From the NCBI RefSeq assembly GCF_005862235.1, contig NZ_VCEK01000002.1:434001-498000 (forward strand): a DNA stretch of 64,000 nucleotides. Direction: 5' to 3'. Shown here piece by piece: positions 1-64,000 of the stretch. The DNA comes from Saccharomonospora piscinae. Its GTDB lineage: Bacteria; Actinomycetota; Actinomycetes; Mycobacteriales; Pseudonocardiaceae. Each line of letters starts with the position of its first letter. Position 1 is the stretch's first letter. Position numbers and translations under genes: made by a program. The notes beneath the pieces were generated by a model. It saw only the letters and a list, made by a program, of their open reading frames with translations. It made no database searches and was not told the DNA's origin.

Positions 1-466
1 ACAGTGCCCGCGCGATGGCGACGCGCTGCTGCTGCCCGCCGGAGAGCTGGGCCGGCATCGACCCGGCCTTCTCGGCCAGCCCGACCCTGGTGAGGTTGTC
101 GAGCGCGATCCGCTCGGCCTCGGCCTTGTCCCGCTTGAGCACCTTGCGCTGCGCCACGGTGAGGTTGTCCAGCACGGACAGGTGCCCGAACAGGTTGAAC
201 CCCTGGAACACCATGCCGATCGCGCGCCGCGCCTTGTCGATGTCGACGTCGGGGTCAGTCAGCTCGAAGCCGTTGACGACCACGGTGCCCGAGTTCGGCG
301 CCTCCAGGACGTTGACGCACCGCAGCAGCGTCGACTTGCCCGAGCCGGACGGCCCGATGACGCACACCACCTCGCCGCGCCGGACCTCCATGTCGATGCC
401 CTTGAGCACCTCGAGGTGGCCGAAGGACTTGTGCAGGTCCGAGACCTGGACGATCACGTCACTCAT
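1..466 (-). CDS. Polar amino acid ABC importer, ATP-binding protein (partial, C-terminus missing)
   Basis: About 155 N-terminal residues are visible; the gene runs off the left edge. It should hydrolyse ATP on the cytoplasmic face to drive import of a polar amino acid. Seen: Walker A GPSGSGKST near residue 40, a Q-loop region with GMVFQ, and the ABC signature LSGGQQQRVAIARAL just before the edge; Walker B lies outside the window. The ATG shares one base with the stop of the upstream permease gene (TGATG), so translation is probably coupled. Permease and binding protein precede it in the same operon. The GlnQ/HisP subfamily is clear, but the substrate cannot be decided from sequence. Confidence 0.95.
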   Translation of the reverse strand, partial: MSDVIVQVSDLHKSFGHLEVLKGIDMEVRRGEVVCVIGPSGSGKSTLLRCVNVLEAPNSGTVVVNGFELTDPDVDIDKARRAIGMVFQGFNLFGHLSVLDNLTVAQRKVLKRDKAEAERIALDNLTRVGLAEKAGSMPAQLSGGQQQRVAIARAL

Positions 467-1275
467 CAGGCCGTCACCTTCAACCCTTGCTCCTCCTTGC
501 GGCCACTGCGGCGCTCCAGGTACCGCGAGAGATAGCCCAGCGGCACGGTGATGATGAGGTAGCACAGCCCGGCCAGCAGGATCGGTGTCAGCGAGCCGGT
601 CGCGTTCAACCCCTCCCTGCCGAACTTGGCGAGTTCGTACTCGTCCCGGGCCAGCCCCAGCAGGTAGATCAACGACGAGTCCTTGGTGAGCAGGATCAGC
701 TCGTTGGTCAACGGCGGCAGGATGATCCGGAACGCCTGCGGGATCACCACCGTCACCGTGGTCCTCGCCTGCGACATCCCCAGCGACCGGGCCGCCTCGA
801 TCTGCCCGTGCGGCACCGCCTGGATGCCCGCGCGCAGGGTCTCGGCGATGTAGGCCGAGCCCACGAGACCGAGCGCGATCGCCGCGGTGGAGTAGATGTC
901 GAACCGGATGTCGAACGCCAGCGGCACGCCGTAGCCGAGTGCGATGAACACGAGCAGCGCGGGGATACCGCGGAAGAACTCGATGTAGAGCGTCGCCAGC
1001 CACCGGTAGGGGCCGACCGACGACAGCTTCATCAACGCCAGGACCATGCCGATGCCCAGTCCCAGCGCGAAGCCGAGGCCGGTGTAGATGACCGTGTTGA
1101 CCAGCGCGGTGGACAGGATCGCGGGGAACTGGGTCGCCGCCGCGTCGACGTTGAAGAACGCGTCCTTGATCGTCCCCCAGTCGGCGAACACGCCGAGCAG
1201 GACGAAGAACAACACCAGCACGGCGTACTGCACGCCGCGGATCAGCTGCGCGCGCTTACGTCGCGACATCGCCAT
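466..1275 (-). CDS. Polar amino acid ABC importer, permease
   Basis: This 269-residue membrane protein is of the HisM/GlnP class. It has a hydrophobic N-terminal helix (about 13-33) and further membrane helices. The EAA-type coupling loop EAARSLGMSQ near residue 160, followed by IPQAFRIILPP, contacts the ATPase. The start ATG has a good ribosome binding site (GAGGAG, 8 bases upstream). Its stop overlaps the ATPase start by one base. The binding-protein gene lies 110 bases upstream on the same strand, separated by a long perfect hairpin. Confidence 0.95.
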   Translation of the reverse strand: MAMSRRKRAQLIRGVQYAVLVLFFVLLGVFADWGTIKDAFFNVDAAATQFPAILSTALVNTVIYTGLGFALGLGIGMVLALMKLSSVGPYRWLATLYIEFFRGIPALLVFIALGYGVPLAFDIRFDIYSTAAIALGLVGSAYIAETLRAGIQAVPHGQIEAARSLGMSQARTTVTVVIPQAFRIILPPLTNELILLTKDSSLIYLLGLARDEYELAKFGREGLNATGSLTPILLAGLCYLIITVPLGYLSRYLERRSGRKEEQGLKVTA

Positions 1276-1296
1276 GACGAGAACTCCTCAGGACCG

Positions 1297-1345
1297 GCCG
1301 GTGGCGGCCCCGGCGCGTGCGCGCCGCCCGTGGGCCGCCACCGGC
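1297..1345 (-). repeat. Perfect 14-bp inverted repeat between binding-protein and permease genes
   Basis: GCCGGTGGCGGCCC at 1297-1310 is exactly complementary to 1332-1345, around a 21-base GC-rich loop. It has no T-run. It lies between the genes for the periplasmic-type binding protein and the permease, where such hairpins commonly act as partial terminators or mRNA stabilisers that raise binding-protein expression. That role is inferred. Confidence 0.7.
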
Positions 1346-1385
1346 TCCACCGACTCTCGCGAGTGGTGTCGACGTGGTCGGGTGA

Positions 1386-2204
1386 CTACTTGCTCTCCGG
1401 CTTCTGCCCGAACCACTTCTCGTAGATCTCGTCGTAGCGGCCGTCCTCCTTGGCTGCGGCCAGGACCTCGTTCACCTTCGACAGCAGCGCGCCGTTGCCC
1501 TTGCGGACCGCGATGCCGTACTCCTCGCCGGTCTCGAACTCCGTGGTGACCTCGACGTCGTCGTTGCTCTTGGCGAAGTCGTAGAGCACGGAGTTGTCGT
1601 TGATGCCCGCGGCGACCTGGTCCGTCTTCACCGCCGTCTGCAGCAGCGCGAGGTCCTCGAACTGGCGCATCTCGTAGCCGAACTCCTCCTGGTTCTGTTC
1701 GGCGTACTCCTCACCGGTGGTGCCGAGCTGCACGCCGAGCACCTTGCCCTCGAGGTCACCCAGCTCGGCGATGTCCGAGTTCTGCTTCACGAGCAGGGCC
1801 TGGTTCGCGTCGTAGTAGCCGTCGGAGAAGTCCATCACCTTCGAGCGCACGTCGGTGATGGTCATCGCGGCGGCCGCGACGTCGCACTGCCCGGTGTCCA
1901 GTGCGGCACCGGACTCGATGCTCTCGAACGAGGTGTCGAAGATTTCCTGCTCGACCTCCAGCTCCTCGGCCACGAGATCCACGAGCTCGACGTCGAAGCC
2001 CACCGTCTCGCCACCCTCGGTGAACTGGAAGGGCTTGTAGGGCAGGTGGGTGCAGGTGGTCAACGAGCCGTCGTTGACCAACGAGACCTCGTCACCGGCC
2101 TCGCTCTCGCCACCGGTGTTCACTTCCTCCGCGCAGCTTGCCGCGGTGACGGCGAGGGCGAAGGCGGGCAGCAGGGTAAGCGCCCTGGTGAGACGACGCG
2201 CCAC
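1386..2204 (-). CDS. Amino acid ABC importer, lipoprotein substrate-binding protein
   Basis: This 272-residue extracytoplasmic solute-binding protein of family 3 captures a polar amino acid for the adjacent permease. I chose the GTG at 2204 because AGGAG sits 7 bases upstream; the upstream in-frame ATG at 2252 has no such site. The N-terminus is a lipoprotein signal (Arg-rich start, hydrophobic core, lipobox TAASC), so Cys becomes the membrane anchor. Family features include GFDVELVDLVAEEL early in the mature protein, the typical middle block VMDFSDGYYDANQALLV, and the C-terminal YDEIYEKWFG. First gene of the importer operon. Confidence 0.95.
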   Translation of the reverse strand: MARRLTRALTLLPAFALAVTAASCAEEVNTGGESEAGDEVSLVNDGSLTTCTHLPYKPFQFTEGGETVGFDVELVDLVAEELEVEQEIFDTSFESIESGAALDTGQCDVAAAAMTITDVRSKVMDFSDGYYDANQALLVKQNSDIAELGDLEGKVLGVQLGTTGEEYAEQNQEEFGYEMRQFEDLALLQTAVKTDQVAAGINDNSVLYDFAKSNDDVEVTTEFETGEEYGIAVRKGNGALLSKVNEVLAAAKEDGRYDEIYEKWFGQKPESK

Positions 2205-2310
2205 GGTGTCACTCCTAGTAATCCATACCGGCCAGTTAATGCATCCTGCCACCTGGATGCGCTAATGCGCAGCATCGGCTCCGTTACAGCAACGTTGCGT
2301 TGCCCGTTAC

Positions 2311-3747
2311 TCAACTCCGGGAGTGAGCGTCGAGCACGGTGGCGACCGCCTCCGTCACCCGCTGGGCCTGGTCGAGGTGCAGCCACTCGTCGGGCACGTG
2401 CGCGTTCGAGTCCGGGCCGAGCGCGCCCGTGACGAGGAACTGGGCCTCGGGGTACTTCTCGCCGAGCAGGCCCATGAAGGGGATCGACCCACCGAGGCCG
2501 ACGCTGCGCCACGGCGCGCCGAACACGTCGTCGCTGACCCGTTCCAGCGCCGTCGCCAACCACGGCGACAGCGCGGGGGCGTTCCAGCCGTCGGCGGCCT
2601 CCAGCCCCGACAGCTCCACGGTCGCGCCGTACGGCACGTCCGTGGTCAGGGCCCGCGAGATCGCGGCGAGCGCGGCCTCCGAGTCGGCGGTGGGCGGCAG
2701 CCGGAAGCTCAGAGCCAGCGTGGTGCCCGCGCGCAGCACGTTGCCCGCGTCAGCGGGTTCGGGCAGCCCCGACGCGCCGATCACGGACAACGTCGGCCGC
2801 CAGCTGTTGTTCAGCAGCAGCTCCACCTCGTCGGCCACGACGGGGCCGGTGGTGCCGTGCCACGGCCATGCGCCGACGACCGAACCCGGCGCGGACTCGG
2901 CCGTGGCCCTGGTCTCGGCGATCCGGTTCGCCGGGATCTCCACATGGCACGCGCCGAGCTTGAGCTGGCCGGTGGCGGAGTCCTCCACCCGGTCGAGCAG
3001 GGCCCGCAGCACCCGGAACGAGCTGGGCACCACGCCGCTGGCCAGGCCGGAGTGCTGCGCCGTCTCCAGCACCCGCACGGTGACGTCGACCTGGGCCATC
3101 CCGCGCAGGCTGGTCGTGAGCCACAGCCGCTCGTAGTCGTTGCCGCCGGAGTCGAGGCACACGACCAGCGACACCCGGCCCAGACGGTCGGTCAGGTGGT
3201 CGAGGTAGGCGGGCAGGTCGGGGCTGCCGGACTCCTCGCCGGTCTCCAGCAGCACGACGGTGCGCGCGTGCGAACCGCCCGCCTCCCGCACCGCCGCCAG
3301 CGCGACGGTGGCGGCGTAGCCCGCGTAACCGTCGTCGGCGGAGCCGCGCCCGTACAGCCTGCCGTCGCGGATCACCGGCGTCCACGGGCCGAGTCCGTCG
3401 GCCCAGCCGCCGACGGGCGGCTGCTTGTCCAGGTGGCCGTACATGAGGACCGTGCCCCGGTCCTCGGCGCCCTGGGATTCCTCCGTGGCCGGCACGTCCA
3501 GCAGCAACACGGGGCTGCGGCCGGGCAGTCGCACCACGTCGGTCGTCGCCCCGGGCAGGTCGGCGGCGTCGAGCCAGGACCGCACGTGCCGCACGGCCTC
3601 GTCGAGGTGGCCGTGTTCCGCCCACTCCGGGTCGAAGACGGGCGACAGCGCCGGGATCGCGACGAGGTCCGACAGGCTCGGCAGCACGTCATCGGCCCAC
3701 CGCCGCCGGACTGAGTTCTTCACACTCTCCAGTTCCACGGACACCAT
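2311..3747 (-). CDS. M20-family metallopeptidase (dipeptidase/deacylase)
   Basis: This 478-residue cytoplasmic Zn-dependent hydrolase is of the M20/PepV-CNDP-like type. Metal and catalytic motifs are present: MYGHLDKQP (His ligand and following Asp near 105), GRGSADDGYAG (bridging Asp near 135) and ETGEESGSPD (catalytic Glu pair near 170), plus a C-terminal His region (GPDSNAHVPDEWL). The length fits the dipeptidase branch. It is transcribed leftward from a divergent region shared with the dehydrogenase operon. The substrate is not predictable; dipeptides or acylated amino acids are usual. Confidence 0.9.
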   Translation of the reverse strand: MVSVELESVKNSVRRRWADDVLPSLSDLVAIPALSPVFDPEWAEHGHLDEAVRHVRSWLDAADLPGATTDVVRLPGRSPVLLLDVPATEESQGAEDRGTVLMYGHLDKQPPVGGWADGLGPWTPVIRDGRLYGRGSADDGYAGYAATVALAAVREAGGSHARTVVLLETGEESGSPDLPAYLDHLTDRLGRVSLVVCLDSGGNDYERLWLTTSLRGMAQVDVTVRVLETAQHSGLASGVVPSSFRVLRALLDRVEDSATGQLKLGACHVEIPANRIAETRATAESAPGSVVGAWPWHGTTGPVVADEVELLLNNSWRPTLSVIGASGLPEPADAGNVLRAGTTLALSFRLPPTADSEAALAAISRALTTDVPYGATVELSGLEAADGWNAPALSPWLATALERVSDDVFGAPWRSVGLGGSIPFMGLLGEKYPEAQFLVTGALGPDSNAHVPDEWLHLDQAQRVTEAVATVLDAHSRS

Positions 3748-4119
3748 CGTGCCACCCGCACACCACTGTGTCGGTCGTCACACCACGTGGAAGGGGGCCA
3801 CCCGCGGCCCGGCCACGGCGCGTCGAAGGGGGGCCCGCGCGAGCCGTGACAACACAGGTCCGGCCGTTGCTCGCCGTTGCGACCATCGGCGGTGACACGG
3901 TTGGTAGTCCAAGCGTTTACGCAGCTCATCGACAGTGTGGCCGCAACGAATCGGGATCGGGGCCTCTCCACAGGGCGGGTTTCCATGCCAGGATGAGCGC
4001 GTGAACCGTCACCGCCGACGGGCATCAGCGCTGTGGACCCCAACCGCGCACACGGTGACCGGCGGCGCGCCGCACCGGTCGCCACAAGCGGCCGTGCGGC
4101 ACGACACCAAGGAGATGCG
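3748..4119. other. Divergent intergenic region without a gene
   Basis: 372 bases separate the M20 peptidase (leftward) from the dehydrogenase operon (rightward). I see no convincing coding frame. It must hold both promoters, but no clear -35/-10 pair is visible. The only local symmetry noticed is a short GCGT-TT-ACGC palindrome at about 3914-3923. A good ribosome binding site (AAGGAG) lies just before 4120. Confidence 0.6.
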
Positions 4120-5331
4120 ATGTCGTCCCCCGAACAGTGGACGCGCCCGCAATCTGGCGCCGGCTCGGCCGCGACAGCGGCGCAACCGTCCCCAGAGCAG
4201 GTGATTGCGGGCTTGCGAGCAACAACCGAAGGCGGAGCCGAGCTGACCCAGCTCCTCACCCCCGAGGGTGAGCGGCTGCCCTCACCCCAGTTCGACCCCT
4301 ACCTCACCGACGTCGACGCCGAGACACTGCGCGGGCTGTACCGCGACATGGTCCTGGTCCGGCGGGCCGACCGCGAGTGCAACGCCATGCAGCGGCAGGG
4401 CCAGCTCGGCATCTGGGTACCGCTGCTCGGCCAGGAGGCCGCGCAGGTCGGCTCGGGCCGCGCACTGCAACCGCAGGACATGGCGTTTCCCAGCTACCGC
4501 GAGCACGGCGTCGCCTACACGCGCGGTGTCGACTTCACCGAGCTGCTCGGCATCTTCCGGTGTACCGACCACAGCCAGTGGGACTTCGCGGGCCACCGCT
4601 TCCACCCGTACACCATCGTGATCGGCAACCAGGTGCTCAACGCCGCCGGTTACGCGATGGGCCAGAAGTTCGAGGGCAAGGTCGGCGAGGAACCCGACGC
4701 CGAGGCCACCATCTGCTACTTCGGTGACGGCGCCACCAGCCAGGGCGACGTCCACGAGGGCTTCGTCTGGGCCGCAGTCTACGACGCGCCGCTGGTGTTC
4801 TTCTGCCAGAACAACCAGTGGGCCATCTCCGAGCCCACCGAGCGCCAGTCCCGGCTTCCGCTGTACCAGCGCGCCCGCGGCTACGGATTCCCCGGGATCC
4901 GTGTCGACGGCAACGACGTGCTGGCCTGCCTCGCGGTCACGCGCTGGGCGCTCGAGGAGTGCCGCCGGGGCAACGGCCCGGTGCTCATCGAGGCGTACAC
5001 GTACCGCATGGACGCGCACACCACCACCGACGACCCCACCCGCTACCGCCTCTCGGACGAGCTGGAGGCGTGGAAGCTCAAGGACCCGATCGAGCGCGTG
5101 CGCGTCCACCTGTCCCGCTCCGGTGGCGCCGACCAGGACTACTTCGACGAGGTGCAGGCCGAGGCCGACCGGTTCGCGGCGGAACTGCGCGACTTCTGCT
5201 TCGCCATGCCCGACCCGCCGCCCGAGCGCCTCTTCTCCTCCGTCTACTCGGAGCCCTCGCCGCAGCTCGACGCTCAGCGCGAGGAGTACCTGGCCTACCA
5301 CGCCGGGTTCGCGGACGGGGGGCACCGGTGA
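4120..5331 (+). CDS. 2-oxoacid dehydrogenase E1 component, alpha subunit
   Basis: This 403-residue thiamine-diphosphate-dependent subunit decarboxylates the 2-oxoacid together with E1 beta. The ThDP/Mg motif is intact: GDGATSQGDVHEG followed about 25 residues later by QNNQWAIS. The ATG at 4120 is chosen because AAGGAG sits 5 bases upstream; the open frame continues further upstream without a ribosome site. Its stop overlaps the E1 beta start (TGATG). Domain order and operon (E1a-E1b-E2) resemble mycobacterial bkdABC (Rv2497c-Rv2495c), so the substrate is probably branched-chain 2-oxoacids; pyruvate is the alternative. Confidence 0.93.
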   Translation: MSSPEQWTRPQSGAGSAATAAQPSPEQVIAGLRATTEGGAELTQLLTPEGERLPSPQFDPYLTDVDAETLRGLYRDMVLVRRADRECNAMQRQGQLGIWVPLLGQEAAQVGSGRALQPQDMAFPSYREHGVAYTRGVDFTELLGIFRCTDHSQWDFAGHRFHPYTIVIGNQVLNAAGYAMGQKFEGKVGEEPDAEATICYFGDGATSQGDVHEGFVWAAVYDAPLVFFCQNNQWAISEPTERQSRLPLYQRARGYGFPGIRVDGNDVLACLAVTRWALEECRRGNGPVLIEAYTYRMDAHTTTDDPTRYRLSDELEAWKLKDPIERVRVHLSRSGGADQDYFDEVQAEADRFAAELRDFCFAMPDPPPERLFSSVYSEPSPQLDAQREEYLAYHAGFADGGHR

Positions 5332-6377
5332 TGGCGGCCCCCGTGACCTCAGCGAAGCCCGTGACCGAGACCCACACCGAGACGCAGGCGACCGTGCAGA
5401 AGCTCACCATCGGCAAGGCGCTCAACGCGGGCCTGCGGGCCGCGATGGAGGCCGACGACAAGGTCATCATGATGGGGGAGGACGTCGGCAAGCTCGGCGG
5501 CGTCTTCCGGATCACCGACGGACTGCAGAAGGACTTCGGCGAGCACCGGGTGCTCGACACCCCGCTGGCCGAGTCCGGCATCATCGGCACCGCCGTCGGC
5601 CTGGCCGTGCGGGGCTTCCGGCCCGTGTGCGAGATCCAGTTCGAGGGGTTCATCTTCCCCGGCTTCGACCAGATCTCCAGCCAGCTCGCCAAACTGCACT
5701 ACCGCACGCAGGGCGAGGTGAAGGTGCCCGTGGTGATCCGCGTGCCGTTCGGCGGCGGCATCGGCGCGGTCGAGCACCACTCCGAGTCGCCCGAGTCGCT
5801 GTTCTCGCACATCGCGGGCCTGCGGGTCGTGTCGTGCTCGAACCCGGTCGACGCCTACTGGATGATTCAGCAGGCCATCCGGTGCGACGACCCCGTGCTG
5901 TTCTTCGAACCCAAGCGGCTCTACCACTCCGGTGCGCTCAAGGCTCCGGTGGACACCACGGCCACACCCGACCCGCTGTTCGCCTCCCGCACCGTGCGGC
6001 AGGGCACGGCGGCGACGGTCGTGGCCTACGGCCCCTCGGTACCGGTGTGCCTCGACGCGGCCAGTGCCGCGGCGGAGGAGGGCCGGTCGCTGGAGGTCAT
6101 CGACCTGCGGACACTGTCGCCCCTCGACCTGGAGCCCGTGTTCGAGTCGGTGCGCCGCACCGGCAGGCTCATCGCGGTGAGCGAGGCGCAGTCGGAGTCG
6201 TCGATCACCTCCGAGATCGCCGCGCGCGTGCAGCAGGAGTGCTTCTACTCGCTGGAGGCTCCGGTGTTGCGCGTGACGGGGTTCGACACGCCCTACCCGC
6301 CGGCCAAGCTGGAGGAGCACTACCTGCCGGATCTGGACCGGGTGCTGCACGCCGTCGACCGCGCGCTGGAATGGTGA
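5331..6377 (+). CDS. 2-oxoacid dehydrogenase E1 component, beta subunit
   Basis: This 348-residue transketolase-like beta subunit forms the heterotetrameric E1 with the preceding gene product. Typical blocks: MMGEDVGKLGGVFR near 45-60, the conserved LAESGIIGTAVGLA, FEGFIFPGFDQI, and the VPFGGGIGAVEHHS segment. The transketolase C-terminal domain begins near residue 215 and contains VIDLRTLSPLD. The first ~25 residues are Thr/Glu-rich and probably flexible. The ATG overlaps the E1 alpha stop by one base. E2 starts 9 bases after its stop, so the three genes form one operon. Confidence 0.93.
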   Translation: MAAPVTSAKPVTETHTETQATVQKLTIGKALNAGLRAAMEADDKVIMMGEDVGKLGGVFRITDGLQKDFGEHRVLDTPLAESGIIGTAVGLAVRGFRPVCEIQFEGFIFPGFDQISSQLAKLHYRTQGEVKVPVVIRVPFGGGIGAVEHHSESPESLFSHIAGLRVVSCSNPVDAYWMIQQAIRCDDPVLFFEPKRLYHSGALKAPVDTTATPDPLFASRTVRQGTAATVVAYGPSVPVCLDAASAAAEEGRSLEVIDLRTLSPLDLEPVFESVRRTGRLIAVSEAQSESSITSEIAARVQQECFYSLEAPVLRVTGFDTPYPPAKLEEHYLPDLDRVLHAVDRALEW

Positions 6378-6386
6378 GGGGAAGCG

Positions 6387-7790
6387 ATGCCTGACTACAA
6401 GCACTTTCCCCTCGCCGACACCGCCGAGGGGCTCACCGAGGCCGAGATCATCGACTGGAAGGTCAAGCCCGGCGACGAGGTGACGGTCAACCAGATCGTC
6501 GTGGAGGTCGAGACCGCCAAGGCCGCCGTCGAGTTGCCCATCCCCTGGGCAGGCGTGGTGACCGAACTGCTGGTGGAGCCGGGGCAGACGGTGGAGGTGG
6601 GGACGCCGATCCTCACCGTGGACGTCGATCCGCAGGGCGCGGCGGCCGTGAACGGCTCCGGCTCCGCTGCTTCCGCTGTTTCGGCCGAGACCACCGAGAC
6701 CACCGAGACCACCGAGACCACCGAGGCCGCCGAGGCCGATGCCGACGAGATGAAGCCGCTGGTGGGCTACGGGTCCAAGACCACGGTGGCCAAGCGCAGG
6801 GCGCGGAAGTCGCAGGCCACGCCAGCGGCACCCGCCCCGGAGCCGGTGCAAGCGGTGACGGTCGTGGCACCCCGCCCGGCATCCGAGCAGGCCGCCCCGG
6901 CGGGATACGTGCCGCTGGCCAAGCCGCCCGTGCGCAAGCTGGCGAAGGAGCTGGGCATCGACCTGCGCACGGTGGCGGGATCGGCCGAGGGCGGAGTGAT
7001 CACCCGGGAAGACGTGCGGCGGGCGGCGGACGGCACCGCCGAGACCGCCTCAGCCGCACCGCAGCCGGTCACGGCCGAGTACGACCCCGCGACGCGGGAG
7101 CGCCGCGTGCCCATCCGAGGTGTCCGCAAGGCCACCGCCAACGCGATGGTGGGCAGCGCCTTCACGGCTCCGCACGTCACGGAGTTCCTGACGATCGACG
7201 TGACGCCCATGATGGAACTTCGGCAGAAGTTGAAGGGCGCCCCGCAGTTCTCCGGAGTCAAGCTGACCCCGCTGGTCATCGCGGCGAAGGCGGTGTGCCT
7301 GGCGGCGCGCCGCACTCCCGACGTGAACGCGGTGTGGGACGAGAGTTCCGGCGAGATCGTCTACAAGGACTACGTACACCTCGGTATCGCGGCGGCCACC
7401 CCGCGCGGTCTCGTGGTGCCCAAGGTCCGCGACGCCGACCGCAAGTCGCTGGCCGAACTGGCGGGCGACATCGGGGAACTCACCGCCGTCGCCCGCGACG
7501 GCAAGACACCACCTGAGGCGATGCTGAACGGCACGTTCACCATCACCAACGTCGGCGTGTTCGGTGTCGACACCGGGACGCCGATCATCAACCCCGGTGA
7601 GTCGGCGATCCTCGCGCTCGGCGCGATCCGCGACATGCCGTGGGTCGTGGACGGCGAACTCGCCGTGCGCAAGGTGATGCAGCTGTCGCTGAGCTTCGAC
7701 CACCGGGTGATCGACGGACAGCAGGGCTCGCAGTTCCTCGCCGACGTGGGCGCGCTGCTGGCCGATCCGGCTGTGGCGATCACCTACTGA
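6387..7790 (+). CDS. Dihydrolipoamide acyltransferase E2 component
   Basis: This 467-residue core protein of the dehydrogenase complex transfers the acyl group from lipoate to CoA. Domains: one lipoyl domain (about 1-80, modified Lys in VETAKAAVE), a Thr/Glu and Ala/Pro linker (about 85-170), a peripheral subunit-binding domain (about 175-215, VRKLAKELGIDL and ITREDVRRA), and the catalytic domain (about 240-467) with the active-site SFDHRVIDG near the C-terminus. One lipoyl domain is usual for bkdC-type E2. The linker contains a perfect nucleotide tandem repeat. No E3 gene lies beside it, so a lipoamide dehydrogenase elsewhere must serve the complex. Confidence 0.94.
   Translation: MPDYKHFPLADTAEGLTEAEIIDWKVKPGDEVTVNQIVVEVETAKAAVELPIPWAGVVTELLVEPGQTVEVGTPILTVDVDPQGAAAVNGSGSAASAVSAETTETTETTETTEAAEADADEMKPLVGYGSKTTVAKRRARKSQATPAAPAPEPVQAVTVVAPRPASEQAAPAGYVPLAKPPVRKLAKELGIDLRTVAGSAEGGVITREDVRRAADGTAETASAAPQPVTAEYDPATRERRVPIRGVRKATANAMVGSAFTAPHVTEFLTIDVTPMMELRQKLKGAPQFSGVKLTPLVIAAKAVCLAARRTPDVNAVWDESSGEIVYKDYVHLGIAAATPRGLVVPKVRDADRKSLAELAGDIGELTAVARDGKTPPEAMLNGTFTITNVGVFGVDTGTPIINPGESAILALGAIRDMPWVVDGELAVRKVMQLSLSFDHRVIDGQQGSQFLADVGALLADPAVAITY
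6687..6722 (+). repeat. 9-bp tandem repeat (x4) inside the E2 linker
   Basis: Four perfect copies of GAGACCACC encode Glu-Thr-Thr four times in the linker after the lipoyl domain. The unit is a multiple of three, so copy-number change keeps the frame and alters only linker length. Confidence 0.9.
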
Positions 7791-7797
7791 CGGCACG

Positions 7798-7837
7798 CTC
7801 GCGGCCCGCCGAGAGATCGGACTCGGCGGGCCGCGAG
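7798..7837. terminator. Bidirectional hairpin terminator between E2 and Nudix genes
   Basis: CTCGCGGCCCGCCGAG (7798-7813) pairs perfectly with 7822-7837, giving a 16-bp stem and an 8-base loop between two convergent genes. It lacks a T-tract, as is common for actinobacterial terminators. Confidence 0.8.
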
Positions 7838-7847
7838 AGCCGTCCCC

Positions 7848-8243
7848 TCAGCGAAGCAGTCCGCGTTCCCGCAGCTCGTCCAGGACCAGCCCGCCCGCCG
7901 TCGAAACCAGGTGGCGATCGGCGTGGGTGAGCCAGCGCAGCTCAGCCACCTCACTGCTGGCGGTGAGTTCGCCCTCGTAGTCGGCGGTGTAGCAGCTCAT
8001 GCGCACCACGCCGTCGGCGCGGCCGTGCGCGGGAGCCTCGACGGTTCCGCTGTGCCGCGCGGTGCCGGTCACGATGTCGACGGCCAGTTCCTCGGCGACC
8101 TCCCGCACGAGCGTGTCGAGATCGGACTCGCCGGGTTCCCGCTTTCCGCCGGGCAGAAAGTAGACGTCCTCCCCGCGCGAGCGGGCACCCAGGACGCACC
8201 CGTCCCGCAGCAGCAACCAGGCCACCTTGTCGATGAACACCAC
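7848..8243 (-). CDS. Nudix hydrolase
   Basis: This 131-residue protein hydrolyses a nucleoside diphosphate linked to another moiety. The Nudix box G-x5-E-x7-REVAEELAV lies at about residues 33-55 (GGKREPGE through REVAEEL); the consensus Gly of the final xGU is Ala here, which some family members tolerate. The GTG at 8243 is supported by a TAGCCT box exactly 6 bases upstream (leaderless arrangement). It is divergent from fxsA. The substrate cannot be predicted; house-cleaning of oxidised nucleotides is one possibility. Confidence 0.9.
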   Translation of the reverse strand: MVFIDKVAWLLLRDGCVLGARSRGEDVYFLPGGKREPGESDLDTLVREVAEELAVDIVTGTARHSGTVEAPAHGRADGVVRMSCYTADYEGELTASSEVAELRWLTHADRHLVSTAGGLVLDELRERGLLR

Positions 8244-8249
8244 GCGGGC

Positions 8250-8255
8250 AGGCTA
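8250..8255 (-). promoter_or_regulatory. -10 box, leaderless Nudix mRNA
   Basis: TAGCCT on the minus strand ends 6 bases before the GTG at 8243, so transcription probably begins at or next to the start codon. No ribosome binding site is present. Confidence 0.55.
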
Positions 8256-8310
8256 CGCATCCGCACCGGGCAGCGGGAGCAAATCGCCGGGCCCGCGCGT
8301 TGAACATCAT

Positions 8311-8805
8311 ATGGCCGCCATCTTCCTGCTCTGGGTGATCGCCGAGATCGCCGCGATCTGGGCCGTCGCGTCGCTCGTCGGCTTCCTCGCCACGCTCGGC
8401 CTGCTGCTCGCCGGTGCCCTGGTCGGCTCGTGGCTGGCCCGGCGCGAGGGCGGCAAGGCCGCACGCGCGGTGATGGACACGGCGCGCGCGGGACGCTCAC
8501 CTCACAACGAGGTCACCGACGGCATGCTCATCGGGCTCGGCGGAGTACTGATCTTCGTGCCCGGATTCGTCAGCGACGTCGCGGGCCTGCTGCTGCTCCT
8601 GCCGCCCACCCGGGCCCTGGTGCGGCGTTCGTGGCTGCGGCGGCTGGAACGGCGTGGGCCCGCGCAGGCGCGGGGATTCGCGAGCCGCAACCGCGTCATC
8701 GTGGTGGACAGCGAGGTCGTGTCCGATCAGGGTCGGGAGACTCGCGGTGACGACCGGCGCGGACCACCAGACCCACCCCAGCGCCCGATCATCGAGTCCG
8801 AGTGA
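8311..8805 (+). CDS. fxsA: FxsA-family membrane protein
   Basis: This 164-residue cytoplasmic membrane protein has hydrophobic helices at about 5-25 and 28-45, then the conserved LIGLGGVLIFVPGFVSDVAG segment (about 70-90), the FxsA hallmark, and a charged cytoplasmic tail. FxsA of E. coli relieves F-plasmid exclusion of phage T7; its cellular role in actinobacteria is unknown. The ATG at 8311 gives an N-terminus matching the family; the frame stays open upstream but that part would be hydrophilic and lies within the divergent promoter region. Confidence 0.9.
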   Translation: MAAIFLLWVIAEIAAIWAVASLVGFLATLGLLLAGALVGSWLARREGGKAARAVMDTARAGRSPHNEVTDGMLIGLGGVLIFVPGFVSDVAGLLLLLPPTRALVRRSWLRRLERRGPAQARGFASRNRVIVVDSEVVSDQGRETRGDDRRGPPDPPQRPIIESE

Positions 8806-8879
8806 CCGGTCGGCCACCCCGCGTCGGCATCAGGAACCTCCAGGTCAGGTAGCGTTTGGCCGGACAACAGGAGGTACTG

Positions 8880-9536
8880 GTGGCGCAGGACGTACAGCGC
8901 TCCCCCGAACGGGCGAAGCGACTGCCCCGAGCGGTCCGCGAGAAGCAGATCCTCGACGCGGCCGTGGCGGTGTTCTCCCAGCACGGCTACCACCTCGCGG
9001 CGATGGACGAGATCTCCGACGTCGCGGGTGTGTCGAAGCCGATGATCTACAGCTACCTCGGCGCGAAGGAACAACTCTTCGCTCACTGCGTACGCCGCGA
9101 GTCCACCCGGCTGCTCACCGCCGTGCGCGACGGCATCCGGCTCGACGTGCCGCCGGACATGCAGCTGTGGCACGGCCTGCGCTCGTTCTACGGTTTCGTC
9201 GCCGGATACCGCGAGTCCTGGATCGTGCTGCACCGGCACGCGCTGACCGCGGGTTCTCCCTTCTCGGACGAGGTCACCGCGCTGCGCGGACGTGCGATCG
9301 AGCTGGTGAAGGGCCTGGTCGTCTCGGCGGGCACCGAGCGCGGGCTCGCGCCGCAGGCGGAGTTCTCCGGCGAAGGCATGGCCGCCGCGCTGGTGGGCGC
9401 CGCCGAGTCGCTCGCGGACTGGTGGCTCGACCATCCCGACGTCTCCGACGGCGTGCTCGCGTCGTGGCTGATGAACCTGACGTGGCTGGGCTTCAACGAC
9501 CTCGTGGAGGGCGACGTCTGGCGGCCCACGGAGTGA
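8880..9536 (+). CDS. TetR-family transcriptional regulator
   Basis: This 218-residue regulator has an N-terminal helix-turn-helix (about 22-65: REKQILDAAVAVF, then VAGVSKPMIYSYLGAKEQLF) and a variable ligand domain. The GTG at 8880 is preceded by AGGAGG with a 5-base spacer. It sits beside, and convergent with, the MaoC-FabG genes; M. tuberculosis also has a TetR gene (Rv0238) near the orthologous Rv0241c-Rv0243 group. It is therefore a candidate to bind the dyad at 11787-11808, which is an inference. Confidence 0.92.
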   Translation: MAQDVQRSPERAKRLPRAVREKQILDAAVAVFSQHGYHLAAMDEISDVAGVSKPMIYSYLGAKEQLFAHCVRRESTRLLTAVRDGIRLDVPPDMQLWHGLRSFYGFVAGYRESWIVLHRHALTAGSPFSDEVTALRGRAIELVKGLVVSAGTERGLAPQAEFSGEGMAAALVGAAESLADWWLDHPDVSDGVLASWLMNLTWLGFNDLVEGDVWRPTE

Positions 9537-9547
9537 CGCTCACTCCG
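9529..9547. terminator. Short hairpin spanning two convergent stop codons
   Basis: CGGAGTGA (9529-9536) pairs with TCACTCCG (9540-9547) around a 3-base loop. The stops of the TetR gene and the MaoC gene both lie within it. The stem is short, so termination efficiency is uncertain. Confidence 0.45.
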
Positions 9548-10406
9548 GGGTGATCGTGCCCGTGAGGTGCGGCGTCGGCTTGCGGGCGTGCCACAGCTCG
9601 AAGGCCCAGCCCGCCGCGCCGGAGTGCCAGGACGTGAACCCGACCGTGGCGGGCAGCAGCACCGGCCGCTTGAAACCGACGTCGAGGGTGTAGGCGCCGG
9701 GCAGCCTGCCCTCGAACGCGGCGAGGCAGCGTGCCTTCGTCCACATGCCGTGCGCGATGGCGGAGCGGAACCCGAACAGCCGAGCGGTCAGCCGGTGCAG
9801 GTGGATGGGGTTGCGGTCGCCGGAGACCTCCGCATAGCGGCGGCCGATGTCCGCCGGGACCCGCCACCGCGCGGTCGGCGCGGGCGGTGCCAGCTCGGTC
9901 GGCCGCGCGCGCGGCGCGCCCGCGCTCCCGGAAGTCCCGCCGCGGTGCAGGTAGGTGCTCACATCGGTCCACACCGGCTCGTCCTCGTCGCCGGGCAGCA
10001 CCTCGCTGATCACGTCGAACTGGGTCCCCTTGTCGTGGGGCCGCGCCTCGTCCGTGCGCACGCGCAGCGTCATCGGCTCGCCGAGCCGCAGCGGGCGGCG
10101 CTGGGTGATGCGGTTGGCGACGTGAACCATGCCGAGCAGCGGGAACGGAAAGTCCGGCTCGGTCATGAGCGCGATCTGCATGCCGAACGCCAGCACGTGC
10201 GGGTAGGTGGCCGGCAGTTCGTCGGAGAGCCGGAACCCGCAGACCCTGCCGTAGTCGGCGAGGTGCCGTGGGTCGACGGTGACGCCCCTGCGGACGTACT
10301 CGGTGTCCGGGAGTGAGTCGCCGCCGCTCCGGCGCAGGCCACCCGCCACGGCCTTCGGGTACAGCGTCGTGAGGTTCGGCGCTGCGGACAGTTCCTTGAC
10401 GGTCAT
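9540..10406 (-). CDS. MaoC-like (R)-3-hydroxyacyl thioester dehydratase
   Basis: This 288-residue double-hotdog protein hydrates or dehydrates (R)-3-hydroxyacyl-CoA/ACP. The C-terminal hotdog carries the R-hydratase motif YAEVSGDRNPIH (about 195-206) followed by GFRSAIAHGMW, supplying the catalytic Asp and His. The N-terminal hotdog is degenerate, as in two-domain family members. Its start lies one base after the fabG stop, so they form an operon. The pair plus the divergent thiolase match htdX-fabG4-fadA2 (Rv0241c-Rv0243) of M. tuberculosis. Confidence 0.9.
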   Translation of the reverse strand: MTVKELSAAPNLTTLYPKAVAGGLRRSGGDSLPDTEYVRRGVTVDPRHLADYGRVCGFRLSDELPATYPHVLAFGMQIALMTEPDFPFPLLGMVHVANRITQRRPLRLGEPMTLRVRTDEARPHDKGTQFDVISEVLPGDEDEPVWTDVSTYLHRGGTSGSAGAPRARPTELAPPAPTARWRVPADIGRRYAEVSGDRNPIHLHRLTARLFGFRSAIAHGMWTKARCLAAFEGRLPGAYTLDVGFKRPVLLPATVGFTSWHSGAAGWAFELWHARKPTPHLTGTITPE

Positions 10407-10407
10407 C

Positions 10408-11751
10408 TCACGCTCCCAGAAAGCCCTGGCCGCACACGCGCACCACGTTGCCGTTGACGGCGGAGGACGCGGGGTTGGCGTACCAGGCGATGGTCTCGGC
10501 GACGTCGACGGGCAGCCCGCCCTGCGAGAGGCTGGACAGGCGGCGGCCGAACTCGCGGATGAACAGCGGCACCGCGGCCGTCATCTGCGTCTCGATGAAC
10601 CCCGGTGCCACGGCGTTGACGGTGCCGCCGCGCTCGGCCAGCCGGGGCGCGGCCTCGTTCACCATCCCGATGACGCCGGCCTTGCTGGTGGCGTAGTTGG
10701 ACTGTCCCACGTTGCCCGCGATGCCCGCGATGGAGGACACGCCGATGATCCGGCCGTTGTCGCGCAGCACGTCCTCGGCCAGCAGGGTGTCGTTCACGGC
10801 CAGCTGGGCGGCGAGGTTGACGGAGAGCACGGAGTCCCAGGCCGCCTCGGACAGCTTCGCCAGCGTGCGGTCGCGGGTGATGCCCGCGTTGTGGACGACG
10901 ACGTCGACACCGCCGTGGCGCTGGGTGAGATGCTCGGCGAGCGCGCGCGGGGCGTCGGAGCCGGTGATGTCGAGCTGGAGCGCCGAGCCGCCGACGCGGT
11001 TGGCCACCGCCGACAGCTCGCCCCCCTGGGCGGGGATGTCGAGCGCGACGACGTGCGCGCCGTCGCGGGCCAGCACCTCCGCGATGGCGGCCCCTATGCC
11101 CCGGGAGGCGCCGGTGACCAGCGCGACCTTGCCGTCGAGCGGCTTGTCCCAGCTGCTCGGTGGCTGCGCGGTGGTGGTGCCGGCCGCACCGACGCGGATC
11201 ACCTGTCCGTCGACGAACGCGGACTTCGCCGACAGCAGGAACCGCAGCGTGGACTCCGCGGCCTCCTCGGCGCCGTCGGCGACGTACACGAGCTGGGCCG
11301 TGGCGCCACGCTTGAGTTCCTTGCCGACCGTGCGGGTGAAACCCTCGAGTGCCCGCTGCGCGACGCGCTCGCGGCCCTGGCGGGACTCGGGTGGCGACCC
11401 GAGCACCACCACCCGCCCGGAGGGCGCGATGTCACGGACGACAGGGTGGAAGAAGGCGTGCAACTCGCGCAGCTGCGCGGGCTCGGTGATGCCGGTGGCG
11501 TCGAACACCAGCGCGCCGTGGCGGGTTCCCTCGGCGGGGGTGCGGACGACGTCGAGACCCGCCGAAGCGAGCTGGCTGGTCAGCGTCTTGTCCAGCCTGC
11601 CGCCGGGCGCGCCGCCCAGGAGTGCGGGACCATCGAGCGGAGGCTGGCCCGGTCGGTAGCGCCGCAGCACGGGCGGCTTGGGCAGACCGAGCTTCGACGT
11701 CACGAACGCGCCGACGGACGTGGTGGTGAACTGCTGGTACTTGTCAGCCAT
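10408..11751 (-). CDS. fabG: Long-form 3-oxoacyl-thioester reductase (FabG4 type)
   Basis: This 447-residue NAD(P)H-dependent reductase has two Rossmann-like domains. The N-terminal ~210 residues form a degenerate flavodoxin-like domain; the C-terminal SDR domain has VTGASRGIGAA (about 222-232), a catalytic Ser in IIGVSSIAG, and YATSKAG. This architecture is that of the high-molecular-weight FabG of M. tuberculosis (Rv0242c), twice the size of ordinary FabG. The ATG at 11751 is preceded by GGGAGG. It is operonic with the hydratase and divergent from the thiolase. It probably acts in reversible beta-oxidation-like acyl chain metabolism. Confidence 0.93.
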   Translation of the reverse strand: MADKYQQFTTTSVGAFVTSKLGLPKPPVLRRYRPGQPPLDGPALLGGAPGGRLDKTLTSQLASAGLDVVRTPAEGTRHGALVFDATGITEPAQLRELHAFFHPVVRDIAPSGRVVVLGSPPESRQGRERVAQRALEGFTRTVGKELKRGATAQLVYVADGAEEAAESTLRFLLSAKSAFVDGQVIRVGAAGTTTAQPPSSWDKPLDGKVALVTGASRGIGAAIAEVLARDGAHVVALDIPAQGGELSAVANRVGGSALQLDITGSDAPRALAEHLTQRHGGVDVVVHNAGITRDRTLAKLSEAAWDSVLSVNLAAQLAVNDTLLAEDVLRDNGRIIGVSSIAGIAGNVGQSNYATSKAGVIGMVNEAAPRLAERGGTVNAVAPGFIETQMTAAVPLFIREFGRRLSSLSQGGLPVDVAETIAWYANPASSAVNGNVVRVCGQGFLGA

Positions 11752-11786
11752 CGGTTGCCTCCCGTGCCCTGTGTGCAACGCCAGCC

Positions 11787-11808
11787 TAACCTACCCGCGA
11801 GTAGGTTA
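11787..11808. promoter_or_regulatory. Dyad operator between fabG and acetyl-CoA acetyltransferase genes
   Basis: TAACCTAC, six bases, then GTAGGTTA form a perfect 8-bp inverted repeat. It overlaps a leftward -10 candidate (TAGGCT on the minus strand, 11783-11788) and lies where the -35 of a rightward promoter with TACACT (11815-11820) should be. The placement fits a repressor controlling both divergent units; the TetR gene at 8880 is the nearest candidate. Confidence 0.7.
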
Positions 11809-11855
11809 TCCGGCTACACTGCGGGCGGGTCGGAGAACGCTGATCGGAGGGTCCC

Positions 11856-13184
11856 ATGAGCCAAGCACAGAAGTCCGGTGGCGGCAGGGCTCGGTCGAGC
11901 CGCACCAAGACGGCGGGAGTGCGCAGGGTCGCCGTCGTCGGCGCCAACCGCATCCCGTTCGCGCGTTCCAACGGGCCCTACGCCGACGCGGCCAACCAGG
12001 ACATGCTCACCGCAGCGGTCGACGGCCTGGTCAGCCGCTTCGCTTTGCAGGGGGAGCGGATCGGCGAACTCGCGGCGGGAGCGGTGCTCAAACACTCCCG
12101 CGACTTCAACCTGGCCCGCGAGGTGGTGCTGGGCAGCGCGCTCGCCCCCACCACACCGGCCTCCGACGTGCAGATGGCGTGCGGCACCGGCCTCCAGGCG
12201 ATCGTCAACGTCGCCAACAAGATCGCGCTCGGCCAGGTCGAGTCCGCCATCGCGGGCGGCGTGGACACCACCAGTGACGCGCCGCTGGCCGTCGACGACC
12301 GGCTGCGAAAGCTGCTCGTGCGCCTCAACGCGGCGAAGTCGGTGGGCGAGCGGCTGAAACTGCTCGCCAAGATCCGTCCCGGCCACCTCCTGCCCGAGAT
12401 CCCGCGCAACGCGGAACCGAGGACGGGACTGTCGATGGGCGAGCACGCCGCACTGACGGCGAAGGCGTGGGACATCGGTCGCCCCGAGCAGGACGCGCTG
12501 ACCACCGCGAGCCACCACCGGCTCGCGGCGGCCTACGAGCGAGGCTTCTTCGACGACCTGCTGACGCCCTACCTCGGACTGACCCGCGACCAGAACCTCC
12601 GCCCCGACTCCAGCACGGAGAAGCTCGCCAAGCTCAAGCCGGTGTTCGGCGGTACCGAGGGCACCATGACGGCGGGCAACTCGACGCCGCTGTCCGACGG
12701 CGCGTCCGTCGTGCTGCTGGCGACCGAGGAATGGGCGCGCGAACGCAACCTGCCGGTGCTGGCCTACCTCACGTTCTCGCAGACGGCCGCCGTCGACTAC
12801 GTACACGGCGACGAGGGCCTGCTCATGGCACCCGCCTACGCGGTGCCGCGCCTGCTCGACCGCGCCGGCCTCGGGCTGGGCGACTTCGACTACTACGAGA
12901 TCCACGAGGCGTTCGCCTCGCAGGTGCTCGCCACCCTCAAGGCATGGCAGGACCCGGCGTTCGCCAAGGAACGGCTCGGGCGCGACGAGCCGGTGGGCAC
13001 CATCGACCGCGACCGGCTCAACGTCAACGGCTCGTCGCTGGCGGCGGGCCACCCGTTCGCCGCGACCGGCGGGCGGATCGTGGGCACGCTGGCGAAGCTG
13101 CTGGCGGAGAAGGGCTCCGGCCGCGGCCTCATCTCGATCTGCGCGGCGGGCGGCCAGGGCATCACGGCGATCCTGGAGCGGTAA
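11856..13184 (+). CDS. Acetyl-CoA acetyltransferase (thiolase)
   Basis: This 442-residue thiolase catalyses thiolytic cleavage or condensation of acyl-CoAs. The nucleophilic Cys is in QMACGTGLQA (about residue 108); the C-terminal catalytic elements are HEAFASQVL, NVNGSSLAAGHPFAATGGR and CAAGGQGI. The first ~25 residues are Arg/Ser/Gly-rich and probably disordered. The start has GGAGG upstream. It is divergent from the fabG-maoC operon across a shared operator, and corresponds in position and type to fadA2 (Rv0243). Confidence 0.94.
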   Translation: MSQAQKSGGGRARSSRTKTAGVRRVAVVGANRIPFARSNGPYADAANQDMLTAAVDGLVSRFALQGERIGELAAGAVLKHSRDFNLAREVVLGSALAPTTPASDVQMACGTGLQAIVNVANKIALGQVESAIAGGVDTTSDAPLAVDDRLRKLLVRLNAAKSVGERLKLLAKIRPGHLLPEIPRNAEPRTGLSMGEHAALTAKAWDIGRPEQDALTTASHHRLAAAYERGFFDDLLTPYLGLTRDQNLRPDSSTEKLAKLKPVFGGTEGTMTAGNSTPLSDGASVVLLATEEWARERNLPVLAYLTFSQTAAVDYVHGDEGLLMAPAYAVPRLLDRAGLGLGDFDYYEIHEAFASQVLATLKAWQDPAFAKERLGRDEPVGTIDRDRLNVNGSSLAAGHPFAATGGRIVGTLAKLLAEKGSGRGLISICAAGGQGITAILER

Positions 13185-13247
13185 CCGCGCAGCCGCACAC
13201 CCCACCCCCGTGCCTCGGTTGACCCAGCGACTGTCGGGGGGCGCTCC

Positions 13248-13253
13248 TACATT
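13248..13253 (+). promoter_or_regulatory. -10 box, leaderless ABC exporter mRNA
   Basis: TACATT ends 6 bases before the ATG at 13260. There is no ribosome binding site, so the exporter mRNA is probably leaderless. Confidence 0.5.
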
Positions 13254-13259
13254 GGGTTT

Positions 13260-14240
13260 ATGCCCCTCACCGAGGACAGGGTCGCGGTGCGTGCTCGCGG
13301 CCTCGTCAAGACCTACGGTTCCACGCGCGCGCTTGCCGGGGTCGATCTCGACATCCCCACCGGCCAGGTGCTCGGCCTGCTCGGGCCCAACGGCGCGGGC
13401 AAGACCACCGTGGTGCGCATCCTGACGACGCTGCTGAAGCCGGACGCCGGTCAGGCGATGGTCGCGGGCCACGACGTGGTCGCCGAGCCGGACGCGGTCC
13501 GGCAGTCCATCGGGCTGTCCGGCCAGTACGCCGCCGTCGACGAGAACCTGACGGGGTTCGAGAACCTCTACATGATCGGCAGGCTGTACGGCATCGGGAA
13601 GCGCCAGGCCCGGCTGCGCGCGCGAGAACTGCTCGACCGGTTCCAGCTCTCCGACGCCGCCGACCGGCCGGCCAAGGGCTACTCGGGTGGGATGCGCAGG
13701 CGGCTCGACCTCGCTGGTGCGCTGGTGGCCGAGCCGAAGGTCGTGGTCCTCGACGAGCCCACCACCGGCCTCGATCCGCGGGGCAGGCTCGGCATGTGGG
13801 AGGTCATCGAGCACCTCGTCGCCACCGGTGCCACCGTGCTGCTCACGACCCAGTATCTGGAGGAGGCCGATCGGCTCGCGGACTCCATCGTGGTCATCGA
13901 CAAGGGCGTGGTCATCGCTCGCGGCACCGCCGACGAACTGAAGGACCACATCGGCGGCGAGCGGCTCGAACTGGTCGTCGGCGAGGAGGTCGAGGTCACG
14001 CCTGCGGTGCGGGTGCTGAAGGAGGTCGGCGTCAGCGAACCCGTCGTCGACGAGAGCACGCGCAGCGTGTCGGTCTACGTCGAAACCGGGGCGGCGGCGC
14101 TGGTGGACGCGCTGCGGCGGCTCGACACCCAGGACGTCACCATTCAGGACGTCGCTCTGCACCGGCCCACGCTCGACGACGTGTTCCTCTCCATGACCGG
14201 CCACTCCGCCGAGACCACCGAGGAGGACGGGGCCAGATGA
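13260..14240 (+). CDS. DrrA-type ABC exporter, ATP-binding protein
   Basis: This 326-residue ATPase powers an exporter with the next gene product. It has Walker A GPNGAGKTTVV (about 42), the signature YSGGMRRRLDLAGAL (about 142), Walker B VVVLDEPTTGLDP (about 163) and a ~90-residue C-terminal DrrA-like domain. The subfamily is that of daunorubicin-resistance ATPases, but members export varied lipids and drugs, so no substrate is assigned. Stop and next start overlap (ATGA). Confidence 0.93.
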   Translation: MPLTEDRVAVRARGLVKTYGSTRALAGVDLDIPTGQVLGLLGPNGAGKTTVVRILTTLLKPDAGQAMVAGHDVVAEPDAVRQSIGLSGQYAAVDENLTGFENLYMIGRLYGIGKRQARLRARELLDRFQLSDAADRPAKGYSGGMRRRLDLAGALVAEPKVVVLDEPTTGLDPRGRLGMWEVIEHLVATGATVLLTTQYLEEADRLADSIVVIDKGVVIARGTADELKDHIGGERLELVVGEEVEVTPAVRVLKEVGVSEPVVDESTRSVSVYVETGAAALVDALRRLDTQDVTIQDVALHRPTLDDVFLSMTGHSAETTEEDGAR

Positions 14241-15046
14241 ACGCCACCAAGGTGGTCTCCGACAGCGCCACCATCACCTGGCGCAACGTGATGAACGTGC
14301 GGCGCAATCCCGACTGGTTACTCGGCGCCACCGCGTTTCCCATCATGTTCGTGCTGCTGTTCGCCTACGTCTTCGGCGACGCCATCGGCGGGCCCGGCGG
14401 TGGCGGCGCGGAGTACCGCGAGTTCCTCATCGCGGGCATCTTCGCGCAGACGGTGGCGTTCAACTCGTCCTACACGGTGATCGGGTTCGCCAACGACCTG
14501 CAGAAGGGCATCATCGACCGGTTCCGCTCCCTGCCGATGTCCCGGCTGGCCGTGCTGGTGGGGCGCACGACGGCCGACCAGGTGCTCAGCATCGTGGTGC
14601 TGGTCGTGATGACGGTGTGCGGACTGCTCATCGGGTGGCGCATCCGGGGCAGCGTGCTCGACGCCGTGCTCGGCTACCTGATGATCCTGCTGTTCGCCTT
14701 CGCGATGTCGTGGATCGGCGCCTACATCGGGCTCGTGGCCCGCAGCGTCGAGGTCGCCAACAGCGCGGGACTGATCTGGATGTTCCCGCTGACATTCATC
14801 TCGTCGGCGTTCGTGCCGCAGGAGAGCCTGCCGGGCGTGCTCGGCTCGATCGCCGACTGGAACCCGTTCACTGCGGCCGTGAACGCCACCCGCGACCTGT
14901 TCGGCAACAGCAGTCCGGCGGGCTGGCCGGAACCGTCCGGCTGGCCCGCCGAGAACGCGGCGCTCTACGCGATCCTCAGCTGCATCGCCATCGTCGCGAT
15001 CTTCGCGCCGCTCGCCACCGCCCGGTACCGCCGGGTGGCCACCTGA
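14237..15046 (+). CDS. DrrB-type ABC exporter, permease
   Basis: This 269-residue ABC-2 permease has about six membrane helices, starting at residues 30-48 (FPIMFVLLFAYVFGDAI) and ending with a C-terminal helix before the basic tail. The conserved segment DRFRSLPMSR near residue 95 is typical of DrrB proteins. The ATG overlaps the ATPase stop by four bases, so translation is coupled and the two form one transporter. I chose this ATG because the longer open frame upstream merely shadows the ATPase gene. Confidence 0.93.
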   Translation: MNATKVVSDSATITWRNVMNVRRNPDWLLGATAFPIMFVLLFAYVFGDAIGGPGGGGAEYREFLIAGIFAQTVAFNSSYTVIGFANDLQKGIIDRFRSLPMSRLAVLVGRTTADQVLSIVVLVVMTVCGLLIGWRIRGSVLDAVLGYLMILLFAFAMSWIGAYIGLVARSVEVANSAGLIWMFPLTFISSAFVPQESLPGVLGSIADWNPFTAAVNATRDLFGNSSPAGWPEPSGWPAENAALYAILSCIAIVAIFAPLATARYRRVAT

Positions 15047-15066
15047 GCGCACCGCCCGGCCGGTAC

Positions 15067-15852
15067 TCAGTGGTGCTGTGCCATCGCCCGGTGGTGGTGG
15101 CGGTGCTTGTGGGCATGCTTGTGGGCATGCTTGTGGCCGTGCTTGTGGGCGTGCTTGCGGCCACCGCCCTTCACCGCCTTGGCGGCGCCACCCATCGTCG
15201 ACGTGACCGCCTTGGCGGCCTTGCGCTTGCCCTTCGCCGTGCCCAGCGTCATGCCGGTCGACTTGCCCGCCTTGGCGCCGGCCTTGGCTGCCTTGAGCGC
15301 GGCCCGATCGGCGGCGACGCCCGTCTTGGCCGCGGCCACGCCGGCCCTGCGCTGCACCGTGCCCGCCGCGCCCTGCACGTGGTGACCGGCCTCCTCGGCG
15401 GCATGCCGCGCGCGCCAGCCCAGTGACGGCTTGCCGCCGGTGTCGGCCACCGCCAGCAGCAGACCACCCGCGAGGCCCGCGTTCTTCAGGAACTCGATGA
15501 GCTGTTGCTGGCGCTGTTCCGGGTCCTTCTCCTCCCAGAAGGCGTGTGCCGCGAGCGTGGTGGGCACGAGACTGCTCAGCAGCGCCGCCGACGCGACCCG
15601 GGGCAGCACCCCCAGCGACAGCATGGTGCCCGCCGCGATCTTCACCGCCGCGTCCACCTGGACGAAGGTCACCGGGTCGCCGGGTAGCGTCTCCGGCGAC
15701 TCGCCGGTCTTGCGGGCCACGGTCTTGTCGGCGGCCTTGTGGAGGAACGGCTTGGCGACCTCGGCGTGGCCCTCCTTCTGCCGTAGCGCGTTGACACCGC
15801 CCATGATGAAGATCGAGGCGAGAAGCGGGCGTGCCACCCGACGGAGAATCAT
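15067..15852 (-). CDS. DoxX-family membrane protein with His/Lys-rich tail
   Basis: This 261-residue protein has an N-terminal DoxX-like membrane domain (about 1-150): ARPLLASIFIMGGVNAL, then helices around 65-90 and 130-145. The C-terminal ~110 residues are Ala/Lys-rich and end in alternating His-Lys/His-Ala motifs (about 236-255). The tail has no catalytic motif; metal binding or nucleic-acid/lipid contact are possible but unproven. DoxX proteins are linked to membrane redox and thiol stress in other bacteria. It is convergent with the exporter operon. Confidence 0.85.
   Translation of the reverse strand: MILRRVARPLLASIFIMGGVNALRQKEGHAEVAKPFLHKAADKTVARKTGESPETLPGDPVTFVQVDAAVKIAAGTMLSLGVLPRVASAALLSSLVPTTLAAHAFWEEKDPEQRQQQLIEFLKNAGLAGGLLLAVADTGGKPSLGWRARHAAEEAGHHVQGAAGTVQRRAGVAAAKTGVAADRAALKAAKAGAKAGKSTGMTLGTAKGKRKAAKAVTSTMGGAAKAVKGGGRKHAHKHGHKHAHKHAHKHRHHHRAMAQHH
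15104..15160. repeat. 12-bp imperfect tandem repeat encoding the His/Lys tail
   Basis: The unit GCTTGTGGGCAT and close variants recur four to five times. On the minus strand they encode alternating His with Ala, Gly or Lys near the C-terminus of the DoxX protein. Confidence 0.75.
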
Positions 15853-15929
15853 GCGACCTCCCTAGTCGATGGACTCGTGCGAGCACGAGCAACGTTCACC
15901 GCCAGGGAGCTACCCACTCCGCGCCGTCT

Positions 15930-17000
15930 TCACCCGTCGCGCCCCCGGAGCGGGGACGGCTTCGGCGGCCGGAACCCACGCTCGGCGGCGACCTCCCGCA
16001 AGCGGTCGGGATAGTCGGTGATCAGGCCGTCCACCCCGTCGTCGATGAGCTTGTGCATCGTGGCCCTGTCGTTGACCGTCCACGGCACGACCCGCAGCCC
16101 GGCCGCGTGCGCGTCGTCGACGAGTTCCCGGGTGGTGAAGGGCACGTAGTCGTCGTCGCCCACAGTGCCGCCCTGCGGGTTGCCGTGGACCGGGGACAGC
16201 GCCGACGCCCCGAACGACGACACCGCCGCCACCGGATCGCCACCGAAGTCGTCGATGTCGAGCCCGCCCAGCCAGGGCGAACGGCCCGGCGCGCCGACCT
16301 GGAGGAACTCGGGCTGGGTCAGCGCCACCACCGGAAGCCACGGCGCCTTGCGGCGCACCTGCATCAGGGCACCCCAGTCGAAGCTCTGGACGGTGACGTT
16401 GCGCGCGAACCCGGACCGGCTCACCTCGCGGATCACCCGGTCGACGAACTGTTCGCGGGGCGCGGTCTCCTCGGGCGCCGCCGCCTCCACCTTGGTCTCG
16501 ATGTTGAACCGGACGCGGTGGGCCCGGTGCTCCCGCACGAGGTCGAACAGCTCGGCCAGCGTCGGCATCGTGGCACCCGGCGCGAGTTCCTGGTCCGGAT
16601 GGCCGGGTTGGCGCAGCGATCCGCAGTCAAGAGTGCGCACCTGGGCGAACGTCAGATCCTTGACGTAGGAGCCGACGTAGGGAAACTGCGGGTCACCGGG
16701 CGAGGCCGGTTTCGTGTCCCGGCACTTCGCCGCGCTGATCTGCCGGTCGTGGGTGATGACGTCGCGTCCGTCGCGGGTGATCTGGATGTCGAGTTCCAGT
16801 GTGGTGACTCCGAGTTCCAGCGCGCGGGAGAACGCGGCGAGCGTGCCCTCCACGGTGAGCCCGAGCCCCCCGCGATGTGCCTGGATGTCGAAGTGCTTCG
16901 GCCCCCGAGGGGGCCCGGCCGCGGCGGGGGCCGCGAGCCCGGCCGTCAGCAGCGCCACCAGCGTGGTGACCAGCGCGAGCCTGCCGTGTCTGCGTGTCAT
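15930..17000 (-). CDS. Secreted glycerophosphodiester phosphodiesterase
   Basis: This 356-residue enzyme is exported by an N-terminal signal peptide (basic start, LALVTTLVALLTAGLAAPAAA). It hydrolyses glycerophosphodiesters to glycerol 3-phosphate and an alcohol. GDPD motifs: AHRGGLGLTVEGTLAAF (HR and the following Glu), LELDIQITRDG, and the catalytic THDRQIS. C-terminal blocks VVPWTVND and DGVDGLITDYPDRL are classical. The ATG at 17000 is preferred over one 24 bases upstream because GGGAGG lies correctly before it. It stands alone and may supply phosphate and glycerol from lipid head groups. Confidence 0.93.
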   Translation of the reverse strand: MTRRHGRLALVTTLVALLTAGLAAPAAAGPPRGPKHFDIQAHRGGLGLTVEGTLAAFSRALELGVTTLELDIQITRDGRDVITHDRQISAAKCRDTKPASPGDPQFPYVGSYVKDLTFAQVRTLDCGSLRQPGHPDQELAPGATMPTLAELFDLVREHRAHRVRFNIETKVEAAAPEETAPREQFVDRVIREVSRSGFARNVTVQSFDWGALMQVRRKAPWLPVVALTQPEFLQVGAPGRSPWLGGLDIDDFGGDPVAAVSSFGASALSPVHGNPQGGTVGDDDYVPFTTRELVDDAHAAGLRVVPWTVNDRATMHKLIDDGVDGLITDYPDRLREVAAERGFRPPKPSPLRGRDG

Positions 17001-17076
17001 GGCATCAACCTCCCGGCGCACCATGACAGGTCACGGTGTCGGGAAAGCGACATCCACGCGAACGTGCGGCTCCGCC

Positions 17077-17994
17077 TCAGGTTCTGCCGTTGGCGGCGAG
17101 CACGGCGGCGTTGCGCAGGGCCAGCACGCCCCGCCACTCCAGCTCGGCGGCGGGACCCGGCGGCTCCCAGGTCAGCGGCCACCCGCCGTCGGGCTGCTGG
17201 GCGGCCACCAGCGCATCGAGGTGCGCTTCGACGGCCGCCGCGGGAAACAGCGCCCGGGCCGGGTCGTCGGGGCGCGGCGCGATCTCCAACGGCGTGACGC
17301 CGTACTCCCGGGACGGGTACAGCGCGAAGTACGGCATGCGCTCCCACTGCCGCGCCACCGCCTCGGTGTGCCGCCGCGCCCAGGCGCGGTCCGGCGCACC
17401 GGCGAGGTAGGTGAGGACGTTGAGTGCCGAATGACCGTCGAGCGCGGGCAGCGATTCGATCCGGTCGCGGCAGAACGCGTCCGCGGCGGTCAGCCATCCG
17501 GCCGACACCCCCGCACGGCGCAGGCGGGTGACGAGGTTGGCCGTGGGGTTGAGCCCCGGCGCGAAGCGACCGTCACCCCAGTGCGCCGCACGCGGGTGTT
17601 CGGCCACCGAGGGCAGCACGATGGGCACGCCGCCCTCCTCACCGGTGACGCTCGTCAGGTAGTGGACGAGGCTGTCCGCGAACGACCGGCAGGCCGCGCG
17701 TACCTCGTCGAGGCGCCCGGTGGGCGAGTCCAGCACCTGAACCACCACGTCGAGGGCGAAGTCGACGGCCAGCGGCTGACTCGTGGGGGTACGGGCGTCG
17801 GGTTCGAGTGCGTGACCGAGCCCGCCGTCGGCGTTGCGGTGTCCGCGCAGGATGTCCAGCACCGCGAGGGCCGCGTCGGCACGGGCTTCGTCGGTGAGCA
17901 CGACCTCGGCGAGCCGCCGCTCCAGCGGGCGCGCGTGGGTCAGCAGAAACGTCTGGGCGCGGGCGACCGGGGAGTCCGGCGATTCGGAGACCAT
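17077..17994 (-). CDS. Prenyltransferase/squalene-oxidase-fold repeat protein, function unknown
   Basis: This 305-residue soluble protein has alpha/alpha-toroid repeat signatures: RNADGGLGHALEPD (about 58-71) and QQPDGGWPLTWEPPG near the C-terminus, both of the QxxDGGW type. Such repeats occur in terpene cyclases and prenyltransferases, but the acidic DxDD cyclase motif is not seen, so catalysis is uncertain. The ATG at 17994 is chosen; the frame stays open 234 bases upstream through a strong inverted repeat and is unlikely to be coding there. A CACAGT box lies 6 bases upstream, a weak leaderless candidate. Confidence 0.75.
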   Translation of the reverse strand: MVSESPDSPVARAQTFLLTHARPLERRLAEVVLTDEARADAALAVLDILRGHRNADGGLGHALEPDARTPTSQPLAVDFALDVVVQVLDSPTGRLDEVRAACRSFADSLVHYLTSVTGEEGGVPIVLPSVAEHPRAAHWGDGRFAPGLNPTANLVTRLRRAGVSAGWLTAADAFCRDRIESLPALDGHSALNVLTYLAGAPDRAWARRHTEAVARQWERMPYFALYPSREYGVTPLEIAPRPDDPARALFPAAAVEAHLDALVAAQQPDGGWPLTWEPPGPAAELEWRGVLALRNAAVLAANGRT

Positions 17995-18125
17995 GCGGCC
18001 ACTGTGCCAGCGGCGCCTCACACCGGCCGCAGGGAGAGCTGGTCCGAACCGGCCCAGAGGTGTGATCCACGCTACATACACGTTTAGGTGTAACGCGAAC
18101 GGCGTGGCACCCGATAAGCCGAATG

Positions 18126-18170
18126 ACCCCGTGATGCTGGCGGACCCCCGACCTGGCAGCATCACGGGGT
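18126..18170. repeat. Perfect 14-bp inverted repeat in a divergent promoter region
   Basis: ACCCCGTGATGCTG (18126-18139) is exactly complementary to 18157-18170 around a 17-base loop. It lies between two divergently transcribed genes, where a terminator is not expected. It is followed only by a short pyrimidine run. Its function is unknown. Confidence 0.8.
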
Positions 18171-18216
18171 TTCCACTTTCTCCGCCGCCACCGGCGAGGT
18201 GTCCTGCCTCGCTCGA

Positions 18217-18222
18217 TAAGGT
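18217..18222 (+). promoter_or_regulatory. -10 box close to the Septum_form gene start
   Basis: TAAGGT ends 8 bases before the ATG at 18231 and no ribosome binding site is visible, so the mRNA is probably leaderless or nearly so. Confidence 0.45.
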
Positions 18223-18230
18223 CTGCACCG

Positions 18231-19145
18231 ATGTCGAGACACGGGTTAGCGCTCACCGGGGCCGTACTGCTGGCCGCAGTCTCCGTGACGTCCTGCGTCA
18301 CCCAGGTCGACGGGACGGCAGCGCCACCGGCGACGACACAGCCCGCCGCGGAGCCGGGCGGTTCGGACGAGCGTCAGCCATCGCGGCCGGACTCGTCCGA
18401 CGACGCCGAGCACAACGAGGACAGCGAGGGCAGCGGCTCGATCGCCGATCCGGGCGAGTGCGTCCGCGGCGGCGATCCCGAACCGGTGGACTGCGAGCAG
18501 CCGCACACGGTCGAGGTCACGGCGGCGGGCACCTTCGGTGGTGCCATGGCCGACGAGCCGCTCGACCGGGACGAGGTCTTCGAGGCGGTGTTCCCGTCCT
18601 GTCGCGACGAGGCCGCCGACTACCTCGGCAGCGACCAGTTCGATCTCACCACGCTCTCCGCCTGGCTGTTGTGGGCGGGAGAGGACGCCTGGGAACGCGG
18701 GGAGCGCTGGTACCGCTGCGGCGTCGCCGAACTCGACGACGAGAACCAGGCCACGGAGCGCAGCGGCTCGATCCGCAACACCCTGCGCGGCGACGGGGTC
18801 CACACCTATCGGCTCTGCTCGCTGACGCGCCCGTCGCAGGAACCTCCCGCTCCCACGCCCTGCGACCGGCCGCACCGCGGCGAGGCGGTGTCGCTCGTGC
18901 CGATGGGCGAGCACTCCGACCCGCTGCCCACCGAGGACGAGTTCGCCGCCGCGGCCCGCGAGACCTGCGACAAAGCCGTGATCGAGTACCTGGGAGCGCA
19001 GCGCGACGACGTGTCCGTGGCGTGGCGGTGGCCCGACGAGGTCGCGTGGCAACGCGGCTTCAACAACTTCACCTGCTACCTGGAGACCGAGTCACCGGTC
19101 AGCGATTCGCTGCGCGGGGTCCGGACCAGCCCCCTGCCCAACTGA
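18231..19145 (+). CDS. Septum formation-family (Septum_form) lipoprotein
   Basis: This 304-residue exported lipoprotein has signal LTGAVLLAAVSVTSC with lipobox VTSC. After a Pro/Ser/acidic linker come two related Cys-containing modules: GECVRGGDPEPVDCEQPHTVEV (first 20: GECVRGGDPEPVDCEQPHTV; about 76-97) and a second with PCDRPHRGEAVSLVP (about 207-222). The pattern GxCV-x-C-xx-PH-xEV defines the Septum_form domain, originally linked to mycobacterial septation genes, but direct function is not established. Six or more Cys suggest disulfides. Single-gene unit with Nramp downstream. Confidence 0.82.
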   Translation: MSRHGLALTGAVLLAAVSVTSCVTQVDGTAAPPATTQPAAEPGGSDERQPSRPDSSDDAEHNEDSEGSGSIADPGECVRGGDPEPVDCEQPHTVEVTAAGTFGGAMADEPLDRDEVFEAVFPSCRDEAADYLGSDQFDLTTLSAWLLWAGEDAWERGERWYRCGVAELDDENQATERSGSIRNTLRGDGVHTYRLCSLTRPSQEPPAPTPCDRPHRGEAVSLVPMGEHSDPLPTEDEFAAAARETCDKAVIEYLGAQRDDVSVAWRWPDEVAWQRGFNNFTCYLETESPVSDSLRGVRTSPLPN

Positions 19146-19194
19146 GCCAACGCGAGATCATCTCCACCCCCTTTTCACCGGGCCACGCCCGGTC

Positions 19195-19200
19195 TAGCGT
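19195..19200 (+). promoter_or_regulatory. -10 box and upstream dyad of the Nramp-like gene
   Basis: TAGCGT ends 6 bases before the ATG at 19207 (leaderless). A perfect CCGGGC-CAC-GCCCGG dyad at 19178-19192 sits immediately upstream, where it could bind a regulator. Confidence 0.5.
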
Positions 19201-19206
19201 GCTCGC

Positions 19207-20538
19207 ATGCCGAAGGACACGCGCCACGAGGACGTGGCCGAGAACGTTCCCTCCGACTGGCGGGCACGGCTGCGCCAGATCGGCCCCGGCATCATGGCCG
19301 CGGCGACCGGAGTCGGGGCGGGCGACCTTGTCGCCACGATGGTGGCGGGCTCCCGTTACGGCTACGCGCTGCTGTGGGCGGTGCTGCTCGGTACCGTCTT
19401 CAAGCTCGCGCTCGGCGAGGCCGTCGGCCGCTGGCACCTGACGTCGGGGCAGACGCTGCTGTCCGGCTGGCGAACCCTCGGGCGATGGGTGCTGGTGTAC
19501 TTCGGCGCGTATGCCCTCATCTGGGGTTTCGTCTACGGCGCCACGGCGATGTCGGCGTCGGGGTTACCGCTGAACGCGCTGATGCCCTGGCTTTCCGTGC
19601 GGTACTGGGCCATCCTGTGCGGCCTGCTCGGATTCGCGCTGGTGTGGTTCGGACGCTACGCCGTCATCGAGAAGATCATGACGGTGCTCGTGGGCGTCAT
19701 GTTCGTCACCGTGGTGGGCACGGCGGTGCTGGTCGCGCCGAACCTGCTGGACGCGGGCAGCGGCCTTGTCCCGAGCCTGCCCGACGGCTCACTGGTCTAC
19801 GCCCTCGGCCTCATCGGCGGCGTCGGCGGCACGATCACCATGGCCGCCTACGGCTACTGGACCCTCGCCAAGGGCTGGAACTCGCCACGGTGGTTGCCGA
19901 TGATGCGGCTCGACAACGCCGTCGGCTACGTTACGACCGGCATCTTCGTGATCGCCATGCTGGTCGTCGGGTCGGAGCTGCTGCTGCACCAGGAGATCGT
20001 GTCGGGCGACGAGGGTCTGCTGCTGCTCGGCGACCGCCTCGCGCAGGACTACGGCCACTGGGCGCGCATTCCGTTCCTGGTCGGGTTCTTCGCCGTCTCG
20101 TTCACCTCGCTGATCGGCGTGTGGAACGGCGTGAGCCTGCTGTTCGCCGACTGGTGGCGCACGTGGCGGCTGCCCGCGTACCGCGCGAGCGGTGTGGGCG
20201 CCCACGGCGCGGACGTCGCCGAGCCGACGCTGGACCGGGCCGACTACGAACGCAACGCGGGTGTGGGTAGCCCCGTCTTCCGTGGCTACCTGGTGTGGCT
20301 GACGTTCCCGCCGATGGCGCTGCTCTTCTTGGACCGGCCCTTCCAGCTCACCGTGACCTACGGCGTGCTGGGCGCGTTGTTCATGCCGTTCCTCGCGGGC
20401 ACGTTGCTGGTGTTGCTCAACTCCCGCCGGGTGTCGGCTCAGGGCCGCTCCCGTTGGGTGTCGAACACCCTGCTGACGGTGTGCCTCGCGCTGTTCGCCT
20501 ACCTGGCTGTGGACCAGATCGTGGGCCTGTTCACCTGA
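19207..20538 (+). CDS. Nramp-superfamily transporter, atypical metal site
   Basis: This 443-residue membrane protein has about 11 helices and the overall Nramp arrangement (TM1 GPGIMAAATGVGAGDL, TM6 GGVGGTITMAAYGYW). In canonical Mn/Fe transporters TM1 carries DPGN and TM6 carries MPHN; here the aligned positions read GAGD and MAAY, so most canonical ligands are missing. The substrate may therefore not be Mn or Fe; a Mg-type or uncharacterised Nramp branch is possible. A conserved SGQTLLSGW and FGRYAVIEKIM support family membership. The stop codon lies within a hairpin shared with the convergent pckG. Confidence 0.8.
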   Translation: MPKDTRHEDVAENVPSDWRARLRQIGPGIMAAATGVGAGDLVATMVAGSRYGYALLWAVLLGTVFKLALGEAVGRWHLTSGQTLLSGWRTLGRWVLVYFGAYALIWGFVYGATAMSASGLPLNALMPWLSVRYWAILCGLLGFALVWFGRYAVIEKIMTVLVGVMFVTVVGTAVLVAPNLLDAGSGLVPSLPDGSLVYALGLIGGVGGTITMAAYGYWTLAKGWNSPRWLPMMRLDNAVGYVTTGIFVIAMLVVGSELLLHQEIVSGDEGLLLLGDRLAQDYGHWARIPFLVGFFAVSFTSLIGVWNGVSLLFADWWRTWRLPAYRASGVGAHGADVAEPTLDRADYERNAGVGSPVFRGYLVWLTFPPMALLFLDRPFQLTVTYGVLGALFMPFLAGTLLVLLNSRRVSAQGRSRWVSNTLLTVCLALFAYLAVDQIVGLFT

Positions 20539-20556
20539 GGATGAACAGACCCACGA
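20519..20556. terminator. Hairpin between Nramp-like gene and pckG
   Basis: 20519-20533 pairs with 20542-20556 with one mismatch (14 pairs, 8-base loop). It overlaps the end of the rightward gene and faces the convergent pckG, fitting a bidirectional terminator. Confidence 0.65.
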
Positions 20557-20561
20557 CCGGC

Positions 20562-22397
20562 TCAGGCCAGGTTGCGCTTGAGGGTCGCCAGTTCGTCGAG
20601 CAGGGCGGGGGGCACCGCGTCCCGGCCGATCTTGTCGAACCACTCCTCGATGAGCGGGATCTCCTGCCGCCACTCGTCGCGGTCGACGCGCAGTGCGGCC
20701 TGGATGTCGGACAGCGGCTCCGACAACCCGTCGAGGTCGAGGTCGTCGGCGTCGGGCACGAAACCGACGGGCGTCTCGGTGGCCGTCGCGTTGCCCTCGA
20801 TCCGCTCGATGATCCACTTCAGCACCCGCGAGTTCTCGCTGAAGCCGGGCCACAGGAACCGCTTGTCGTCACCGCGCCGGAACCAGTTCACGTAGAAGAT
20901 CCGGGGAAGCTTCGAGTCGTCGGCCTGTGTGCCGACGTCCAGCCAGTGCTGGAAGTAGTCGCCCGCGTGATAGCCGAGGAACGGCAGCATCGCCATCGGG
21001 TCGCGGCGCACCTCACCGACCTTGCCCGCGGCGGCGGCCGTCTTCTCCGACGACATCGTCGCGCCCATGAACACGCCGTGCTGCCAGTCGCGCGCCTCGT
21101 TCACCAGCGGCACCGTGGTGGCACGGCGACCACCGAACAGGATCGCCGAGATCGGCACGCCCCGCGGGTCGTCCCACTCCGGCGCGAGGATGGGGCACTG
21201 CGACATCGGCGTGCAGTACCGCGAGTTGGGGTGCGCCGCGGGCTCGCCGGCCGCACCGTCCGCGGGCGTCCAGTCCTGCCGCTTCCACGACGTCAGGTGG
21301 GCGGGCTTGTCCGCCATGCCCTCCCACCACACGTCACCGTCGTCGGTCAGCGCGGTGTTGGTGAACACCGTGTTCCCCTGATCGATGGTGCGCATCGCGT
21401 TCGGGTTGGTGTGGTTGTCGGTGCCCGGCGCCACGCCGAAGAACCCGAACTCGGGATTGGTGGCGTAGAGCCTGCCGTCCTCGCCGAAGCGCATCCACGC
21501 GATGTCGTCGCCGAGCGTCTCGGCACGCCAGCCCGGGATGGTGGGTTGCAGCATCGCCAGGTTGGTCTTGCCGCAGGCGCTGGGGAACGCCGCCGCGACG
21601 TAGTACGCCTTGTTCTCCGGGGAGATCAGCTTGAGGATCAGCATGTGCTCGGCCAGCCAGCCCTCGTCGCGGGCCATCACCGAGGCGATGCGCAGGGAGT
21701 AGCACTTCTTGCCGAGCAGCGAGTTGCCGCCGTATCCGGAGCCGTAGCTCCAGATCGTGCGGCTCTCGGGGAAGTGGCTGATGTACTTGGTGTCGTTGCA
21801 CGGCCAGGCGACGTCGCGCTCACCCGGTTCGAGCGGCCTGCCGACCGAGTGCAGGGCGGGCACGAACTCGCGCTCGGCGCCGTCCTCGGTCACGAACCGG
21901 TCCAGTGCCGCCTGTCCCATGCGCGTCATCACCCGCATCGAGGCGACGACGTAGGCGAAGTCGGTGATCTCGATGCCCAGCTTCGGCTCGTCGGCGCCGA
22001 GCGGCCCCATGCAGAACGGGATCACGTACATGGTGCGGCCCCGCATGCAACCGCGGTACAGCTCGGTCATCGTGGCCCGCATGCTGTCCGGGTCCATCCA
22101 GTTGTTGGTGGGGCCCGCGTCGCGCTCGCGCTCCGAGCAGATGAACGTCCGCTCCTCGACCCGGGCGACATCGCTCGGGTCGGAGGCCGCCCAGTACGAA
22201 TTGGGCCTCGCCCGCAGCGGCACGAACGTGCCCGCCTCGACCAGTTCGGCGTTGATGCGCTCGGCCTCTTCGTCGGAGCCGTCCACCCACACGACCCGCT
22301 CGGGCGTGGTCAGCTCGGCGACTTCCCGCACCCAGGAGAGCACGCCGCTGTGCGTCGTTGGTGCCTTCTCAAGACCGGGGATGGCTACTGCAGTCAT
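20562..22397 (-). CDS. pckG: Phosphoenolpyruvate carboxykinase (GTP)
   Basis: This 611-residue enzyme converts oxaloacetate and GTP to PEP, CO2 and GDP, linking the TCA cycle to gluconeogenesis. The GTP-type kinase-1 loop [13 protein letters not shown] (about 277-289) contains the reactive Cys; other family blocks are [20 protein letters not shown] (20 residues, about 215-235) and the kinase-2 region [13 protein letters not shown]. Length is normal for the family. The ATG has AGGAG 6 bases upstream. It is monocistronic, with convergent Nramp on one side and a terminator on the other. Confidence 0.97.
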
Positions 22398-22708
22398 CTC
22401 TTACTCCTGTCTTCGACGACAGAAGCCCACATCGGACGCGAGTCCTGATGCGGGCTCCGTTGCCGGCGACCGAATGGCTCAAAGCGCACCGTCGAAGCGG
22501 TGTGCTGGCGTTTGGGATTCCCCGAGAGTAACGGCCTGACACAGCAGCGCAGGGATTTCGCGGAGTCGGCTCTCTCACAAGAACGATAAGGGAATCGATT
22601 CAGAACTCGCTGAATCGGACAAGTGTGAAAGAACTTTCAGCACAGACGACAATGGCCCGGCGCTTCCCCCGCCGGGCCATTTCCGATGTGCGTCGTGCTC
22701 GCCTCGCG
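22398..22708. other. Intergenic region: pckG leader and a terminator
   Basis: 311 bases without a credible gene. The pckG promoter must lie here, but no clear -35/-10 pair is seen. The right part contains the terminator of the neighbouring leftward gene (22651-22681). Confidence 0.6.
22651..22681 (-). terminator. Intrinsic terminator of the calcium-loop protein gene
   Basis: AATGGCCCGGCG (22651-22662) pairs perfectly with 22670-22681 around a 7-base loop, 28 bases after the leftward stop at 22709. Flanking A/T pairs give a short U-run. Confidence 0.85.
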
Positions 22709-23401
22709 TCAGTTCTGACTGATCCACTGGCCGGTGGCCGAGTCGATCCGCGCGACACCCTCCAGTGGCGCCGGGGCGCCCCATGCGCTGTCCTCGCCCG
22801 AGGCACCGTCCGCGCCCGAGGGCGTGACGCTGTCCACCTCGGTCCACTCACCGTCCCCGGTGTGCTCGTAGGTCGTGGCGGCTCCGGTTTCGTCGATCTC
22901 GACAGCCACGTCGGCCTCGCCGTCGCCGTCGGCGTCGGTGAAGGCGAGCGTGGTGCCGTCGTCCGTGGTGACCACGGCCGTGTCGTTGACCCCGTCGTGG
23001 TCGGTGTCCACGGTGGCGGGCCCCACCTCGGTCTCCCCGCCCGGCAGGTCCGCCGTGATCGTGCCCGCGCTGGTCTGCGTCTCGGTGTCGTCGGGGCCGG
23101 TGCCGCCGGACTCCTCACCGACCCAGTCGCCGCTCGCGTCGTCGTACTCGGCGTAGGCCACGGTCTCGCCCTGCGCGTTCATCGCGAGATAGCCGTCGGC
23201 GTCCCCGTCACCGTCCGTGTCGACGAACGCCTGAACGCTGCCGTCCTCGCGCTCGATCAACGCGGTGTCGGCGACGCCGTCCTCGTCCATGTCGAAGTTG
23301 ATCTCAGCCGAGTAGTCCTCACCCTCGACGGTGATCAGCAGATCCTCCGACGTCCCCTCGGGACCGGTGGCCTCGGTCCCGCCACTCTCCTCGACCCACA
23401 C
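22709..23401 (-). CDS. Acidic protein with four calcium-loop-like repeats (DUF6802-like)
   Basis: This 230-residue very acidic protein contains four DxDxDGxxD loops in two pairs: DMDEDGVAD (about 37), DTDGDGDAD (about 61), DTDHDGVND (about 129) and DADGDGEAD (about 153). Each is followed by a short beta-type strand, resembling dockerin or EF-hand Ca-binding loops. The C-terminus ends in a conserved-looking SATGQWISQN. The GTG start has GGAGGGGG about 8 bases upstream. I see no signal peptide, so export, if any, is non-classical. Function unknown; the family name is from recollection. Confidence 0.75.
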   Translation of the reverse strand: MWVEESGGTEATGPEGTSEDLLITVEGEDYSAEINFDMDEDGVADTALIEREDGSVQAFVDTDGDGDADGYLAMNAQGETVAYAEYDDASGDWVGEESGGTGPDDTETQTSAGTITADLPGGETEVGPATVDTDHDGVNDTAVVTTDDGTTLAFTDADGDGEADVAVEIDETGAATTYEHTGDGEWTEVDSVTPSGADGASGEDSAWGAPAPLEGVARIDSATGQWISQN

Positions 23402-23504
23402 TGGCGAATCCCCCTCCGGTCAGGGCATGGCTGTTCCGGTGTTAGGACTCACCGTAGGCATATTCGGTTCCCGAACCAAGGCGCCCATGCCGACGACCTT
23501 CGAC

Positions 23505-25358
23505 TCAGCCCTGCCGGGGGCGGTCCCGCAGCGCTCTGATGCGGTCGAGGAAGCGCTCGGCCTGGCCCTGGCCCTCCTCCACCTCCTTCACCCGCCGCGA
23601 CACCTGGGCGAGCTTGGTGGTGCGCTCCTTCTCACCCATCCTGATCGTGGTGTCGAGTTCCTTGAGCTCCGCCTCGATCGCCTCGATCCGCCTGCTGAGC
23701 GCGTCGTCGAGCGCCAGTGACAACTGCTGCTCCGCCTCGATCAGCTGCTCGGCGACCAACTGGTCGAGTGTCGACCGCGCGTCGGCGATCGACTCGATGA
23801 GCCACTGTTTCGCGTGTTGCTTGTCGGCGGCGTGGCGGCGGGTCCGTGCCATCCACCACCCCGCGCCGAGGCCGATCACGATGGTGGCCGGAAGCACCAC
23901 CGGAGTGAACAGCGCCGCGCTCACGAAGGGCGCGGCCACCAGCTTCGCGGCCCCGGCGCCGCCGGAGACACCCATGAACACGAGCAGCTTGTCCTCGGCG
24001 GTGGGCGGCCTCCGGTCCGGCGGGCGCAGCACCACGGGCGGTCCGCCCGCCCTCGCGAACTGCGAGCGGATCACCGCGAGTTCCTCGTCGGAGAACAGGT
24101 CGGCGAGTACCGAGTCCGTCACCTGGTTGACCCGCTGCGCGAGCAGGCCCGACACCCGCTGCGAGACGGCCTGCAACGCGGCGTCGACCTGGCCCGGAAG
24201 GCCCGCCAGCTCGTCCTTGGCCGCCGCGTCGATGCGCTGCCGGAAGTGGGCCTGCCCCTCCCGCATCTGCCTGCTGACCTCGTGCCCGAGTTCGACCCGC
24301 GCACGCTGCACCTCACCACGCAGGCGCAGCTGCCAGCCCTTCGTGGACGAGCGCCGATCGGTGACCAGCTGGTCCCGCCGTTCCCTGAGCCGTTGCGCCT
24401 CCGACTCACCCGAGCTCAGCGCGCGCTCCCGCGCCGCCAGCGCGGCCCGCTGCTCGCCCAGCGCGCTCGACAACGCGCGGAGCGTGTTGGCCTCGCCCAG
24501 CATCGCCGAGCGCCCCACCAGCAACTCCTGCAGCGCGGCCTGCAACTCGGCCACCCCGGACTTCTCCCGCAGCATCGCGGCGGCCTGCTCGTTCGGCGCC
24601 GTGGCAGCCAGCTCGAACATGCGCGCCGAGACCGGGTGGATGGGGGAGTCCGCGAACCGCGGAGCGTGCTCGGCGAGCAGCGCCCGGTTCGCGTCGAGGA
24701 TCTGCCGCCAGCCCCGGTACTGGTCGGTCTTGGACAGCGCGAACACCACCGTCTCGACCCGGTCGGCCATGGTCGTCAGAAACCGCAGTTCGGGCGCGGT
24801 GAACGGGGCCGAGGCGTCGACCACGAAGAGCAACGCGGTGGCCGTCGCGGCGGCCTCCATCGCCAGCTCACCGTGCGCCGAGTCGAGCCCGCCCACACCG
24901 GGCGTGTCCACGACGCTCAGCCGCTCCAGCAGCGGCACCGGGCCGGCGACCTGCACGTAACGCGGGGGCAGCTGTCCCTCGGGCAGGTCGTGGCGGGCGC
25001 TGGCCCAGCGCTCCAGCTCGGCAGGCTCGAACCCCACCGGAGCGAGCTGCCCCGGATAGCACGCCTGGGCCTGCCACTCTTCCGCGTGCTCGAACACGAC
25101 GTAGGTCGAGGTCGCGACCTCGGCCTCGACCGGGGACAGGCCCGGCGTCGCCAGCAGCGCGTTCACCAGCGAGCTCTTACCCCGGTTCGTCTCGCCCACC
25201 ACGACGACGGAGGGGGTGCCCGTCGTCGCCCCACGTTGCCGCTCGACCCAGGCCGCCGCCGAGGAGTCCAGATCGCGCAGCAGGGCGGACAGCGACTCGC
25301 GTGCCTTGCGCACCTGCGCGGGCAGGCCGGGTTTGCCGATCGAGGGTGCCGTGCTCAC
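23505..25358 (-). CDS. Dynamin-like GTPase B, with membrane hairpin
   Basis: This 617-residue protein has GTPase motifs G1 GETNRGKS (55-62), G3 DTPG (151-154) and G4 SKTD (209-212), followed by long helical stalk segments (about 290-430 and 520-600). A hydrophobic stretch (about 458-502, ending GLGAGWWMARTRR) should form a membrane hairpin. This pattern matches bacterial dynamin-like proteins such as Streptomyces DynB or mycobacterial IniA/IniC partners, which remodel membrane. The GTG at 25358 is chosen since upstream frame extension overlaps the GrpE-like gene. It is the third gene of the GTPase A-GrpE-GTPase B unit, 55 bases after the GrpE-like stop. Confidence 0.88.
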   Translation of the reverse strand: MSTAPSIGKPGLPAQVRKARESLSALLRDLDSSAAAWVERQRGATTGTPSVVVVGETNRGKSSLVNALLATPGLSPVEAEVATSTYVVFEHAEEWQAQACYPGQLAPVGFEPAELERWASARHDLPEGQLPPRYVQVAGPVPLLERLSVVDTPGVGGLDSAHGELAMEAAATATALLFVVDASAPFTAPELRFLTTMADRVETVVFALSKTDQYRGWRQILDANRALLAEHAPRFADSPIHPVSARMFELAATAPNEQAAAMLREKSGVAELQAALQELLVGRSAMLGEANTLRALSSALGEQRAALAARERALSSGESEAQRLRERRDQLVTDRRSSTKGWQLRLRGEVQRARVELGHEVSRQMREGQAHFRQRIDAAAKDELAGLPGQVDAALQAVSQRVSGLLAQRVNQVTDSVLADLFSDEELAVIRSQFARAGGPPVVLRPPDRRPPTAEDKLLVFMGVSGGAGAAKLVAAPFVSAALFTPVVLPATIVIGLGAGWWMARTRRHAADKQHAKQWLIESIADARSTLDQLVAEQLIEAEQQLSLALDDALSRRIEAIEAELKELDTTIRMGEKERTTKLAQVSRRVKEVEEGQGQAERFLDRIRALRDRPRQG

Positions 25359-25413
25359 GGGGCGGAACCCTATCGTGGCGCCGTCCCGCCCCGGGGGCTC
25401 GCGGTGTGCGCGG

Positions 25414-25860
25414 TCAGCGCCGGGTGTAGACGGTGACGATCGGCGCGCGCAGCAACCGCTCGTGATCGACGAAACCGACCACCTCGGTCTCGGCCACCGT
25501 GCCCTCCAGCGTCCCGTCCTCGGTCGGCACGGCACCGCCCGCCTCGTGCAGCGAGGGGTCGAACCGCTGACCGTCCGGCCGCAGGGCGTGCACGCCGATC
25601 CCGGCGAGGCCCTGCTCGATCCGCTCGGCGACGCCTCCGCTGCGGGCGCGGTCCATCGCGTAGAGGCACAGCTGGACGAGCGTGTGTCGGTCTGCGAGCG
25701 CCCGCTCGTGGTCGATCGGCGCTGCGGCTACTCCCACGGGTTCCACGCCGGACTTCGACGCAGCCGCGGGCACGCCGGTTCCCGGTGTCACCGCCTCGTC
25801 GCCGCCGCCGCGAGAGGGCAGGATGCGGCCCGTCGGGGTGTCCTCGTCGAGCACGCTCAC
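25414..25860 (-). CDS. GrpE-like nucleotide exchange factor
   Basis: This 148-residue protein matches the C-terminal half of GrpE: a helix (about 55-82, LVQLCLYAMDRARSGGVAER) and the beta domain with LRPDGQRFDPSLHEAGGAV, GTVAETEVVGF and APIVTVYTR. It lacks the long N-terminal coiled-coil of housekeeping GrpE (about 180-220 residues) and replaces it with a ~50-residue Pro/Gly-rich segment. The GTG has GGGAGG 6 bases upstream and overlaps the GTPase A stop (GTGA), so translation is coupled. No DnaK gene is in the window. A role in recycling an Hsp70 acting on the dynamins is inferred. Confidence 0.82.
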   Translation of the reverse strand: MSVLDEDTPTGRILPSRGGGDEAVTPGTGVPAAASKSGVEPVGVAAAPIDHERALADRHTLVQLCLYAMDRARSGGVAERIEQGLAGIGVHALRPDGQRFDPSLHEAGGAVPTEDGTLEGTVAETEVVGFVDHERLLRAPIVTVYTRR

Positions 25861-27488
25861 CGGCTGCCTCCCTGTGCCTTCAACTGCTGCCAGATCAGGA
25901 AATACGCCCGGTGTACCACGTGGGCGACCCGGCTCTGTGCGGGAGTGGCACCGAACGACGCGAACGAGCGCCACCAGCCTGCCCGCTCCAGTGCGTAGGT
26001 CGCCAGCTCCGGCGGTGACCCACCCGGCCTGCCCAGTTGGGTCCCGATGTCGGCGTTGCTGCCCACCCGCAGCACCTCCTCGGTGAGGTCGTCGGGCATC
26101 TCCACCGCGCCGGAGGCCACCAGCGTCAGCGCCTCGAGCACGCGGAGCTGGTGCGCCTCGGGCTTGGCGAGCAGCACCTCGATGGCGTCGTGGACGCGCT
26201 GCCGTTCCGCCGCGTTGCCCGAGGCCTGCGCGAGGGCGGTCACCGAGGCGAGCGCGGCCGCCGCCTTGATCCCGTCCGCCCGCGCCGCGAACACGGTGTT
26301 CAGCCTCGCGCGCACGGCCGCGAGGCCCGAGGCGTCGAGCAACAACCGCCGCAGCGCACCCGCGGTGAGGTCCGGGTCGGCCCGCACCGCGTCGACGGCC
26401 TGCCGGATGCCGTAGAGATCCAGCTTCTCCAGCAACCGCACCCGAACCCCGGCGGGCACGTCGCACTCCCAGCTCGTGAACATGTCGGCGGACAGCAGCA
26501 TCACGTCGAGCACGTCGTCGCCCAGGCCGGCCACCTGCCGCAGGGCCTCCGCGTCGCCCGACGTGAACTGTCCCGACTCCGCGGACTCCGCGATCAGGCC
26601 GATGACCGGCAGTACGTCGGCCACTCTCGGCTTCAGCACCTCGGCCTGCTTGCGCGCCAGCAGGGTCGCGGCCGTCCACAGATCACCCTCGGCGCCCTCC
26701 ACGGACTCCGGCACGATCGTGTCGGCCTTGTTCAGGACCGCGATCGCGTTGACCGGCCCCGCCTCCCGGCTCGCGGTGGCCGCGGTGAACGCCGCGAGAG
26801 CTTGCTCGTCGTCCGCGCGCAGCCCCTGGGTGACGACGTAGAGCACGGCCTCGGCCCCGGCCACCGCGTTGCGCGACGTCTCGTCGAGCTCGTCGGCCCG
26901 CGCCTCGGCGTCCCCGCGCTCGTCTCCGGTCTCGTCGGTCCCGTCACCGCTCTCGCCGCTGTCCCAGGGCTCCGGCTCGGCATGGCCCGCCGCCGCGCTG
27001 AGCAGGTGTTCCGTCCTGGCCACCGACGCGGCGTCGAGCGATCCCAGCCCCGGTGTGTCGATCACGGTCATGTGCTGGAGCGCCGCGTGGGTCAGGTAGG
27101 CCTCGATGTGCGAGACGGTGTCGATGTCCACCCCGAGCTCGGCGGGAATCACGCCGTCGGCCGCGAACGGCAGCACCTGCTTGCGGCCGTCGTGGAACAC
27201 GACCTCGATGCGGTCCACCGTGCCGTACTGGAAGCGGGTGACCAGCCGGGTGCATTCGCCGATGTCGGTCGGCGCCACCCGCCTGCCGATCAGCGCGTTG
27301 ACCAGCGTCGACTTGCCCGACTTGATCCGCCCGGCCACGGCCACCTGCAACGGAGCGCCGAGGCGGCGCAGCACCTGCGCGAACCCGGCCGCCGTGCGTG
27401 GCGACACCTGCGGCTGCAATCGGCGGCACAGGTTGGCCACCGACGCCGACAGCGGCCCGGCCAGCCTGCCGGCGTGCTCCGTCGTCAT
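25857..27488 (-). CDS. Dynamin-like GTPase A
   Basis: This 543-residue GTPase has G1 GRIKSGKS (53-60), a threonine-containing switch region (DIGECTRLVTRF), G3 DTPG (144-147) and G4 NKAD (253-256). An acidic Asp/Glu/Gly insert (about 170-205) follows G3. The C-terminal half is helical; no transmembrane helix is seen, in contrast to GTPase B. Paired bacterial dynamins with only one membrane-inserted member are known (DynA/DynB, BDLP pairs), so a heteromeric membrane-remodelling complex is likely. First gene of the three-gene unit; its stop overlaps the GrpE-like start by four bases. Confidence 0.88.
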   Translation of the reverse strand: MTTEHAGRLAGPLSASVANLCRRLQPQVSPRTAAGFAQVLRRLGAPLQVAVAGRIKSGKSTLVNALIGRRVAPTDIGECTRLVTRFQYGTVDRIEVVFHDGRKQVLPFAADGVIPAELGVDIDTVSHIEAYLTHAALQHMTVIDTPGLGSLDAASVARTEHLLSAAAGHAEPEPWDSGESGDGTDETGDERGDAEARADELDETSRNAVAGAEAVLYVVTQGLRADDEQALAAFTAATASREAGPVNAIAVLNKADTIVPESVEGAEGDLWTAATLLARKQAEVLKPRVADVLPVIGLIAESAESGQFTSGDAEALRQVAGLGDDVLDVMLLSADMFTSWECDVPAGVRVRLLEKLDLYGIRQAVDAVRADPDLTAGALRRLLLDASGLAAVRARLNTVFAARADGIKAAAALASVTALAQASGNAAERQRVHDAIEVLLAKPEAHQLRVLEALTLVASGAVEMPDDLTEEVLRVGSNADIGTQLGRPGGSPPELATYALERAGWWRSFASFGATPAQSRVAHVVHRAYFLIWQQLKAQGGSR

Positions 27489-27538
27489 GCCCACTGCCCC
27501 CTGCGTCACGGGGGCATACTGCCACGCGGCCCGCGTCC

Positions 27539-28471
27539 TCAACGGTAGGGCGCGGCGTCCAGCGTGCGGGGATCGCGCCCGGCCAGGAACACCTCGGTGA
27601 AGTAGCGGCCCCAGTCCGGCCTGCTGCCGTCCACGTCGGTGACTCCGTAGGTGTGCATGAGCGTCCACGACGCCAGCGTCCGCCCCGCGAACCGGCCGAC
27701 CTCCGGATCCGCCGCCAGCGCGGCCACACCGCGGCCCAGGTAGGTCGGCGTCTCGGACACCGCGAACTCGGGTCGCTCGTCGGTGACGGCCTCGCTCCAG
27801 GTGGCCTCGGTGACGCCGAAGCTCGCCAGCATCGCCTCCGAGCGCAGGAACCCCGGCGTCACGGCCAGCGCCGTACCACCGTGCGGCGCCAGTGCGTCGG
27901 CCATCGACCGGGCGATGGCGCGCACACCGCACTTGACGAGGTAGTACGGCAGGGCGGCGCCCACGTTGGTGTCGTCGTCGTTGTCGGTCACCTCGACCAG
28001 CAGCCCGCCGGGGCGGCGCAGCAGCAGCGGCAGCAGGCGGTGCAGCGCGATCAGGTGGGTGTCGAGGCCGTTGCGGACCAGCGTCAGCGCGTCGTCGAGG
28101 TCGGCTTCCCAGAACGGTGAGCTGTGGTCGGCGTAGCGGTCGCCGCCCCACACGTCGTCGACCAGGATGTCGATCCCGCCCTCGCTCGCCACCCGCTCCG
28201 CGAGCGCGTCGACGTCGGCCACGGACGTGAAGTCGCAGCGCACGGGTACGCCCCGCCCACCGGCCTGCGACACCAGCTCGGCCGTGCCCTCGATCGTCTC
28301 CGGCCGGTCCAGCTCCGAGCGCCTGCCCCGGGTACTGCGACCGGTCGCGAAGACCGTCGCGCCCGCCCTGCCGAGCTCGACCGCGATCGCCCTGCCGCAT
28401 CCGCGCGTCGCACCCGTCACCACCGCGATCCTGCCGCGCAGGTAGCGCGGCTGGGGCTCCGTCACGTCCAC
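27539..28471 (-). CDS. Short-chain dehydrogenase/reductase
   Basis: This 310-residue SDR has the cofactor motif TGATRGCGRA (about 19-28) and the catalytic Tyr/Lys in YYLVK (about 170). The Ser position is less clear, as VTDNDD replaces the usual SS. Length is slightly above classical SDRs because of a C-terminal extension with MHTYGVTDVDG. The GTG used overlaps the end of the TetR gene by 10 bases; another GTG two codons later is equally possible and better spaced from GAGGAG. Co-transcribed with the TetR gene, which probably controls it. Substrate unknown. Confidence 0.85.
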   Translation of the reverse strand: MDVTEPQPRYLRGRIAVVTGATRGCGRAIAVELGRAGATVFATGRSTRGRRSELDRPETIEGTAELVSQAGGRGVPVRCDFTSVADVDALAERVASEGGIDILVDDVWGGDRYADHSSPFWEADLDDALTLVRNGLDTHLIALHRLLPLLLRRPGGLLVEVTDNDDDTNVGAALPYYLVKCGVRAIARSMADALAPHGGTALAVTPGFLRSEAMLASFGVTEATWSEAVTDERPEFAVSETPTYLGRGVAALAADPEVGRFAGRTLASWTLMHTYGVTDVDGSRPDWGRYFTEVFLAGRDPRTLDAAPYR

Positions 28472-29037
28472 CAGCTCCTCGTCGTCGTCTCGATGTCCTC
28501 GGCCAGCCGCCGCGCGAGCGGCCCGCGCGGCCGGATCGACCAGTCGAGCGCCGCGCCGTTCGCGACCGCGAGCAGCACCCGTGCCGCTCGCCGTGGTTCC
28601 GGGCCCGCGTCACTCTCACCGGCCGCCGCGCGCACCAGATCGCCTAGCTCGCGTTCCACGACGGCGTAGTGCTGCCCGAGCAACTCGCGCAGCGCCGGGT
28701 CCGCGAGGTCGACGCCGAGCTGGGCCAGGTGGTGGGCCGCCGAGTCGGCGTCACCCAACGCCGCGAACAACGCCACCACCGCGTCCCGGACCGCGTCGCG
28801 GGGATTCCCGGCCCGCGCGGCGGCCTCGCGCACGACGGTGACGGCGCGGTCGCTGCCGTGCCGCGACAGCGCCACCAGCAGGCCGTGCTTGGACCCGAAG
28901 GCACCGGCCACGCTGCCCACGGACACCCCAGCGGCCTCGGCCACCTGCGCCAGCGTGAACCGCGGCCCCACTCGCGCGATCACCTCGGCGGTCGCCTCGA
29001 TCAGCTGTCGCCGATCCACTGTGCGAGGTCGCGCCAT
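28462..29037 (-). CDS. TetR-family transcriptional regulator
   Basis: This 191-residue regulator has the helix-turn-helix at about 8-55 (RQLIEATAEVIARVG, VAEAAGVSVGSVAGAFGSKHGLLVA in part) and a short ligand domain. The ATG at 29037 lies 6 bases after a -10 box with an excellent -35, so the mRNA is leaderless and the start is secure. The dyad in that promoter suggests autoregulation. The downstream SDR overlaps its end, so both are one operon. Confidence 0.9.
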   Translation of the reverse strand: MARPRTVDRRQLIEATAEVIARVGPRFTLAQVAEAAGVSVGSVAGAFGSKHGLLVALSRHGSDRAVTVVREAAARAGNPRDAVRDAVVALFAALGDADSAAHHLAQLGVDLADPALRELLGQHYAVVERELGDLVRAAAGESDAGPEPRRAARVLLAVANGAALDWSIRPRGPLARRLAEDIETTTRSWWT

Positions 29038-29072
29038 GCCGTTAGTGAACCGCCATTCAGAAACTGTGTCAA
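29038..29072 (-). promoter_or_regulatory. Leaderless TetR promoter with operator dyad
   Basis: On the minus strand TTGACA (29067-29072), a 17-base spacer and TTCACT (29044-29049) are followed after 6 bases by the ATG. The dyad TGAA-N6-TTCA at 29046-29059 covers the -10 and spacer, fitting repression by the encoded TetR protein. Confidence 0.75.
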
Positions 29073-29191
29073 GCGGTCGCGGCCAGGGTTCGGAAACCAC
29101 AGTTCAGGGTCGTTCTCAGGGGCATCACGGACGGCAACGGGCGCGGGATGCGGCATGCTGCTGGGGAGACGGGCGCGACCAGGGAGGACTG

Positions 29192-30154
29192 ATGATCGAG
29201 GCAGCGAGCCTCACGAAACGCTACGGGAAGACCCTCGCGGTCGAGGATCTCTCGTTCAGCGTCACACCGGGCACGGTGACGGGCTTCCTCGGACCCAACG
29301 GCGCCGGGAAGTCCACGACGATGCGCATGATCCTGGGGCTCGACAACCCCACCTCGGGCGACGTGCGGATCGGAGGCAAACGCTACGGGGAGTTACGCCA
29401 TCCACTGCGGACGGTGGGAGCGCTGCTCGACGCCAAGTGGGTCCATCCCAACCGCTCGGCCCGCGCTCACCTGACCTGGATGGCGCGGTCGAACCAGATC
29501 CCGGCACGCAGGGTGGACGAGGTACTGGAGGCGGTGGGGCTCTCCGGCGTGGCCAACCGGCGCGCGGGTGGCTTCTCGCTGGGCATGTCCCAGCGGCTCG
29601 GGCTCGCCGCGGCACTGCTCGGCGATCCGGAGGTGCTGCTGTTCGACGAACCGGTCAACGGGCTCGACCCGGAAGGCATCCTCTGGATCCGCCGCTTCAT
29701 GCACCGGCTGGCCGACGAGGGCCGCACGGTGTTCGTGTCGAGCCACCTGCTCTCCGAGATGGCGCTGACCGCCACGGAGCTGGTGGTCATCGGCAGGGGC
29801 AAGCTCATCGCGCAGAGCAGCACCGACGAGTTCGTCGCCCGCGCCTCCGGCGAGACGGTCCGGGTGCGCAGCGCGGCGCCCGACGTGCTCGCCAAGGCGC
29901 TGCGCGCCGAGGGCGCCGAGCTGACTGAGAGCGAGGACGCCCTGCTGGTGTCCGGTATGGACAGCGCCAGGATCGGCGAGGTCGCGCTCGCGAACAGCGT
30001 GGCGCTGTCCGAGCTCAGCCCGGAGCGCGGGTCGCTGGAACAGGCGTTCATGCACATCACCGGCGATTCCGTGGAGTACCACGCCGGCTCGGGCCCGGTG
30101 ATGGCCGAGTCCGCATCCGACATTCCCGACCCGCTCACCACAGCGGCCAAGTGA
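29192..30154 (+). CDS. ABC exporter, ATP-binding protein
   Basis: This 320-residue ATPase of the ABC-2/BcrA class has Walker A GPNGAGKSTTM (about 37-47), the signature FSLGMSQRLGLAAALL (about 128), Walker B VLLFDEPVNGLDP (about 150) and a C-terminal accessory domain. The ATG has AGGGAGG 4-10 bases upstream. Its permease starts 13 bases after the stop. Lantibiotic or peptide export/resistance is typical for the class, but the substrate is not known here. Confidence 0.92.
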   Translation: MIEAASLTKRYGKTLAVEDLSFSVTPGTVTGFLGPNGAGKSTTMRMILGLDNPTSGDVRIGGKRYGELRHPLRTVGALLDAKWVHPNRSARAHLTWMARSNQIPARRVDEVLEAVGLSGVANRRAGGFSLGMSQRLGLAAALLGDPEVLLFDEPVNGLDPEGILWIRRFMHRLADEGRTVFVSSHLLSEMALTATELVVIGRGKLIAQSSTDEFVARASGETVRVRSAAPDVLAKALRAEGAELTESEDALLVSGMDSARIGEVALANSVALSELSPERGSLEQAFMHITGDSVEYHAGSGPVMAESASDIPDPLTTAAK

Positions 30155-30167
30155 CGAGGCAAGAAAG

Positions 30168-30935
30168 ATGACTCTGCTCGCGGTCGAACGCATCAAGCTG
30201 CTCTCCACCCGGTCGCCGTGGTGGTGCGCCGTGGCCAGCATCCTGCTGGCGGGCGGGTTCACGGCGCTGGTGGTCGGCAACGCCACCGACCAGTTCCCCG
30301 CCACCGTCGCGACCACGCAGTACGGCTACAACTTCGGCCTCGCCGTCATCATGGTGCTCGGCGCGCTGGCGGTGACGACCGAATACCGCTTCGGCACAAT
30401 CCGGACCACCTTCCAGGCCGTGCCCAACCGCACGGCGGCGCTCGTGGCCAAGGCGACGGTCGTGGCGCTGCTCGCACTGGTCATCGGGGAGCTGACGGCC
30501 TTCGGGTCCTGGGGCCTGTCGCTGGTGCTGGCACCCGACTACGACCTGGCCCTGAACAGCACGGCCGACATCGTCAACGTCGCCGGGGTGGGGGTCGTGT
30601 ACGCGCTGGCCGCCGTGATGGCGGTCGCGGTGGGCCTGCTGGTCCGCCACAGCGCGGGTGCGGTCTCGCTGCTGTTGATCTACTCGCTGGCGGTGGAGAG
30701 CCTGGTGCAGCTCATCCCGCAGTTCGGCGCCGACATCTACGAGTGGATGCCGTTCAACGTGGCCTACAAGTTCCTCACCGGTGACGGCGCCTCCAGCGGG
30801 GACCGGGCCGAGTTCGCGGGCCCGCCGCTGTCCACGTCGCCGCTGAGCCCGGGTTGGGCGCTGGCCTACTTCGCCGGGATCGCGGTCGTGCTGCTGGTGG
30901 TGGCGATCACCACGACGAACAAGCGCGACGCCTGA
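30168..30935 (+). CDS. ABC exporter, permease
   Basis: This 255-residue ABC-2 permease has about six helices: residues 20-40 (VASILLAGGFTALVV), 58-75, 95-125, 140-165, 170-190 and a C-terminal helix (YFAGIAVVLLVVAI). The segment EYRFGTIRTTFQAVPNR (about 72-88) is the usual cytoplasmic coupling loop between the second and third helices. It forms a transporter with the preceding ATPase and is followed by a strong terminator. Confidence 0.9.
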   Translation: MTLLAVERIKLLSTRSPWWCAVASILLAGGFTALVVGNATDQFPATVATTQYGYNFGLAVIMVLGALAVTTEYRFGTIRTTFQAVPNRTAALVAKATVVALLALVIGELTAFGSWGLSLVLAPDYDLALNSTADIVNVAGVGVVYALAAVMAVAVGLLVRHSAGAVSLLLIYSLAVESLVQLIPQFGADIYEWMPFNVAYKFLTGDGASSGDRAEFAGPPLSTSPLSPGWALAYFAGIAVVLLVVAITTTNKRDA

Positions 30936-30950
30936 AACCACAATGTCACA

Positions 30951-30994
30951 CCGGGGGCTTTCCCGATCGATTCGGAAAGCCCCCGGCGTATTTT
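30951..30994 (+). terminator. Intrinsic terminator of the ABC exporter operon
   Basis: CCGGGGGCTTTCC (30951-30963) pairs perfectly with 30974-30986 around a 10-base loop, followed by CGTATTTT. Confidence 0.93.
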
Positions 30995-31117
30995 GTGCGC
31001 CCAACCGGGTTAACTGCTGGTAAATTGGTTGTGAGCGCGCCCACTCGATGCGGTTTCAACCGGTGGAGATACGCGATAGTGGGTACCTCGGCGTCAGGAC
31101 AAGCCCGGAGGTGCCCC

Positions 31118-31645
31118 TTGACGGCGACCCGATTCCCGCAACTCGAACCGATGGCCCAGCTGGACTGGGCCGAGGCGGTCGAACAGGGCCTGCACCTGGC
31201 GACCGCGGCGTCCCCAGCGGATGCCCGTCATGCCTGGATACACCGTGCGCCGGAGCACGAGGTACTCGCCCGCTACCGCGCCACGTGTGCCTGTTCCGGG
31301 TTCGTCCCGTCGCCGTGGTGGTTGCGGGCCGTGGCCACGGGACGGCTGCGCTGCCGCGATGACGGTTTCCGTGTCGAGGACCGTATTCACGCGCTGTTGT
31401 CGAAACGGCCGGGTTGGGAATACGTTCCGTGGGCGGTCGACGGCGAATCCGGCTTCTGGGAATTCCTGCCGTCCGAACGCGGCGAGACCGGCCACCGCAT
31501 TCCCACGAGCATCCTGCTCACCGACCGCCACACCGGGTGGATCGACGTGCTGGCCGCGCACAGCGCGGCACCACCGGAACCCGTGGCGGTCGCCGGGCTC
31601 GCGGGCCTGCGTGCGAGGGCAGGGCAGTTCGAGGCGCTGCGCTGA
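31118..31645 (+). CDS. Conserved-looking protein of unknown function
   Basis: This 175-residue soluble protein matches no family I recognise. The TTG at 31118 is chosen because GGAGG lies 6 bases upstream. Visible features: an Ala-rich helical N-terminus, Cys pair in CACSGF, a Trp-rich middle (PSPWWLRAVATGRL, GWEYVPWAVDG) and a C-terminal segment ILLTDRHTGWIDVL. It has no signal peptide or membrane helix. A weak promoter (TTTCAA, 17 bases, TAGTGG) precedes it. It sits between an ABC terminator and trmB. Confidence 0.65.
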   Translation: MTATRFPQLEPMAQLDWAEAVEQGLHLATAASPADARHAWIHRAPEHEVLARYRATCACSGFVPSPWWLRAVATGRLRCRDDGFRVEDRIHALLSKRPGWEYVPWAVDGESGFWEFLPSERGETGHRIPTSILLTDRHTGWIDVLAAHSAAPPEPVAVAGLAGLRARAGQFEALR

Positions 31646-31662
31646 CGCCGGCCGCGCCCGGT

Positions 31663-31668
31663 TATCGT
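31663..31668 (+). promoter_or_regulatory. -10 box, leaderless trmB mRNA
   Basis: TATCGT ends 7 bases before the GTG at 31676, which favours that start over the in-frame GTG at 31667. Confidence 0.5.
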
Positions 31669-31675
31669 GCGGCTC

Positions 31676-32374
31676 GTGGGTAGCGAGCAGCAGCCGAGGC
31701 TGCGCAGCGTCGTCAGTTACGTCAAGCGCGGCGGGCGGATGACGCCGGGACAGCAACGGGCGTGGGAACGCCGGTGGCCGTCGTGGGGTCGCGCGGTGGG
31801 CGAACTGCCGGAGGGCCCGATCGACTTCGCCGCGTGGTTCGGCAGGACGGCACCCGTGGTGCTGGAGATCGGCTCCGGCATGGGGGAGGCCACCTCCCAG
31901 CTGGCCGCCGCCGCGCCCGAGGTGAACTACGTCGCCGTCGAGGTCTACGAGGCGGGCCTCGGCCAGCTCATGCTGCGGGCCGAACAGCTGGGAGCGCAGA
32001 ACCTCCGGCTGTTGCACGGCGACGCCGTGGTGTTGCTGACCCAGCACATCGCACCCGAGTCGTTGTCGGCGGTGCGGGTGTTCTTCCCCGACCCGTGGCC
32101 GAAGAAGCGCCACCACAAGCGGAGGCTGATCCAGCCCGAGTTCGTGTCCCTGCTGGCCTCGCGCCTGGCGCCCGGCGCGACGCTGCACCTGGCGACCGAC
32201 TGGGAGGACTACGCCGAGCAGATGCTGGACGTGTGCTCGGCGGAGCCCTCCCTGCGCAACCGGTTCGACGGCTGGGCGCCGCGCCCGGACTTCCGCCCGG
32301 TGACGAAGTTCGAGCAGCGGGCCCGCACGGAGGGCCGCCGCAGCCGCGACCTGATCTTCGAGAAGCGCGGGTGA
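31676..32374 (+). CDS. trmB: tRNA (guanine-N7-)-methyltransferase
   Basis: This 232-residue SAM-dependent enzyme methylates G46 in the variable loop of tRNAs. SAM site VLEIGSGMGEAT (about 62-73); conserved substrate-binding block FFPDPWPKKRHHKRRL (about 137-152); C-terminal region with TKFEQRARTEGR. The N-terminal basic segment (SYVKRGGRMTPGQQRAW) is typical of TrmB. A GTG three codons upstream is in frame, but the leaderless promoter favours this start. A strong hairpin follows the stop. Confidence 0.95.
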   Translation: MGSEQQPRLRSVVSYVKRGGRMTPGQQRAWERRWPSWGRAVGELPEGPIDFAAWFGRTAPVVLEIGSGMGEATSQLAAAAPEVNYVAVEVYEAGLGQLMLRAEQLGAQNLRLLHGDAVVLLTQHIAPESLSAVRVFFPDPWPKKRHHKRRLIQPEFVSLLASRLAPGATLHLATDWEDYAEQMLDVCSAEPSLRNRFDGWAPRPDFRPVTKFEQRARTEGRRSRDLIFEKRG

Positions 32375-32377
32375 GGT

Positions 32378-32430
32378 GCCGCGAAGGCCACCTTCACCGC
32401 GTCTGACGCGGCGAGGGTGGCCTTCGCGGC
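32378..32430. terminator. Long hairpin (recurrent GAAGGCCACC element, copy 1) between convergent genes
   Basis: GCCGCGAAGGCCACC (32378-32392) pairs perfectly with 32416-32430, extended by three further pairs, with an inner CCGCG/CGCGG stem in the loop. It separates trmB from the leftward FtsX-type permease. A related element lies at 45042-45084. Confidence 0.85.
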
Positions 32431-32433
32431 GCC

Positions 32434-34665
32434 CTACTCGTCCGAAAGCGGCTCCGCAGCGACTCGGCGTAGGGCGGGGGTGCACACCGACGCGGCGATG
32501 ACGGCCGTGCCGATGCCCAGCACCACCGGGGCCAGCGCCCACGGCGAGATGATGATCGTTTCCGCACCGGTGACCGCCTGGAACAGCGCGGTCCCGATGA
32601 ACACGCCCACCGCTCCGGCGCCCACGGTCGCCACCAGTGCGGGCATGGCCGCTTCGGTCCGCAATGCCCGGCCCAGCACCCGGACGGGGGTGCCCGCCGC
32701 CATGAGCGAACCGAACGTGCGGCGCCGGTCCATCACCGAGCCCGCGGCCGTGATGGCCGCACTGCACCCGCTGAGCAGGGTTGCGACGACCAGCCCGATC
32801 ACCGTCACGCGCCGGAGGTCGTCCAACTGGCTCTGCTGGTCGGCGAGCCGGGTGGCGACGCTCTCGATCGACAGTCCGTTGGCGCTGGCGGCCAGCGCCG
32901 TGCGCACCTGCTCGGCGTTCTGCGGCGTCGTCGGCACCGCCACGGTCCCGTACTCGGGCACCACCGCCTCGGGCAGCACGTCGGGATGCAGGACCGTGGG
33001 CACCCGCAGGCCGGAGTCCTCGGTCGTGAGCTGGTGGACCGGCAGGTCCGAGGGCAGTGGCTCCTTGGGTCCACCGTCCTCGCCCGACATCGGCGCCACG
33101 GTGGCACCATCGAGGTCGACCCTGTCCTCGCTGGACAGCCCCGGCGCATCGGCGCAGGAACCGGCCATCGTGACCGACAGCAGGCGACCCGCCGTCTCGC
33201 AGTCCGCGACGAGCGCGGACCCCTGCCAGCCCGACGTCTCGATGCTGACCTCGGGCAGCACTTCCGCCTCCACGTCGAGCCCGTAGCGTTCCAGTGCCGC
33301 GTTGGTGCGCTCGGCCACCTCGGGCGCGTCCTGCCCCGCCTGTACGTACAGCACCGGATCCCGGAACGGCGACGCCGATCCCGCGGTGGAGGCCAGCGAC
33401 GGCAGCAGCGTCAGCGCCATCGAGCCGGTGAACACGGCCAGCACCACACCCGCCGACGACCGGTACGCCCCCTTCGGGTCGTGCCGCAGCCTGCGGCCGG
33501 CGAGCAGCACGGCCGGGCCGCGCCAGATCCGGGAGAACAGCGAGCCGACGGCGGCGGTGACCCACGGTCCGAGCAGGACCGACGAGCCGATGACCAGTGC
33601 CAGCGCGAGCACCAGGCCCAGCCCGCCCAGCAGACCCGGCTCCTCCAGTGCGACGACGAACAGCCCGAGCGCCGCGGGCAGCGACAGCAGGCGCGCCCAG
33701 TGCGGTCGCCGGGGGCGGTGCGCGTTCGCCGCTCCGAGCGGCGTCCGCACCACGCGCCAGACCCCGAACACGGCGGCCAGCAGCACGAGCAGCGGAATCG
33801 CGACCACCACCGTCAGCGCGAGCGGCAGCGGGGTCGCGAAGTCACCGACGTGCCAGGTTCCGCCCTGCCACGACACGGTCGACGCGGCCAGGTGCAGCGC
33901 CGGGCTGGCGGCCCAGCCGAGCAACGCACCGGCCACGGCGGCGACGGTGTTCTCCCCGGCGACCATCGCGACCACCTGGCCGGGGGTCGCCCCCGCGAGC
34001 CGGAGCGCGGCGAGCCGCCGCTCGCGACGCGCGGCGGTGAGCCGGGCCGCCGACGAGACCAGCACCAGGCTCGGCACCAGCAGCACCACCACACCGACCC
34101 CGGCGAGCAGGTCCAGCATCGGGTCCTCGACCGAGCCGGGGGGAGCGAACCCGGCCACAGGCGAGGCACCTGGTAACTCCTCGGCCGGGTGGCCGACGAG
34201 CGCCACGAGCTGGCCGGGATGCGTCAGCGCGTCCTCGCCCAGCGTTCCGACGACGGTGCCCGGGTACCGCTCTCCGAGTGACGAGCCGGGCCGTTCGGCC
34301 ACGAGGTCCCGCAGCGCGGGCGAGAGCAACACCTCACCGGGCGCCGGGAACCGCTCCACACCGGGCGGCAGCGCGATCGCGGACCCGTCACCGAGTGCGG
34401 CGACGTCCACCCGGTTGACCAGCTCGCCGTCCACGAAGCCCTCGCTGGCGGCGATCAGCATCGACTGGTCGTCGGGGTTATCGGGAATCTCGAACGCCAC
34501 CTGCCAGCCGCCACGGTCCATTCGTGACTGTGCGGCACCGGGTAACGACACGAGCAGCAACATCAGCCCCGTCGCGACGGCGACCCCCACCCCCATGAGG
34601 ATCGCCGACGTGCGGGTCCGCCGGTCGGTGCGCAGCACGCGCCACGCGAGGCGAAGCGCGATCAC
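32434..34665 (-). CDS. FtsX-type ABC transporter permease (MacB/LolC-like)
   Basis: This 743-residue membrane protein has an N-terminal helix (about 19-40), a large extracytoplasmic domain, a cluster of helices around 175-330 and 345-420, a second external domain (about 430-620) and three C-terminal helices (about 640-740). The two FtsX blocks each contain the typical RRERRLAALRLAG / RRTFGSLMAAGTP loop. Such permeases act as mechanotransmitters or in antimicrobial peptide sensing and resistance. Its ATG-stop overlap with the ATPase gene (ATGA) shows coupling. Divergent from a two-component system. Confidence 0.88.
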   Translation of the reverse strand: MIALRLAWRVLRTDRRTRTSAILMGVGVAVATGLMLLLVSLPGAAQSRMDRGGWQVAFEIPDNPDDQSMLIAASEGFVDGELVNRVDVAALGDGSAIALPPGVERFPAPGEVLLSPALRDLVAERPGSSLGERYPGTVVGTLGEDALTHPGQLVALVGHPAEELPGASPVAGFAPPGSVEDPMLDLLAGVGVVVLLVPSLVLVSSAARLTAARRERRLAALRLAGATPGQVVAMVAGENTVAAVAGALLGWAASPALHLAASTVSWQGGTWHVGDFATPLPLALTVVVAIPLLVLLAAVFGVWRVVRTPLGAANAHRPRRPHWARLLSLPAALGLFVVALEEPGLLGGLGLVLALALVIGSSVLLGPWVTAAVGSLFSRIWRGPAVLLAGRRLRHDPKGAYRSSAGVVLAVFTGSMALTLLPSLASTAGSASPFRDPVLYVQAGQDAPEVAERTNAALERYGLDVEAEVLPEVSIETSGWQGSALVADCETAGRLLSVTMAGSCADAPGLSSEDRVDLDGATVAPMSGEDGGPKEPLPSDLPVHQLTTEDSGLRVPTVLHPDVLPEAVVPEYGTVAVPTTPQNAEQVRTALAASANGLSIESVATRLADQQSQLDDLRRVTVIGLVVATLLSGCSAAITAAGSVMDRRRTFGSLMAAGTPVRVLGRALRTEAAMPALVATVGAGAVGVFIGTALFQAVTGAETIIISPWALAPVVLGIGTAVIAASVCTPALRRVAAEPLSDE

Positions 34666-35372
34666 CGCTGCACCTTCCCGTCGCGCATCACCACGGTCCT
34701 GGGCAGCGAGTCGGCGAGTTCGCGGTCGTGGGTGACCACGACGACGGCGGCACCCGACTCACGAGCCGCGTCGAGCAGGGCGGCCATGGTCTCCCGGCCG
34801 GTACGGGTGTCGAGTGCCCCGGTGGGTTCGTCGGCGAAGATCACGCTGGGCCGGTGGCCGAGCGCCCTGGCGATGGCCACGCGCTGTGCCTCACCGCCGG
34901 ACAGCTCGCCCGGCAGCCGCTTCTCCTTGCCCGACAAGCCGAGCCTGCCCAGCCACTCCAGCGCGGTCGCCATCGCCGACGGCCGCGACACCCCACTCAG
35001 CAGCATGGGCAGCGCCGCGTTCTCCTGGGCCGTCAGCTCAGCGACCAGCATGCCGGACTGGAAGACGAACCCGAACTCGTCGCGCCGCAGCTCGCTGCGA
35101 CCCGCCTCGCCGAGCTGATCGATGCGCCTGCCGGCGAGCGACACCTCGCCCGCGTCGGCGGGCAGGATTCCGGCGAGGACGTGCAGCAGCGTGCTCTTGC
35201 CGGACCCCGAGGGCCCCACGATCGCGACGGCCTCGCCCTGTCCGATCTCGATGGTGACGCCGTCGAGCGCACGCTGGGTGTCGTAGGTCTTGCTCAGGTC
35301 CCGCCCCGCGAGTACCGGCGGAGCGAGTCCCCCGGCCGGGACGCCGGGGGCGGGAAATTCTGTCTGCGCCAT
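34662..35372 (-). CDS. FtsX-type ABC transporter, ATP-binding protein
   Basis: This 236-residue ATPase is of the MacB/LolD group. Walker A GPSGSGKSTLL (about 54-64), signature LSGGEAQRVAIARAL (about 158), Walker B VIFADEPTGALD (about 180) and the H-loop VVVTHDRELA. The N-terminal ~20 residues are Pro/Gly-rich. It overlaps the permease start by four bases. The neighbouring kinase/regulator pair, transcribed away, probably controls this operon, as in many antimicrobial-peptide modules. Confidence 0.93.
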   Translation of the reverse strand: MAQTEFPAPGVPAGGLAPPVLAGRDLSKTYDTQRALDGVTIEIGQGEAVAIVGPSGSGKSTLLHVLAGILPADAGEVSLAGRRIDQLGEAGRSELRRDEFGFVFQSGMLVAELTAQENAALPMLLSGVSRPSAMATALEWLGRLGLSGKEKRLPGELSGGEAQRVAIARALGHRPSVIFADEPTGALDTRTGRETMAALLDAARESGAAVVVVTHDRELADSLPRTVVMRDGKVQR

Positions 35373-35502
35373 GCACCACAGCGTCCCGGTCGCCGCCCCT
35401 GCTCCACCTCGGACGGACGGCTGCGAACCGCCGCCGCGCCTCGGCCGATCGACCGAGGCGGCACCGGCCGGACGGCCGCCCCCGGGCCGCCTGCCACTGC
35501 TC

Positions 35503-35508
35503 TACCGT
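35503..35508 (+). promoter_or_regulatory. -10 box, leaderless kinase/regulator mRNA
   Basis: TACCGT ends 6 bases before the GTG at 35515; there is no ribosome binding site. It fixes the kinase start well inside the longer open frame. Confidence 0.55.
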
Positions 35509-35514
35509 CGAAGC

Positions 35515-37284
35515 GTGCCCCGCCTGCCTGTTCGTGATGTTCCCGCTGCCGTCCTGCGACGATTCGGCCTGCCCGGCGTCGTGCTGTTCGCGGCGGTGCT
35601 GTGCGATGTGGCCATCATCGCGCCCGCCGCCCTCGACGACACCGGTCCGATCCTGCAGGAGCTGTGGTTGCTGCCGGGCATCGCGGCGCTCACCGCGTGC
35701 GCGCTGTGGGCCGCCACGCGGCCCGCCGCCGCGGCGTTGACCGGGGCCGCGGTGCTGCTGCTGAGCAGTCTGGGGTACTGGTACGGCGGGATCGTGTCGT
35801 ACACGGCACTACTGGACGAGATCACCTTCGCCGAAACGGTCGCCGGGTTGCTGCTGGTCTACCACGTCGTGCTGGCGTTGCCGCCACTGCTGGCGGCATG
35901 CGTGACCAGCGTGCTGGTCGTTTCCACCGTCATCGCCGTGGTGGTACGGACCGATCTCTTCCGCTACCCCCAGCTCATGGGCGCGACGCTGTTCGCGGGC
36001 ACGGTGCTGTTACTGCTCGCCGTGCTCGTCGCCGTGCTCCATCGCCAGCCACGACAGCGCGGCGCCGAGCGCAGCGCGACGGCCACCCTGCTGCGCAAGC
36101 AGTGGCCGCTGGTGGTCGTGCTCGCGGCGTTGCTGTTCCTCGAACTGTTCTACGCCGGCTCCTCGGGGATCTTCAGTCTCGTCGTTCTGCTGTGCTCGTT
36201 CGGGGCGGCGGGCACGGCGTTGCTCGCGCCGCACTCGCCGTTGTGGTCGAGCGGCTTCTACAGCGCGCTCGTCGTGACCTCGGGCGGCATCCTGCGGGTC
36301 ACCGACGCGGGCTCGCGCTACGCCGAGTTCGAGGGACTGCCGATCAGCCAGATCGTGAGCGGCATGGCCGTGGTGGTGTTCGTGGTCCGCTACGGGCCAC
36401 CCCGCCGCACACCGTGGCTGATCGCTCTCCAGTCGGCCGCCGTCGCCGTGGTCGTGGTGGCCCATCTGGGCCCCTACGGCAGGGCCGAGTCGTTCCGGAT
36501 CCTGTTCGTGGCCGCAGCACTGGTGCTGGGCATCTGCGTCGCCCTCGGCATGTTCCTGAGGGCGAGGGACTCCGAACGCGCGCGCGCCGTGGCGACCGCG
36601 GTCGGGGATGCCCAGACCGCCGAGCGGATGGCGCTGGCCAGGGAACTGCACGATGTCGTGGCGCACCACGTCACGGGCATCGTGGTGCAGGCACAGGCGG
36701 CACGGATGCTCGCCGCCCAGAATCCCGCCGTGGTCGTCGACGCACTCGGGCAGATCGAGCAGGCCGGTACCGACGCGATGACCGCCATGCGCAGGCTCGT
36801 CCGGAGCATGCGCGGCGAGGCACCCGCCGGTGCCAGCGAGTTCAGCGAGCAGGCCACCACCGATCTCGCCGCCGATCTACGCAGGCTGGTGACGAACGGG
36901 AACCACGGCGTGCCCACCGAACTGGAGCTGGACCTCGACGGGGTCGGTGCCCTGCCGCCCGAGGTGGCGCGTTCGGCGCTGCGGCTGGTGCAGGAGTCGC
37001 TGACCAACGTGGGCAAGCACGCCGAAGGCGTCACCGGCGCTGCCGTCGCTCTGCGCAGCACCGGCGAGTGGCTGCACCTGCGGGTGAGCGACGACGGACG
37101 GAACTCCGGCGCCGCACCGCGCGGCGACGGCGACGACACGTCCGGATACGGTCTGGTCGGCATGCGCGAACGGGTCGACCTCCTGCGGGGCCGGTTGGTC
37201 GCGGGGCCCCTGGACAAAGGTGGCTGGCAGGTGGAGGCGTGGCTCCCGCTGGCGGGGGACACGGGCAGGAGGGACAGCGAGTGA
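35515..37284 (+). CDS. Sensor histidine kinase, HisKA_3 (NarL-type partner)
   Basis: This 589-residue membrane kinase has an N-terminal sensor domain of about ten to twelve membrane helices (about 15-345) without a large external loop, suggesting sensing within the membrane. The dimerisation/phosphorylation domain has the phospho-His in ARELHDVVAHHVTG (about 376-390). HATPase_c motifs: RLVQESLTNVGKHAEG (N box), VSDDGRNSG (G1) and GYGLVGMRERVDLLRG (G2). The stop overlaps the regulator start (GTGA). Likely input: a compound or envelope stress handled by the divergent FtsX-type exporter. Confidence 0.9.
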   Translation: MPRLPVRDVPAAVLRRFGLPGVVLFAAVLCDVAIIAPAALDDTGPILQELWLLPGIAALTACALWAATRPAAAALTGAAVLLLSSLGYWYGGIVSYTALLDEITFAETVAGLLLVYHVVLALPPLLAACVTSVLVVSTVIAVVVRTDLFRYPQLMGATLFAGTVLLLLAVLVAVLHRQPRQRGAERSATATLLRKQWPLVVVLAALLFLELFYAGSSGIFSLVVLLCSFGAAGTALLAPHSPLWSSGFYSALVVTSGGILRVTDAGSRYAEFEGLPISQIVSGMAVVVFVVRYGPPRRTPWLIALQSAAVAVVVVAHLGPYGRAESFRILFVAAALVLGICVALGMFLRARDSERARAVATAVGDAQTAERMALARELHDVVAHHVTGIVVQAQAARMLAAQNPAVVVDALGQIEQAGTDAMTAMRRLVRSMRGEAPAGASEFSEQATTDLAADLRRLVTNGNHGVPTELELDLDGVGALPPEVARSALRLVQESLTNVGKHAEGVTGAAVALRSTGEWLHLRVSDDGRNSGAAPRGDGDDTSGYGLVGMRERVDLLRGRLVAGPLDKGGWQVEAWLPLAGDTGRRDSE

Positions 37285-37943
37285 TCCGGGTGTTGATCGC
37301 CGACGACCAGAGCATGGTGCGGGCGGGGTTTCGCATGATCCTCGGCGCGCAGGAGGACATGGAGGTCGTGGCCGACGTTCCCGACGGCATCGAGGCCGTG
37401 CGCCGGGCCCGGGAGCTGCGGCCGGACGTGTGCCTGCTCGACATCCGCATGCCGGGCCTCGACGGGCTGGAGGTGACGCGGCAGCTCGCGGGAAGTGACG
37501 TGGCCGACCCGTTGAAGGTCGTGGTCGTCACCACGTTCGACCTCGACGAGTACGTTCACGCGGCCCTGCAGGGGGGAGCGTCGGGATTCCTGCTCAAGGA
37601 CGCGGGCCCCGCGCTGCTGATCGAGGCGGTGCGCGCGGCGGCCCGGGGTGACGCGCTGGTGTCCCCGCAGGTCACCGTGCGGCTGCTCCAGCACTTCGGC
37701 GGCCGGCGCCCCGCGACGCGCAGCGCGCCGGACACCGGTCTGACGGAGCGCGAACTCGACGTCGTGCGCGCCGCCGCGGACGGGCTGACCAACAGCGAGA
37801 TCGGCGCCGAGCTGTTCCTCTCGCTGTCCACCGTGAAGACCCACCTGGCCTCGGTGCAGGCCAAGCTGGGCGTGCGCAACCGCGTGGGCATCGCGGCCTG
37901 GGCCTGGCGCAACGGGATCATGGACCCCGAGTCGTCGGCCTAG
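37281..37943 (+). CDS. Response regulator, NarL/LuxR family
   Basis: This 220-residue regulator has a receiver domain (1-125: acidic pair in IADDQSMVRAG, phospho-Asp in CLLDIRMPGLDG near 54, Thr in VVTTFD near 83, Lys in FLLKDAG near 104) and a LuxR-type HTH (about 150-210: LTERELDVVRAAADGLTNSE, then STVKTHLASVQAKLG). The GTG overlaps the kinase stop by four bases. It should bind DNA as a phosphorylated dimer, probably at the divergent ABC promoter. Confidence 0.94.
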   Translation: MIRVLIADDQSMVRAGFRMILGAQEDMEVVADVPDGIEAVRRARELRPDVCLLDIRMPGLDGLEVTRQLAGSDVADPLKVVVVTTFDLDEYVHAALQGGASGFLLKDAGPALLIEAVRAAARGDALVSPQVTVRLLQHFGGRRPATRSAPDTGLTERELDVVRAAADGLTNSEIGAELFLSLSTVKTHLASVQAKLGVRNRVGIAAWAWRNGIMDPESSA

Positions 37944-37946
37944 GAT
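37941..37946 (+). promoter_or_regulatory. -10 box, leaderless amidohydrolase mRNA
   Basis: TAGGAT, overlapping the response-regulator stop, ends 6 bases before the ATG at 37953. Confidence 0.5.
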
Positions 37947-37952
37947 GGGACT

Positions 37953-39266
37953 ATGACGCTGCGCCTGCGCTCCGCCGTGGTCCTGCCCGCCGACATCGCC
38001 TGCTCGGTGGTGCGTGACGGGGTCGTCGACATCGACGCGCACGGCCGGATCGCCTACTGCGGCCCCGCCGAGGGCGCGCCCACCGGAGCCGACGCGCCGG
38101 CCGAGACCCGCACGCTGGGCGGCATCCTGCTGCCGGGTCTGATCAACGCCCACGCACACAGCCCGATGGTGCTGCTGCGGGGCCTGGGCGGTGATCTGCC
38201 CCTGCTGCGGTGGCTGCGCGAGGTGGTGTGGCCCGCGGAGGCCAAGCTGCGCGGCGACGACGTCGGCGCCGGGATGACGCTCGGCTCGGTGGAGATGCTG
38301 CGCCGGGGTGTCACCACCAGCGCCGAGATGTACTTCCACGCCGATCGCATCGCCGAGAGCGTGCTCGCCACCGGTGCCCGGACGGTGCTCGGCAGCCCGA
38401 TCATCGACCTCCCGGGACACGACTGGCGGGCGATGCTCACCGAGACCGACCGCTGGATCGACGCCGACGGGCTGCGCTTCGGCGCGGGCGACCGGATCGA
38501 GGTGTCCTACGCCCCGCACTCGGCCTACATGCTGCCCGCCGAGGCACTGTCGGCCATCGCCGAGTCCGCCGCCGCGCGGGACGCGCTGGTGCAGATCCAC
38601 GTCGCCGAGGCCGCCGACGAGGACGCCGCCCAGCGCGCCGAGCACGGGTCGGTTCCCGCGCTGCTGCGCAAGTCCGGGCTGCTCGACGGCAGGCTGCTGG
38701 CCGCCCACGCGGTCCACCTGTCCGACGAGGACATCGCCGTACTGGCGGCAGGCGGTGCGGCCGTGGCGCACTGCCCCGGCTCCAACGCCAAGCTCGCCTC
38801 CGGGATCGCCCGGCTGGTCGACCTGCGCGCCGCCTCCGTCGCCGTGGGCCTCGGCACCGACGGGCCCGCCAGCAACGACGACCTCGATCTCTGGGAAGAG
38901 GTGCAGCTCTCGGCGATGCTCGCGCGGCTCGCCACCGGCGACGCGACCGCGATGACGGCCGCCGACGCCCTGCTGCTGGCCACCAGGGGCGGGGCCGACG
39001 CGCTGGGCAGAAGCGACATCGGCGCGCTCGAACCCGGCCGCTGGGCCGACCTCGTCCACGTCGACGTCGACGATCCCGCGTTCGCCACCGGGCTCGACGT
39101 GCCCGACGGGCAACTGCTCGCGAACCTCGTCTGGGCCGCGGGCTCCCGCAGGGTCACCGACGTGTGGGTGGCGGGCCAGACCGTGGTCGCCGACGGCGAA
39201 CCGACCCGCGTGGACCGGGGCAAGGCGCAGGCGGACGTGGCCGAGGCCGCCGCCCGCCTGCGCTGA
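37953..39266 (+). CDS. Amidohydrolase (MTA/SAH deaminase-like)
   Basis: This 437-residue metal-dependent hydrolase of the AMP-deaminase/chlorohydrolase branch has the metal motif NAHAHSPMVLLRG (about 63-75; HxH), a His in VQIHVAEAADED (about 213), a His in LLAAHAVHLSDED (about 250) and the Asp in GLGTDGPASNDDLDLWEE (about 302). These are the features of 5-methylthioadenosine/S-adenosylhomocysteine deaminases; guanine or other aminated ring substrates are alternatives. It may salvage MTA or SAH nucleosides. Convergent with the following ABC operon. Confidence 0.88.
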   Translation: MTLRLRSAVVLPADIACSVVRDGVVDIDAHGRIAYCGPAEGAPTGADAPAETRTLGGILLPGLINAHAHSPMVLLRGLGGDLPLLRWLREVVWPAEAKLRGDDVGAGMTLGSVEMLRRGVTTSAEMYFHADRIAESVLATGARTVLGSPIIDLPGHDWRAMLTETDRWIDADGLRFGAGDRIEVSYAPHSAYMLPAEALSAIAESAAARDALVQIHVAEAADEDAAQRAEHGSVPALLRKSGLLDGRLLAAHAVHLSDEDIAVLAAGGAAVAHCPGSNAKLASGIARLVDLRAASVAVGLGTDGPASNDDLDLWEEVQLSAMLARLATGDATAMTAADALLLATRGGADALGRSDIGALEPGRWADLVHVDVDDPAFATGLDVPDGQLLANLVWAAGSRRVTDVWVAGQTVVADGEPTRVDRGKAQADVAEAAARLR

Positions 39267-39279
39267 TCCCACCCCCGGG

Positions 39280-39978
39280 TCAGGGCACCGCGCGTCGCGT
39301 CGTGAGGTACCCGGCGCCCGCGAACAGCAACGCGAGCAGTGCCGGGTAGCCCGCCAGCAGCGCGAGCGCGGAGTGTTCGGTGAAGAACCGGCCGACCGCG
39401 CCCCACCAGTTCTGCGAATGGATGAGGAAGAGCAGCCCCACCAGGATCGCGCTGAGTCCGATGCCCAACGCCCAGACGCCGTACTGGCCCCAGCGCTTGA
39501 ACACGATGCCGAGCCACACGCCGAAGAACGACAGCAGCATCAGCGGCGCCGCGTAGACGAGCGTCTGGAGCACCGCGTTGTCCTGCGACAGGAACGGCAA
39601 CGCGAAGAACGTGAGATCGAAGCCCCAGCCGTTCGTGGCCGACTCGACGTACTTCAACAGCGTGAGCAGGATGCCGTAGGCCAGCGCCTGACCCACGACC
39701 ACGAGCGCGGTCGCCCCGAAGAACGCCCGGCGGGTCACGGAGAGCCCGACCGCGAACGGGAACATCTGCGTCATCGTCTGGATGTGGGAGATGAGCATCG
39801 TGATGTACAGCGCGGCCAGTGCGCCGGTGGACATTTGGTCGTCGCCGCCGAGGTCGGTGACCAGGTAGGCGATGCCGATGTTGAACAGCAGCACCATGAG
39901 CAGAATCAGCACCGGCAGGGCCAGCACCGCGAACGCGTTGACGAGCTGGATCCTGGCGACGCGCACGAGTTGTCCCAT
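39280..39978 (-). CDS. ABC transporter permease of the GntR-controlled operon
   Basis: This 232-residue membrane protein has six predicted helices (about 14-36, 52-75, 92-116, 130-150, 160-180 and 205-225) and weak similarity to ABC-2 permeases. It overlaps the ATPase stop by one base (TGATG), so it is the membrane partner of that ATPase. Two-gene ABC modules behind a YtrA-type GntR regulator respond to cell-wall antibiotics in Bacillus; the substrate here is unknown. Confidence 0.85.
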   Translation of the reverse strand: MGQLVRVARIQLVNAFAVLALPVLILLMVLLFNIGIAYLVTDLGGDDQMSTGALAALYITMLISHIQTMTQMFPFAVGLSVTRRAFFGATALVVVGQALAYGILLTLLKYVESATNGWGFDLTFFALPFLSQDNAVLQTLVYAAPLMLLSFFGVWLGIVFKRWGQYGVWALGIGLSAILVGLLFLIHSQNWWGAVGRFFTEHSALALLAGYPALLALLFAGAGYLTTRRAVP

Positions 39979-40880
39979 CAGCGGGCCTCCTGACCGTTGC
40001 GAGCACCGGCGAGCGCGGGCTCACCCTGGGCGGACTGGGTTGCACGGATGACGAGCTGCTGCAGCGAGACCGGCTCGACACGCAGGTCGGGGCGCTCCTC
40101 GCCGTCGGGGAACCGGCCCCGCAGCGTCAGGCGTAGCACGCCTCCCAGCTGCTCCCGGTGCAGCTCAACGTGTCCCTCGGCGAACCGCTCGACGGCGCGC
40201 GCGGGGCCGGTGACGGTGACGGCCTGCGAGCGCAGCGACTCGGAGCTGTCGTCCATGAGGATGCGTCCCGAGTCGATCACGACGACGTGTTCGATCATGT
40301 CGGCCACCTCGTCGATGAGGTGGGTCGACAACACGATCGTGCGCGGGTGCTCCGCGTAGTCGGCCAGCAGGCGGTCGTAGAACATCTGGCGGGCCACCGC
40401 GTCCAGGCCGAGGTAGGGCTCGTCGAACAGCGTCAGCGGCGCGCGCGCAGCCAGGCCGATGATGACACCGACGGCCGAGAGCTGACCCCGGGACAGCTTC
40501 TTGATCTGCTGGCCGGTGCGCAGGCGGAACTCGTCGGCGAGCTCGGCGGCGAAGTCGGTGTCCCAGTTCGGGAAGATCAGGCTCGCCGCGTCGAAGGCGT
40601 GGCGCACCCGGAACATGTCCGGGTACTTCTGCGACTCCTTGATGAAGCAGACCTGCCGCAGCACCCCGGCGTTCTCGTAGGGTGACTCACCGAAGACCTC
40701 GATCGTGCCGTCGGTCTGGAAGTCCTGTCCCGTGAGCATGCGCATCACGGTGCTCTTGCCGGCGCCGTTGCGGCCCAGCAGGCCGTGAATGCGGCCCTCG
40801 TGCAGGTCGAAGGACACGTCCTTCACCGCCTCGGTGGAGCCGTAGCGCTTCGTCACCCCTCGCAGGCGTGCCACGGTCAT
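39978..40880 (-). CDS. ABC transporter ATP-binding protein of the GntR-controlled operon
   Basis: This 300-residue ATPase has Walker A GRNGAGKSTVM (about 36-46), a signature of the KKLSRGQLSAVGVIIGLAAR type (about 128-148; SRGQ rather than SGGQ) and Walker B PLTLFDEPYLGLD (about 150). The ~90-residue C-terminal domain is typical of YtrB/EcsA-like ATPases. The ATG overlaps the GntR stop (ATGA), so regulator, ATPase and permease are co-translated. The non-canonical signature serine-arginine is seen in the YtrB group. Confidence 0.9.
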   Translation of the reverse strand: MTVARLRGVTKRYGSTEAVKDVSFDLHEGRIHGLLGRNGAGKSTVMRMLTGQDFQTDGTIEVFGESPYENAGVLRQVCFIKESQKYPDMFRVRHAFDAASLIFPNWDTDFAAELADEFRLRTGQQIKKLSRGQLSAVGVIIGLAARAPLTLFDEPYLGLDAVARQMFYDRLLADYAEHPRTIVLSTHLIDEVADMIEHVVVIDSGRILMDDSSESLRSQAVTVTGPARAVERFAEGHVELHREQLGGVLRLTLRGRFPDGEERPDLRVEPVSLQQLVIRATQSAQGEPALAGARNGQEAR

Positions 40881-41236
40881 GCGTCGTCCCTCCAGGTGTC
40901 GATCATCTTTTTGAGGTCCTCGGCGTCCATCCCGAGCCTGCGGGCCTCCACCAGCAACGGCGCGATGTAGGCCTCGGCGAACGTGGTACGCCGCCGTTCG
41001 AGCAGCGCGTCGCGCGCTCCGGCCGCCACGAACATGCCAACCCCCCTCTTCTTGTAGAGCAGCCCGTCCGCCACGAGCTTGTTGATGCCGTTCGCCGCGG
41101 TGGCCGGGTTGATCCGGTGAAACGCGGCCAGCTCGTTGGTCGACGGCGCCCTGGTCTCCTCGCCCAGCGAGCCGTCGATGATCGAGTCCTCGATCAGCTC
41201 CGCGATCTGCTGGAACAGCGGGCGGCCGTCGTCCAT
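40877..41236 (-). CDS. GntR-family regulator, YtrA type
   Basis: This 119-residue regulator consists of a winged helix (about 5-72: PLFQQIAELIEDSIIDG, APSTNELAAFHRINPATA in part) and a short two-helix C-terminal dimerisation segment (about 75-119), the hallmark of the YtrA subfamily. It heads the operon with the ATPase and permease. A TTGACA promoter with dyads lies upstream, consistent with autorepression. Confidence 0.92.
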   Translation of the reverse strand: MDDGRPLFQQIAELIEDSIIDGSLGEETRAPSTNELAAFHRINPATAANGINKLVADGLLYKKRGVGMFVAAGARDALLERRRTTFAEAYIAPLLVEARRLGMDAEDLKKMIDTWRDDA

Positions 41237-41253
41237 CAGGGCCTCCGCCGGGC

Positions 41254-41317
41254 GAACCAGTGCGTTGGTTCATTAGTCATGTGGGTAACCATGACACCAG
41301 AGCACTGAGCGTGTCAA
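41254..41317 (-). promoter_or_regulatory. GntR operon promoter with two dyads
   Basis: On the minus strand TTGACA (41312-41317), 18 bases and CATGGT (41288-41293) form a promoter. The dyad GTCATG-N8-CATGAC (41276-41295) covers the -10, and a second dyad GAACCA-N6-TGGTTC (41254-41271) lies downstream of the transcription start. Both are operator candidates for the encoded GntR protein. Confidence 0.65.
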
Positions 41318-41329
41318 GCGCGCACGAGA

Positions 41330-41357
41330 AAGGCACCGCCCCACGGGACGGTGCCTT
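41330..41357 (-). terminator. Terminator of the SDR gene
   Basis: AAGGCACCG (41330-41338) pairs with CGGTGCCTT (41349-41357) around a 10-base loop, 33 bases after the SDR stop, followed on the minus strand by TTTCTC. Confidence 0.75.
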
Positions 41358-41390
41358 GTCTGCCTTTTCTGCCTGGTCGAGCCGGTGGAC

Positions 41391-42083
41391 CTACCGCACC
41401 GGCCGGGGGCGGATCGTCAGTTCGGTCAGGTGCGCGTCCGGGCCCGCGTTGACGGCGGTGGCCACGGCCGCGGCCACCGACTCGGGACGCAGGTACTTCT
41501 CGGGCGCGTACTCCCCGCCCTCGTGGCTCACCACGGCCTGCTGCATCTCCGTGTCGGTACGGCCCGGGTACACGCTGGTGACGCGAAGTCCGCCGCTTTC
41601 CTCCTCGGCCCGCAGCGCGTCGGCGTAGGCGCGGACCGCGAACTTGCTCGCCGCGTACGGGCCCCACCCCGCACGGGCGGCCAGTCCCTGACCGGAGTTG
41701 AGAAACACCACGTGCCCCCGCGCGGCCCGCAACAGCGGCAGTGTCAACCGCGTCAGCTCCGCCACGGCCACGAGGTTGACCTCCAGATTCGCGCGCCACA
41801 CCGCCGCCTGCGACTCGGCGACCGAGCCGAGCCGGGCAAGGCCCGCCGAGTGGACGAGCACATCGAGGGAGCCGAGCGCGGAACACGCCTCCCGCAGCGC
41901 GTCCGGGTCGGTGAGGTCCACCGCCCACGGCCGCGCGTGCGGCAGGGCCCGCGCCCGCTCGTGCAGCGCGTCGACGTCCCGGCCGCCGAGCAGCAGCCGA
42001 TGGGTGGGGGCGAGCGCCTCGGCCACGGCCGCGCCGATGCCGCGCGTGGCCCCGGTGACGAGAGCGAGGGGTCGGTCAGCCAT
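41391..42083 (-). CDS. Short-chain dehydrogenase/reductase
   Basis: This 230-residue classical SDR has TGATRGIGAA (about 10-19), the NAG-type turn replaced by HSAGLAR (about 87), an active-site Ser in FLNSGQG (about 135) and YAASK (about 148). A leaderless -10 box fixes the ATG. A single-gene unit with its own terminator. The substrate cannot be predicted. Confidence 0.9.
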   Translation of the reverse strand: MADRPLALVTGATRGIGAAVAEALAPTHRLLLGGRDVDALHERARALPHARPWAVDLTDPDALREACSALGSLDVLVHSAGLARLGSVAESQAAVWRANLEVNLVAVAELTRLTLPLLRAARGHVVFLNSGQGLAARAGWGPYAASKFAVRAYADALRAEEESGGLRVTSVYPGRTDTEMQQAVVSHEGGEYAPEKYLRPESVAAAVATAVNAGPDAHLTELTIRPRPVR

Positions 42084-42089
42084 AAGTCC

Positions 42090-42095
42090 ACGGTA
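42090..42095 (-). promoter_or_regulatory. -10 box, leaderless SDR mRNA
   Basis: TACCGT on the minus strand ends 6 bases before the ATG at 42083. Confidence 0.5.
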
Positions 42096-42133
42096 GACGC
42101 GGGACCGGCCGACCCCTCGCGCGGTCGGGACCG

Positions 42134-44227
42134 TCAGCGCCCGATGTGGCCCGGACGTCCGAAGCGGCCCCGCTTCCAGACGGCCACGATCGACGGCCGC
42201 GCCGGCGAGTTGCCGCCGTCCGGCCAGTGCGACTGCGGGTTCTCGGGCGTCCCGCCCTCACCCGGGTGCTGCACGGCGACGAGCACGACGTCGTCGGTGA
42301 CGACCGGACCGCACGTCTCAGCCCCGATCGGCACGGTCAGGAACTGCTTCACGTGGCCGCGCTCGCGTCCCTGGACCGGCACCGCGAACAGCCCGTCGTT
42401 CGAGCCCAGCGCGTTGCCGTCCGTGGACACCCAGAGGTTGCCGTGGCTGTCGAATGCCAGGTTGTCGGGACACGAGATGGGACTGACCTGGCTCTTGTCG
42501 AACCCGCCGAAGTACGTGTCGGCGGCGGCGGGATCGCCGCACACCAGCAGCAGCCGCCACGCGAAGGTGGTCGACACGGCGTCGCCCCGGTCCTCCTCCC
42601 ACTCCAGGACGTGCCCGTTGCGATTGCCGTCGCGCGGGTTGATCTCGTCGGCGGCGGCCTTGCCCGCGGCGCCGCGATCGGTGTTGTTGGTCAGCGCGGC
42701 GTACACCCTGCCGGTGACCGGGTTGGGCTCGACGTCCTCGGGACGGTCCATCTTGGTGGCGCCCACCCGGTCGGCGGCCAGCCGGGTGAAGACGTAGACC
42801 TCCTCGGCCGTCATCCCCGGCACGTGCGAGGTCGTGCCGCTGGCCAGCGGGATCCACTCGCCCCGGCCGTCGAACTCGCCGTCCGAGGGCAGCCTGCCAC
42901 TGCCGTCGATCTCACTGGCGGGACTGTCGCCGGTGAACTTCGCGACGTACAGGGTGCCGTCGTCGAGCAGCCGCGAGTTGTGCCTGCGCGCGTGCGCGCT
43001 GCGACCGGGCTTGTAGCGACCGTTCGACACGAACTTGTAGAGGTAGTCGAACCGCTCGTCGTCACCGGAGTAGGCGACGACCCTGCGGTCCTTGGAGATC
43101 GTGACGGCGGCGCCCTCGTGCTTGAACCGTCCCAGCGCGGTGTGCTTGATCGGCTTCGCGTGCGGGTCGTGCGGATCGATCTCGACGACCCAGCCGAACC
43201 GGTGCGGCTCGTGCGGCTCCTGGGCGATGTCCCACCGCGGGTCGAAGCGCTCCCACTTGCGCGAGGTCTCACCGCCGGTGAGGCCGTAGCGCCGCAGCCG
43301 CTCCGCCTCTTCGGGGTCGGTGACCGACTCGGCGTTCGCGAAGTACTGGTTGAAGTTCTCCTCACCCGACAGCACCGTGCCCCAGGGCGTCACGCTGCCC
43401 GCGCAGTTGTTCAGCGTCCCCAGCACGCTGCGCCCCGACGGATCGGCCGAGGTCTTCAGCAGGTCCGAGCCCGCGACCGGGCCCCGCACCTCGAACTCCG
43501 TGTCGGCGGTGATGCGGCGGTTGTAGCGGCTCGGCAGCACGCGCAGCCCGCCACGGGGATCGCGCAGTGTCTGGACCACCGACAGCCCGTGCGCCGCCCA
43601 CGCGATGCGCACCTGCTCCTCGGTCGGGTTGTCGGCGTCGTAGCTGCCCGCGGGGAACATGTGCGGCTCGGTGGTGTACTCGTGGTTGACCACCATGAGA
43701 TGCCGCCATCCCGAACCGTCCTGCGGGATCAGGCCGACGAAGTCGTTGTTGTAGCCGAACTGCCGGGACTGCGCCTGCGCGGTCTGGTTGTGGAAGTCGA
43801 AGTCCGGGGCGCCCGGCAGGACGGCGTCACCCCAGCGGATGACGATTTCCTGGTCGTAGCCGTCCGGGATGTGCACCGCGTCGGCCGTGTTCGGCTCCAC
43901 CGGCTCGAAGTCGGTGCCCTCGGCCGGGCGCGACGGCTTGCCGTTCCCGCGCCGACCGGCGAGTGCCGCCGGCACGGCGCCCTCGGCGGCGGCGGTGCCG
44001 GACAGCGCGGCGAACCCGGCGGCGGTCGCGGACATCACCGCCGTCGCCTTGAGCGCGCCCCGGCGCGAGAGCACGTTCTTCGCGATGTCACCGAAGTAAC
44101 TGTTGTCCGATGTGTTCGGCGCGGGGTGTGCGCACGCGTTGCCGCAGCGGTACTCACACGTGGTGGCCGAACGGCCAGTGCGGTGGGAAGTCAGCAGGGG
44201 CAGCAGACGTCTCGGCTCAGTGGACAC
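42134..44227 (-). CDS. PhoX-family (DUF839) alkaline phosphatase, Tat-exported
   Basis: This 697-residue protein has a long n-region with CEYRCGNACAH, then the twin-arginine signal SRRGALKATAVMSATAAGFAAL (20-residue core SRRGALKATAVMSATAAGFA; about 54-75) and an AAAEG-type cleavage zone. The rest is a PhoX beta-propeller: VVNHEYTTEPHMF (about 170), GSVTPWGTVLSGEENFNQYF (about 275), RFGWVVEIDPHDP (about 350) and PDNLAFDSHGNLWVSTDG (about 610). PhoX enzymes bind Fe and Ca cofactors and release phosphate from monoesters outside the cell. It would act with the glycerophosphodiesterase in phosphate scavenging. No pho-box was identified. Confidence 0.9.
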   Translation of the reverse strand: MSTEPRRLLPLLTSHRTGRSATTCEYRCGNACAHPAPNTSDNSYFGDIAKNVLSRRGALKATAVMSATAAGFAALSGTAAAEGAVPAALAGRRGNGKPSRPAEGTDFEPVEPNTADAVHIPDGYDQEIVIRWGDAVLPGAPDFDFHNQTAQAQSRQFGYNNDFVGLIPQDGSGWRHLMVVNHEYTTEPHMFPAGSYDADNPTEEQVRIAWAAHGLSVVQTLRDPRGGLRVLPSRYNRRITADTEFEVRGPVAGSDLLKTSADPSGRSVLGTLNNCAGSVTPWGTVLSGEENFNQYFANAESVTDPEEAERLRRYGLTGGETSRKWERFDPRWDIAQEPHEPHRFGWVVEIDPHDPHAKPIKHTALGRFKHEGAAVTISKDRRVVAYSGDDERFDYLYKFVSNGRYKPGRSAHARRHNSRLLDDGTLYVAKFTGDSPASEIDGSGRLPSDGEFDGRGEWIPLASGTTSHVPGMTAEEVYVFTRLAADRVGATKMDRPEDVEPNPVTGRVYAALTNNTDRGAAGKAAADEINPRDGNRNGHVLEWEEDRGDAVSTTFAWRLLLVCGDPAAADTYFGGFDKSQVSPISCPDNLAFDSHGNLWVSTDGNALGSNDGLFAVPVQGRERGHVKQFLTVPIGAETCGPVVTDDVVLVAVQHPGEGGTPENPQSHWPDGGNSPARPSIVAVWKRGRFGRPGHIGR

Positions 44228-44365
44228 ACGGCCTCCATCACTCGATCAGGGCAAGCTCCGGGGACGTTAGGTGCGCAAAGCAAGCCACGGTATGCCTGAC
44301 AGTGAACTTCAGACGAACGGCGTAAACCGCGGGTCGCACGATCGTGGCCCCCATGCCGGGTCGCG

Positions 44366-44371
44366 TAGTGT
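44366..44371 (+). promoter_or_regulatory. -10 box, leaderless HAD phosphatase mRNA
   Basis: TAGTGT ends 6 bases before the ATG at 44378. Confidence 0.5.
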
Positions 44372-44377
44372 TGGCCC

Positions 44378-45043
44378 ATGGCCTCGGTACCGACGGTGAC
44401 GGCGGTGGTGTTCGACCTCGACGGCGTTCTCGTCGACTCCGAACGGCTGTGGGACGAGGTGCGGCGCTCCGTCGTCGCCGAGCACGGCGGACGGTGGCGG
44501 GAGGAAGCCACCCGGGCACTCCAGGGGATGAGCACACCGGAGTGGGCCCGCTACCTCGTCGAGGAACTCGGCACCCGGCTCACCGCCGCCGAGGCCGCCG
44601 ACGTCGTGGTCGGCGAGATGGCCCGCCGCTACGAGGCCGGGCCGCCCATCCTGCCCGGCGCCCGCGAGACCGCCCGCGCCGTCGCCACGGCCTACCCCAC
44701 GGCGATCGCCAGCTCGTCGCCGCCCGCGCTCATCGACGCCTTCCTGACCGCGGCCGACCTCCACGATCTCGTCCGGACCGCCGTGTCGAGCGAGCAGGTG
44801 GGCGCGGGCAAACCCGCCCCCGACGTCTACCTGGAGGCGGCCACCCTGCTCGGCGTGGCGCCGCAGACCTGCGTGGCCGTCGAGGACTCCACCAACGGAC
44901 TCGCCTCCGCCCTGGCCGCGGGCATGACCGTGGTCGCGACGCCGAATCCCCACTACCCGCCCGACGACCGGGTCCTCGCCCGCGCCCACGCCGTCGTCAC
45001 CGACATCACCAGGCTGCCGGAGACGCTGCGGCGCATGCAGTGA
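44378..45043 (+). CDS. HAD-superfamily phosphatase (beta-phosphoglucomutase-like)
   Basis: This 221-residue hydrolase has the nucleophile motif FDLDGVLVDSE (about 11-21), a cap domain (about 22-85), a Ser motif in AIASSSPPAL (about 110), the Lys in GAGKPAPDVYLEA (about 146) and the acidic motif VAVEDSTNGLASA (about 165). It removes phosphate from a small phosphorylated metabolite or is a phosphomutase. The stop codon is the first part of a recurrent hairpin. Convergent with ino1; a functional link (sugar or inositol phosphate) is only suggestive. Confidence 0.9.
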   Translation: MASVPTVTAVVFDLDGVLVDSERLWDEVRRSVVAEHGGRWREEATRALQGMSTPEWARYLVEELGTRLTAAEAADVVVGEMARRYEAGPPILPGARETARAVATAYPTAIASSSPPALIDAFLTAADLHDLVRTAVSSEQVGAGKPAPDVYLEAATLLGVAPQTCVAVEDSTNGLASALAAGMTVVATPNPHYPPDDRVLARAHAVVTDITRLPETLRRMQ

Positions 45044-45084
45044 AGGCCACCCTCGCTGCGTCTCGTGCAGTGAAGGTGGCCTTC
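45042..45084. terminator. Hairpin (recurrent GAAGGCCACC element, copy 2)
   Basis: GAAGGCCACC (45042-45051) pairs with GGTGGCCTTC (45075-45084), with a small inner CTGC/GCAG stem. It begins within the HAD stop codon and separates convergent genes. It shares core, arms and inner-stem layout with 32378-32430. Confidence 0.75.
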
Positions 45085-45115
45085 GCGACGGGTGGGCGGG
45101 TGGGTACGGGCCGGG

Positions 45116-46204
45116 TCAGCGCTCCACTTCGCCGTCGATGAACTTGCCCACCGCGTCGCGGGCGGTGGAGTCGTCGTACTGTTCCGGCGGCGACTTCATG
45201 AAGTACGAGGACGCCGACAGCAGCGGGCCACCGACGCCACGGTCCTTGGCGATCTTGGCGGCGCGCACCGCGTCGATGATGATGCCCGCCGAGTTCGGGG
45301 AGTCCCAGACCTCCAGCTTGTACTCCATGTTCAGCGGCACGTCACCGAACGCGCGCCCCTCCAGCCGCACGTAGGCCCACTTGCGGTCGTCGAGCCACTG
45401 CACGTAGTCGGACGGGCCGACATGCACGTTGGCCTTGCCCATGTCCCGCTCGATCTGCGACGTGACGGCCTGCGTCTTGGAGATCTTCTTCGACTCCAGG
45501 CGCTCCAGCTCCTTCATGTTCTTGAAGTCCATGTTGCCGCCCACGTTGAGCTGCATGGTGCGGTCGAGCTGCACGCCACGGTCCTCGAACAGCTTCGCCA
45601 TCACCCGGTGGGTGATCGTGGCGCCGACCTGCGACTTGATGTCGTCGCCGACGATCGGCACACCGGCCCGCTCGAACTTCGCGGCCCACTCCGGGTCGGA
45701 GGCGATGAACACCGGGATCGCGTTGACGAAGGCCACACCGGCGTCGATCGCGGCCTGCGCGTAGAACTTCGACGCCTCCGTGGACCCGACGGGCAGGTAG
45801 GACACGAGCACGTCCACCTCGGCCGCGCGCAGTGCCTCGACGACGTCCACCGGCTGCTCGTCCGACTCGTGGATCGTCTCCTGGTAGAACCGACCCAGCC
45901 CGTCGAGCGTGTGCCCACGCTGCACGGCGACGCCGAGCGGCGGGACGTCGCAGATCTTGATGGTGTTGTTCTCGCTGGCGAGGATTGCCTCGGACAGGTC
46001 CTGCCCGACCTTCTTCGCGTCCACGTCGAAGGCCGCGACAAAATCCACGTCCCGCACGTGGTAGCCGCCGAACTGCACGTGCATCAGCCCGGGCACGCGC
46101 GAGGCCGGATCGGTGTCGCGGTAGTAGTGGACCCCCTGAACAAGCGACGCCGCGCAGTTGCCGACGCCCACGATGGCCACCCTCACGCGGCGGTTCTCGC
46201 CCAT
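45116..46204 (-). CDS. ino1: myo-Inositol-1-phosphate synthase
   Basis: This 362-residue NAD-dependent enzyme converts glucose 6-phosphate to inositol 3-phosphate (1L-myo-inositol-1-phosphate), the first step to phosphatidylinositol, PIMs and mycothiol. Rossmann motif [16 protein letters not shown] (about 9-24); conserved blocks [20 protein letters not shown] (20 residues), [29 protein letters not shown] and the [11 protein letters not shown] segment. The length equals M. tuberculosis Ino1 (Rv0046c), also followed upstream by a PadR gene. AAGGAG precedes the ATG, and TTGACA on the minus strand at 46244-46249 may give it its own promoter. Confidence 0.97.
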
Positions 46205-46262
46205 GCCGGTTTCTCCTTACTCGTGTGTGCTGCTGGTAGGTGATGTCAAGCGGCGGTGTGGC

Positions 46263-46808
46263 TCAGCTCTGCTGGTGCCCCCGCTGCTCGGCCTGTTCGT
46301 GCGCGATCAGCTCGTTGAGCCAGCGCACTTCCCGCTCGCTCGCCTCCAGCCCCAGCTGGTGCAGCTCACGGGTGTAGCGGTCGATCTTTTCCTCGGCTCT
46401 GGCCAGCGCCGCCCGCAGACCTTCGCGACGTTCCTCGACCCGGCGGCGCCGACCCTCCAGGATTCGCATCCGCACGTCGGCCGGAGTCCGGGAGAAGAAG
46501 GTCAGGTGCACCCCGAACCCCTCGTCGTCCCAGGTCTGCGGACCGGCGTCCGCCAGCAGTTCGGAGAAGCGCTCCTTGCCGTCGGCCGTCAGCTTGTAGA
46601 CCCGCTTGGCGCGGCGGTTCCAGCCGCCGGCCACCTCGGCCGGCTCCTCGACGATCAATCCCGCCCTCAGCAGCCTCCGCAGCGTCGGGTAGAGCGAACC
46701 GTACGAGAAGGTGCGCACCATGCCGAGCGTTTCGTGCAAACGCTTGCGCAGGACGTAACCGTGCATGGGCGCCTCGTGCAGCAGCCCGAGTACCGCGAGC
46801 TCCAACAC
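46263..46808 (-). CDS. PadR-family transcriptional regulator
   Basis: This 181-residue regulator has a winged helix (about 1-75: LELAVLGLLHEAPMHGYVLR, then FSYGSLYPTLRRLLRAGLI) and a helical C-terminal dimerisation domain rich in Glu/Arg (about 100-175). The GTG at 46808 has AGGAGG 7 bases upstream and gives the standard PadR N-terminus; the frame extends further only by ten residues. It corresponds to Rv0047c beside ino1 and may regulate itself or ino1. Dyads upstream are possible operators. Confidence 0.92.
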   Translation of the reverse strand: MLELAVLGLLHEAPMHGYVLRKRLHETLGMVRTFSYGSLYPTLRRLLRAGLIVEEPAEVAGGWNRRAKRVYKLTADGKERFSELLADAGPQTWDDEGFGVHLTFFSRTPADVRMRILEGRRRRVEERREGLRAALARAEEKIDRYTRELHQLGLEASEREVRWLNELIAHEQAEQRGHQQS

Positions 46809-46850
46809 AGCGCACCTCCTCACGGGAACGTTCTCCACACCATCCGGCGT

Positions 46851-46924
46851 TGGTCCTCTCGGACCACCGGTGGAACGACGCTGTTCGACTACCCAACCTA
46901 CAGCTCGATTATATCGACTCGATA
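46851..46924. promoter_or_regulatory. Two perfect dyads between the PadR and DUF5318 genes
   Basis: TGGTCC-TCTC-GGACCA (46851-46866) and TATCGA-C-TCGATA (46912-46924) are perfect inverted repeats in the divergent region. The second lies in a locally AT-richer stretch and resembles the AT-containing operators of PadR proteins. Which gene they control is not known. Confidence 0.55.
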
Positions 46925-47076
46925 CATCGAAGTGGCGGAGCTAACCTCGCGCCCACCTGCACACCGGGCCTTGTTCATCAAATCGTTACCCGCCGATCCG
47001 GCGTGTCTGAGCGATCACGGAGCGTCCCGGCCGGGGCACAACGGTGGCTCCGAGTCCTCGAACGGCCGAAAACCCG

Positions 47077-47082
47077 TACCCT
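47077..47082 (+). promoter_or_regulatory. -10 box, leaderless DUF5318 mRNA
   Basis: TACCCT ends 6 bases before the GTG at 47089 and decides between that codon and the in-frame GTG at 47083. Confidence 0.55.
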
Positions 47083-47088
47083 GTGAGC

Positions 47089-47487
47089 GTGCGAAACCAG
47101 CGGCAGGTCGTCGACTACGCGCTTCAGCGGCGTGCGGTGCTGGCCGAGTTCTACTCAGGCCGCGTCAGCACGCTCGACGTCTGCGATGCCACGCCCTACC
47201 TGCTCAAGGCCGCGCAGTTCCACGGAACACCCAGTCCGGCCGCGTGCCCCGTCTGCCGCAAGGACGTACTCACGGACGTCTGCTGGGTGTACGGGGACGA
47301 ACTCAAACACGCCGCGGGCTCGGCGAGGGCGCCGGAGGAACTGGATCGCATGGCGAACCTCTTCCGTGAGTTCACCGTCTACGTGGTGGAAGTGTGCCGC
47401 CAATGCGGATGGAACCACCTCGTCCGCTCGTACGTCCTGGGTACCGGAGCCCCGCACCCGCCGTCCCGGAGGACCGCCGGGCAGTGA
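47089..47487 (+). CDS. DUF5318 protein (Rv0049 homologue)
   Basis: This 132-residue protein begins RNQRQVVDYALQRRAVLAE, as I recall for Rv0049 homologues. It carries two CxxC pairs, CPVC (about 48) and CRQCGW (about 102), which together look like a zinc ribbon. No signal peptide or membrane helix is seen. It directly precedes ponA in the same order as Rv0049-Rv0050. Function unknown; the conserved linkage suggests a role near cell-wall synthesis or its regulation. Confidence 0.85.
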   Translation: MRNQRQVVDYALQRRAVLAEFYSGRVSTLDVCDATPYLLKAAQFHGTPSPAACPVCRKDVLTDVCWVYGDELKHAAGSARAPEELDRMANLFREFTVYVVEVCRQCGWNHLVRSYVLGTGAPHPPSRRTAGQ

Positions 47488-47593
47488 CACACGACACCGG
47501 CTGCACACTTGTTGCCACACTCGTCGCCGTATCGCACGTAGGTTCGGTTCGCAGAACGGCGTGCCAGCGAGCGCCGATCTGGGAGGGTCTTGA

Positions 47594-50500
47594 GTGAACG
47601 ACCAGGGAAGCCACCAGTGGCCCGAAGAGGAGCCAGGCGACCGGCGCTGGCCCGAGCAGGGTCAGGGCGGCCAGTCCGCCAATCCCCCGTGGCCTTCGGG
47701 TGACGACCGGCCGCGCCCGCCGCGCTCTCAGGAACGCCGCCCGCCGCGCCCGCCCCAGCAGGGCCAGCCGGGCCAGCCACCCCGGCCGGGTCCGCCTCCG
47801 GCGCAGCCGCCCGGTGGGCGCGCGCCCGAGCGTGGCAGGCCGCTCCCACCTCCGCCCGCATCCCGTGGCGGCCAGCGACCTCCACAGCACCCACAACCCC
47901 CGCAGCCCCCACAGCCCCCACCGGGCCGGGGTCAGCAACCCGGCCAGCCCGGCCAGCCACAGCCACAGCGCCCCGGCGGCGGACACGGCACTCCGGGCGG
48001 CGATCGGCCCGCGCGGCAGCGGCCCGCCGGAGCGCCAGGTGAGCGACCGCTGCCACCCGGTGCCCGCCGGAGCCAGCAGCCTCCCGGCACTCCCCAGGGC
48101 CCGGCGCGCTCGGCGAGCGGCGCACCACCCCAGGGCGGGCGCAGGCCCGGTGGCTCTCCCGACGGAGCGCGCCCGTCCGGGCCTCCCCGCAGGCCGGGGG
48201 AGCGGCCAGGAGGCGCCGCGGCGGCTGGTGCGGCAGCGGGTGGTGCCGCGGCAGCGGGCCGCCCCGGCGACCCGGGGGACGGCGCCGACCGCGAACCGGA
48301 ACTGATCACCCATCGTGCCTACAACGGCACGGCCGACGGCCGTGACCAGGACGGCTACGACGACTACGACGACGGCGAGAACCGGCACCATGAGCCCGGC
48401 CTCGACAACGGCCACGGCGGCGACGGCGGTGACGGCTTCGACGACGGCGAACCCCGGCCCAAGAAGGGCAAGGCCGCACTCACCCCGGCACAGCGCAAGA
48501 AGCGGCGCTGGAAGATCGTCCGGCGCAGCGCCTACGCCATCGTCGGGCTCTTCTTCGTCCTCCCGGCCATCGCCTTCGCCATCACCTACTTCCTCGTGGA
48601 CGTGCCCGACCCCGAGGACGTGGCCCAGGACCAGGCCAAGGTCGTGACCTACCTCTACGCCGACGGCGAGACGGAGATGGGCCGTGACATCCCGCCCGAC
48701 GGCGGGAACCGGATTCTGCTCAAGCCCCACGAGATACCCGACGACGTCAAGCACGCCGTGTACGCGGCCGAGGACGCCACCTTCGAGACCAACCCCGGCT
48801 TCGACGTCACCGGCATCCTGCGCGCGGTGTACAACCAGGCCACCGGCGGGGTCGGCGGTGGTTCCACCATCACCCAGCAGTACGTGAAGGTCGCCACCGA
48901 GAACGACGAGTACTCGATCACGCGGAAGTGGACCGAGATCGTCAAGGCCTTCAAGATGAGCAACGAGCAGTCCAAGGACGAGATCATCACCGCCTACCTG
49001 AACACGATCTACTTCGGTCGTGGGGCGTACGGCATCCAGACCGCCGCGCAGGCCTACTACGGCAAGGACGCCACGGATCTCACCGCGTCCGAGTCGGCGC
49101 TGATCGCCGGGATGATCCAGCAGCCGAGCCGGGTCAACAAACCCGAGGTGCGCGAGGAACGCTGGAACTACGTGATGGACCAGATGGTGGCCAACAACTG
49201 GCTGCCCAAGGCCGAACGCGACCAGGCGACGGTGCCGGAGCTGATTCCCGACGATGAGGCCACACCCGACACCATCACCGGGACCGAGCGGTTCATCCAG
49301 GCGAAGGTCAACGCGGAACTGGCCGAGAAGGGCTATCCCGAGGAGAAGCTGCGTGCCGGCGGCTACCGGGTGTACCTCACGATCGATCAGGAAGCGCAGT
49401 CGGCCGCCGAGCAGGCGGTCAACAACGTGATGGAGGGCGAGCCGGAGCTGCTGAAGGAGGCGCTCACGGCGGTCGATCCCGAAACGGGAGGCGTGCTCGC
49501 CTACTACGGCGGGCCCTACGAGGCCGACGGCAACCAGTACGACTGGGCGTCGGCGCAGCGCAACCCCGGATCGTCGTACAAACCGTTCGACCTCGTGGCC
49601 CTGCTGGAGCAGGGCAAGGGACTCGGCGAGATCTACGACGGCAGCTCCCCCCGGACGTTCGGCGACCGCGAGGTGCGCAACTCCGAGGACACGCAGTGTC
49701 CGCAGTGCACGGTCGCGGAGGCCATGAAGCTGTCGATCAACACCGTGTTCTTCGACATCGTGGTGAACGAGGTGGGCCCGCAGGCGGTGGCCGAGGCCGC
49801 ACGCGCCGCCGGAATCCCGGAGAAGGGCAGCGGTGTCGACGCCAAGGAGACGATGCCGACCATGGACGGCAACATCTCCATCGGCGGTGGGCACACGATG
49901 GTGTCCACACTGCACATGGCCAACGCCTACGCCACCTTCGCCTCCGGCGGTATCCGGCACGACGTGCACTTCGTCGCCAAGCTCACGACCTCGGACGGCG
50001 AGGTCGTCTTCGACGAGACCTCCGAGGTCGCCACCGAGGGCGAGCCCGCGTTCGCCGAGGACCCGGAGCGCAACAAGCAGATCGCGGGCAACGTCACGGA
50101 GTCGCTGGAACCCGTGCTGGAGCAGTCGCAACTGCTGTGCGCGGGGGGACGCGAGTGCGCGGGCAAGACCGGCACCCACCAGTTCGACGACGGTAGCGGC
50201 ATGCGGGTCAACGAGAACTCCGAGGCCTGGATGGTGGGGTACACACCGCAGGTCTCGGCCGCGGTGTGGGTGGGCAGTGGTGAGAACCGGCCCATCAACA
50301 ACGCGGCAGGCGGAGCGATCTACGGCAGCGGCCTGCCCGGCGAGATCTGGAAGCTCTTCATGGACACCTACCTGGAGGGCAAGCCGATGCTGGAGTTCGA
50401 CGAGGTCGAGCTGATCGGCAAGCCGCCCGCGCCCCCGCCCACGGTGCCGCAGGACGACGCGTCCAGTTCCGAAAGCTCGGAGTCCACGACGACGACACCG

Positions 50501-50695
50501 GAGACCACCACCCCAGAGACCAGCACACCGGAGCTGCCCACGGAGCCGTCCTTCCCGCCGGGCGAGTCGGACGACCCGGGCAACCCGGGCGGGCCGCCGG
50601 ATCCGTCGGACGGTGAGGACGAGGACGACGACGGCTGGCCGCCGTGGAACAGCGGGCGGGGCGACGGCGACACCGAAAGTACCGAGGAGTTCTGA
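47594..50695 (+). CDS. ponA: Bifunctional class A penicillin-binding protein (PonA1 type)
   Basis: This 1033-residue enzyme polymerises and cross-links peptidoglycan. Layout: a ~290-residue cytoplasmic Pro/Gly/Gln/Arg-rich region, one membrane helix (about 312-336), glycosyltransferase-51 (about 380-560, with EDATFETNPGFD carrying the catalytic Glu and GGSTITQQYVK), transpeptidase (about 600-880, with SSYK near 659, SIN near 714 and KTGTH near 857), and an acidic Ser/Thr/Pro tail (about 945-1033). The GT51 motif has Asn where many have His. GTG start with GGGAGG upstream. The long cytoplasmic region may be phosphorylated or scaffold elongation proteins, as in mycobacteria. Confidence 0.96.
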   Translation: MNDQGSHQWPEEEPGDRRWPEQGQGGQSANPPWPSGDDRPRPPRSQERRPPRPPQQGQPGQPPRPGPPPAQPPGGRAPERGRPLPPPPASRGGQRPPQHPQPPQPPQPPPGRGQQPGQPGQPQPQRPGGGHGTPGGDRPARQRPAGAPGERPLPPGARRSQQPPGTPQGPARSASGAPPQGGRRPGGSPDGARPSGPPRRPGERPGGAAAAGAAAGGAAAAGRPGDPGDGADREPELITHRAYNGTADGRDQDGYDDYDDGENRHHEPGLDNGHGGDGGDGFDDGEPRPKKGKAALTPAQRKKRRWKIVRRSAYAIVGLFFVLPAIAFAITYFLVDVPDPEDVAQDQAKVVTYLYADGETEMGRDIPPDGGNRILLKPHEIPDDVKHAVYAAEDATFETNPGFDVTGILRAVYNQATGGVGGGSTITQQYVKVATENDEYSITRKWTEIVKAFKMSNEQSKDEIITAYLNTIYFGRGAYGIQTAAQAYYGKDATDLTASESALIAGMIQQPSRVNKPEVREERWNYVMDQMVANNWLPKAERDQATVPELIPDDEATPDTITGTERFIQAKVNAELAEKGYPEEKLRAGGYRVYLTIDQEAQSAAEQAVNNVMEGEPELLKEALTAVDPETGGVLAYYGGPYEADGNQYDWASAQRNPGSSYKPFDLVALLEQGKGLGEIYDGSSPRTFGDREVRNSEDTQCPQCTVAEAMKLSINTVFFDIVVNEVGPQAVAEAARAAGIPEKGSGVDAKETMPTMDGNISIGGGHTMVSTLHMANAYATFASGGIRHDVHFVAKLTTSDGEVVFDETSEVATEGEPAFAEDPERNKQIAGNVTESLEPVLEQSQLLCAGGRECAGKTGTHQFDDGSGMRVNENSEAWMVGYTPQVSAAVWVGSGENRPINNAAGGAIYGSGLPGEIWKLFMDTYLEGKPMLEFDEVELIGKPPAPPPTVPQDDASSSESSESTTTTPETTTPETSTPELPTEPSFPPGESDDPGNPGGPPDPSDGEDEDDDGWPPWNSGRGDGDTESTEEF

Positions 50696-50732
50696 CCGCA
50701 GGCTCAGACGGCGCGCGCTGACCGGCGACCCG

Positions 50733-50738
50733 TAACAT
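50733..50738 (+). promoter_or_regulatory. -10 box, leaderless glycosyltransferase mRNA
   Basis: TAACAT ends 7 bases before the GTG at 50746. Confidence 0.5.
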
Positions 50739-50745
50739 TCGCGAG

Positions 50746-52359
50746 GTGTCCAGCGATAGTCCTTCCTCGCGGCCGGAACCGACGCCCGACACGGCGTCGC
50801 TGGACGCGTCGCAGCGGGTGATCCCGAGCTGGTCCGAGCCACTGGCCGAGGCGGCCTCCCGCCCCGTCGGAGGACCGCTCGGCCGGCACGCGGCCGTGGG
50901 CAGGCACTGGTTCTGGACTCCGTTGCGCGTGTGCCTGCTGCTGGCTGTGCTGGCTCTCACCGCGGGCTGGTTCGGCAAGGCCGCCTGCATCCAGCAGTAC
51001 GTCACCGACCAGGGCGACGCGGAACTGGACTGGCGTTCGGGCAGGCAGTACGTCGCGATGTGCTATTCGGACATCGTGCCGCTGTACGGGGCCGAGCGCC
51101 TCGACGAGGACGACACCTTCCCCTACGCCACGAGCTGGGTGGAGAACGAGGGCACCGAACACGAGCAGGTCCGCTACATGGAATACCCCGTGCTGAGCGG
51201 GCTGTTCCAGTGGGTCAACGCGGAACTCACCCACGGCTGGATCGCCGGGGCCGAGGCGGGGTGGCTGCCCACGGCGTTGCCCGTGGCGGTGTACTTCAAC
51301 ATCACGGCGTTCTTCCTCGCGGCGGCCTGGTTGGTCACGGTGTGGGCGGTGGCGAGAACCGCGCGACGCCGCGTGTGGGACGCGGCGATAGTGGCCGTGT
51401 CACCGCTGGTGGTGGTCCACGCCTTCACCAACTTCGACACGCTGGCCACGGCTGCCGCCGCCGTGGGTCTGCTCGCGTGGGCACGCCGGAGACCCGTGCT
51501 CGCCGGGGTGCTGCTCGGTGTGGGGGCGGCGGCGAAGCTGTACCCGCTTTTCTTCCTCGGCCCGCTGCTGGTGCTGTGCCTGCGCGCGGGCAAGGTCGGC
51601 GCGTGGGTGCGAGCGGCGGGCGCCGCCGCGCTCACCTGGGGTGTCGTGAACCTGCCCTTCATGGTCTTCCTGCGCGACGGCTGGTCGGAGTTCTTCCGGC
51701 TCAACACCGAGCGGGACATGGATCCCGACTCGCTCTACAACGTCGTCTCCTACTTCACCGGGTGGGAGGGCTTCGACGGCCCGCTCGCCCCCGGCGAGGC
51801 CCCAGAACTGCTCAACACGATCAGCGGCGCCGCGTTCCTCGCGCTGTGCGCGGGCGTGGCGTGGGTGGCGTTGTCGGCACCCCGGCGACCGCGCGTGGCC
51901 CAGCTGTGTTTCCTGGTGGTCGCGGCGTTCCTGCTCACCAACAAGGTGTGGAGCCCGCAGTACTCGCTGTGGCTGGTCCCCCTGGCCGTGCTGGCGCTGC
52001 CACGGTGGCGGCTGCTGCTCGGCTGGATGATCGTGGACGCGCTCGTGTGGGCACCGCGGATGTTCTACTACCTTGGCGTCGACGACAAGGGACTGCCCGA
52101 GGGCTGGTTCCTCGGCACGGTCGTGGTGCGCGACCTCGTGGTCGTCCTGCTCTGCGTGCTGATCCTGCGGGAGATCTACCGCCCGTCACGTGACGCGGTG
52201 CGCGCGGGCGGAGTGGACGACCCGGCAGGCGGCGTGCTCGACGGCGCCGACGACCGCGTCGTGCTCCGCCTGCCACGCCGAGGGGCACGCGGTGGCAGGC
52301 GCGACTCTCAGCGGGACTCTCACAGCCGTTCCCGCAGGAAGGCGATGTCGGCGGCCTGA
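50746..52359 (+). CDS. GT87-family polyprenyl-phosphate-sugar mannosyltransferase-like membrane protein
   Basis: This 537-residue protein (Rv0051 counterpart) has about ten to twelve membrane helices, starting at 62-80, and a large external loop (about 85-160) with LDWRSGRQYVAMCYSDIVPL and a conserved-type ExPVLSGLFQW. The DUF2029/GT87 family uses lipid-linked sugars to build PIMs, lipomannan or arabinan. The last ~45 residues are Arg/Asp-rich and cytoplasmic. Its 3' end overlaps the convergent endonuclease IV gene by 40 bases. Position between ponA and the rpsF operon is the same as in M. tuberculosis. Confidence 0.85.
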   Translation: MSSDSPSSRPEPTPDTASLDASQRVIPSWSEPLAEAASRPVGGPLGRHAAVGRHWFWTPLRVCLLLAVLALTAGWFGKAACIQQYVTDQGDAELDWRSGRQYVAMCYSDIVPLYGAERLDEDDTFPYATSWVENEGTEHEQVRYMEYPVLSGLFQWVNAELTHGWIAGAEAGWLPTALPVAVYFNITAFFLAAAWLVTVWAVARTARRRVWDAAIVAVSPLVVVHAFTNFDTLATAAAAVGLLAWARRRPVLAGVLLGVGAAAKLYPLFFLGPLLVLCLRAGKVGAWVRAAGAAALTWGVVNLPFMVFLRDGWSEFFRLNTERDMDPDSLYNVVSYFTGWEGFDGPLAPGEAPELLNTISGAAFLALCAGVAWVALSAPRRPRVAQLCFLVVAAFLLTNKVWSPQYSLWLVPLAVLALPRWRLLLGWMIVDALVWAPRMFYYLGVDDKGLPEGWFLGTVVVRDLVVVLLCVLILREIYRPSRDAVRAGGVDDPAGGVLDGADDRVVLRLPRRGARGGRRDSQRDSHSRSRRKAMSAA

Positions 52360-53090
52360 CCCTCCCGCGGGGTCTCGACGATCACCGGGGCACCGGCCTC
52401 CCGTGCCACCGACACGAGCAACTCGGGATCGATCGTGCCGTCGCCGCCGGTCACGTTGGCGTGCCGATCGCGCTGGGAACCGCGCTCGTCGCGCGAGTTG
52501 TTGAGGTGCACCAGATCGATGCGGCCGGTGACGGCCCTGACCTTCTCGACCGCGTCCGCCAGATCCCACCCCGCTGCGTGCGCGTGGCACGTGTCGAGAC
52601 AGAACCCGGCGCCGAAGTCCGCGACCCGGTCCCACAACCGCGCCAGCATGTCGATCTCGCGCGCCATCGCCCCCTCGCCGCCCGCCGTGTTCTCGATCAG
52701 CAACGGCACGCCGAACCCGCCCTGCTCGGCCTGCCGCTCGAAGAGCTTGCGCCAGTTCGACAGACCCTCGTCGACATCCTCGCCCTGACGGACGTGCCCA
52801 CCGTGCACGATGAGCCCTCGCGCGCCCGTCTCCGCCGCCGCCGTGGCGTGCAGCGCCACGGTCTTGCGGGACGGGATGCGGATGCGGTTGTTCAACGACG
52901 CCACATTGAGCACATAGGGCGCGTGGATGTAGACCCCGATGCCCGCGTCGGCCAGTTCGGCCGCCTGCGGGTGCGGTTGGGGCTTCTTCCAGCCCTGGGG
53001 GTCGGCGAGGAAGAACTGGACGATGTCCGCCGCGCGCTCGCGGGCGGCCGAGGCGGGGTCGTCGTCACGAACGTGCGCACCGATCAGCAT
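52320..53090 (-). CDS. nfo: Endonuclease IV-type AP endonuclease (TIM barrel)
   Basis: This 256-residue Zn-dependent enzyme should cleave at abasic sites in base-excision repair. Zn ligands and barrel motifs: IGAHVRDDD (His 5), YIHAPYVLN (His near 57), LIVHGGHV (about 97), LIENTAGGEG (Glu near 130), FCLDTCHAHAAGWD (Asp/His near 167), LVHLNNSRDERGSQRDRHAN (20 residues) and PVIVETPREG at the end. The leaderless -10 box fixes the ATG at 53090. It is inserted, on the opposite strand, into the ponA-rpsF block. Confidence 0.92.
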   Translation of the reverse strand: MLIGAHVRDDDPASAARERAADIVQFFLADPQGWKKPQPHPQAAELADAGIGVYIHAPYVLNVASLNNRIRIPSRKTVALHATAAAETGARGLIVHGGHVRQGEDVDEGLSNWRKLFERQAEQGGFGVPLLIENTAGGEGAMAREIDMLARLWDRVADFGAGFCLDTCHAHAAGWDLADAVEKVRAVTGRIDLVHLNNSRDERGSQRDRHANVTGGDGTIDPELLVSVAREAGAPVIVETPREGQAADIAFLRERL

Positions 53091-53096
53091 GGGACG

Positions 53097-53102
53097 AGGG
53101 TA
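53097..53102 (-). promoter_or_regulatory. -10 box, leaderless nfo mRNA
   Basis: TACCCT on the minus strand ends 6 bases before the ATG at 53090. Confidence 0.55.
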
Positions 53103-53164
53103 GCGATTCCGGGACGGCCAAATCGAGTACCGTGGGCCGGTCCCACACGGTTGAGAACGATCAC

Positions 53165-54028
53165 ATGACAACGGGAGAAAGCGGGACGGGGACCGCACCG
53201 GAGAGCGAGGGCACACGGCTCATGGAAACCGGGTATCGGCACAACGGGAGATTCCGTTCGACACCTCCGGCGGCAGGCGCGTCGGCGGTGGCTGCGACGA
53301 CGTCGGTGGCGCTGCTCGCGCTGCTGGCCCTGCCCGGCAGCGCGGCCGCGCAGGAAACCGACCCTGTCATCTCGGGCGACTGCCCTGGTCACAGCACGCA
53401 GGGCGAGCCGCTGGCCCTGGACTCGTCGGCGCTGGGGCTGCGGGTCGAACTGGGGGAGAGCGACACGGGACTGCTCCGGGAGAACGGCCCCGTGACCGGG
53501 CTGGTGGGCGATGTCTGCGAGGTCGGCAAGGGCACCGTGAATGGCCTGGCGGAACCGGTGCAGAAGGTGCTGCCCGGAAAAGAACCCGCAACACCCGAAT
53601 CGAGTGACACACCAGAGAGTGAAATCGACGACGATTCCGCGGGCGGCGATTCCGCTCCGATTCCGGCGCCGCCCCCCGCACCGGACACCGGCGAGCACGA
53701 CAGCCCCACCACACCGACAGCACCGCCGACTCCCACGGCTCACGATTCGGCGGCCACACCCGGCCCCGCGTCGGCCGGTGACGGCGGCGGGCCCGGCAGG
53801 GTGAGCCTCGACGGTGCCGCCCTCCGGCGCACGAGCACGCCCTCGGCGCCCCCCGCCGCAGACGACGACCGGCGCGGCAGCGCGTTCACCGCCGAGCGCC
53901 ACGACGCCGGCCCGGCACACGACCGCGAGGCACTCGAACGCCTTCCCCTGCTGCTGGCCGTCATCGCACTGGTACTCGTGGCGGCGGCGCTGGCCCACAC
54001 GTGGGCCCGGCGCACCCTGCTGCGTTGA
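53165..54028 (+). CDS. Surface protein with C-terminal membrane anchor, copy 1
   Basis: This 287-residue protein has an extended N-terminal region (about 1-40), a signal-type helix (about 44-62, ending GSAAAQE), a Cys-containing core (about 65-130, CPGHSTQGEPL and DVCEVG), a long Pro/Ser/Thr/Asp linker and a C-terminal helix preceded by ERLPLLLAVIALV and followed by the basic THTWARRTLLR-type end. It would be exposed outside and anchored at the C-terminus. The start could also be the ATG at 53222, nearer the signal. No known family recognised. Tandem with a related gene. Confidence 0.7.
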   Translation: MTTGESGTGTAPESEGTRLMETGYRHNGRFRSTPPAAGASAVAATTSVALLALLALPGSAAAQETDPVISGDCPGHSTQGEPLALDSSALGLRVELGESDTGLLRENGPVTGLVGDVCEVGKGTVNGLAEPVQKVLPGKEPATPESSDTPESEIDDDSAGGDSAPIPAPPPAPDTGEHDSPTTPTAPPTPTAHDSAATPGPASAGDGGGPGRVSLDGAALRRTSTPSAPPAADDDRRGSAFTAERHDAGPAHDREALERLPLLLAVIALVLVAAALAHTWARRTLLR

Positions 54029-54126
54029 CGAACCGCGCCCCGCGAAACGGATCGACGGCGACCGTCACCCACGACGGTCGCCGTCGTTATGCCTGTCGAC
54101 ACGTCGCCGACGAGGGAGGCAACCCC

Positions 54127-55152
54127 GTGCGCATCAGCACCGCCGCACTCAACCGGGTGGTTCGCCGGGCGTTGGGCACAACGGTGGCGACGGCGGTGAT
54201 CGGCGGCACGGCCGTGCTGACGGCGGGCGCGGCAGGCGCCGCCGCCGTCGTGACGGCGGACACCTGTGCGGGCGTCGTGGCGGGCAGGACCGCCGACACC
54301 GTGTCGATCGACGGCGAGGCGCTGGCGGGTCTGGTCAAGCAGGGCGCGAAGGAAGCCCAGACCATCGTCGTCATCCACCACCTCACCATCTGGCCGAACC
54401 ACCTCGCGCGAAAGATCTCCGACGAGCCGGTCGAGATCGGCACCGTGCCCGAGAAACGCACCAGCACCATCGACGGTGACACGATCGCCACCGCCGTCAC
54501 CGACGCGCTCGACGGCTCGGCCGGGCTGGGTGCGCTGCCCTCCACCCAGCGCACCACCCTCGACCAGATCGCCGCGACCGTGTCGGCCGCGTGCGAGATC
54601 ACGGTCGAGAACGCGCGATCCACCGAGCCCGGCACGAACTCGCCCGCCCCCGGCTCGGCCGAGGGCACCGGAACGAGCGAGGACCGAGACGGCCGGGGTG
54701 ATCGGGACTCCAACTCCGCGGACTCCGGCTCCGACTCCGACTCGGACTCCGGCGCGGCCGGGGACGGCGGGGACGGCGAGGTCGCCGCGGGCGGGCTCCA
54801 GGGCAGCGGCGACGCCAGGGTGGCGCGGGACGACTACAGCGGCATCCCCGCGGCCGACGCTCCCGGAGCGGGCATCGCCGTGCCGGAGGACCTGCGTTAC
54901 GCACCGGCCAACGGCGTTCCGGGCGACATCCTCACCCCGCGTTACGGAACCCTCGACGGGGAGACCGGGGAGACCGGGGAGCACGGCAACAGCACGGGCT
55001 CCGGCGACGTGCGCGACGCGGGCGACGCCGAGACCCTCGCGGCGCACGAGCAGAGCCAGACCGTGCGGCTGCCCATGCTGCTGGCCGTGGTGGCACTGGC
55101 CGCCGTGACGGCGGGCCTGGTGCGAACGTGGGCCCTGCGCCGCGCGTCCTGA
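54127..55152 (+). CDS. Surface protein with C-terminal membrane anchor, copy 2
   Basis: This 341-residue protein has a signal peptide (TTVATAVIGGTAVLTAGAAG, about 18-37), two Cys (in ADTCAG and SAACEIT) bounding a ~110-residue folded domain, a Gly/Ser/Asp-rich linker with a short SDSDSDS run (about 190-250) and a C-terminal helix RLPMLLAVVALAAVTAGLVR with tail TWALRRAS. The GTG has GAGGGAGG 7 bases upstream. The C-terminal anchor is the same type as in copy 1. It immediately precedes the rpsF promoter. No known family recognised. Confidence 0.75.
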   Translation: MRISTAALNRVVRRALGTTVATAVIGGTAVLTAGAAGAAAVVTADTCAGVVAGRTADTVSIDGEALAGLVKQGAKEAQTIVVIHHLTIWPNHLARKISDEPVEIGTVPEKRTSTIDGDTIATAVTDALDGSAGLGALPSTQRTTLDQIAATVSAACEITVENARSTEPGTNSPAPGSAEGTGTSEDRDGRGDRDSNSADSGSDSDSDSGAAGDGGDGEVAAGGLQGSGDARVARDDYSGIPAADAPGAGIAVPEDLRYAPANGVPGDILTPRYGTLDGETGETGEHGNSTGSGDVRDAGDAETLAAHEQSQTVRLPMLLAVVALAAVTAGLVRTWALRRAS

Positions 55153-55192
55153 CCAGGTCAGACCCGCGAGCGGCCGAAGTAGCCTCCCTGGT

Positions 55193-55198
55193 TACACT
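55193..55198 (+). promoter_or_regulatory. -10 box of the rpsF operon
   Basis: TACACT lies 68 bases before the chosen rpsF start, leaving room for the structured leader. No good -35 is visible. Confidence 0.5.
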
Positions 55199-55212
55199 GA
55201 CTGACTGACAAC

Positions 55213-55256
55213 CCTCCTGTCACGGAACGTCCGTGACCGCACGAGCCCACAGGAGG
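55213..55256 (+). promoter_or_regulatory. rpsF leader structure, probable S6:S18-binding autoregulatory element
   Basis: CCTCCTGT (55213-55220) pairs perfectly with ACAGGAGG (55249-55256), which contains the ribosome binding site. Inside is a second hairpin CACGGA-ACG-TCCGTG (55221-55235) directly followed by ACCG (55236-55239). A CCG in an internal loop beside a hairpin, with the binding site sequestered, is the known plan of the S6:S18 leader motif. Excess S6:S18 would then repress the operon. Confidence 0.65.
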
Positions 55257-55265
55257 TGAGTGGTT

Positions 55266-55598
55266 GTGTCACGCCATTACGAGGTAATGGTGATCCTCGA
55301 CCCGTCGCTCGACGAGCGCACCGTGGCCCCGACCCTGGAGAACTACCTCCAGGTCATCCGGAATTCCGGGGGCAACGTGGAGAAGGTCGACGTGTGGGGC
55401 CGCCGCAGGCTGTCCTACGAGATCGCCAAGCACGCCGAAGGCATCTACGCCGTGCTGGACCTCTTCTCCGACTCCGACGCCGTGAAGGAACTCGACCGGC
55501 AGCTCTCGCTCCAGGAGACGATCCTGCGCACCAAGGTCGTGCGCAAGCGACCGCCGCGTGGCGCGAAGAAGGCCGCGAAGTCCGGCGCGAAGGCCTGA
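55266..55598 (+). CDS. rpsF: 30S ribosomal protein S6
   Basis: This 110-residue protein of the small-subunit platform binds 16S rRNA with S18. It begins [16 protein letters not shown], contains [13 protein letters not shown] and ends in a basic tail. The GTG at 55266 is chosen because it lies 9 bases from AGGAGG; the in-frame GTG at 55260 is only 3 bases from it. First gene of rpsF-ssb-rpsR-rplI. Confidence 0.97.
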
Positions 55599-55610
55599 GG
55601 CTGATAACCG

Positions 55611-56102
55611 ATGGCCGGAGACACCATCATCACCGTGGTCGGCAACCTGACGGCCGACCCCGAACTGCGATTCACGCCGTCCGGTGCGGCGGTCGCGAAC
55701 TTCACGGTCGCGTCCACGCCCCGCATGTTCGACCGCCAGACCGGCGAGTGGAAGGACGGCGAGGCGCTGTTCCTGCGCTGCAACATCTGGCGGCAGGCGG
55801 CCGAGAACGTCGCCGAGACCCTCACCAGGGGTGCCAGGGTCATCGTGCAGGGCAGGCTCAAGCAGCGGTCTTTCGAGACCAAGGAAGGCGAGAAGCGCAC
55901 GGTCGTCGAACTCGAGGTCGATGAGATCGGCCCGTCCCTGCGCTACGCCACGGCGAAGGTCAACAAGGTCAGTCGAGGCAGCGGCGGCGGCAGCGGGGGT
56001 GGATTCGGCGGCGGCGGCGGTGCGCCTGCCGACGACCCGTGGGGTTCGGCGCCTCCCGCGGGCGGCGGGGGCGGCGGATTCTCCGACGAGCCGCCGTTCT
56101 AG
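55611..56102 (+). CDS. ssb: Single-stranded DNA-binding protein
   Basis: This 163-residue SSB has an OB-fold (about 1-112: [55 protein letters not shown]) and a Gly-rich disordered tail ending in the acidic tip DEPPF, which recruits replication and repair proteins. It coats ssDNA as a tetramer. The placement between rpsF and rpsR is universal in actinobacteria. Its gene is 12 bases after rpsF. Confidence 0.97.
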
Positions 56103-56150
56103 TCGCCTCGCCTTCGTAGCAACCACACCGACGTTCCCCAGGAGTACATC

Positions 56151-56399
56151 GTGGCGAAGCCACCCATTCGCAAGCCGAAGAAGAAGGTCTGCGTGTTCTG
56201 CAAGGCCGAGAAGCAGGGACACCCCGAGCTGATCGACTACAAGGACACCACCATGCTGCGGAAGTACATCTCCGACCGCGGCAAGATCCGTGCCCGCCGG
56301 GTCACCGGCAACTGCAGCCAGCACCAGCGTGACATCGCCATCGCGGTCAAGAACTCGCGTGAGATGGCGCTGCTGCCCTACACGTCGACGGCGCGCTGA
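56151..56399 (+). CDS. rpsR: 30S ribosomal protein S18
   Basis: This 82-residue platform protein partners with S6. It has the core [15 protein letters not shown] and the ending REMALLPYT. It carries CVFC (about 14-17) and NCSQHQRD (about 54), fitting the zinc-binding (C+) form of S18. Some actinobacteria keep a Zn-free paralogue elsewhere for zinc starvation; none is seen here. GTG start with AGGAG upstream. Confidence 0.96.
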
Positions 56400-56413
56400 G
56401 GGGGAGATCGGAC

Positions 56414-56869
56414 ATGGCGAAGATCATCCTCACCACCGACGTGGCGCACCTCGGCGGCCCCGGCGACGTCGTCGAGGTCAAGGACGGCTACGCCCGCAAC
56501 TACCTGCTGCCGCGGGGGTTCGCGATGGCGGCCACGAAGGGCGCGGAGAAGAACATCCGCACCATCCGGCGTGCCCAGGAGTCGCGGCGCATCCGTGACC
56601 TCGACCACGCCAAGGAGATCCGCTCGACGCTGGAGGGCCTCGGCGCCATCCAGGTCAAGGGCAAGGCGGCCGAGGGCTCGAAGAAGCTGTTCGGTTCCAT
56701 CACGGCCACCGACATCGTGGCGGCGATCAAGGCCGCGGGCGGTCCGCAGCTCGACAAGCGGGTGCTCGACACCGGCCAGCACATCAAGACGCTGGGCAAG
56801 CACCAGGTCCGTGCCCGCCTGCACCCTGACGTGACGGCGGACGTGCGGCTGGAGGTCGTGCCCCAGTAA
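56414..56869 (+). CDS. rplI: 50S ribosomal protein L9
   Basis: This 151-residue protein has the N-terminal 23S rRNA-binding domain (KIILTTDVAHLGGPGDVVEV, VKDGYARNYLLPRGFA), a long connecting helix (about 42-75) and a C-terminal domain (about 80-151, ending VRLEVVPQ). Last gene of the ribosomal/ssb operon, followed by a strong hairpin. Confidence 0.97.
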   Translation: MAKIILTTDVAHLGGPGDVVEVKDGYARNYLLPRGFAMAATKGAEKNIRTIRRAQESRRIRDLDHAKEIRSTLEGLGAIQVKGKAAEGSKKLFGSITATDIVAAIKAAGGPQLDKRVLDTGQHIKTLGKHQVRARLHPDVTADVRLEVVPQ

Positions 56870-56887
56870 GGCACACCGGCACCACCG

Positions 56888-56949
56888 CGAAACGGCAACG
56901 GCGGGATCCCTTCTCGGGGGTTCCGCCGTTGCCGTTTCGATATGCACGA
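56888..56949 (+). terminator. Terminator of the rpsF-ssb-rpsR-rplI operon
   Basis: CGAAACGGCAACGGCGG (56888-56904) pairs perfectly with 56933-56949 (17 bp, two more pairs inside), 19 bases after the rplI stop. There is no long T-tract. Confidence 0.9.
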
Positions 56950-57001
56950 AGGGAACCCCGCGCACCCCTGTGACGTCGGACGTATCGGGCTCATCCGGCG
57001 C

Positions 57002-57031
57002 TTGACGCGCTTCAACGGCCCTGAGCACACT
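57002..57031 (+). promoter_or_regulatory. Housekeeping-type promoter of the type VII-associated locus
   Basis: TTGACG (57002-57007), 18 bases and CACACT (57026-57031) precede the ATG at 57066 by 34 bases. GAAGGGGACAGGGG supplies the ribosome site. Confidence 0.6.
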
Positions 57032-57065
57032 GCTTCTCACCACGAGGCGTTGAAGGGGACAGGGG

Positions 57066-57491
57066 ATGGCGAACGTGGCAGTGGACGACGGTGGATTCAT
57101 CGGCAAGGCCATGGGGGGCATGGTGTCGCTGGCGGCGCCCGCGGTGGCGGGGGCGCCGCGACCCAGCGGCGGGGGATACACGTTCTCCCGGGAGGAGATC
57201 GACCAGGTCATCGCGGAGTGGGAGGACCTGCGGCAGTCCCTCACCGACGACTACGGCCGGGCCCAGGTGATGGCCCACGTGCAGGCACCGGGAGCCGAGT
57301 TCGCGAGCGACGACTTCGCCCGGTACGCCAACCCCTCGGGCAAGGCGTTCATGCAGGCGACCGCCAAGATGCTCGACTATGTCGAGCAGTACATCGAGGC
57401 GCTGCGGAACGCCCGCGACGGCATCTCGACCCGCGAGGAACAGTCCCAGGAGGACGTCAGCAAGCTGGGCTCGGGAGTGATCGACGTATGA
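57066..57491 (+). CDS. Small helical protein of the EspG/PPE locus (possible PE/WXG100-like partner)
   Basis: This 141-residue protein has a Gly/Ala-rich N-terminus (about 1-35), then two long helices: about 41-63 (FSREEIDQVIAEWEDLRQSL) and about 92-118 (GKAFMQATAKMLDYVEQYIEA), joined by a Pro/Gly turn (QAPGAEFASDDF and YANPSG). A two-helix hairpin with a Trp in the first helix resembles WXG100 and PE-like substrates of type VII secretion. A clear YxxxD/E export motif is not seen. It starts the operon, and its stop overlaps the DUF3558 start (ATGA). Assignment as a PPE partner is inferred from position. Confidence 0.75.
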   Translation: MANVAVDDGGFIGKAMGGMVSLAAPAVAGAPRPSGGGYTFSREEIDQVIAEWEDLRQSLTDDYGRAQVMAHVQAPGAEFASDDFARYANPSGKAFMQATAKMLDYVEQYIEALRNARDGISTREEQSQEDVSKLGSGVIDV

Positions 57492-58105
57492 CGCGGCGCA
57501 CCGGCACCGCCCGCACCGGGGTGGCACTGACGGCCGCTGTCGTGGCGGCGCTGCTCACGGCGTGCGACGACGGGGGCCGCACGTCGCCACCGTTGCCGCC
57601 GCCTTCGCCGTCCCCGTCGTCCGGCTCGCCCGACGCCGGTGGCGAGGCGCCGTCGGTGCCGAACCCGCTGGACTCCGCGTCGCTGACCGGCGATCCCTGC
57701 GCGGCACTCACGGAGGAGCAGCGGAGCGAACTCGGACTGGCGGCCGGAAGCGTCAGGGAGAGCGCCGAGACGGCGGGCGACGCCTGCCGCTGGGAACGCA
57801 CCGAGGACAGCCTGGATCTGGCGGACCTCGCGCTCGTGACGGAGAACGCCAACGGGTTGAGCGACATTTACGGGTTCGAGGACCGAAACGACTACTTCGA
57901 ACCGACCGAGGTCGCCGGTTACCCGGCCGTCTACACCGGACTGATCGACAACAGGGACTCCGGCATGTGCGACCTGTGGGTCGGCGTGAACGACAGCGAG
58001 GTCCTGTACATCCTGACCAACCTCGCCTCGGCGGACACTGCCGAGGCGTCGTGCGGCCTGGCCGCGGACGTGGCCGACGCCGCCATCAGCACCCTGGGGG
58101 GTTGA
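57488..58105 (+). CDS. DUF3558 lipoprotein
   Basis: This 205-residue lipoprotein has signal VALTAAVVAALLTAC (lipobox LLTAC, Cys near 25), a Pro/Ser linker and the DUF3558 domain with LTGDPCAALTEEQRSELGLA, DACRWER, MCDLWVGV and a final ASCGLAADVADA: the four-Cys pattern implies two disulfides. The family is common in mycolata and Pseudonocardiaceae beside type VII genes; its function is unknown. Translationally coupled to the first gene by a four-base overlap. Confidence 0.88.
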   Translation: MTRRTGTARTGVALTAAVVAALLTACDDGGRTSPPLPPPSPSPSSGSPDAGGEAPSVPNPLDSASLTGDPCAALTEEQRSELGLAAGSVRESAETAGDACRWERTEDSLDLADLALVTENANGLSDIYGFEDRNDYFEPTEVAGYPAVYTGLIDNRDSGMCDLWVGVNDSEVLYILTNLASADTAEASCGLAADVADAAISTLGG

Positions 58106-58110
58106 GCGAC

Positions 58111-59565
58111 ATGCCGTTGTTCCTCGTTCCGATCATCGCGGGCGGCGCGGCCGTCGCCGGTGGCGCCGCCGCGTACGGCGCGGCGACGCAGGAGGAGTCC
58201 GGCGACTACGCGGCCGGTTCCGGTGGGCGCGAACTCGACGCGCACCAGATCTACGAGCGACTCCACGCCGGGCCAGGGACTGGCTCGCTGGTCGAGGGGC
58301 AGAGCTCGGCGAACACGCTGAAGGACCACTTCGGCGAGCGCGTCGCGCAGATGGACTCGCTGGCCCAGCGGATGGACGCCGCCTGGCAGGGGGACGCCTC
58401 GCAGGCCGCCAAGGCGGGAGCCAATCCGCTCAAGCAGTGGTTGCAGGACTCGGAGGGCAAGCTCCACGAGAGCAGTCACAGCATGGGCTCCCAGCTGGAC
58501 GCGTTCAACACGACCATCAACCGCGTGCAGCCGGTGCCGGCCAAGCCGCCGGAGAGCGACTTCCTCAACGACATCACGCCGTGGCAGACCGACACCGACC
58601 GGGAGATCAGCGAGTACAACGCCAAGGCGCAGGCCAACGTCGAGGCGTACAACGCCTACTACCAGCTCAGCAGCGCCAACGGGCAGTCCATGCCCAAGTA
58701 CACCACCGTCGACGGCGAGTTCGGTGACGTCGAGATGGACGGCAGCGGCGGAGTCGACACCGACAACATCGTCGGCGGGCCGTATCCCGGTTCCTTCCCC
58801 GGCGGTGGCGGGTCCGGCGGTGGTGCGGGTGGCGGCGCCGGTGGAGGCGGCGCCTACGACTCCGGCGGCATCGGCGGCGGCCCCTACCCGGGTGGCGGTG
58901 TCCCCGGCGGTGGGGGATCCGGCGGCGGTGCGGGTGGCGGAGCCGGTGGAGCGGGCGGAGGGTCCTACGACCCGGGCGGCATCGGCGGCGGTCCCTACCC
59001 CGGCGGCGGCTACCCGGGCGGGAGCGGCTCCGGCGGTGGGATCGGCGGTTCCTACCCGGGTGGTCCCGGTTACGAGTACGACCCGGCCGAGTGGGATGAC
59101 AGCACGAGCGCGTCGAGGTTCACCCCGCCGACGTCCGTGGGCTCCGACTTCGGCACAGGCGGCGGCAACACGCCGGTCGGTACCGCACCCGGCCTGGGCA
59201 GTGGCGGTGGTCCCGGTGGTGGTCCCGGTGGTGGCAGCGTCGGCACGGGAGGCAGCGGCGGTGCCGTGGGCGGGTTCGGCCCCGGCGCGCCGGGCGGAGC
59301 AGGCTCGGCGGGTGCCGCCACGGGAGCGGCGGCGCCCGGCTCGGCCTCCGGCGCAGGCGCGGGCCGCGCGATGGGCGGTCCGGCCGCCGCGGGCATGGGA
59401 GCCCGGGGCACCGGCGGGATGCCGATGGGGGCCATGGGCGGCGGCGGAGGCCGGGGCCAGGGCGCCGAGGACGAGGAGCACCAGACCAAGTTCCTCGTCG
59501 ATGAGGACGGCGACTCGCTGTTCGGCAGCGACGAGTTGACCACGCCTCCGGTCATCGGCGAGTGA
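58111..59565 (+). CDS. PPE-like type VII secretion substrate with Gly-rich repeats
   Basis: This 484-residue protein has a hydrophobic Gly/Ala N-terminus (3-24), a helical PPE/WXG-like domain (about 40-205) with the WxG turn AAWQGDASQAA (Trp 92) and EISEYNAKAQANVEAYNAYY (20 residues), a Gly/Pro/Tyr/Ser-rich repeat region (about 213-445) and an acidic C-terminus with LVDEDGDSLFGSDEL and the terminal PPVIGE. The tail resembles that of other actinomycete PPE-like proteins. It would be chaperoned by the EspG encoded next and exported by an ESX machine encoded elsewhere. It starts 5 bases after the DUF3558 stop. Confidence 0.85.
   Translation: MPLFLVPIIAGGAAVAGGAAAYGAATQEESGDYAAGSGGRELDAHQIYERLHAGPGTGSLVEGQSSANTLKDHFGERVAQMDSLAQRMDAAWQGDASQAAKAGANPLKQWLQDSEGKLHESSHSMGSQLDAFNTTINRVQPVPAKPPESDFLNDITPWQTDTDREISEYNAKAQANVEAYNAYYQLSSANGQSMPKYTTVDGEFGDVEMDGSGGVDTDNIVGGPYPGSFPGGGGSGGGAGGGAGGGGAYDSGGIGGGPYPGGGVPGGGGSGGGAGGGAGGAGGGSYDPGGIGGGPYPGGGYPGGSGSGGGIGGSYPGGPGYEYDPAEWDDSTSASRFTPPTSVGSDFGTGGGNTPVGTAPGLGSGGGPGGGPGGGSVGTGGSGGAVGGFGPGAPGGAGSAGAATGAAAPGSASGAGAGRAMGGPAAAGMGARGTGGMPMGAMGGGGGRGQGAEDEEHQTKFLVDEDGDSLFGSDELTTPPVIGE
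58790..59060 (+). repeat. Imperfect protein repeats in the PPE-like gene
   Basis: Three related blocks of about 90-120 bases encode GGIGGGPYPGGG-type units separated by SGGGAGGGAG stretches. They are coding, in frame, and not a CRISPR or insertion element. Confidence 0.75.
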
Positions 59566-59598
59566 GCACCGTGAGCCACGACAGAAGGAACTGAGACC

Positions 59599-60396
59599 GT
59601 GCTGGAACAGCAGGTGAGCGTATCGACGGCCACGCTGCTCACCCTCATCCGACGCCACGGCGCCGAACCCCACACCGTGCTGTCGAGCACGGCGGTGTGG
59701 GAGGACGAGCGTGCGAGGAGGGCGGCCGAGGAGCGGGCCGACGGTGAGCTGGCCCGGCTCGGGCTGTACGGCCACGGCGCCGTGCATCCGGGCCTGCTCG
59801 CCACAGTGGCCGTCATCGCCCGTCCCGCCGTGGAGTACTACGCGTGGATCAACGGGGGTATCGAGAACCAGCCCGTGAACTACACGGTGCTGGCCGGTGC
59901 GGGGGCCGGGGAGGCGTTCGTACTCGTGCGCAACTCCGACTCGCAAGTGGTCGCGCTCGGTTCGGTACACCCGGCCGAGCTGCTGGACAACTTCGTGGCT
60001 CAGCTGCCCCGGCTCGGCCCCGGCCGAGGGCGTGCCCTGCGCGTGCCGAAGAGCGCGCTCGCGGGCGGCGCGAAACGGCGCGAGTTCGACGGGGAGAACT
60101 TCGCGGTGATGAGCAACGGCCGCCGTGACCCGGCGGGCACCGAGGTCGCGGAGATGCGCCGCATTCTCGGCCTTCCCCGGCTCGGCGGCGGCAGTCTCTA
60201 CGTGGCGTCCCGAGGTCGGGGTGGCAGGCGGGAGCGCGCCGAGCACCCGGTGAACTACATCGACACCGCGGAGGGCCGCTGGCTCACCGAGGAGGTGCCG
60301 GGCAGCGGCGAACCGGTCATCGCGTTCCACCCCGCGTCCCCGAACCTGCTCGTGGATCGGCTACGGACCGCACAGGGCAGGCTGCCGGTCACCTGA
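59599..60396 (+). CDS. espG: EspG-family type VII secretion chaperone
   Basis: This 265-residue cytoplasmic protein has the EspG fold: an N-terminal strand-helix (VSVSTATLLTLIRRHG in part), LARLGLYGHGAVHPGLLATV, and the central AVEYYAWINGG block, with C-terminal VNYIDTAEGRWL and LLVDRL. In mycobacteria EspG binds the tip of PE-PPE pairs and guides them to a specific ESX system. The GTG has AAGGAA upstream. It is the last gene of the locus; no EccB/C/D/E or mycosin gene is in the window, so the locus is an orphan that must use a remote machine. Confidence 0.88.
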   Translation: MLEQQVSVSTATLLTLIRRHGAEPHTVLSSTAVWEDERARRAAEERADGELARLGLYGHGAVHPGLLATVAVIARPAVEYYAWINGGIENQPVNYTVLAGAGAGEAFVLVRNSDSQVVALGSVHPAELLDNFVAQLPRLGPGRGRALRVPKSALAGGAKRREFDGENFAVMSNGRRDPAGTEVAEMRRILGLPRLGGGSLYVASRGRGGRRERAEHPVNYIDTAEGRWLTEEVPGSGEPVIAFHPASPNLLVDRLRTAQGRLPVT

Positions 60397-60447
60397 CCTG
60401 TCACCACCCGTTCAGCCCATCGCGTCGTTACGGAACGCTGAGTCACG

Positions 60448-60684
60448 TTGTCCACAGGCGCGGTGCGGGGCGAGCTCCCGCCCGGCACCGCGACACGCCG
60501 ACGAACGTGTTTTCCACGACACGCCGACAACGCGCCCACAAAGTTTTCCACAGGTTATCCACAGGGTTTGACCTGGCTTTTTCCTGAAACGGACACAAGT
60601 TCTCCCCAGTTTGTCCACAGGTTCGAGCGCACCTGTGGGCAGTTGGGGCCAGTCATCAACAAGTTATCCACAGCGGCATCCACA
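60448..60684 (+). promoter_or_regulatory. DnaA-box cluster upstream of dnaB
   Basis: Boxes in one orientation: TTGTCCACA (60448-60456), TTTTCCACA (60544-60552), TTATCCACA (60555-60563), TTGTCCACA (60611-60619), TTATCCACA (60664-60672), and weaker TTTTCCACG (60510-60518) and GCATCCACA (60676-60684). TTGTCCACA is the preferred actinobacterial box. With no dnaA or dnaN adjacent it is unlikely to be oriC; DnaA-dependent control of dnaB or titration of DnaA near the origin is more plausible. Confidence 0.85.
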
Positions 60685-60787
60685 GGCTGGATTGCGGTGG
60701 TCCTTCCGAGCGATCTAGCGTGCGCGGACGGACGTGTGACACGCGGGCGCGCCGACCGAGGCGTCCGGCCCGCACCCGCGTAGACTG

Positions 60788-60803
60788 TCGAACAGGTGTT
60801 CGA
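60788..60803. promoter_or_regulatory. LexA (SOS) box at the dnaB transcription start
   Basis: TCGAACAGGTGTTCGA is a perfect 7-2-7 palindrome and fits the actinobacterial SOS consensus CGAAC-N4-GTTCG in all fixed positions. It begins one base after TAGACT, so LexA binding would block initiation. Confidence 0.85.
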
Positions 60804-60836
60804 CTTCCGTCGATCCTGGAGGAGGTGCCTGCACCG

Positions 60837-62216
60837 GTGGCGATCACCGACGACCGCAGCCCCGCGTACACCGGCGAGCACGGCGGGTTCGAGCGACAGC
60901 CGCCCCAGGACACGACGGCGGAACAGTCCGTGCTCGGCGGCATGTTGCTGTCCAAGGACGCGATCGCCGACGTGGTCGAGGTGCTGCGGCCCGGTGACTT
61001 CTACCGGCCGGCGCACCAGGCCGTCTACGACTGCATTCTCGATCTGTACGGACGCGGCGAACCCGCCGACCCGATCACGGTCTCGGCCGAGCTCGAACGC
61101 CGGGGCGAACTCGCCAGGGTCGGTGGCGCGCCCTATCTGCACACACTCATCGCCACGGTGCCCACCGCGGCCAACGCGGGCTACTACGCCAGGATCGTGG
61201 CCGAGAAGGCGATCCTGCGCAGGCTCGTCGAGGCCGGCACCCGCATCGTGCAGTACGGCTACGGCGCCGACAACAGCGACAGTGGCGACGTCAACGAGGT
61301 CGTCGACCGGGCACAGGCCGCCATCTACGAGGTCACCGAGCGGCGCACCAGTGAGGACTACGTCGCGCTGGAGGAACTGCTCCAGCCGACGATGGACGAG
61401 ATCGACGCCATCGCCTCGCGCGGCGGCACGGCGCAGGGAGTCCCGTCGGGATTCTCCGACCTGGACGAGGTCACCAACGGCCTCCACCCCGGACAGATGA
61501 TCATCGTGGCGGCGCGTCCCGGGGTGGGGAAGTCCACGCTGGGTTTGGATTTTTCCCGGTCCTGCTCCATTCGCCACGGGATGAGCAGCGTGATCTTCTC
61601 CCTGGAGATGAGCCGCACCGAGATCGTGATGCGCATGCTCTCGGCCGAGGCGAAGATCCGCCTCGCGGACATGCGCGGCGGGCGGATGTCCGACGACGAC
61701 TGGACGCGGCTGGCCCGGCGGATGAGCGAGATCAGCGAGGCGCCGCTGTTCATCGACGACTCCCCGAACCTCACGATGATGGAGATCCGCGCGAAGGCAA
61801 GGCGGCTCAAGCAGCGCAACGATCTGCAGCTGGTCGTGGTCGACTACATGCAGCTGATGACCTCGGGCAAGCGGGTCGAGTCGCGGCAGCAGGAGGTCTC
61901 GGAGTTCTCCCGGCAGTTGAAGCTGCTGGCCAAGGAGATCGAGGTTCCGGTGGTGGCGATCAGCCAGCTGAACCGTGGTCCCGAGCAGCGCACCGACAAG
62001 CGCCCGATGCTTTCGGACCTGCGGGAGTCGGGGTCGCTGGAGCAGGACGCCGACATGGTGCTGCTGATCCACCGCCCCGACGCGTGGGAGCGCGACGACC
62101 CGCGCGCGGGCGAGGCCGACCTGATCCTGGCCAAGCACCGCGCGGGGCCGACGAGCACGATCACGCTCGCGCACCAGTTGCACTACAGCCGCTTCAGCGA
62201 CCTGGCCCACGAGTAG
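60837..62216 (+). CDS. dnaB: Replicative DNA helicase
   Basis: This 459-residue hexameric helicase unwinds DNA 5'-3' at the fork. It has the DnaB N-terminal domain (about 20-125, PPQDTTAEQSVLGGMLLS), linker, and RecA-like domain with Walker A ARPGVGKST (226-234), IFSLEMS (253-259), Walker B LQLVVVDYMQLM and ISQLNRGPEQR. Size is that of an intein-free protein, in contrast to M. tuberculosis DnaB. The GTG at 60837 lies 11 bases from GGAGG; GTG at 60825 is in frame but overlaps the ribosome site. Its 3' end overlaps the convergent SDR by 23 bases. Confidence 0.97.
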   Translation: MAITDDRSPAYTGEHGGFERQPPQDTTAEQSVLGGMLLSKDAIADVVEVLRPGDFYRPAHQAVYDCILDLYGRGEPADPITVSAELERRGELARVGGAPYLHTLIATVPTAANAGYYARIVAEKAILRRLVEAGTRIVQYGYGADNSDSGDVNEVVDRAQAAIYEVTERRTSEDYVALEELLQPTMDEIDAIASRGGTAQGVPSGFSDLDEVTNGLHPGQMIIVAARPGVGKSTLGLDFSRSCSIRHGMSSVIFSLEMSRTEIVMRMLSAEAKIRLADMRGGRMSDDDWTRLARRMSEISEAPLFIDDSPNLTMMEIRAKARRLKQRNDLQLVVVDYMQLMTSGKRVESRQQEVSEFSRQLKLLAKEIEVPVVAISQLNRGPEQRTDKRPMLSDLRESGSLEQDADMVLLIHRPDAWERDDPRAGEADLILAKHRAGPTSTITLAHQLHYSRFSDLAHE

Positions 62217-63198
62217 CGGTACCGCGGGACTCGACGGACGAGAACTCGTCGAGGCCGGTCAGCTCAGCGGACAGTTCCCAGAGCCGGGCGGCCGACACCA
62301 CGTCCCTCGCCCACGGTTTCACTCCGCCGACCAGCATGTCGTCGGTGGTCGCCCACTCGGCCACGTCGCAGTCCTGGCAGTAGGCACCGCCGCGATCGGC
62401 GAGCAGGGGTGAGGTGGCCGCCCAGACGGCTGTGGCCGCACCCTGCGCGGGCGACTTGAACCCCTCGGAGGGGCTGCCGTCCGGTCGCACCCATCCCAGG
62501 TCGGCCCACTCCTCGCGCGGGACGTGGCGCTGGAGCGGGGTGAGGATGCTTCCCGGATGCACTGCGTAGGCCCGTGGCCCCGTCTCTGCTCCCAGCGCGT
62601 CGAGGTGCAGGGCGAACAGGGCGTTGGCGGTCTTGGACTGTGCGTACGCGAGCCAGCCGTCGTAGTCACCGCGGAAGTGCGGGTCGTCCCAGCGCAGGTC
62701 GGAGAGGAAGTGCCCCGACGAGGACACCGACACGACCCGGCTGCGGCTGGTCAGCCCCGACGCGAGGTGGTTGACCAGCGCGAAGTGGCCGAGGTGATTG
62801 ATCGCGAAGTGGGCTTCCCACCCGGGGCCCACCCTGGTCTCGGGGCAGGCCATGACGCCTGCTCCCGCGATCACGATGTCGAGTACGGGCACCGAACGCA
62901 GAACCTCGTCGGCGAACGTGGGCACGGTACCGAGGTCGGCGAGGTCGAGCGGAAGCACCCGTGCCGCCGGGACGTCGCGCAACGCGCGCGCGGCGACGGC
63001 GGGTCGGCGCGCGGGCACGAACACCCGCGCGCCCGCCCGGACGAGAGCGAGGGTGGTTTCCAGCCCCAGTCCCGAGTAGCCGCCGGTGACGAGGGCGTTG
63101 GCTCCGGTGAGGTCCACGTCCCGCAGAACGTCGTCGGCGGTGTTGCTCGCGGTGAAGCCGCTGCCGAGGGGCCGGGGCGTCGGATCGTGTCGTGTCAT
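62194..63198 (-). CDS. Short-chain dehydrogenase (retinol dehydrogenase/oxidoreductase-like)
   Basis: This 334-residue SDR has the cofactor motif VTGGYSGLGLET (about 37-48), the GAGVMA motif (about 112), a Ser in VVSVSSSGH (about 153) and YAQSK (about 180). The longer C-terminal region (GSILTPLQRHV, QDCDVAEW) places it with the atypical retinol-dehydrogenase-like group. Its leaderless promoter has a MerR-type 19-base spacer carrying a dyad, and the divergent neighbour encodes a MerR protein, so it is probably induced by that regulator. Substrate unknown. Confidence 0.9.
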   Translation of the reverse strand: MTRHDPTPRPLGSGFTASNTADDVLRDVDLTGANALVTGGYSGLGLETTLALVRAGARVFVPARRPAVAARALRDVPAARVLPLDLADLGTVPTFADEVLRSVPVLDIVIAGAGVMACPETRVGPGWEAHFAINHLGHFALVNHLASGLTSRSRVVSVSSSGHFLSDLRWDDPHFRGDYDGWLAYAQSKTANALFALHLDALGAETGPRAYAVHPGSILTPLQRHVPREEWADLGWVRPDGSPSEGFKSPAQGAATAVWAATSPLLADRGGAYCQDCDVAEWATTDDMLVGGVKPWARDVVSAARLWELSAELTGLDEFSSVESRGTATRGPGR

Positions 63199-63205
63199 GC
63201 CGGCG

Positions 63206-63236
63206 ACGCTACGAACTAGAGTGCGCTCTAGCTCAA
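63206..63236 (-). promoter_or_regulatory. MerR-type promoter of the SDR gene (19-bp spacer with dyad)
   Basis: On the minus strand TTGAGC (63231-63236), exactly 19 bases, and TAGCGT (63206-63211) lie 7 bases before the ATG. The spacer contains the dyad CTAGAG-N4-CTCTAG (63216-63231). An overlong spacer with a centred dyad is the classic MerR-activated promoter design. Confidence 0.82.
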
Positions 63237-63265
63237 GTCAGCTCACGTCTTCGTGGGGGTGTGGT

Positions 63266-63673
63266 GTGGCGGACCTGTCCATCGGTGAGGTGGCGGCCGA
63301 GACCGGGCTGAGCGTGCATGCGTTGCGGTTCTTCGAACGGGAGGGGCTGCTCCTGCGTGGCATCCGGCGCTCGGCGGGCGGGCGGCGTCGCTACGAGCGG
63401 GAAGACGTGGAGTGGCTGTTGCTGTGCAACCGGCTGCGGGAGTCGGGCATGGCGCTGGCGACCGTCCGGAGGTTCGCCGAGCTGGTGCGGGCCGGCGAGG
63501 GCAACGAGCGGGAGCGGTTGGAACTGCTGCGCGAGCATGAGGTGGCCGTGCGCTCGCGCATCGCCGAGCTGGCCGGGTGTCTCGACATCATCCACGGGAA
63601 GGTTCTCGCCTACGAGCGCCACGTGCGCGACGGGACAGCGGCCGGCGTCTGGTCGCCATTGACGCCGGATTGA
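63266..63673 (+). CDS. MerR-family transcriptional regulator
   Basis: This 135-residue regulator has the winged helix (about 3-70: SIGEVAAETGLSVHALRFFE, with RRYEREDVEWLLLCNRLRES) and a coiled-coil helix (about 80-118). There are no paired Cys, so it is not a metal or redox MerR; the short C-terminus offers little room for a large ligand pocket. It is divergent from the SDR gene and should distort the 19-base-spacer promoter there. The GTG start lacks a strong ribosome site. Confidence 0.92.
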   Translation: MADLSIGEVAAETGLSVHALRFFEREGLLLRGIRRSAGGRRRYEREDVEWLLLCNRLRESGMALATVRRFAELVRAGEGNERERLELLREHEVAVRSRIAELAGCLDIIHGKVLAYERHVRDGTAAGVWSPLTPD

Positions 63674-63769
63674 GGGTTTTCGCGCACGAACGGGCATTGT
63701 CGAGGTGAAGTCTCACCGGGTTGTTCAATGACAGCGTTGAGGTAGCTGATCGCAACTGAGAGGACCTCC

Positions 63770-64000
63770 ATGAACCTCAACACCGTCGTGCGCCACCTCG
63801 TCGACACGTTCGACGCGACGACGACCGTCGAGCACGAGGGCGACACGTTCTTCTATTACGCACCGGACGGGCGGCCGGACATCGCGCGCACGATGCCGTT
63901 CGCCACGATCATCACCGGCGACGACACCGACACGGTGTCCCGGCTGGACTCGCCGGGCGCGTTCCGGCTCAACATCGGCCTGACCAAGGCCACGTACGTC
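63770..64000 (+). CDS. DUF6194-like protein (partial, C-terminus missing)
   Basis: Seventy-seven residues are visible before the window edge. Recognisable blocks: a helix NLNTVVRHLVDTF, then DTFFYYAPDGRPD, MPFATIITGDD and SPGAFRLNIGLTK, the pattern I recall for DUF6194. The ATG has GAGAGGA 5-11 bases upstream. Function unknown. Confidence 0.75.
   Translation, partial: MNLNTVVRHLVDTFDATTTVEHEGDTFFYYAPDGRPDIARTMPFATIITGDDTDTVSRLDSPGAFRLNIGLTKATYV

Follow-up and report, generated by a model that had tools for sequence, protein, structure and literature searches.

The window that we analyzed, 64,000 nt of the forward strand of Saccharomonospora piscinae (GCF_005862235.1, NZ_VCEK01000002.1, positions 434,001–498,000), carries three closely spaced genes on its minus strand. 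The first (25857–27488, ATG start) encodes a 543-aa IniC-like bacterial dynamin, here GTPase A (Pfam Dynamin_N, 3.2e-12); the second (25414–25860, GTG start) encodes a 148-aa GrpE-like protein that has only the C-terminal GrpE domain (Pfam GrpE, 9.2e-9); and the third (23505–25358, GTG start) encodes a 617-aa IniA-like bacterial dynamin, GTPase B (Dynamin_N, 6.5e-15). Open reading frames together with these Pfam matches confirmed the three-gene operon, including its coordinates, that a preliminary description of this DNA had reported, and likewise the four-base overlap of its first two genes: the stop codon of A and the start codon of the GrpE-like gene share the nucleotides GTGA, and a gap of 55 nt separates the GrpE-like gene from B. 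All three genes look to be under purifying selection, with dN/dS values of 0.10–0.33 over 12 comparisons (1.4–1.9 for an out-of-frame GrpE control). Downstream of B on the same strand lies a gene for an Asp-rich DUF6802 protein (22709–23401; Pfam DUF6802, 1.1e-10), which was a frequent neighbor at this position in the family loci that we read and whose product is only a putative, unproven member of the dynamin–GrpE system. A scan of 12 genomes found no DnaJ gene close to the operon; the nearest one, seen in the window genome, was ~50 kb away.

Both A and B have GTPase domains with the G1, G3 and G4 motifs. In a 17-row alignment of A the G1, DTPG and NKxD motifs were invariant, as were DTPG and the K and D of (S/T)KTD in an 18-row alignment of B. 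The G1 motif of B is in the consensus and was read in P0003, and falls outside the invariant list because the called start of two alignment rows lies farther downstream. Hydropathy analysis indicated no membrane segment in A and a hydrophobic segment near residues 471–489 of B. Because it falls in alignment columns that are mostly gaps, the acidic insert near residues 165–200 of A is not a defining feature. A was 28% identical over 451 aa (E 2e-34) to the product of an IniC-like gene that adjoins IniA in G043, and B matched Mycobacterium smegmatis IniA (6j72) over almost the full length (phmmer E 5.9e-21 over 36–589), its homology to IniA amounting to 29% over 337 aa. By the comparisons made, A and B appear to be an IniC/IniA-like dynamin pair, whose putative activity would be membrane fission. 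IniA and IniC are known mainly as drug-induced mycobacterial proteins, iniBAC being known from the response to isoniazid. The order of the mycobacterial genes is iniB-iniA-iniC, whereas the window operon runs IniC-like, GrpE-like, IniA-like, and no match to the IniB candidate of L046, the second ini locus of the window genome, was found near the operon.

In its C-terminal domain the GrpE-like protein resembles the canonical GrpE of the DnaK system, sharing FDPxxHEA and the last strands. Its Pfam GrpE score of 35.6 bits (cut-off 25.8) came from profile positions 99–163 of 165, so that, as the preliminary description had maintained, the long coiled-coil is missing; the long N-terminal dimerization helix is absent, and in the GrpE-likes of five relatives the match likewise begins only at profile position 92–105. 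NCBIfam GrpE equivalog cut-offs were not reached (best 35.3 versus 184 bits). F100, D101, H105, E106 and G129 were invariant in a 19-row alignment. Unlike canonical GrpE, some GrpE-likes also appear to carry two membrane helices, both N-terminal, which hydropathy indicated in 6 of 23.

The order A–GrpE–B was kept in 80 of 80 loci, the best 80 of at least 322 confirmed relatives; these come from what we take to be genera of Pseudonocardiaceae or are labeled Pseudonocardiales. In an order-wide sample of A orthologues, GrpE lay within 1.5 kb of A in 46 of 48 and within 2 kb in 47 of 48, counting only A matches above 340 bits and thus omitting, for example, the lower-scoring A matches of G458, G466 and G467 and the IniC-likes of f8 (a family that we infer to be Mycobacterium, its IniA scoring 1014 bits against 6j72). 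Conservation also reached other orders. Of the 17 class genomes with a GrpE-like match above 70 bits, 14 have it no more than 5 kb from an IniC-like gene (3 of the 14 in the window's family). The dynamin pair with GrpE is conserved well beyond close relatives, and the idea that the GrpE-like protein is confined to the window's order was rejected on finding it in f103, f105, f106 and f107 of other orders. Three class genomes had a GrpE-like gene without an IniC-like match, and G480 and G042 had dynamins and Hsp70 but no GrpE; such absences are lower bounds, as only the best-ranked candidates of each genome were scored in the profile searches.

The preliminary description had raised the possibility that an Hsp70 gene is often adjacent to the operon, and outside the window's family it is. 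Of 26 genomes sampled there, 20 have an Hsp70-like gene no farther than 10 kb from A or B (18 from the main count, which used the single best Hsp70 of each genome, plus G526 and G539 from locus reading), and it often stands directly upstream of A. L066 and L067 contain Hsp70–A–GrpE–B runs, and G458 contains a B–GrpE–Hsp70–A run. By our reading, 13 of 24 genomes have, apart from DnaK and MreB-type matches, a single HSP70-family gene, and it lies no more than 7 kb from the dynamin pair. In family f15 the Hsp70 was unlinked in 5 of 5. For other orders we hand-picked 20 loci with IniC-like genes from 41 matches, mostly high scorers with several same-genus pairs; an Hsp70-like gene was present in the surroundings of the IniC-like gene in 16 of the 20, and in 8 of the 10 families represented. 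In another set of 20 loci, gene calling was unparsed in two (L062 and L068), of which G059 (L062) was placed by profile coordinates and G046 (L068) was not, and the GrpE of L051 was found by sequence search though missed in gene calling. The operon-linked Hsp70s did not form one clade in our tree.

These Hsp70-like proteins combine a nucleotide-binding domain with a Pro-rich linker and, in most cases, a single membrane helix; by a simple hydropathy window, 17 of 20 proteins of one set and 13 of 17 of another have a membrane segment C-terminal to the nucleotide-binding domain. The linked copies have the ATP motifs in this domain; the one at L046 is degenerate. The substrate-binding domain (SBD) is absent from all six proteins that were scanned, the Pfam HSP70 match stopping at profile position 368–375 of 599. 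On this domain content the linked Hsp70-like protein is no classical chaperone. The preliminary description had pictured an Hsp70 cycle disassembling a dynamin complex in the manner of clathrin uncoating, which finds no support here: because the scanned proteins have no substrate-binding domain, Hsc70-like uncoating by a grip on peptides is unlikely.

Taking together the observed gene sets, gene orders, domain losses and predicted membrane segments, we favor a reading to which we would give about even chances: the operon would be one form of a widespread actinobacterial module in which an IniC/IniA-type pair would be regulated by an SBD-free, usually membrane-anchored ATPase of the Hsp70 fold, with a dedicated GrpE in some lineages. 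ATP/ADP turnover in the membrane-bound nucleotide-binding domain would set the assembly of A and B at the cytoplasmic membrane, or their departure from it, probably during envelope stress, and the GrpE C-terminal domain would open the nucleotide-binding domain, releasing ADP and setting the pace. We infer the protein contacts, the nucleotide exchange by the GrpE-like protein on the Hsp70-like protein, which way control runs and the connection with stress. More tentatively, and with somewhat more doubt than belief, the same may hold for a class of bacterial dynamins that includes iniBAC, run by an Hsp70-derived, membrane-anchored motor without an SBD and paced in many lineages by a coiled-coil-free GrpE. 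If so, Hsp70 would act on GTPase machines not as a chaperone but as a nucleotide switch, and the module would show an Hsp70 relative working without its substrate-binding domain. A conserved ATPase partner, together with a partly dedicated exchange factor, would make the on-off control of bacterial dynamins open to test.

In several ini loci the Hsp70-like gene adjoins IniR, not the dynamins; it stands beside an IniR-like gene in L257, L260, L261 and L213, and again in L046. Together with the stretch by which several Hsp70-likes continue beyond the membrane helix, this arrangement would suit a protein whose extracytoplasmic part senses the envelope and which signals to an IniR-type STAND/LuxR regulator, with the dynamins as output and the GrpE-like protein tuning the sensor cycle. 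We consider this explanation rather unlikely, because in L066 and L067 no AAA/LuxR regulator was found among the 12 neighbors scanned with Pfam (part of the genes within 20 kb), and because the Hsp70-likes of L064–L067 are tail-anchored forms without an extracytoplasmic domain. The M. smegmatis dnaK-like gene beside iniR is mentioned in a single sentence of PMC5760070; neither that paper nor PMC6715688 uses the words GrpE or Hsp70.

Within the window's family the adjacency did not hold for the best-scoring Hsp70, which was linked to the operon in none of 25 genomes; a lower-scoring Hsp70-like gene was found ~5 kb from A in G519, and the 10-kb flanks of the best 80 of the at least 322 relatives contained an Hsp70-like gene in only 2. 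A high-scoring Hsp70-like gene was present but unlinked in 18 of the 25 genomes. This counts against the module that we favor, as do the unlinked Hsp70 of f15, the lack of a single clade of operon-linked Hsp70s, the Hsp70-like genes that adjoin IniR, and the loci and genomes in which one of the partners is missing. Under the module that we favor, the partner in the window genome would have to act in trans, and the nearest candidate would be the recA-linked Hsp70-like gene (C5:839319–841271). Strict orthology between this gene and the operon-linked copy was rejected, because the tree and recA synteny place it in a distinct paralogue group. The other 7 of the 25 genomes keep A–GrpE–B without any Hsp70-like match above 600 bits, and DnaK-scoring genes were present both in the window genome and in all 24 genomes of the set in which HSP70-family genes were compared with the dynamin pair, as would be expected if the GrpE-like protein served ordinary DnaK, either by local release from dynamin clients or by competition with canonical GrpE. 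The GrpE-like protein itself makes this improbable. It lacks the long helix that in Mycobacterium tuberculosis (Mtb) GrpE contains the site of Mut-1, which weakens DnaK binding (PMC10803776), and by approximate mapping to Mtb GrpE the window protein also lacks the D110/P115 loop and has Gly at the S118 position. No Arg occupied either candidate R169 position in any of the 19 alignment rows, although one is present in the diverged relatives P0004 and L183.

On DnaK-binding residues, whose loss the preliminary description had named as a refutation, the picture is mixed: the core signature is kept, but by the same approximate mapping most mappable Mtb DnaK-contact positions are missing or changed. 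Most known GrpE–DnaK contacts are in fact altered on both the GrpE and the Hsp70 sides, with E236, a DnaK contact column, kept in 4 of 9 Hsp70-likes, a pattern that fits co-evolution and would equally fit no binding. That the GrpE-like protein lacks exchange activity and instead bridges the two dynamins as a scaffold, with the Hsp70 linkage reflecting co-regulation in an envelope-stress island, would accord with these two-sided changes and with the 13 of 20 other-order loci that have Hsp70 and dynamin but no detected GrpE, but is very improbable given the nearly invariant FDPxxHEA and G-Y/F core and the overlap of the GrpE stop with the Hsp70 start in G458.

Among the top-ranked open-license PubMed Central matches, titles and abstract openings contained no description of a dynamin–GrpE operon. 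A bacterial dynamin is also tied to Hsp70 machinery in cyanobacteria, where the dynamin-like protein encoded beside BDLP1 (B2IZD2) has a C-terminal DnaJ-like domain; there the J domain is fused to the dynamin, and the passage concerned mentions no GrpE or Hsp70 gene (PMC6104087). The DO-GTPase/GAP1-N2 conflict systems share TRAFAC GTPases and membrane association with the module proposed here (PMC7159879). As described in that source, their defining components are DO-GTPases together with GAP1 and FNIII or GASH proteins, whereas A and B are Dynamin_N proteins, and neither A, B nor the scanned subset of their neighbors gave GAP1, DO-GTPase or FNIII Pfam matches. About 14% of GAP1-N2 neighborhoods carry HSP70 and GrpE, and a subset encodes a second HSP70 without the peptide-binding domain (PMC7159879).

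The operon that the preliminary description placed in the window was confirmed as three minus-strand genes of the classes it had given: the dynamin gene A (25857–27488, Pfam Dynamin_N), a short GrpE-like gene (25414–25860, Pfam GrpE, matching profile positions 99–163 of 165 only and reaching no NCBIfam GrpE equivalog cut-off), and the dynamin gene B (23505–25358, Dynamin_N). M. smegmatis IniA (PDB 6j72) matched residues 36–589 of B (5.9e-21), and B also shared 29% identity over 337 aa with the IniA of genome G043, which scored 1014 bits to 6j72; A was 28% identical over 451 aa to the IniC-like gene adjoining that IniA. Based on these matches, we regard A as IniC-like and B as IniA-like. Located 3′ of B is an Asp-rich DUF6802 protein (22709–23401) commonly retained across f1, the family of the window genome, and a GTP-type PEP carboxykinase gene (20562–22397) stands near the operon across f1 and also in loci L063, L066, and L067.

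The gene order extended beyond close relatives, as the preliminary description had required: A-GrpE-B was found in all 80 loci kept (the best 80 of at least 322 relatives), and 40 of 61 relatives had a GrpE-like gene at ≥72 bits. Among 150 genomes of the order, 48 had an A orthologue scoring >640 bits, and in 46 of these a GrpE-like gene lay ≤1.5 kb from A; the distance was 1.9 kb in G523, and in G480 no GrpE-like gene was found. None was found in G042 either, where A scored 361 bits, and G046 had a GrpE-like gene with no A on the same contig.

The suggestion that an Hsp70 gene is often adjacent held outside f1 but not within it. The genes concerned encode HSP70-family ATPases (hereafter Hsp70-like). 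Taking genomes with A >340 bits and the single best-scoring Hsp70 of each, we found it ≤10 kb from A or B in 4/5 genomes of f3 (the fifth, G473, had no Hsp70 match), 7/8 of f4, 4/4 of f13, and the one genome each of f5, f7, and f11, but in 0/5 of f15, 0/1 of f16, and 0/25 of f1 (18 unlinked, 7 without an Hsp70-like >600 bits). Reading the loci added G526 and G539, which brought linkage outside f1 to 20 of 26 genomes, and revealed an Hsp70-like gene ~5 kb away in G519 of f1; among the 80 loci kept from the best 80 of at least 322 relatives, only L100 and L168 had one in their flanks. The genes run Hsp70-A-GrpE-B in L066 and L067 and B-GrpE-Hsp70-A in G458 (below the >340-bit cut), in which the stop of a 104-aa GrpE-like gene (Pfam 3.8e-10) overlaps the start of Hsp70. 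No Hsp70 was present at L214, the second IniC-like locus of G458, or at L215 of G466. At L060 and L061, EccC- and EccD-like genes lie 5′ of Hsp70-A-GrpE, and at L060 an ISL3 transposase gene and a fatty acid desaturase gene stand between GrpE and B.

Across the class, the IniC-like profile matched in 70 of 393 genomes. We read 20 of the 41 IniC-like loci from other orders, spanning 10 families, and found an Hsp70-like gene in the same 10–18 kb at 16 (8 of the 10 families), a GrpE-like gene at 4, and both together at 3. If between 0.3 and 2 Hsp70-likes are assumed for each Mb, which stands in for a measured control, the 16/20 linkage has a binomial chance of <1e-16, for loci neither random nor independent. 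At the remaining four, an Hsp70-like gene lay ≤15 kb away by coordinates (G610, G862, and G650) or beside a second IniC-like copy rather than at the locus read (G613). By our reading, once DnaK and MreB-type matches are set aside, 13 of 24 genomes carry a single gene of the HSP70 family that lies ≤7 kb from the dynamin pair, and in none was a single such gene sited elsewhere. GrpE-likes >70 bits occurred in 17 of the 393 class genomes (next score, 55), ≤5 kb from an IniC-like match in 14, three of them f1; in G762, G624, and G675 no IniC-like match was found.

The safest statement of these results is that a conserved genomic association links dynamins of the IniA/IniC type to an Hsp70 ATPase devoid of the substrate-binding domain, joined in a subset by a helix-less GrpE. 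In the six Hsp70-likes scanned, the HSP70 match was confined to the nucleotide-binding part, ending at profile positions 368–375 of 599. The proposed analogy to Hsp70-type uncoating was therefore not borne out, because the substrate-binding domain that it needs is absent from these six. A Pro-rich linker follows the nucleotide-binding part, and then, in 17/20 and 13/17 Hsp70-likes of two sets, a membrane segment predicted by a simple hydropathy window, which saw none in those of L046, L183_02, L184, L258, L261, L262, and L264. The chain ends at this segment in L064–L067 and runs on outside, past it, in L060, L061, and L047. Two N-terminal membrane segments were predicted in 6 of 23 GrpE-likes (L064, L065, L184, L186, L187, and L189). 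The Hsp70-like ATPase may be a switch controlling dynamin assembly at the membrane, with the GrpE-like protein as its own exchange factor that would set its pace. A live alternative is signalling, in which the Hsp70-like protein would report to IniR, the STAND/LuxR-type regulator of the mycobacterial iniBAC locus; however, scans of 12 neighbouring genes at L066 and L067 found no AAA/LuxR protein.

We compared contact positions with those described for the Mtb DnaK–GrpE structure (PMC10803776). Relative to Mtb GrpE, the window GrpE-like protein lacks the long helix and the D110/P115 loop and has Gly where S118 stands; the candidate positions for R169 held Arg in 0/19 GrpE-like rows, but Arg was present there in protein P0004 and at L183. 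On the DnaK side, the Tyr257 position was a gap in 8/9 Hsp70-like rows, its loop having 15 residues versus 24 in 7/9; Tyr106 and Thr60 were kept in none of the nine and Glu236 in four, including the recA-linked copy of the window genome. On both sides the majority of the contacts therefore differ, which at the level of these alignments would suit either a co-evolved pair or no contact.

In a tree of 37 Hsp70 sequences, this recA-linked copy fell in a group (92/90) with copies from f1 and f4 that also adjoin recA and with three unlinked copies, within a wider group (97/97) that also takes in operon-linked and type VII secretion-linked copies; the operon-linked copies formed no single clade, and the tree had several long branches. 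Two families carry, next to recA, an Hsp70-like gene whose product is predicted to have a membrane helix (L047; L191, L192, and L194), and in the window genome's recA-adjacent copy the second phosphate motif has Gly changed to Ala. The 4.9-Mb window genome has a second, iniBAC-like locus (L046; G000:C4:212000–230000) with IniA-like and IniC-like genes, an IniR-like STAND/LuxR gene, an IniB candidate labelled by position alone (Pfam gave no match), and a divergent 453-aa Hsp70-like protein with apparently degenerate phosphate motifs. Type VII secretion clusters at L048, L204, and L205 include the gene of an Hsp70-like ATPase (EccC, Hsp70-like, and two WXG100 genes).
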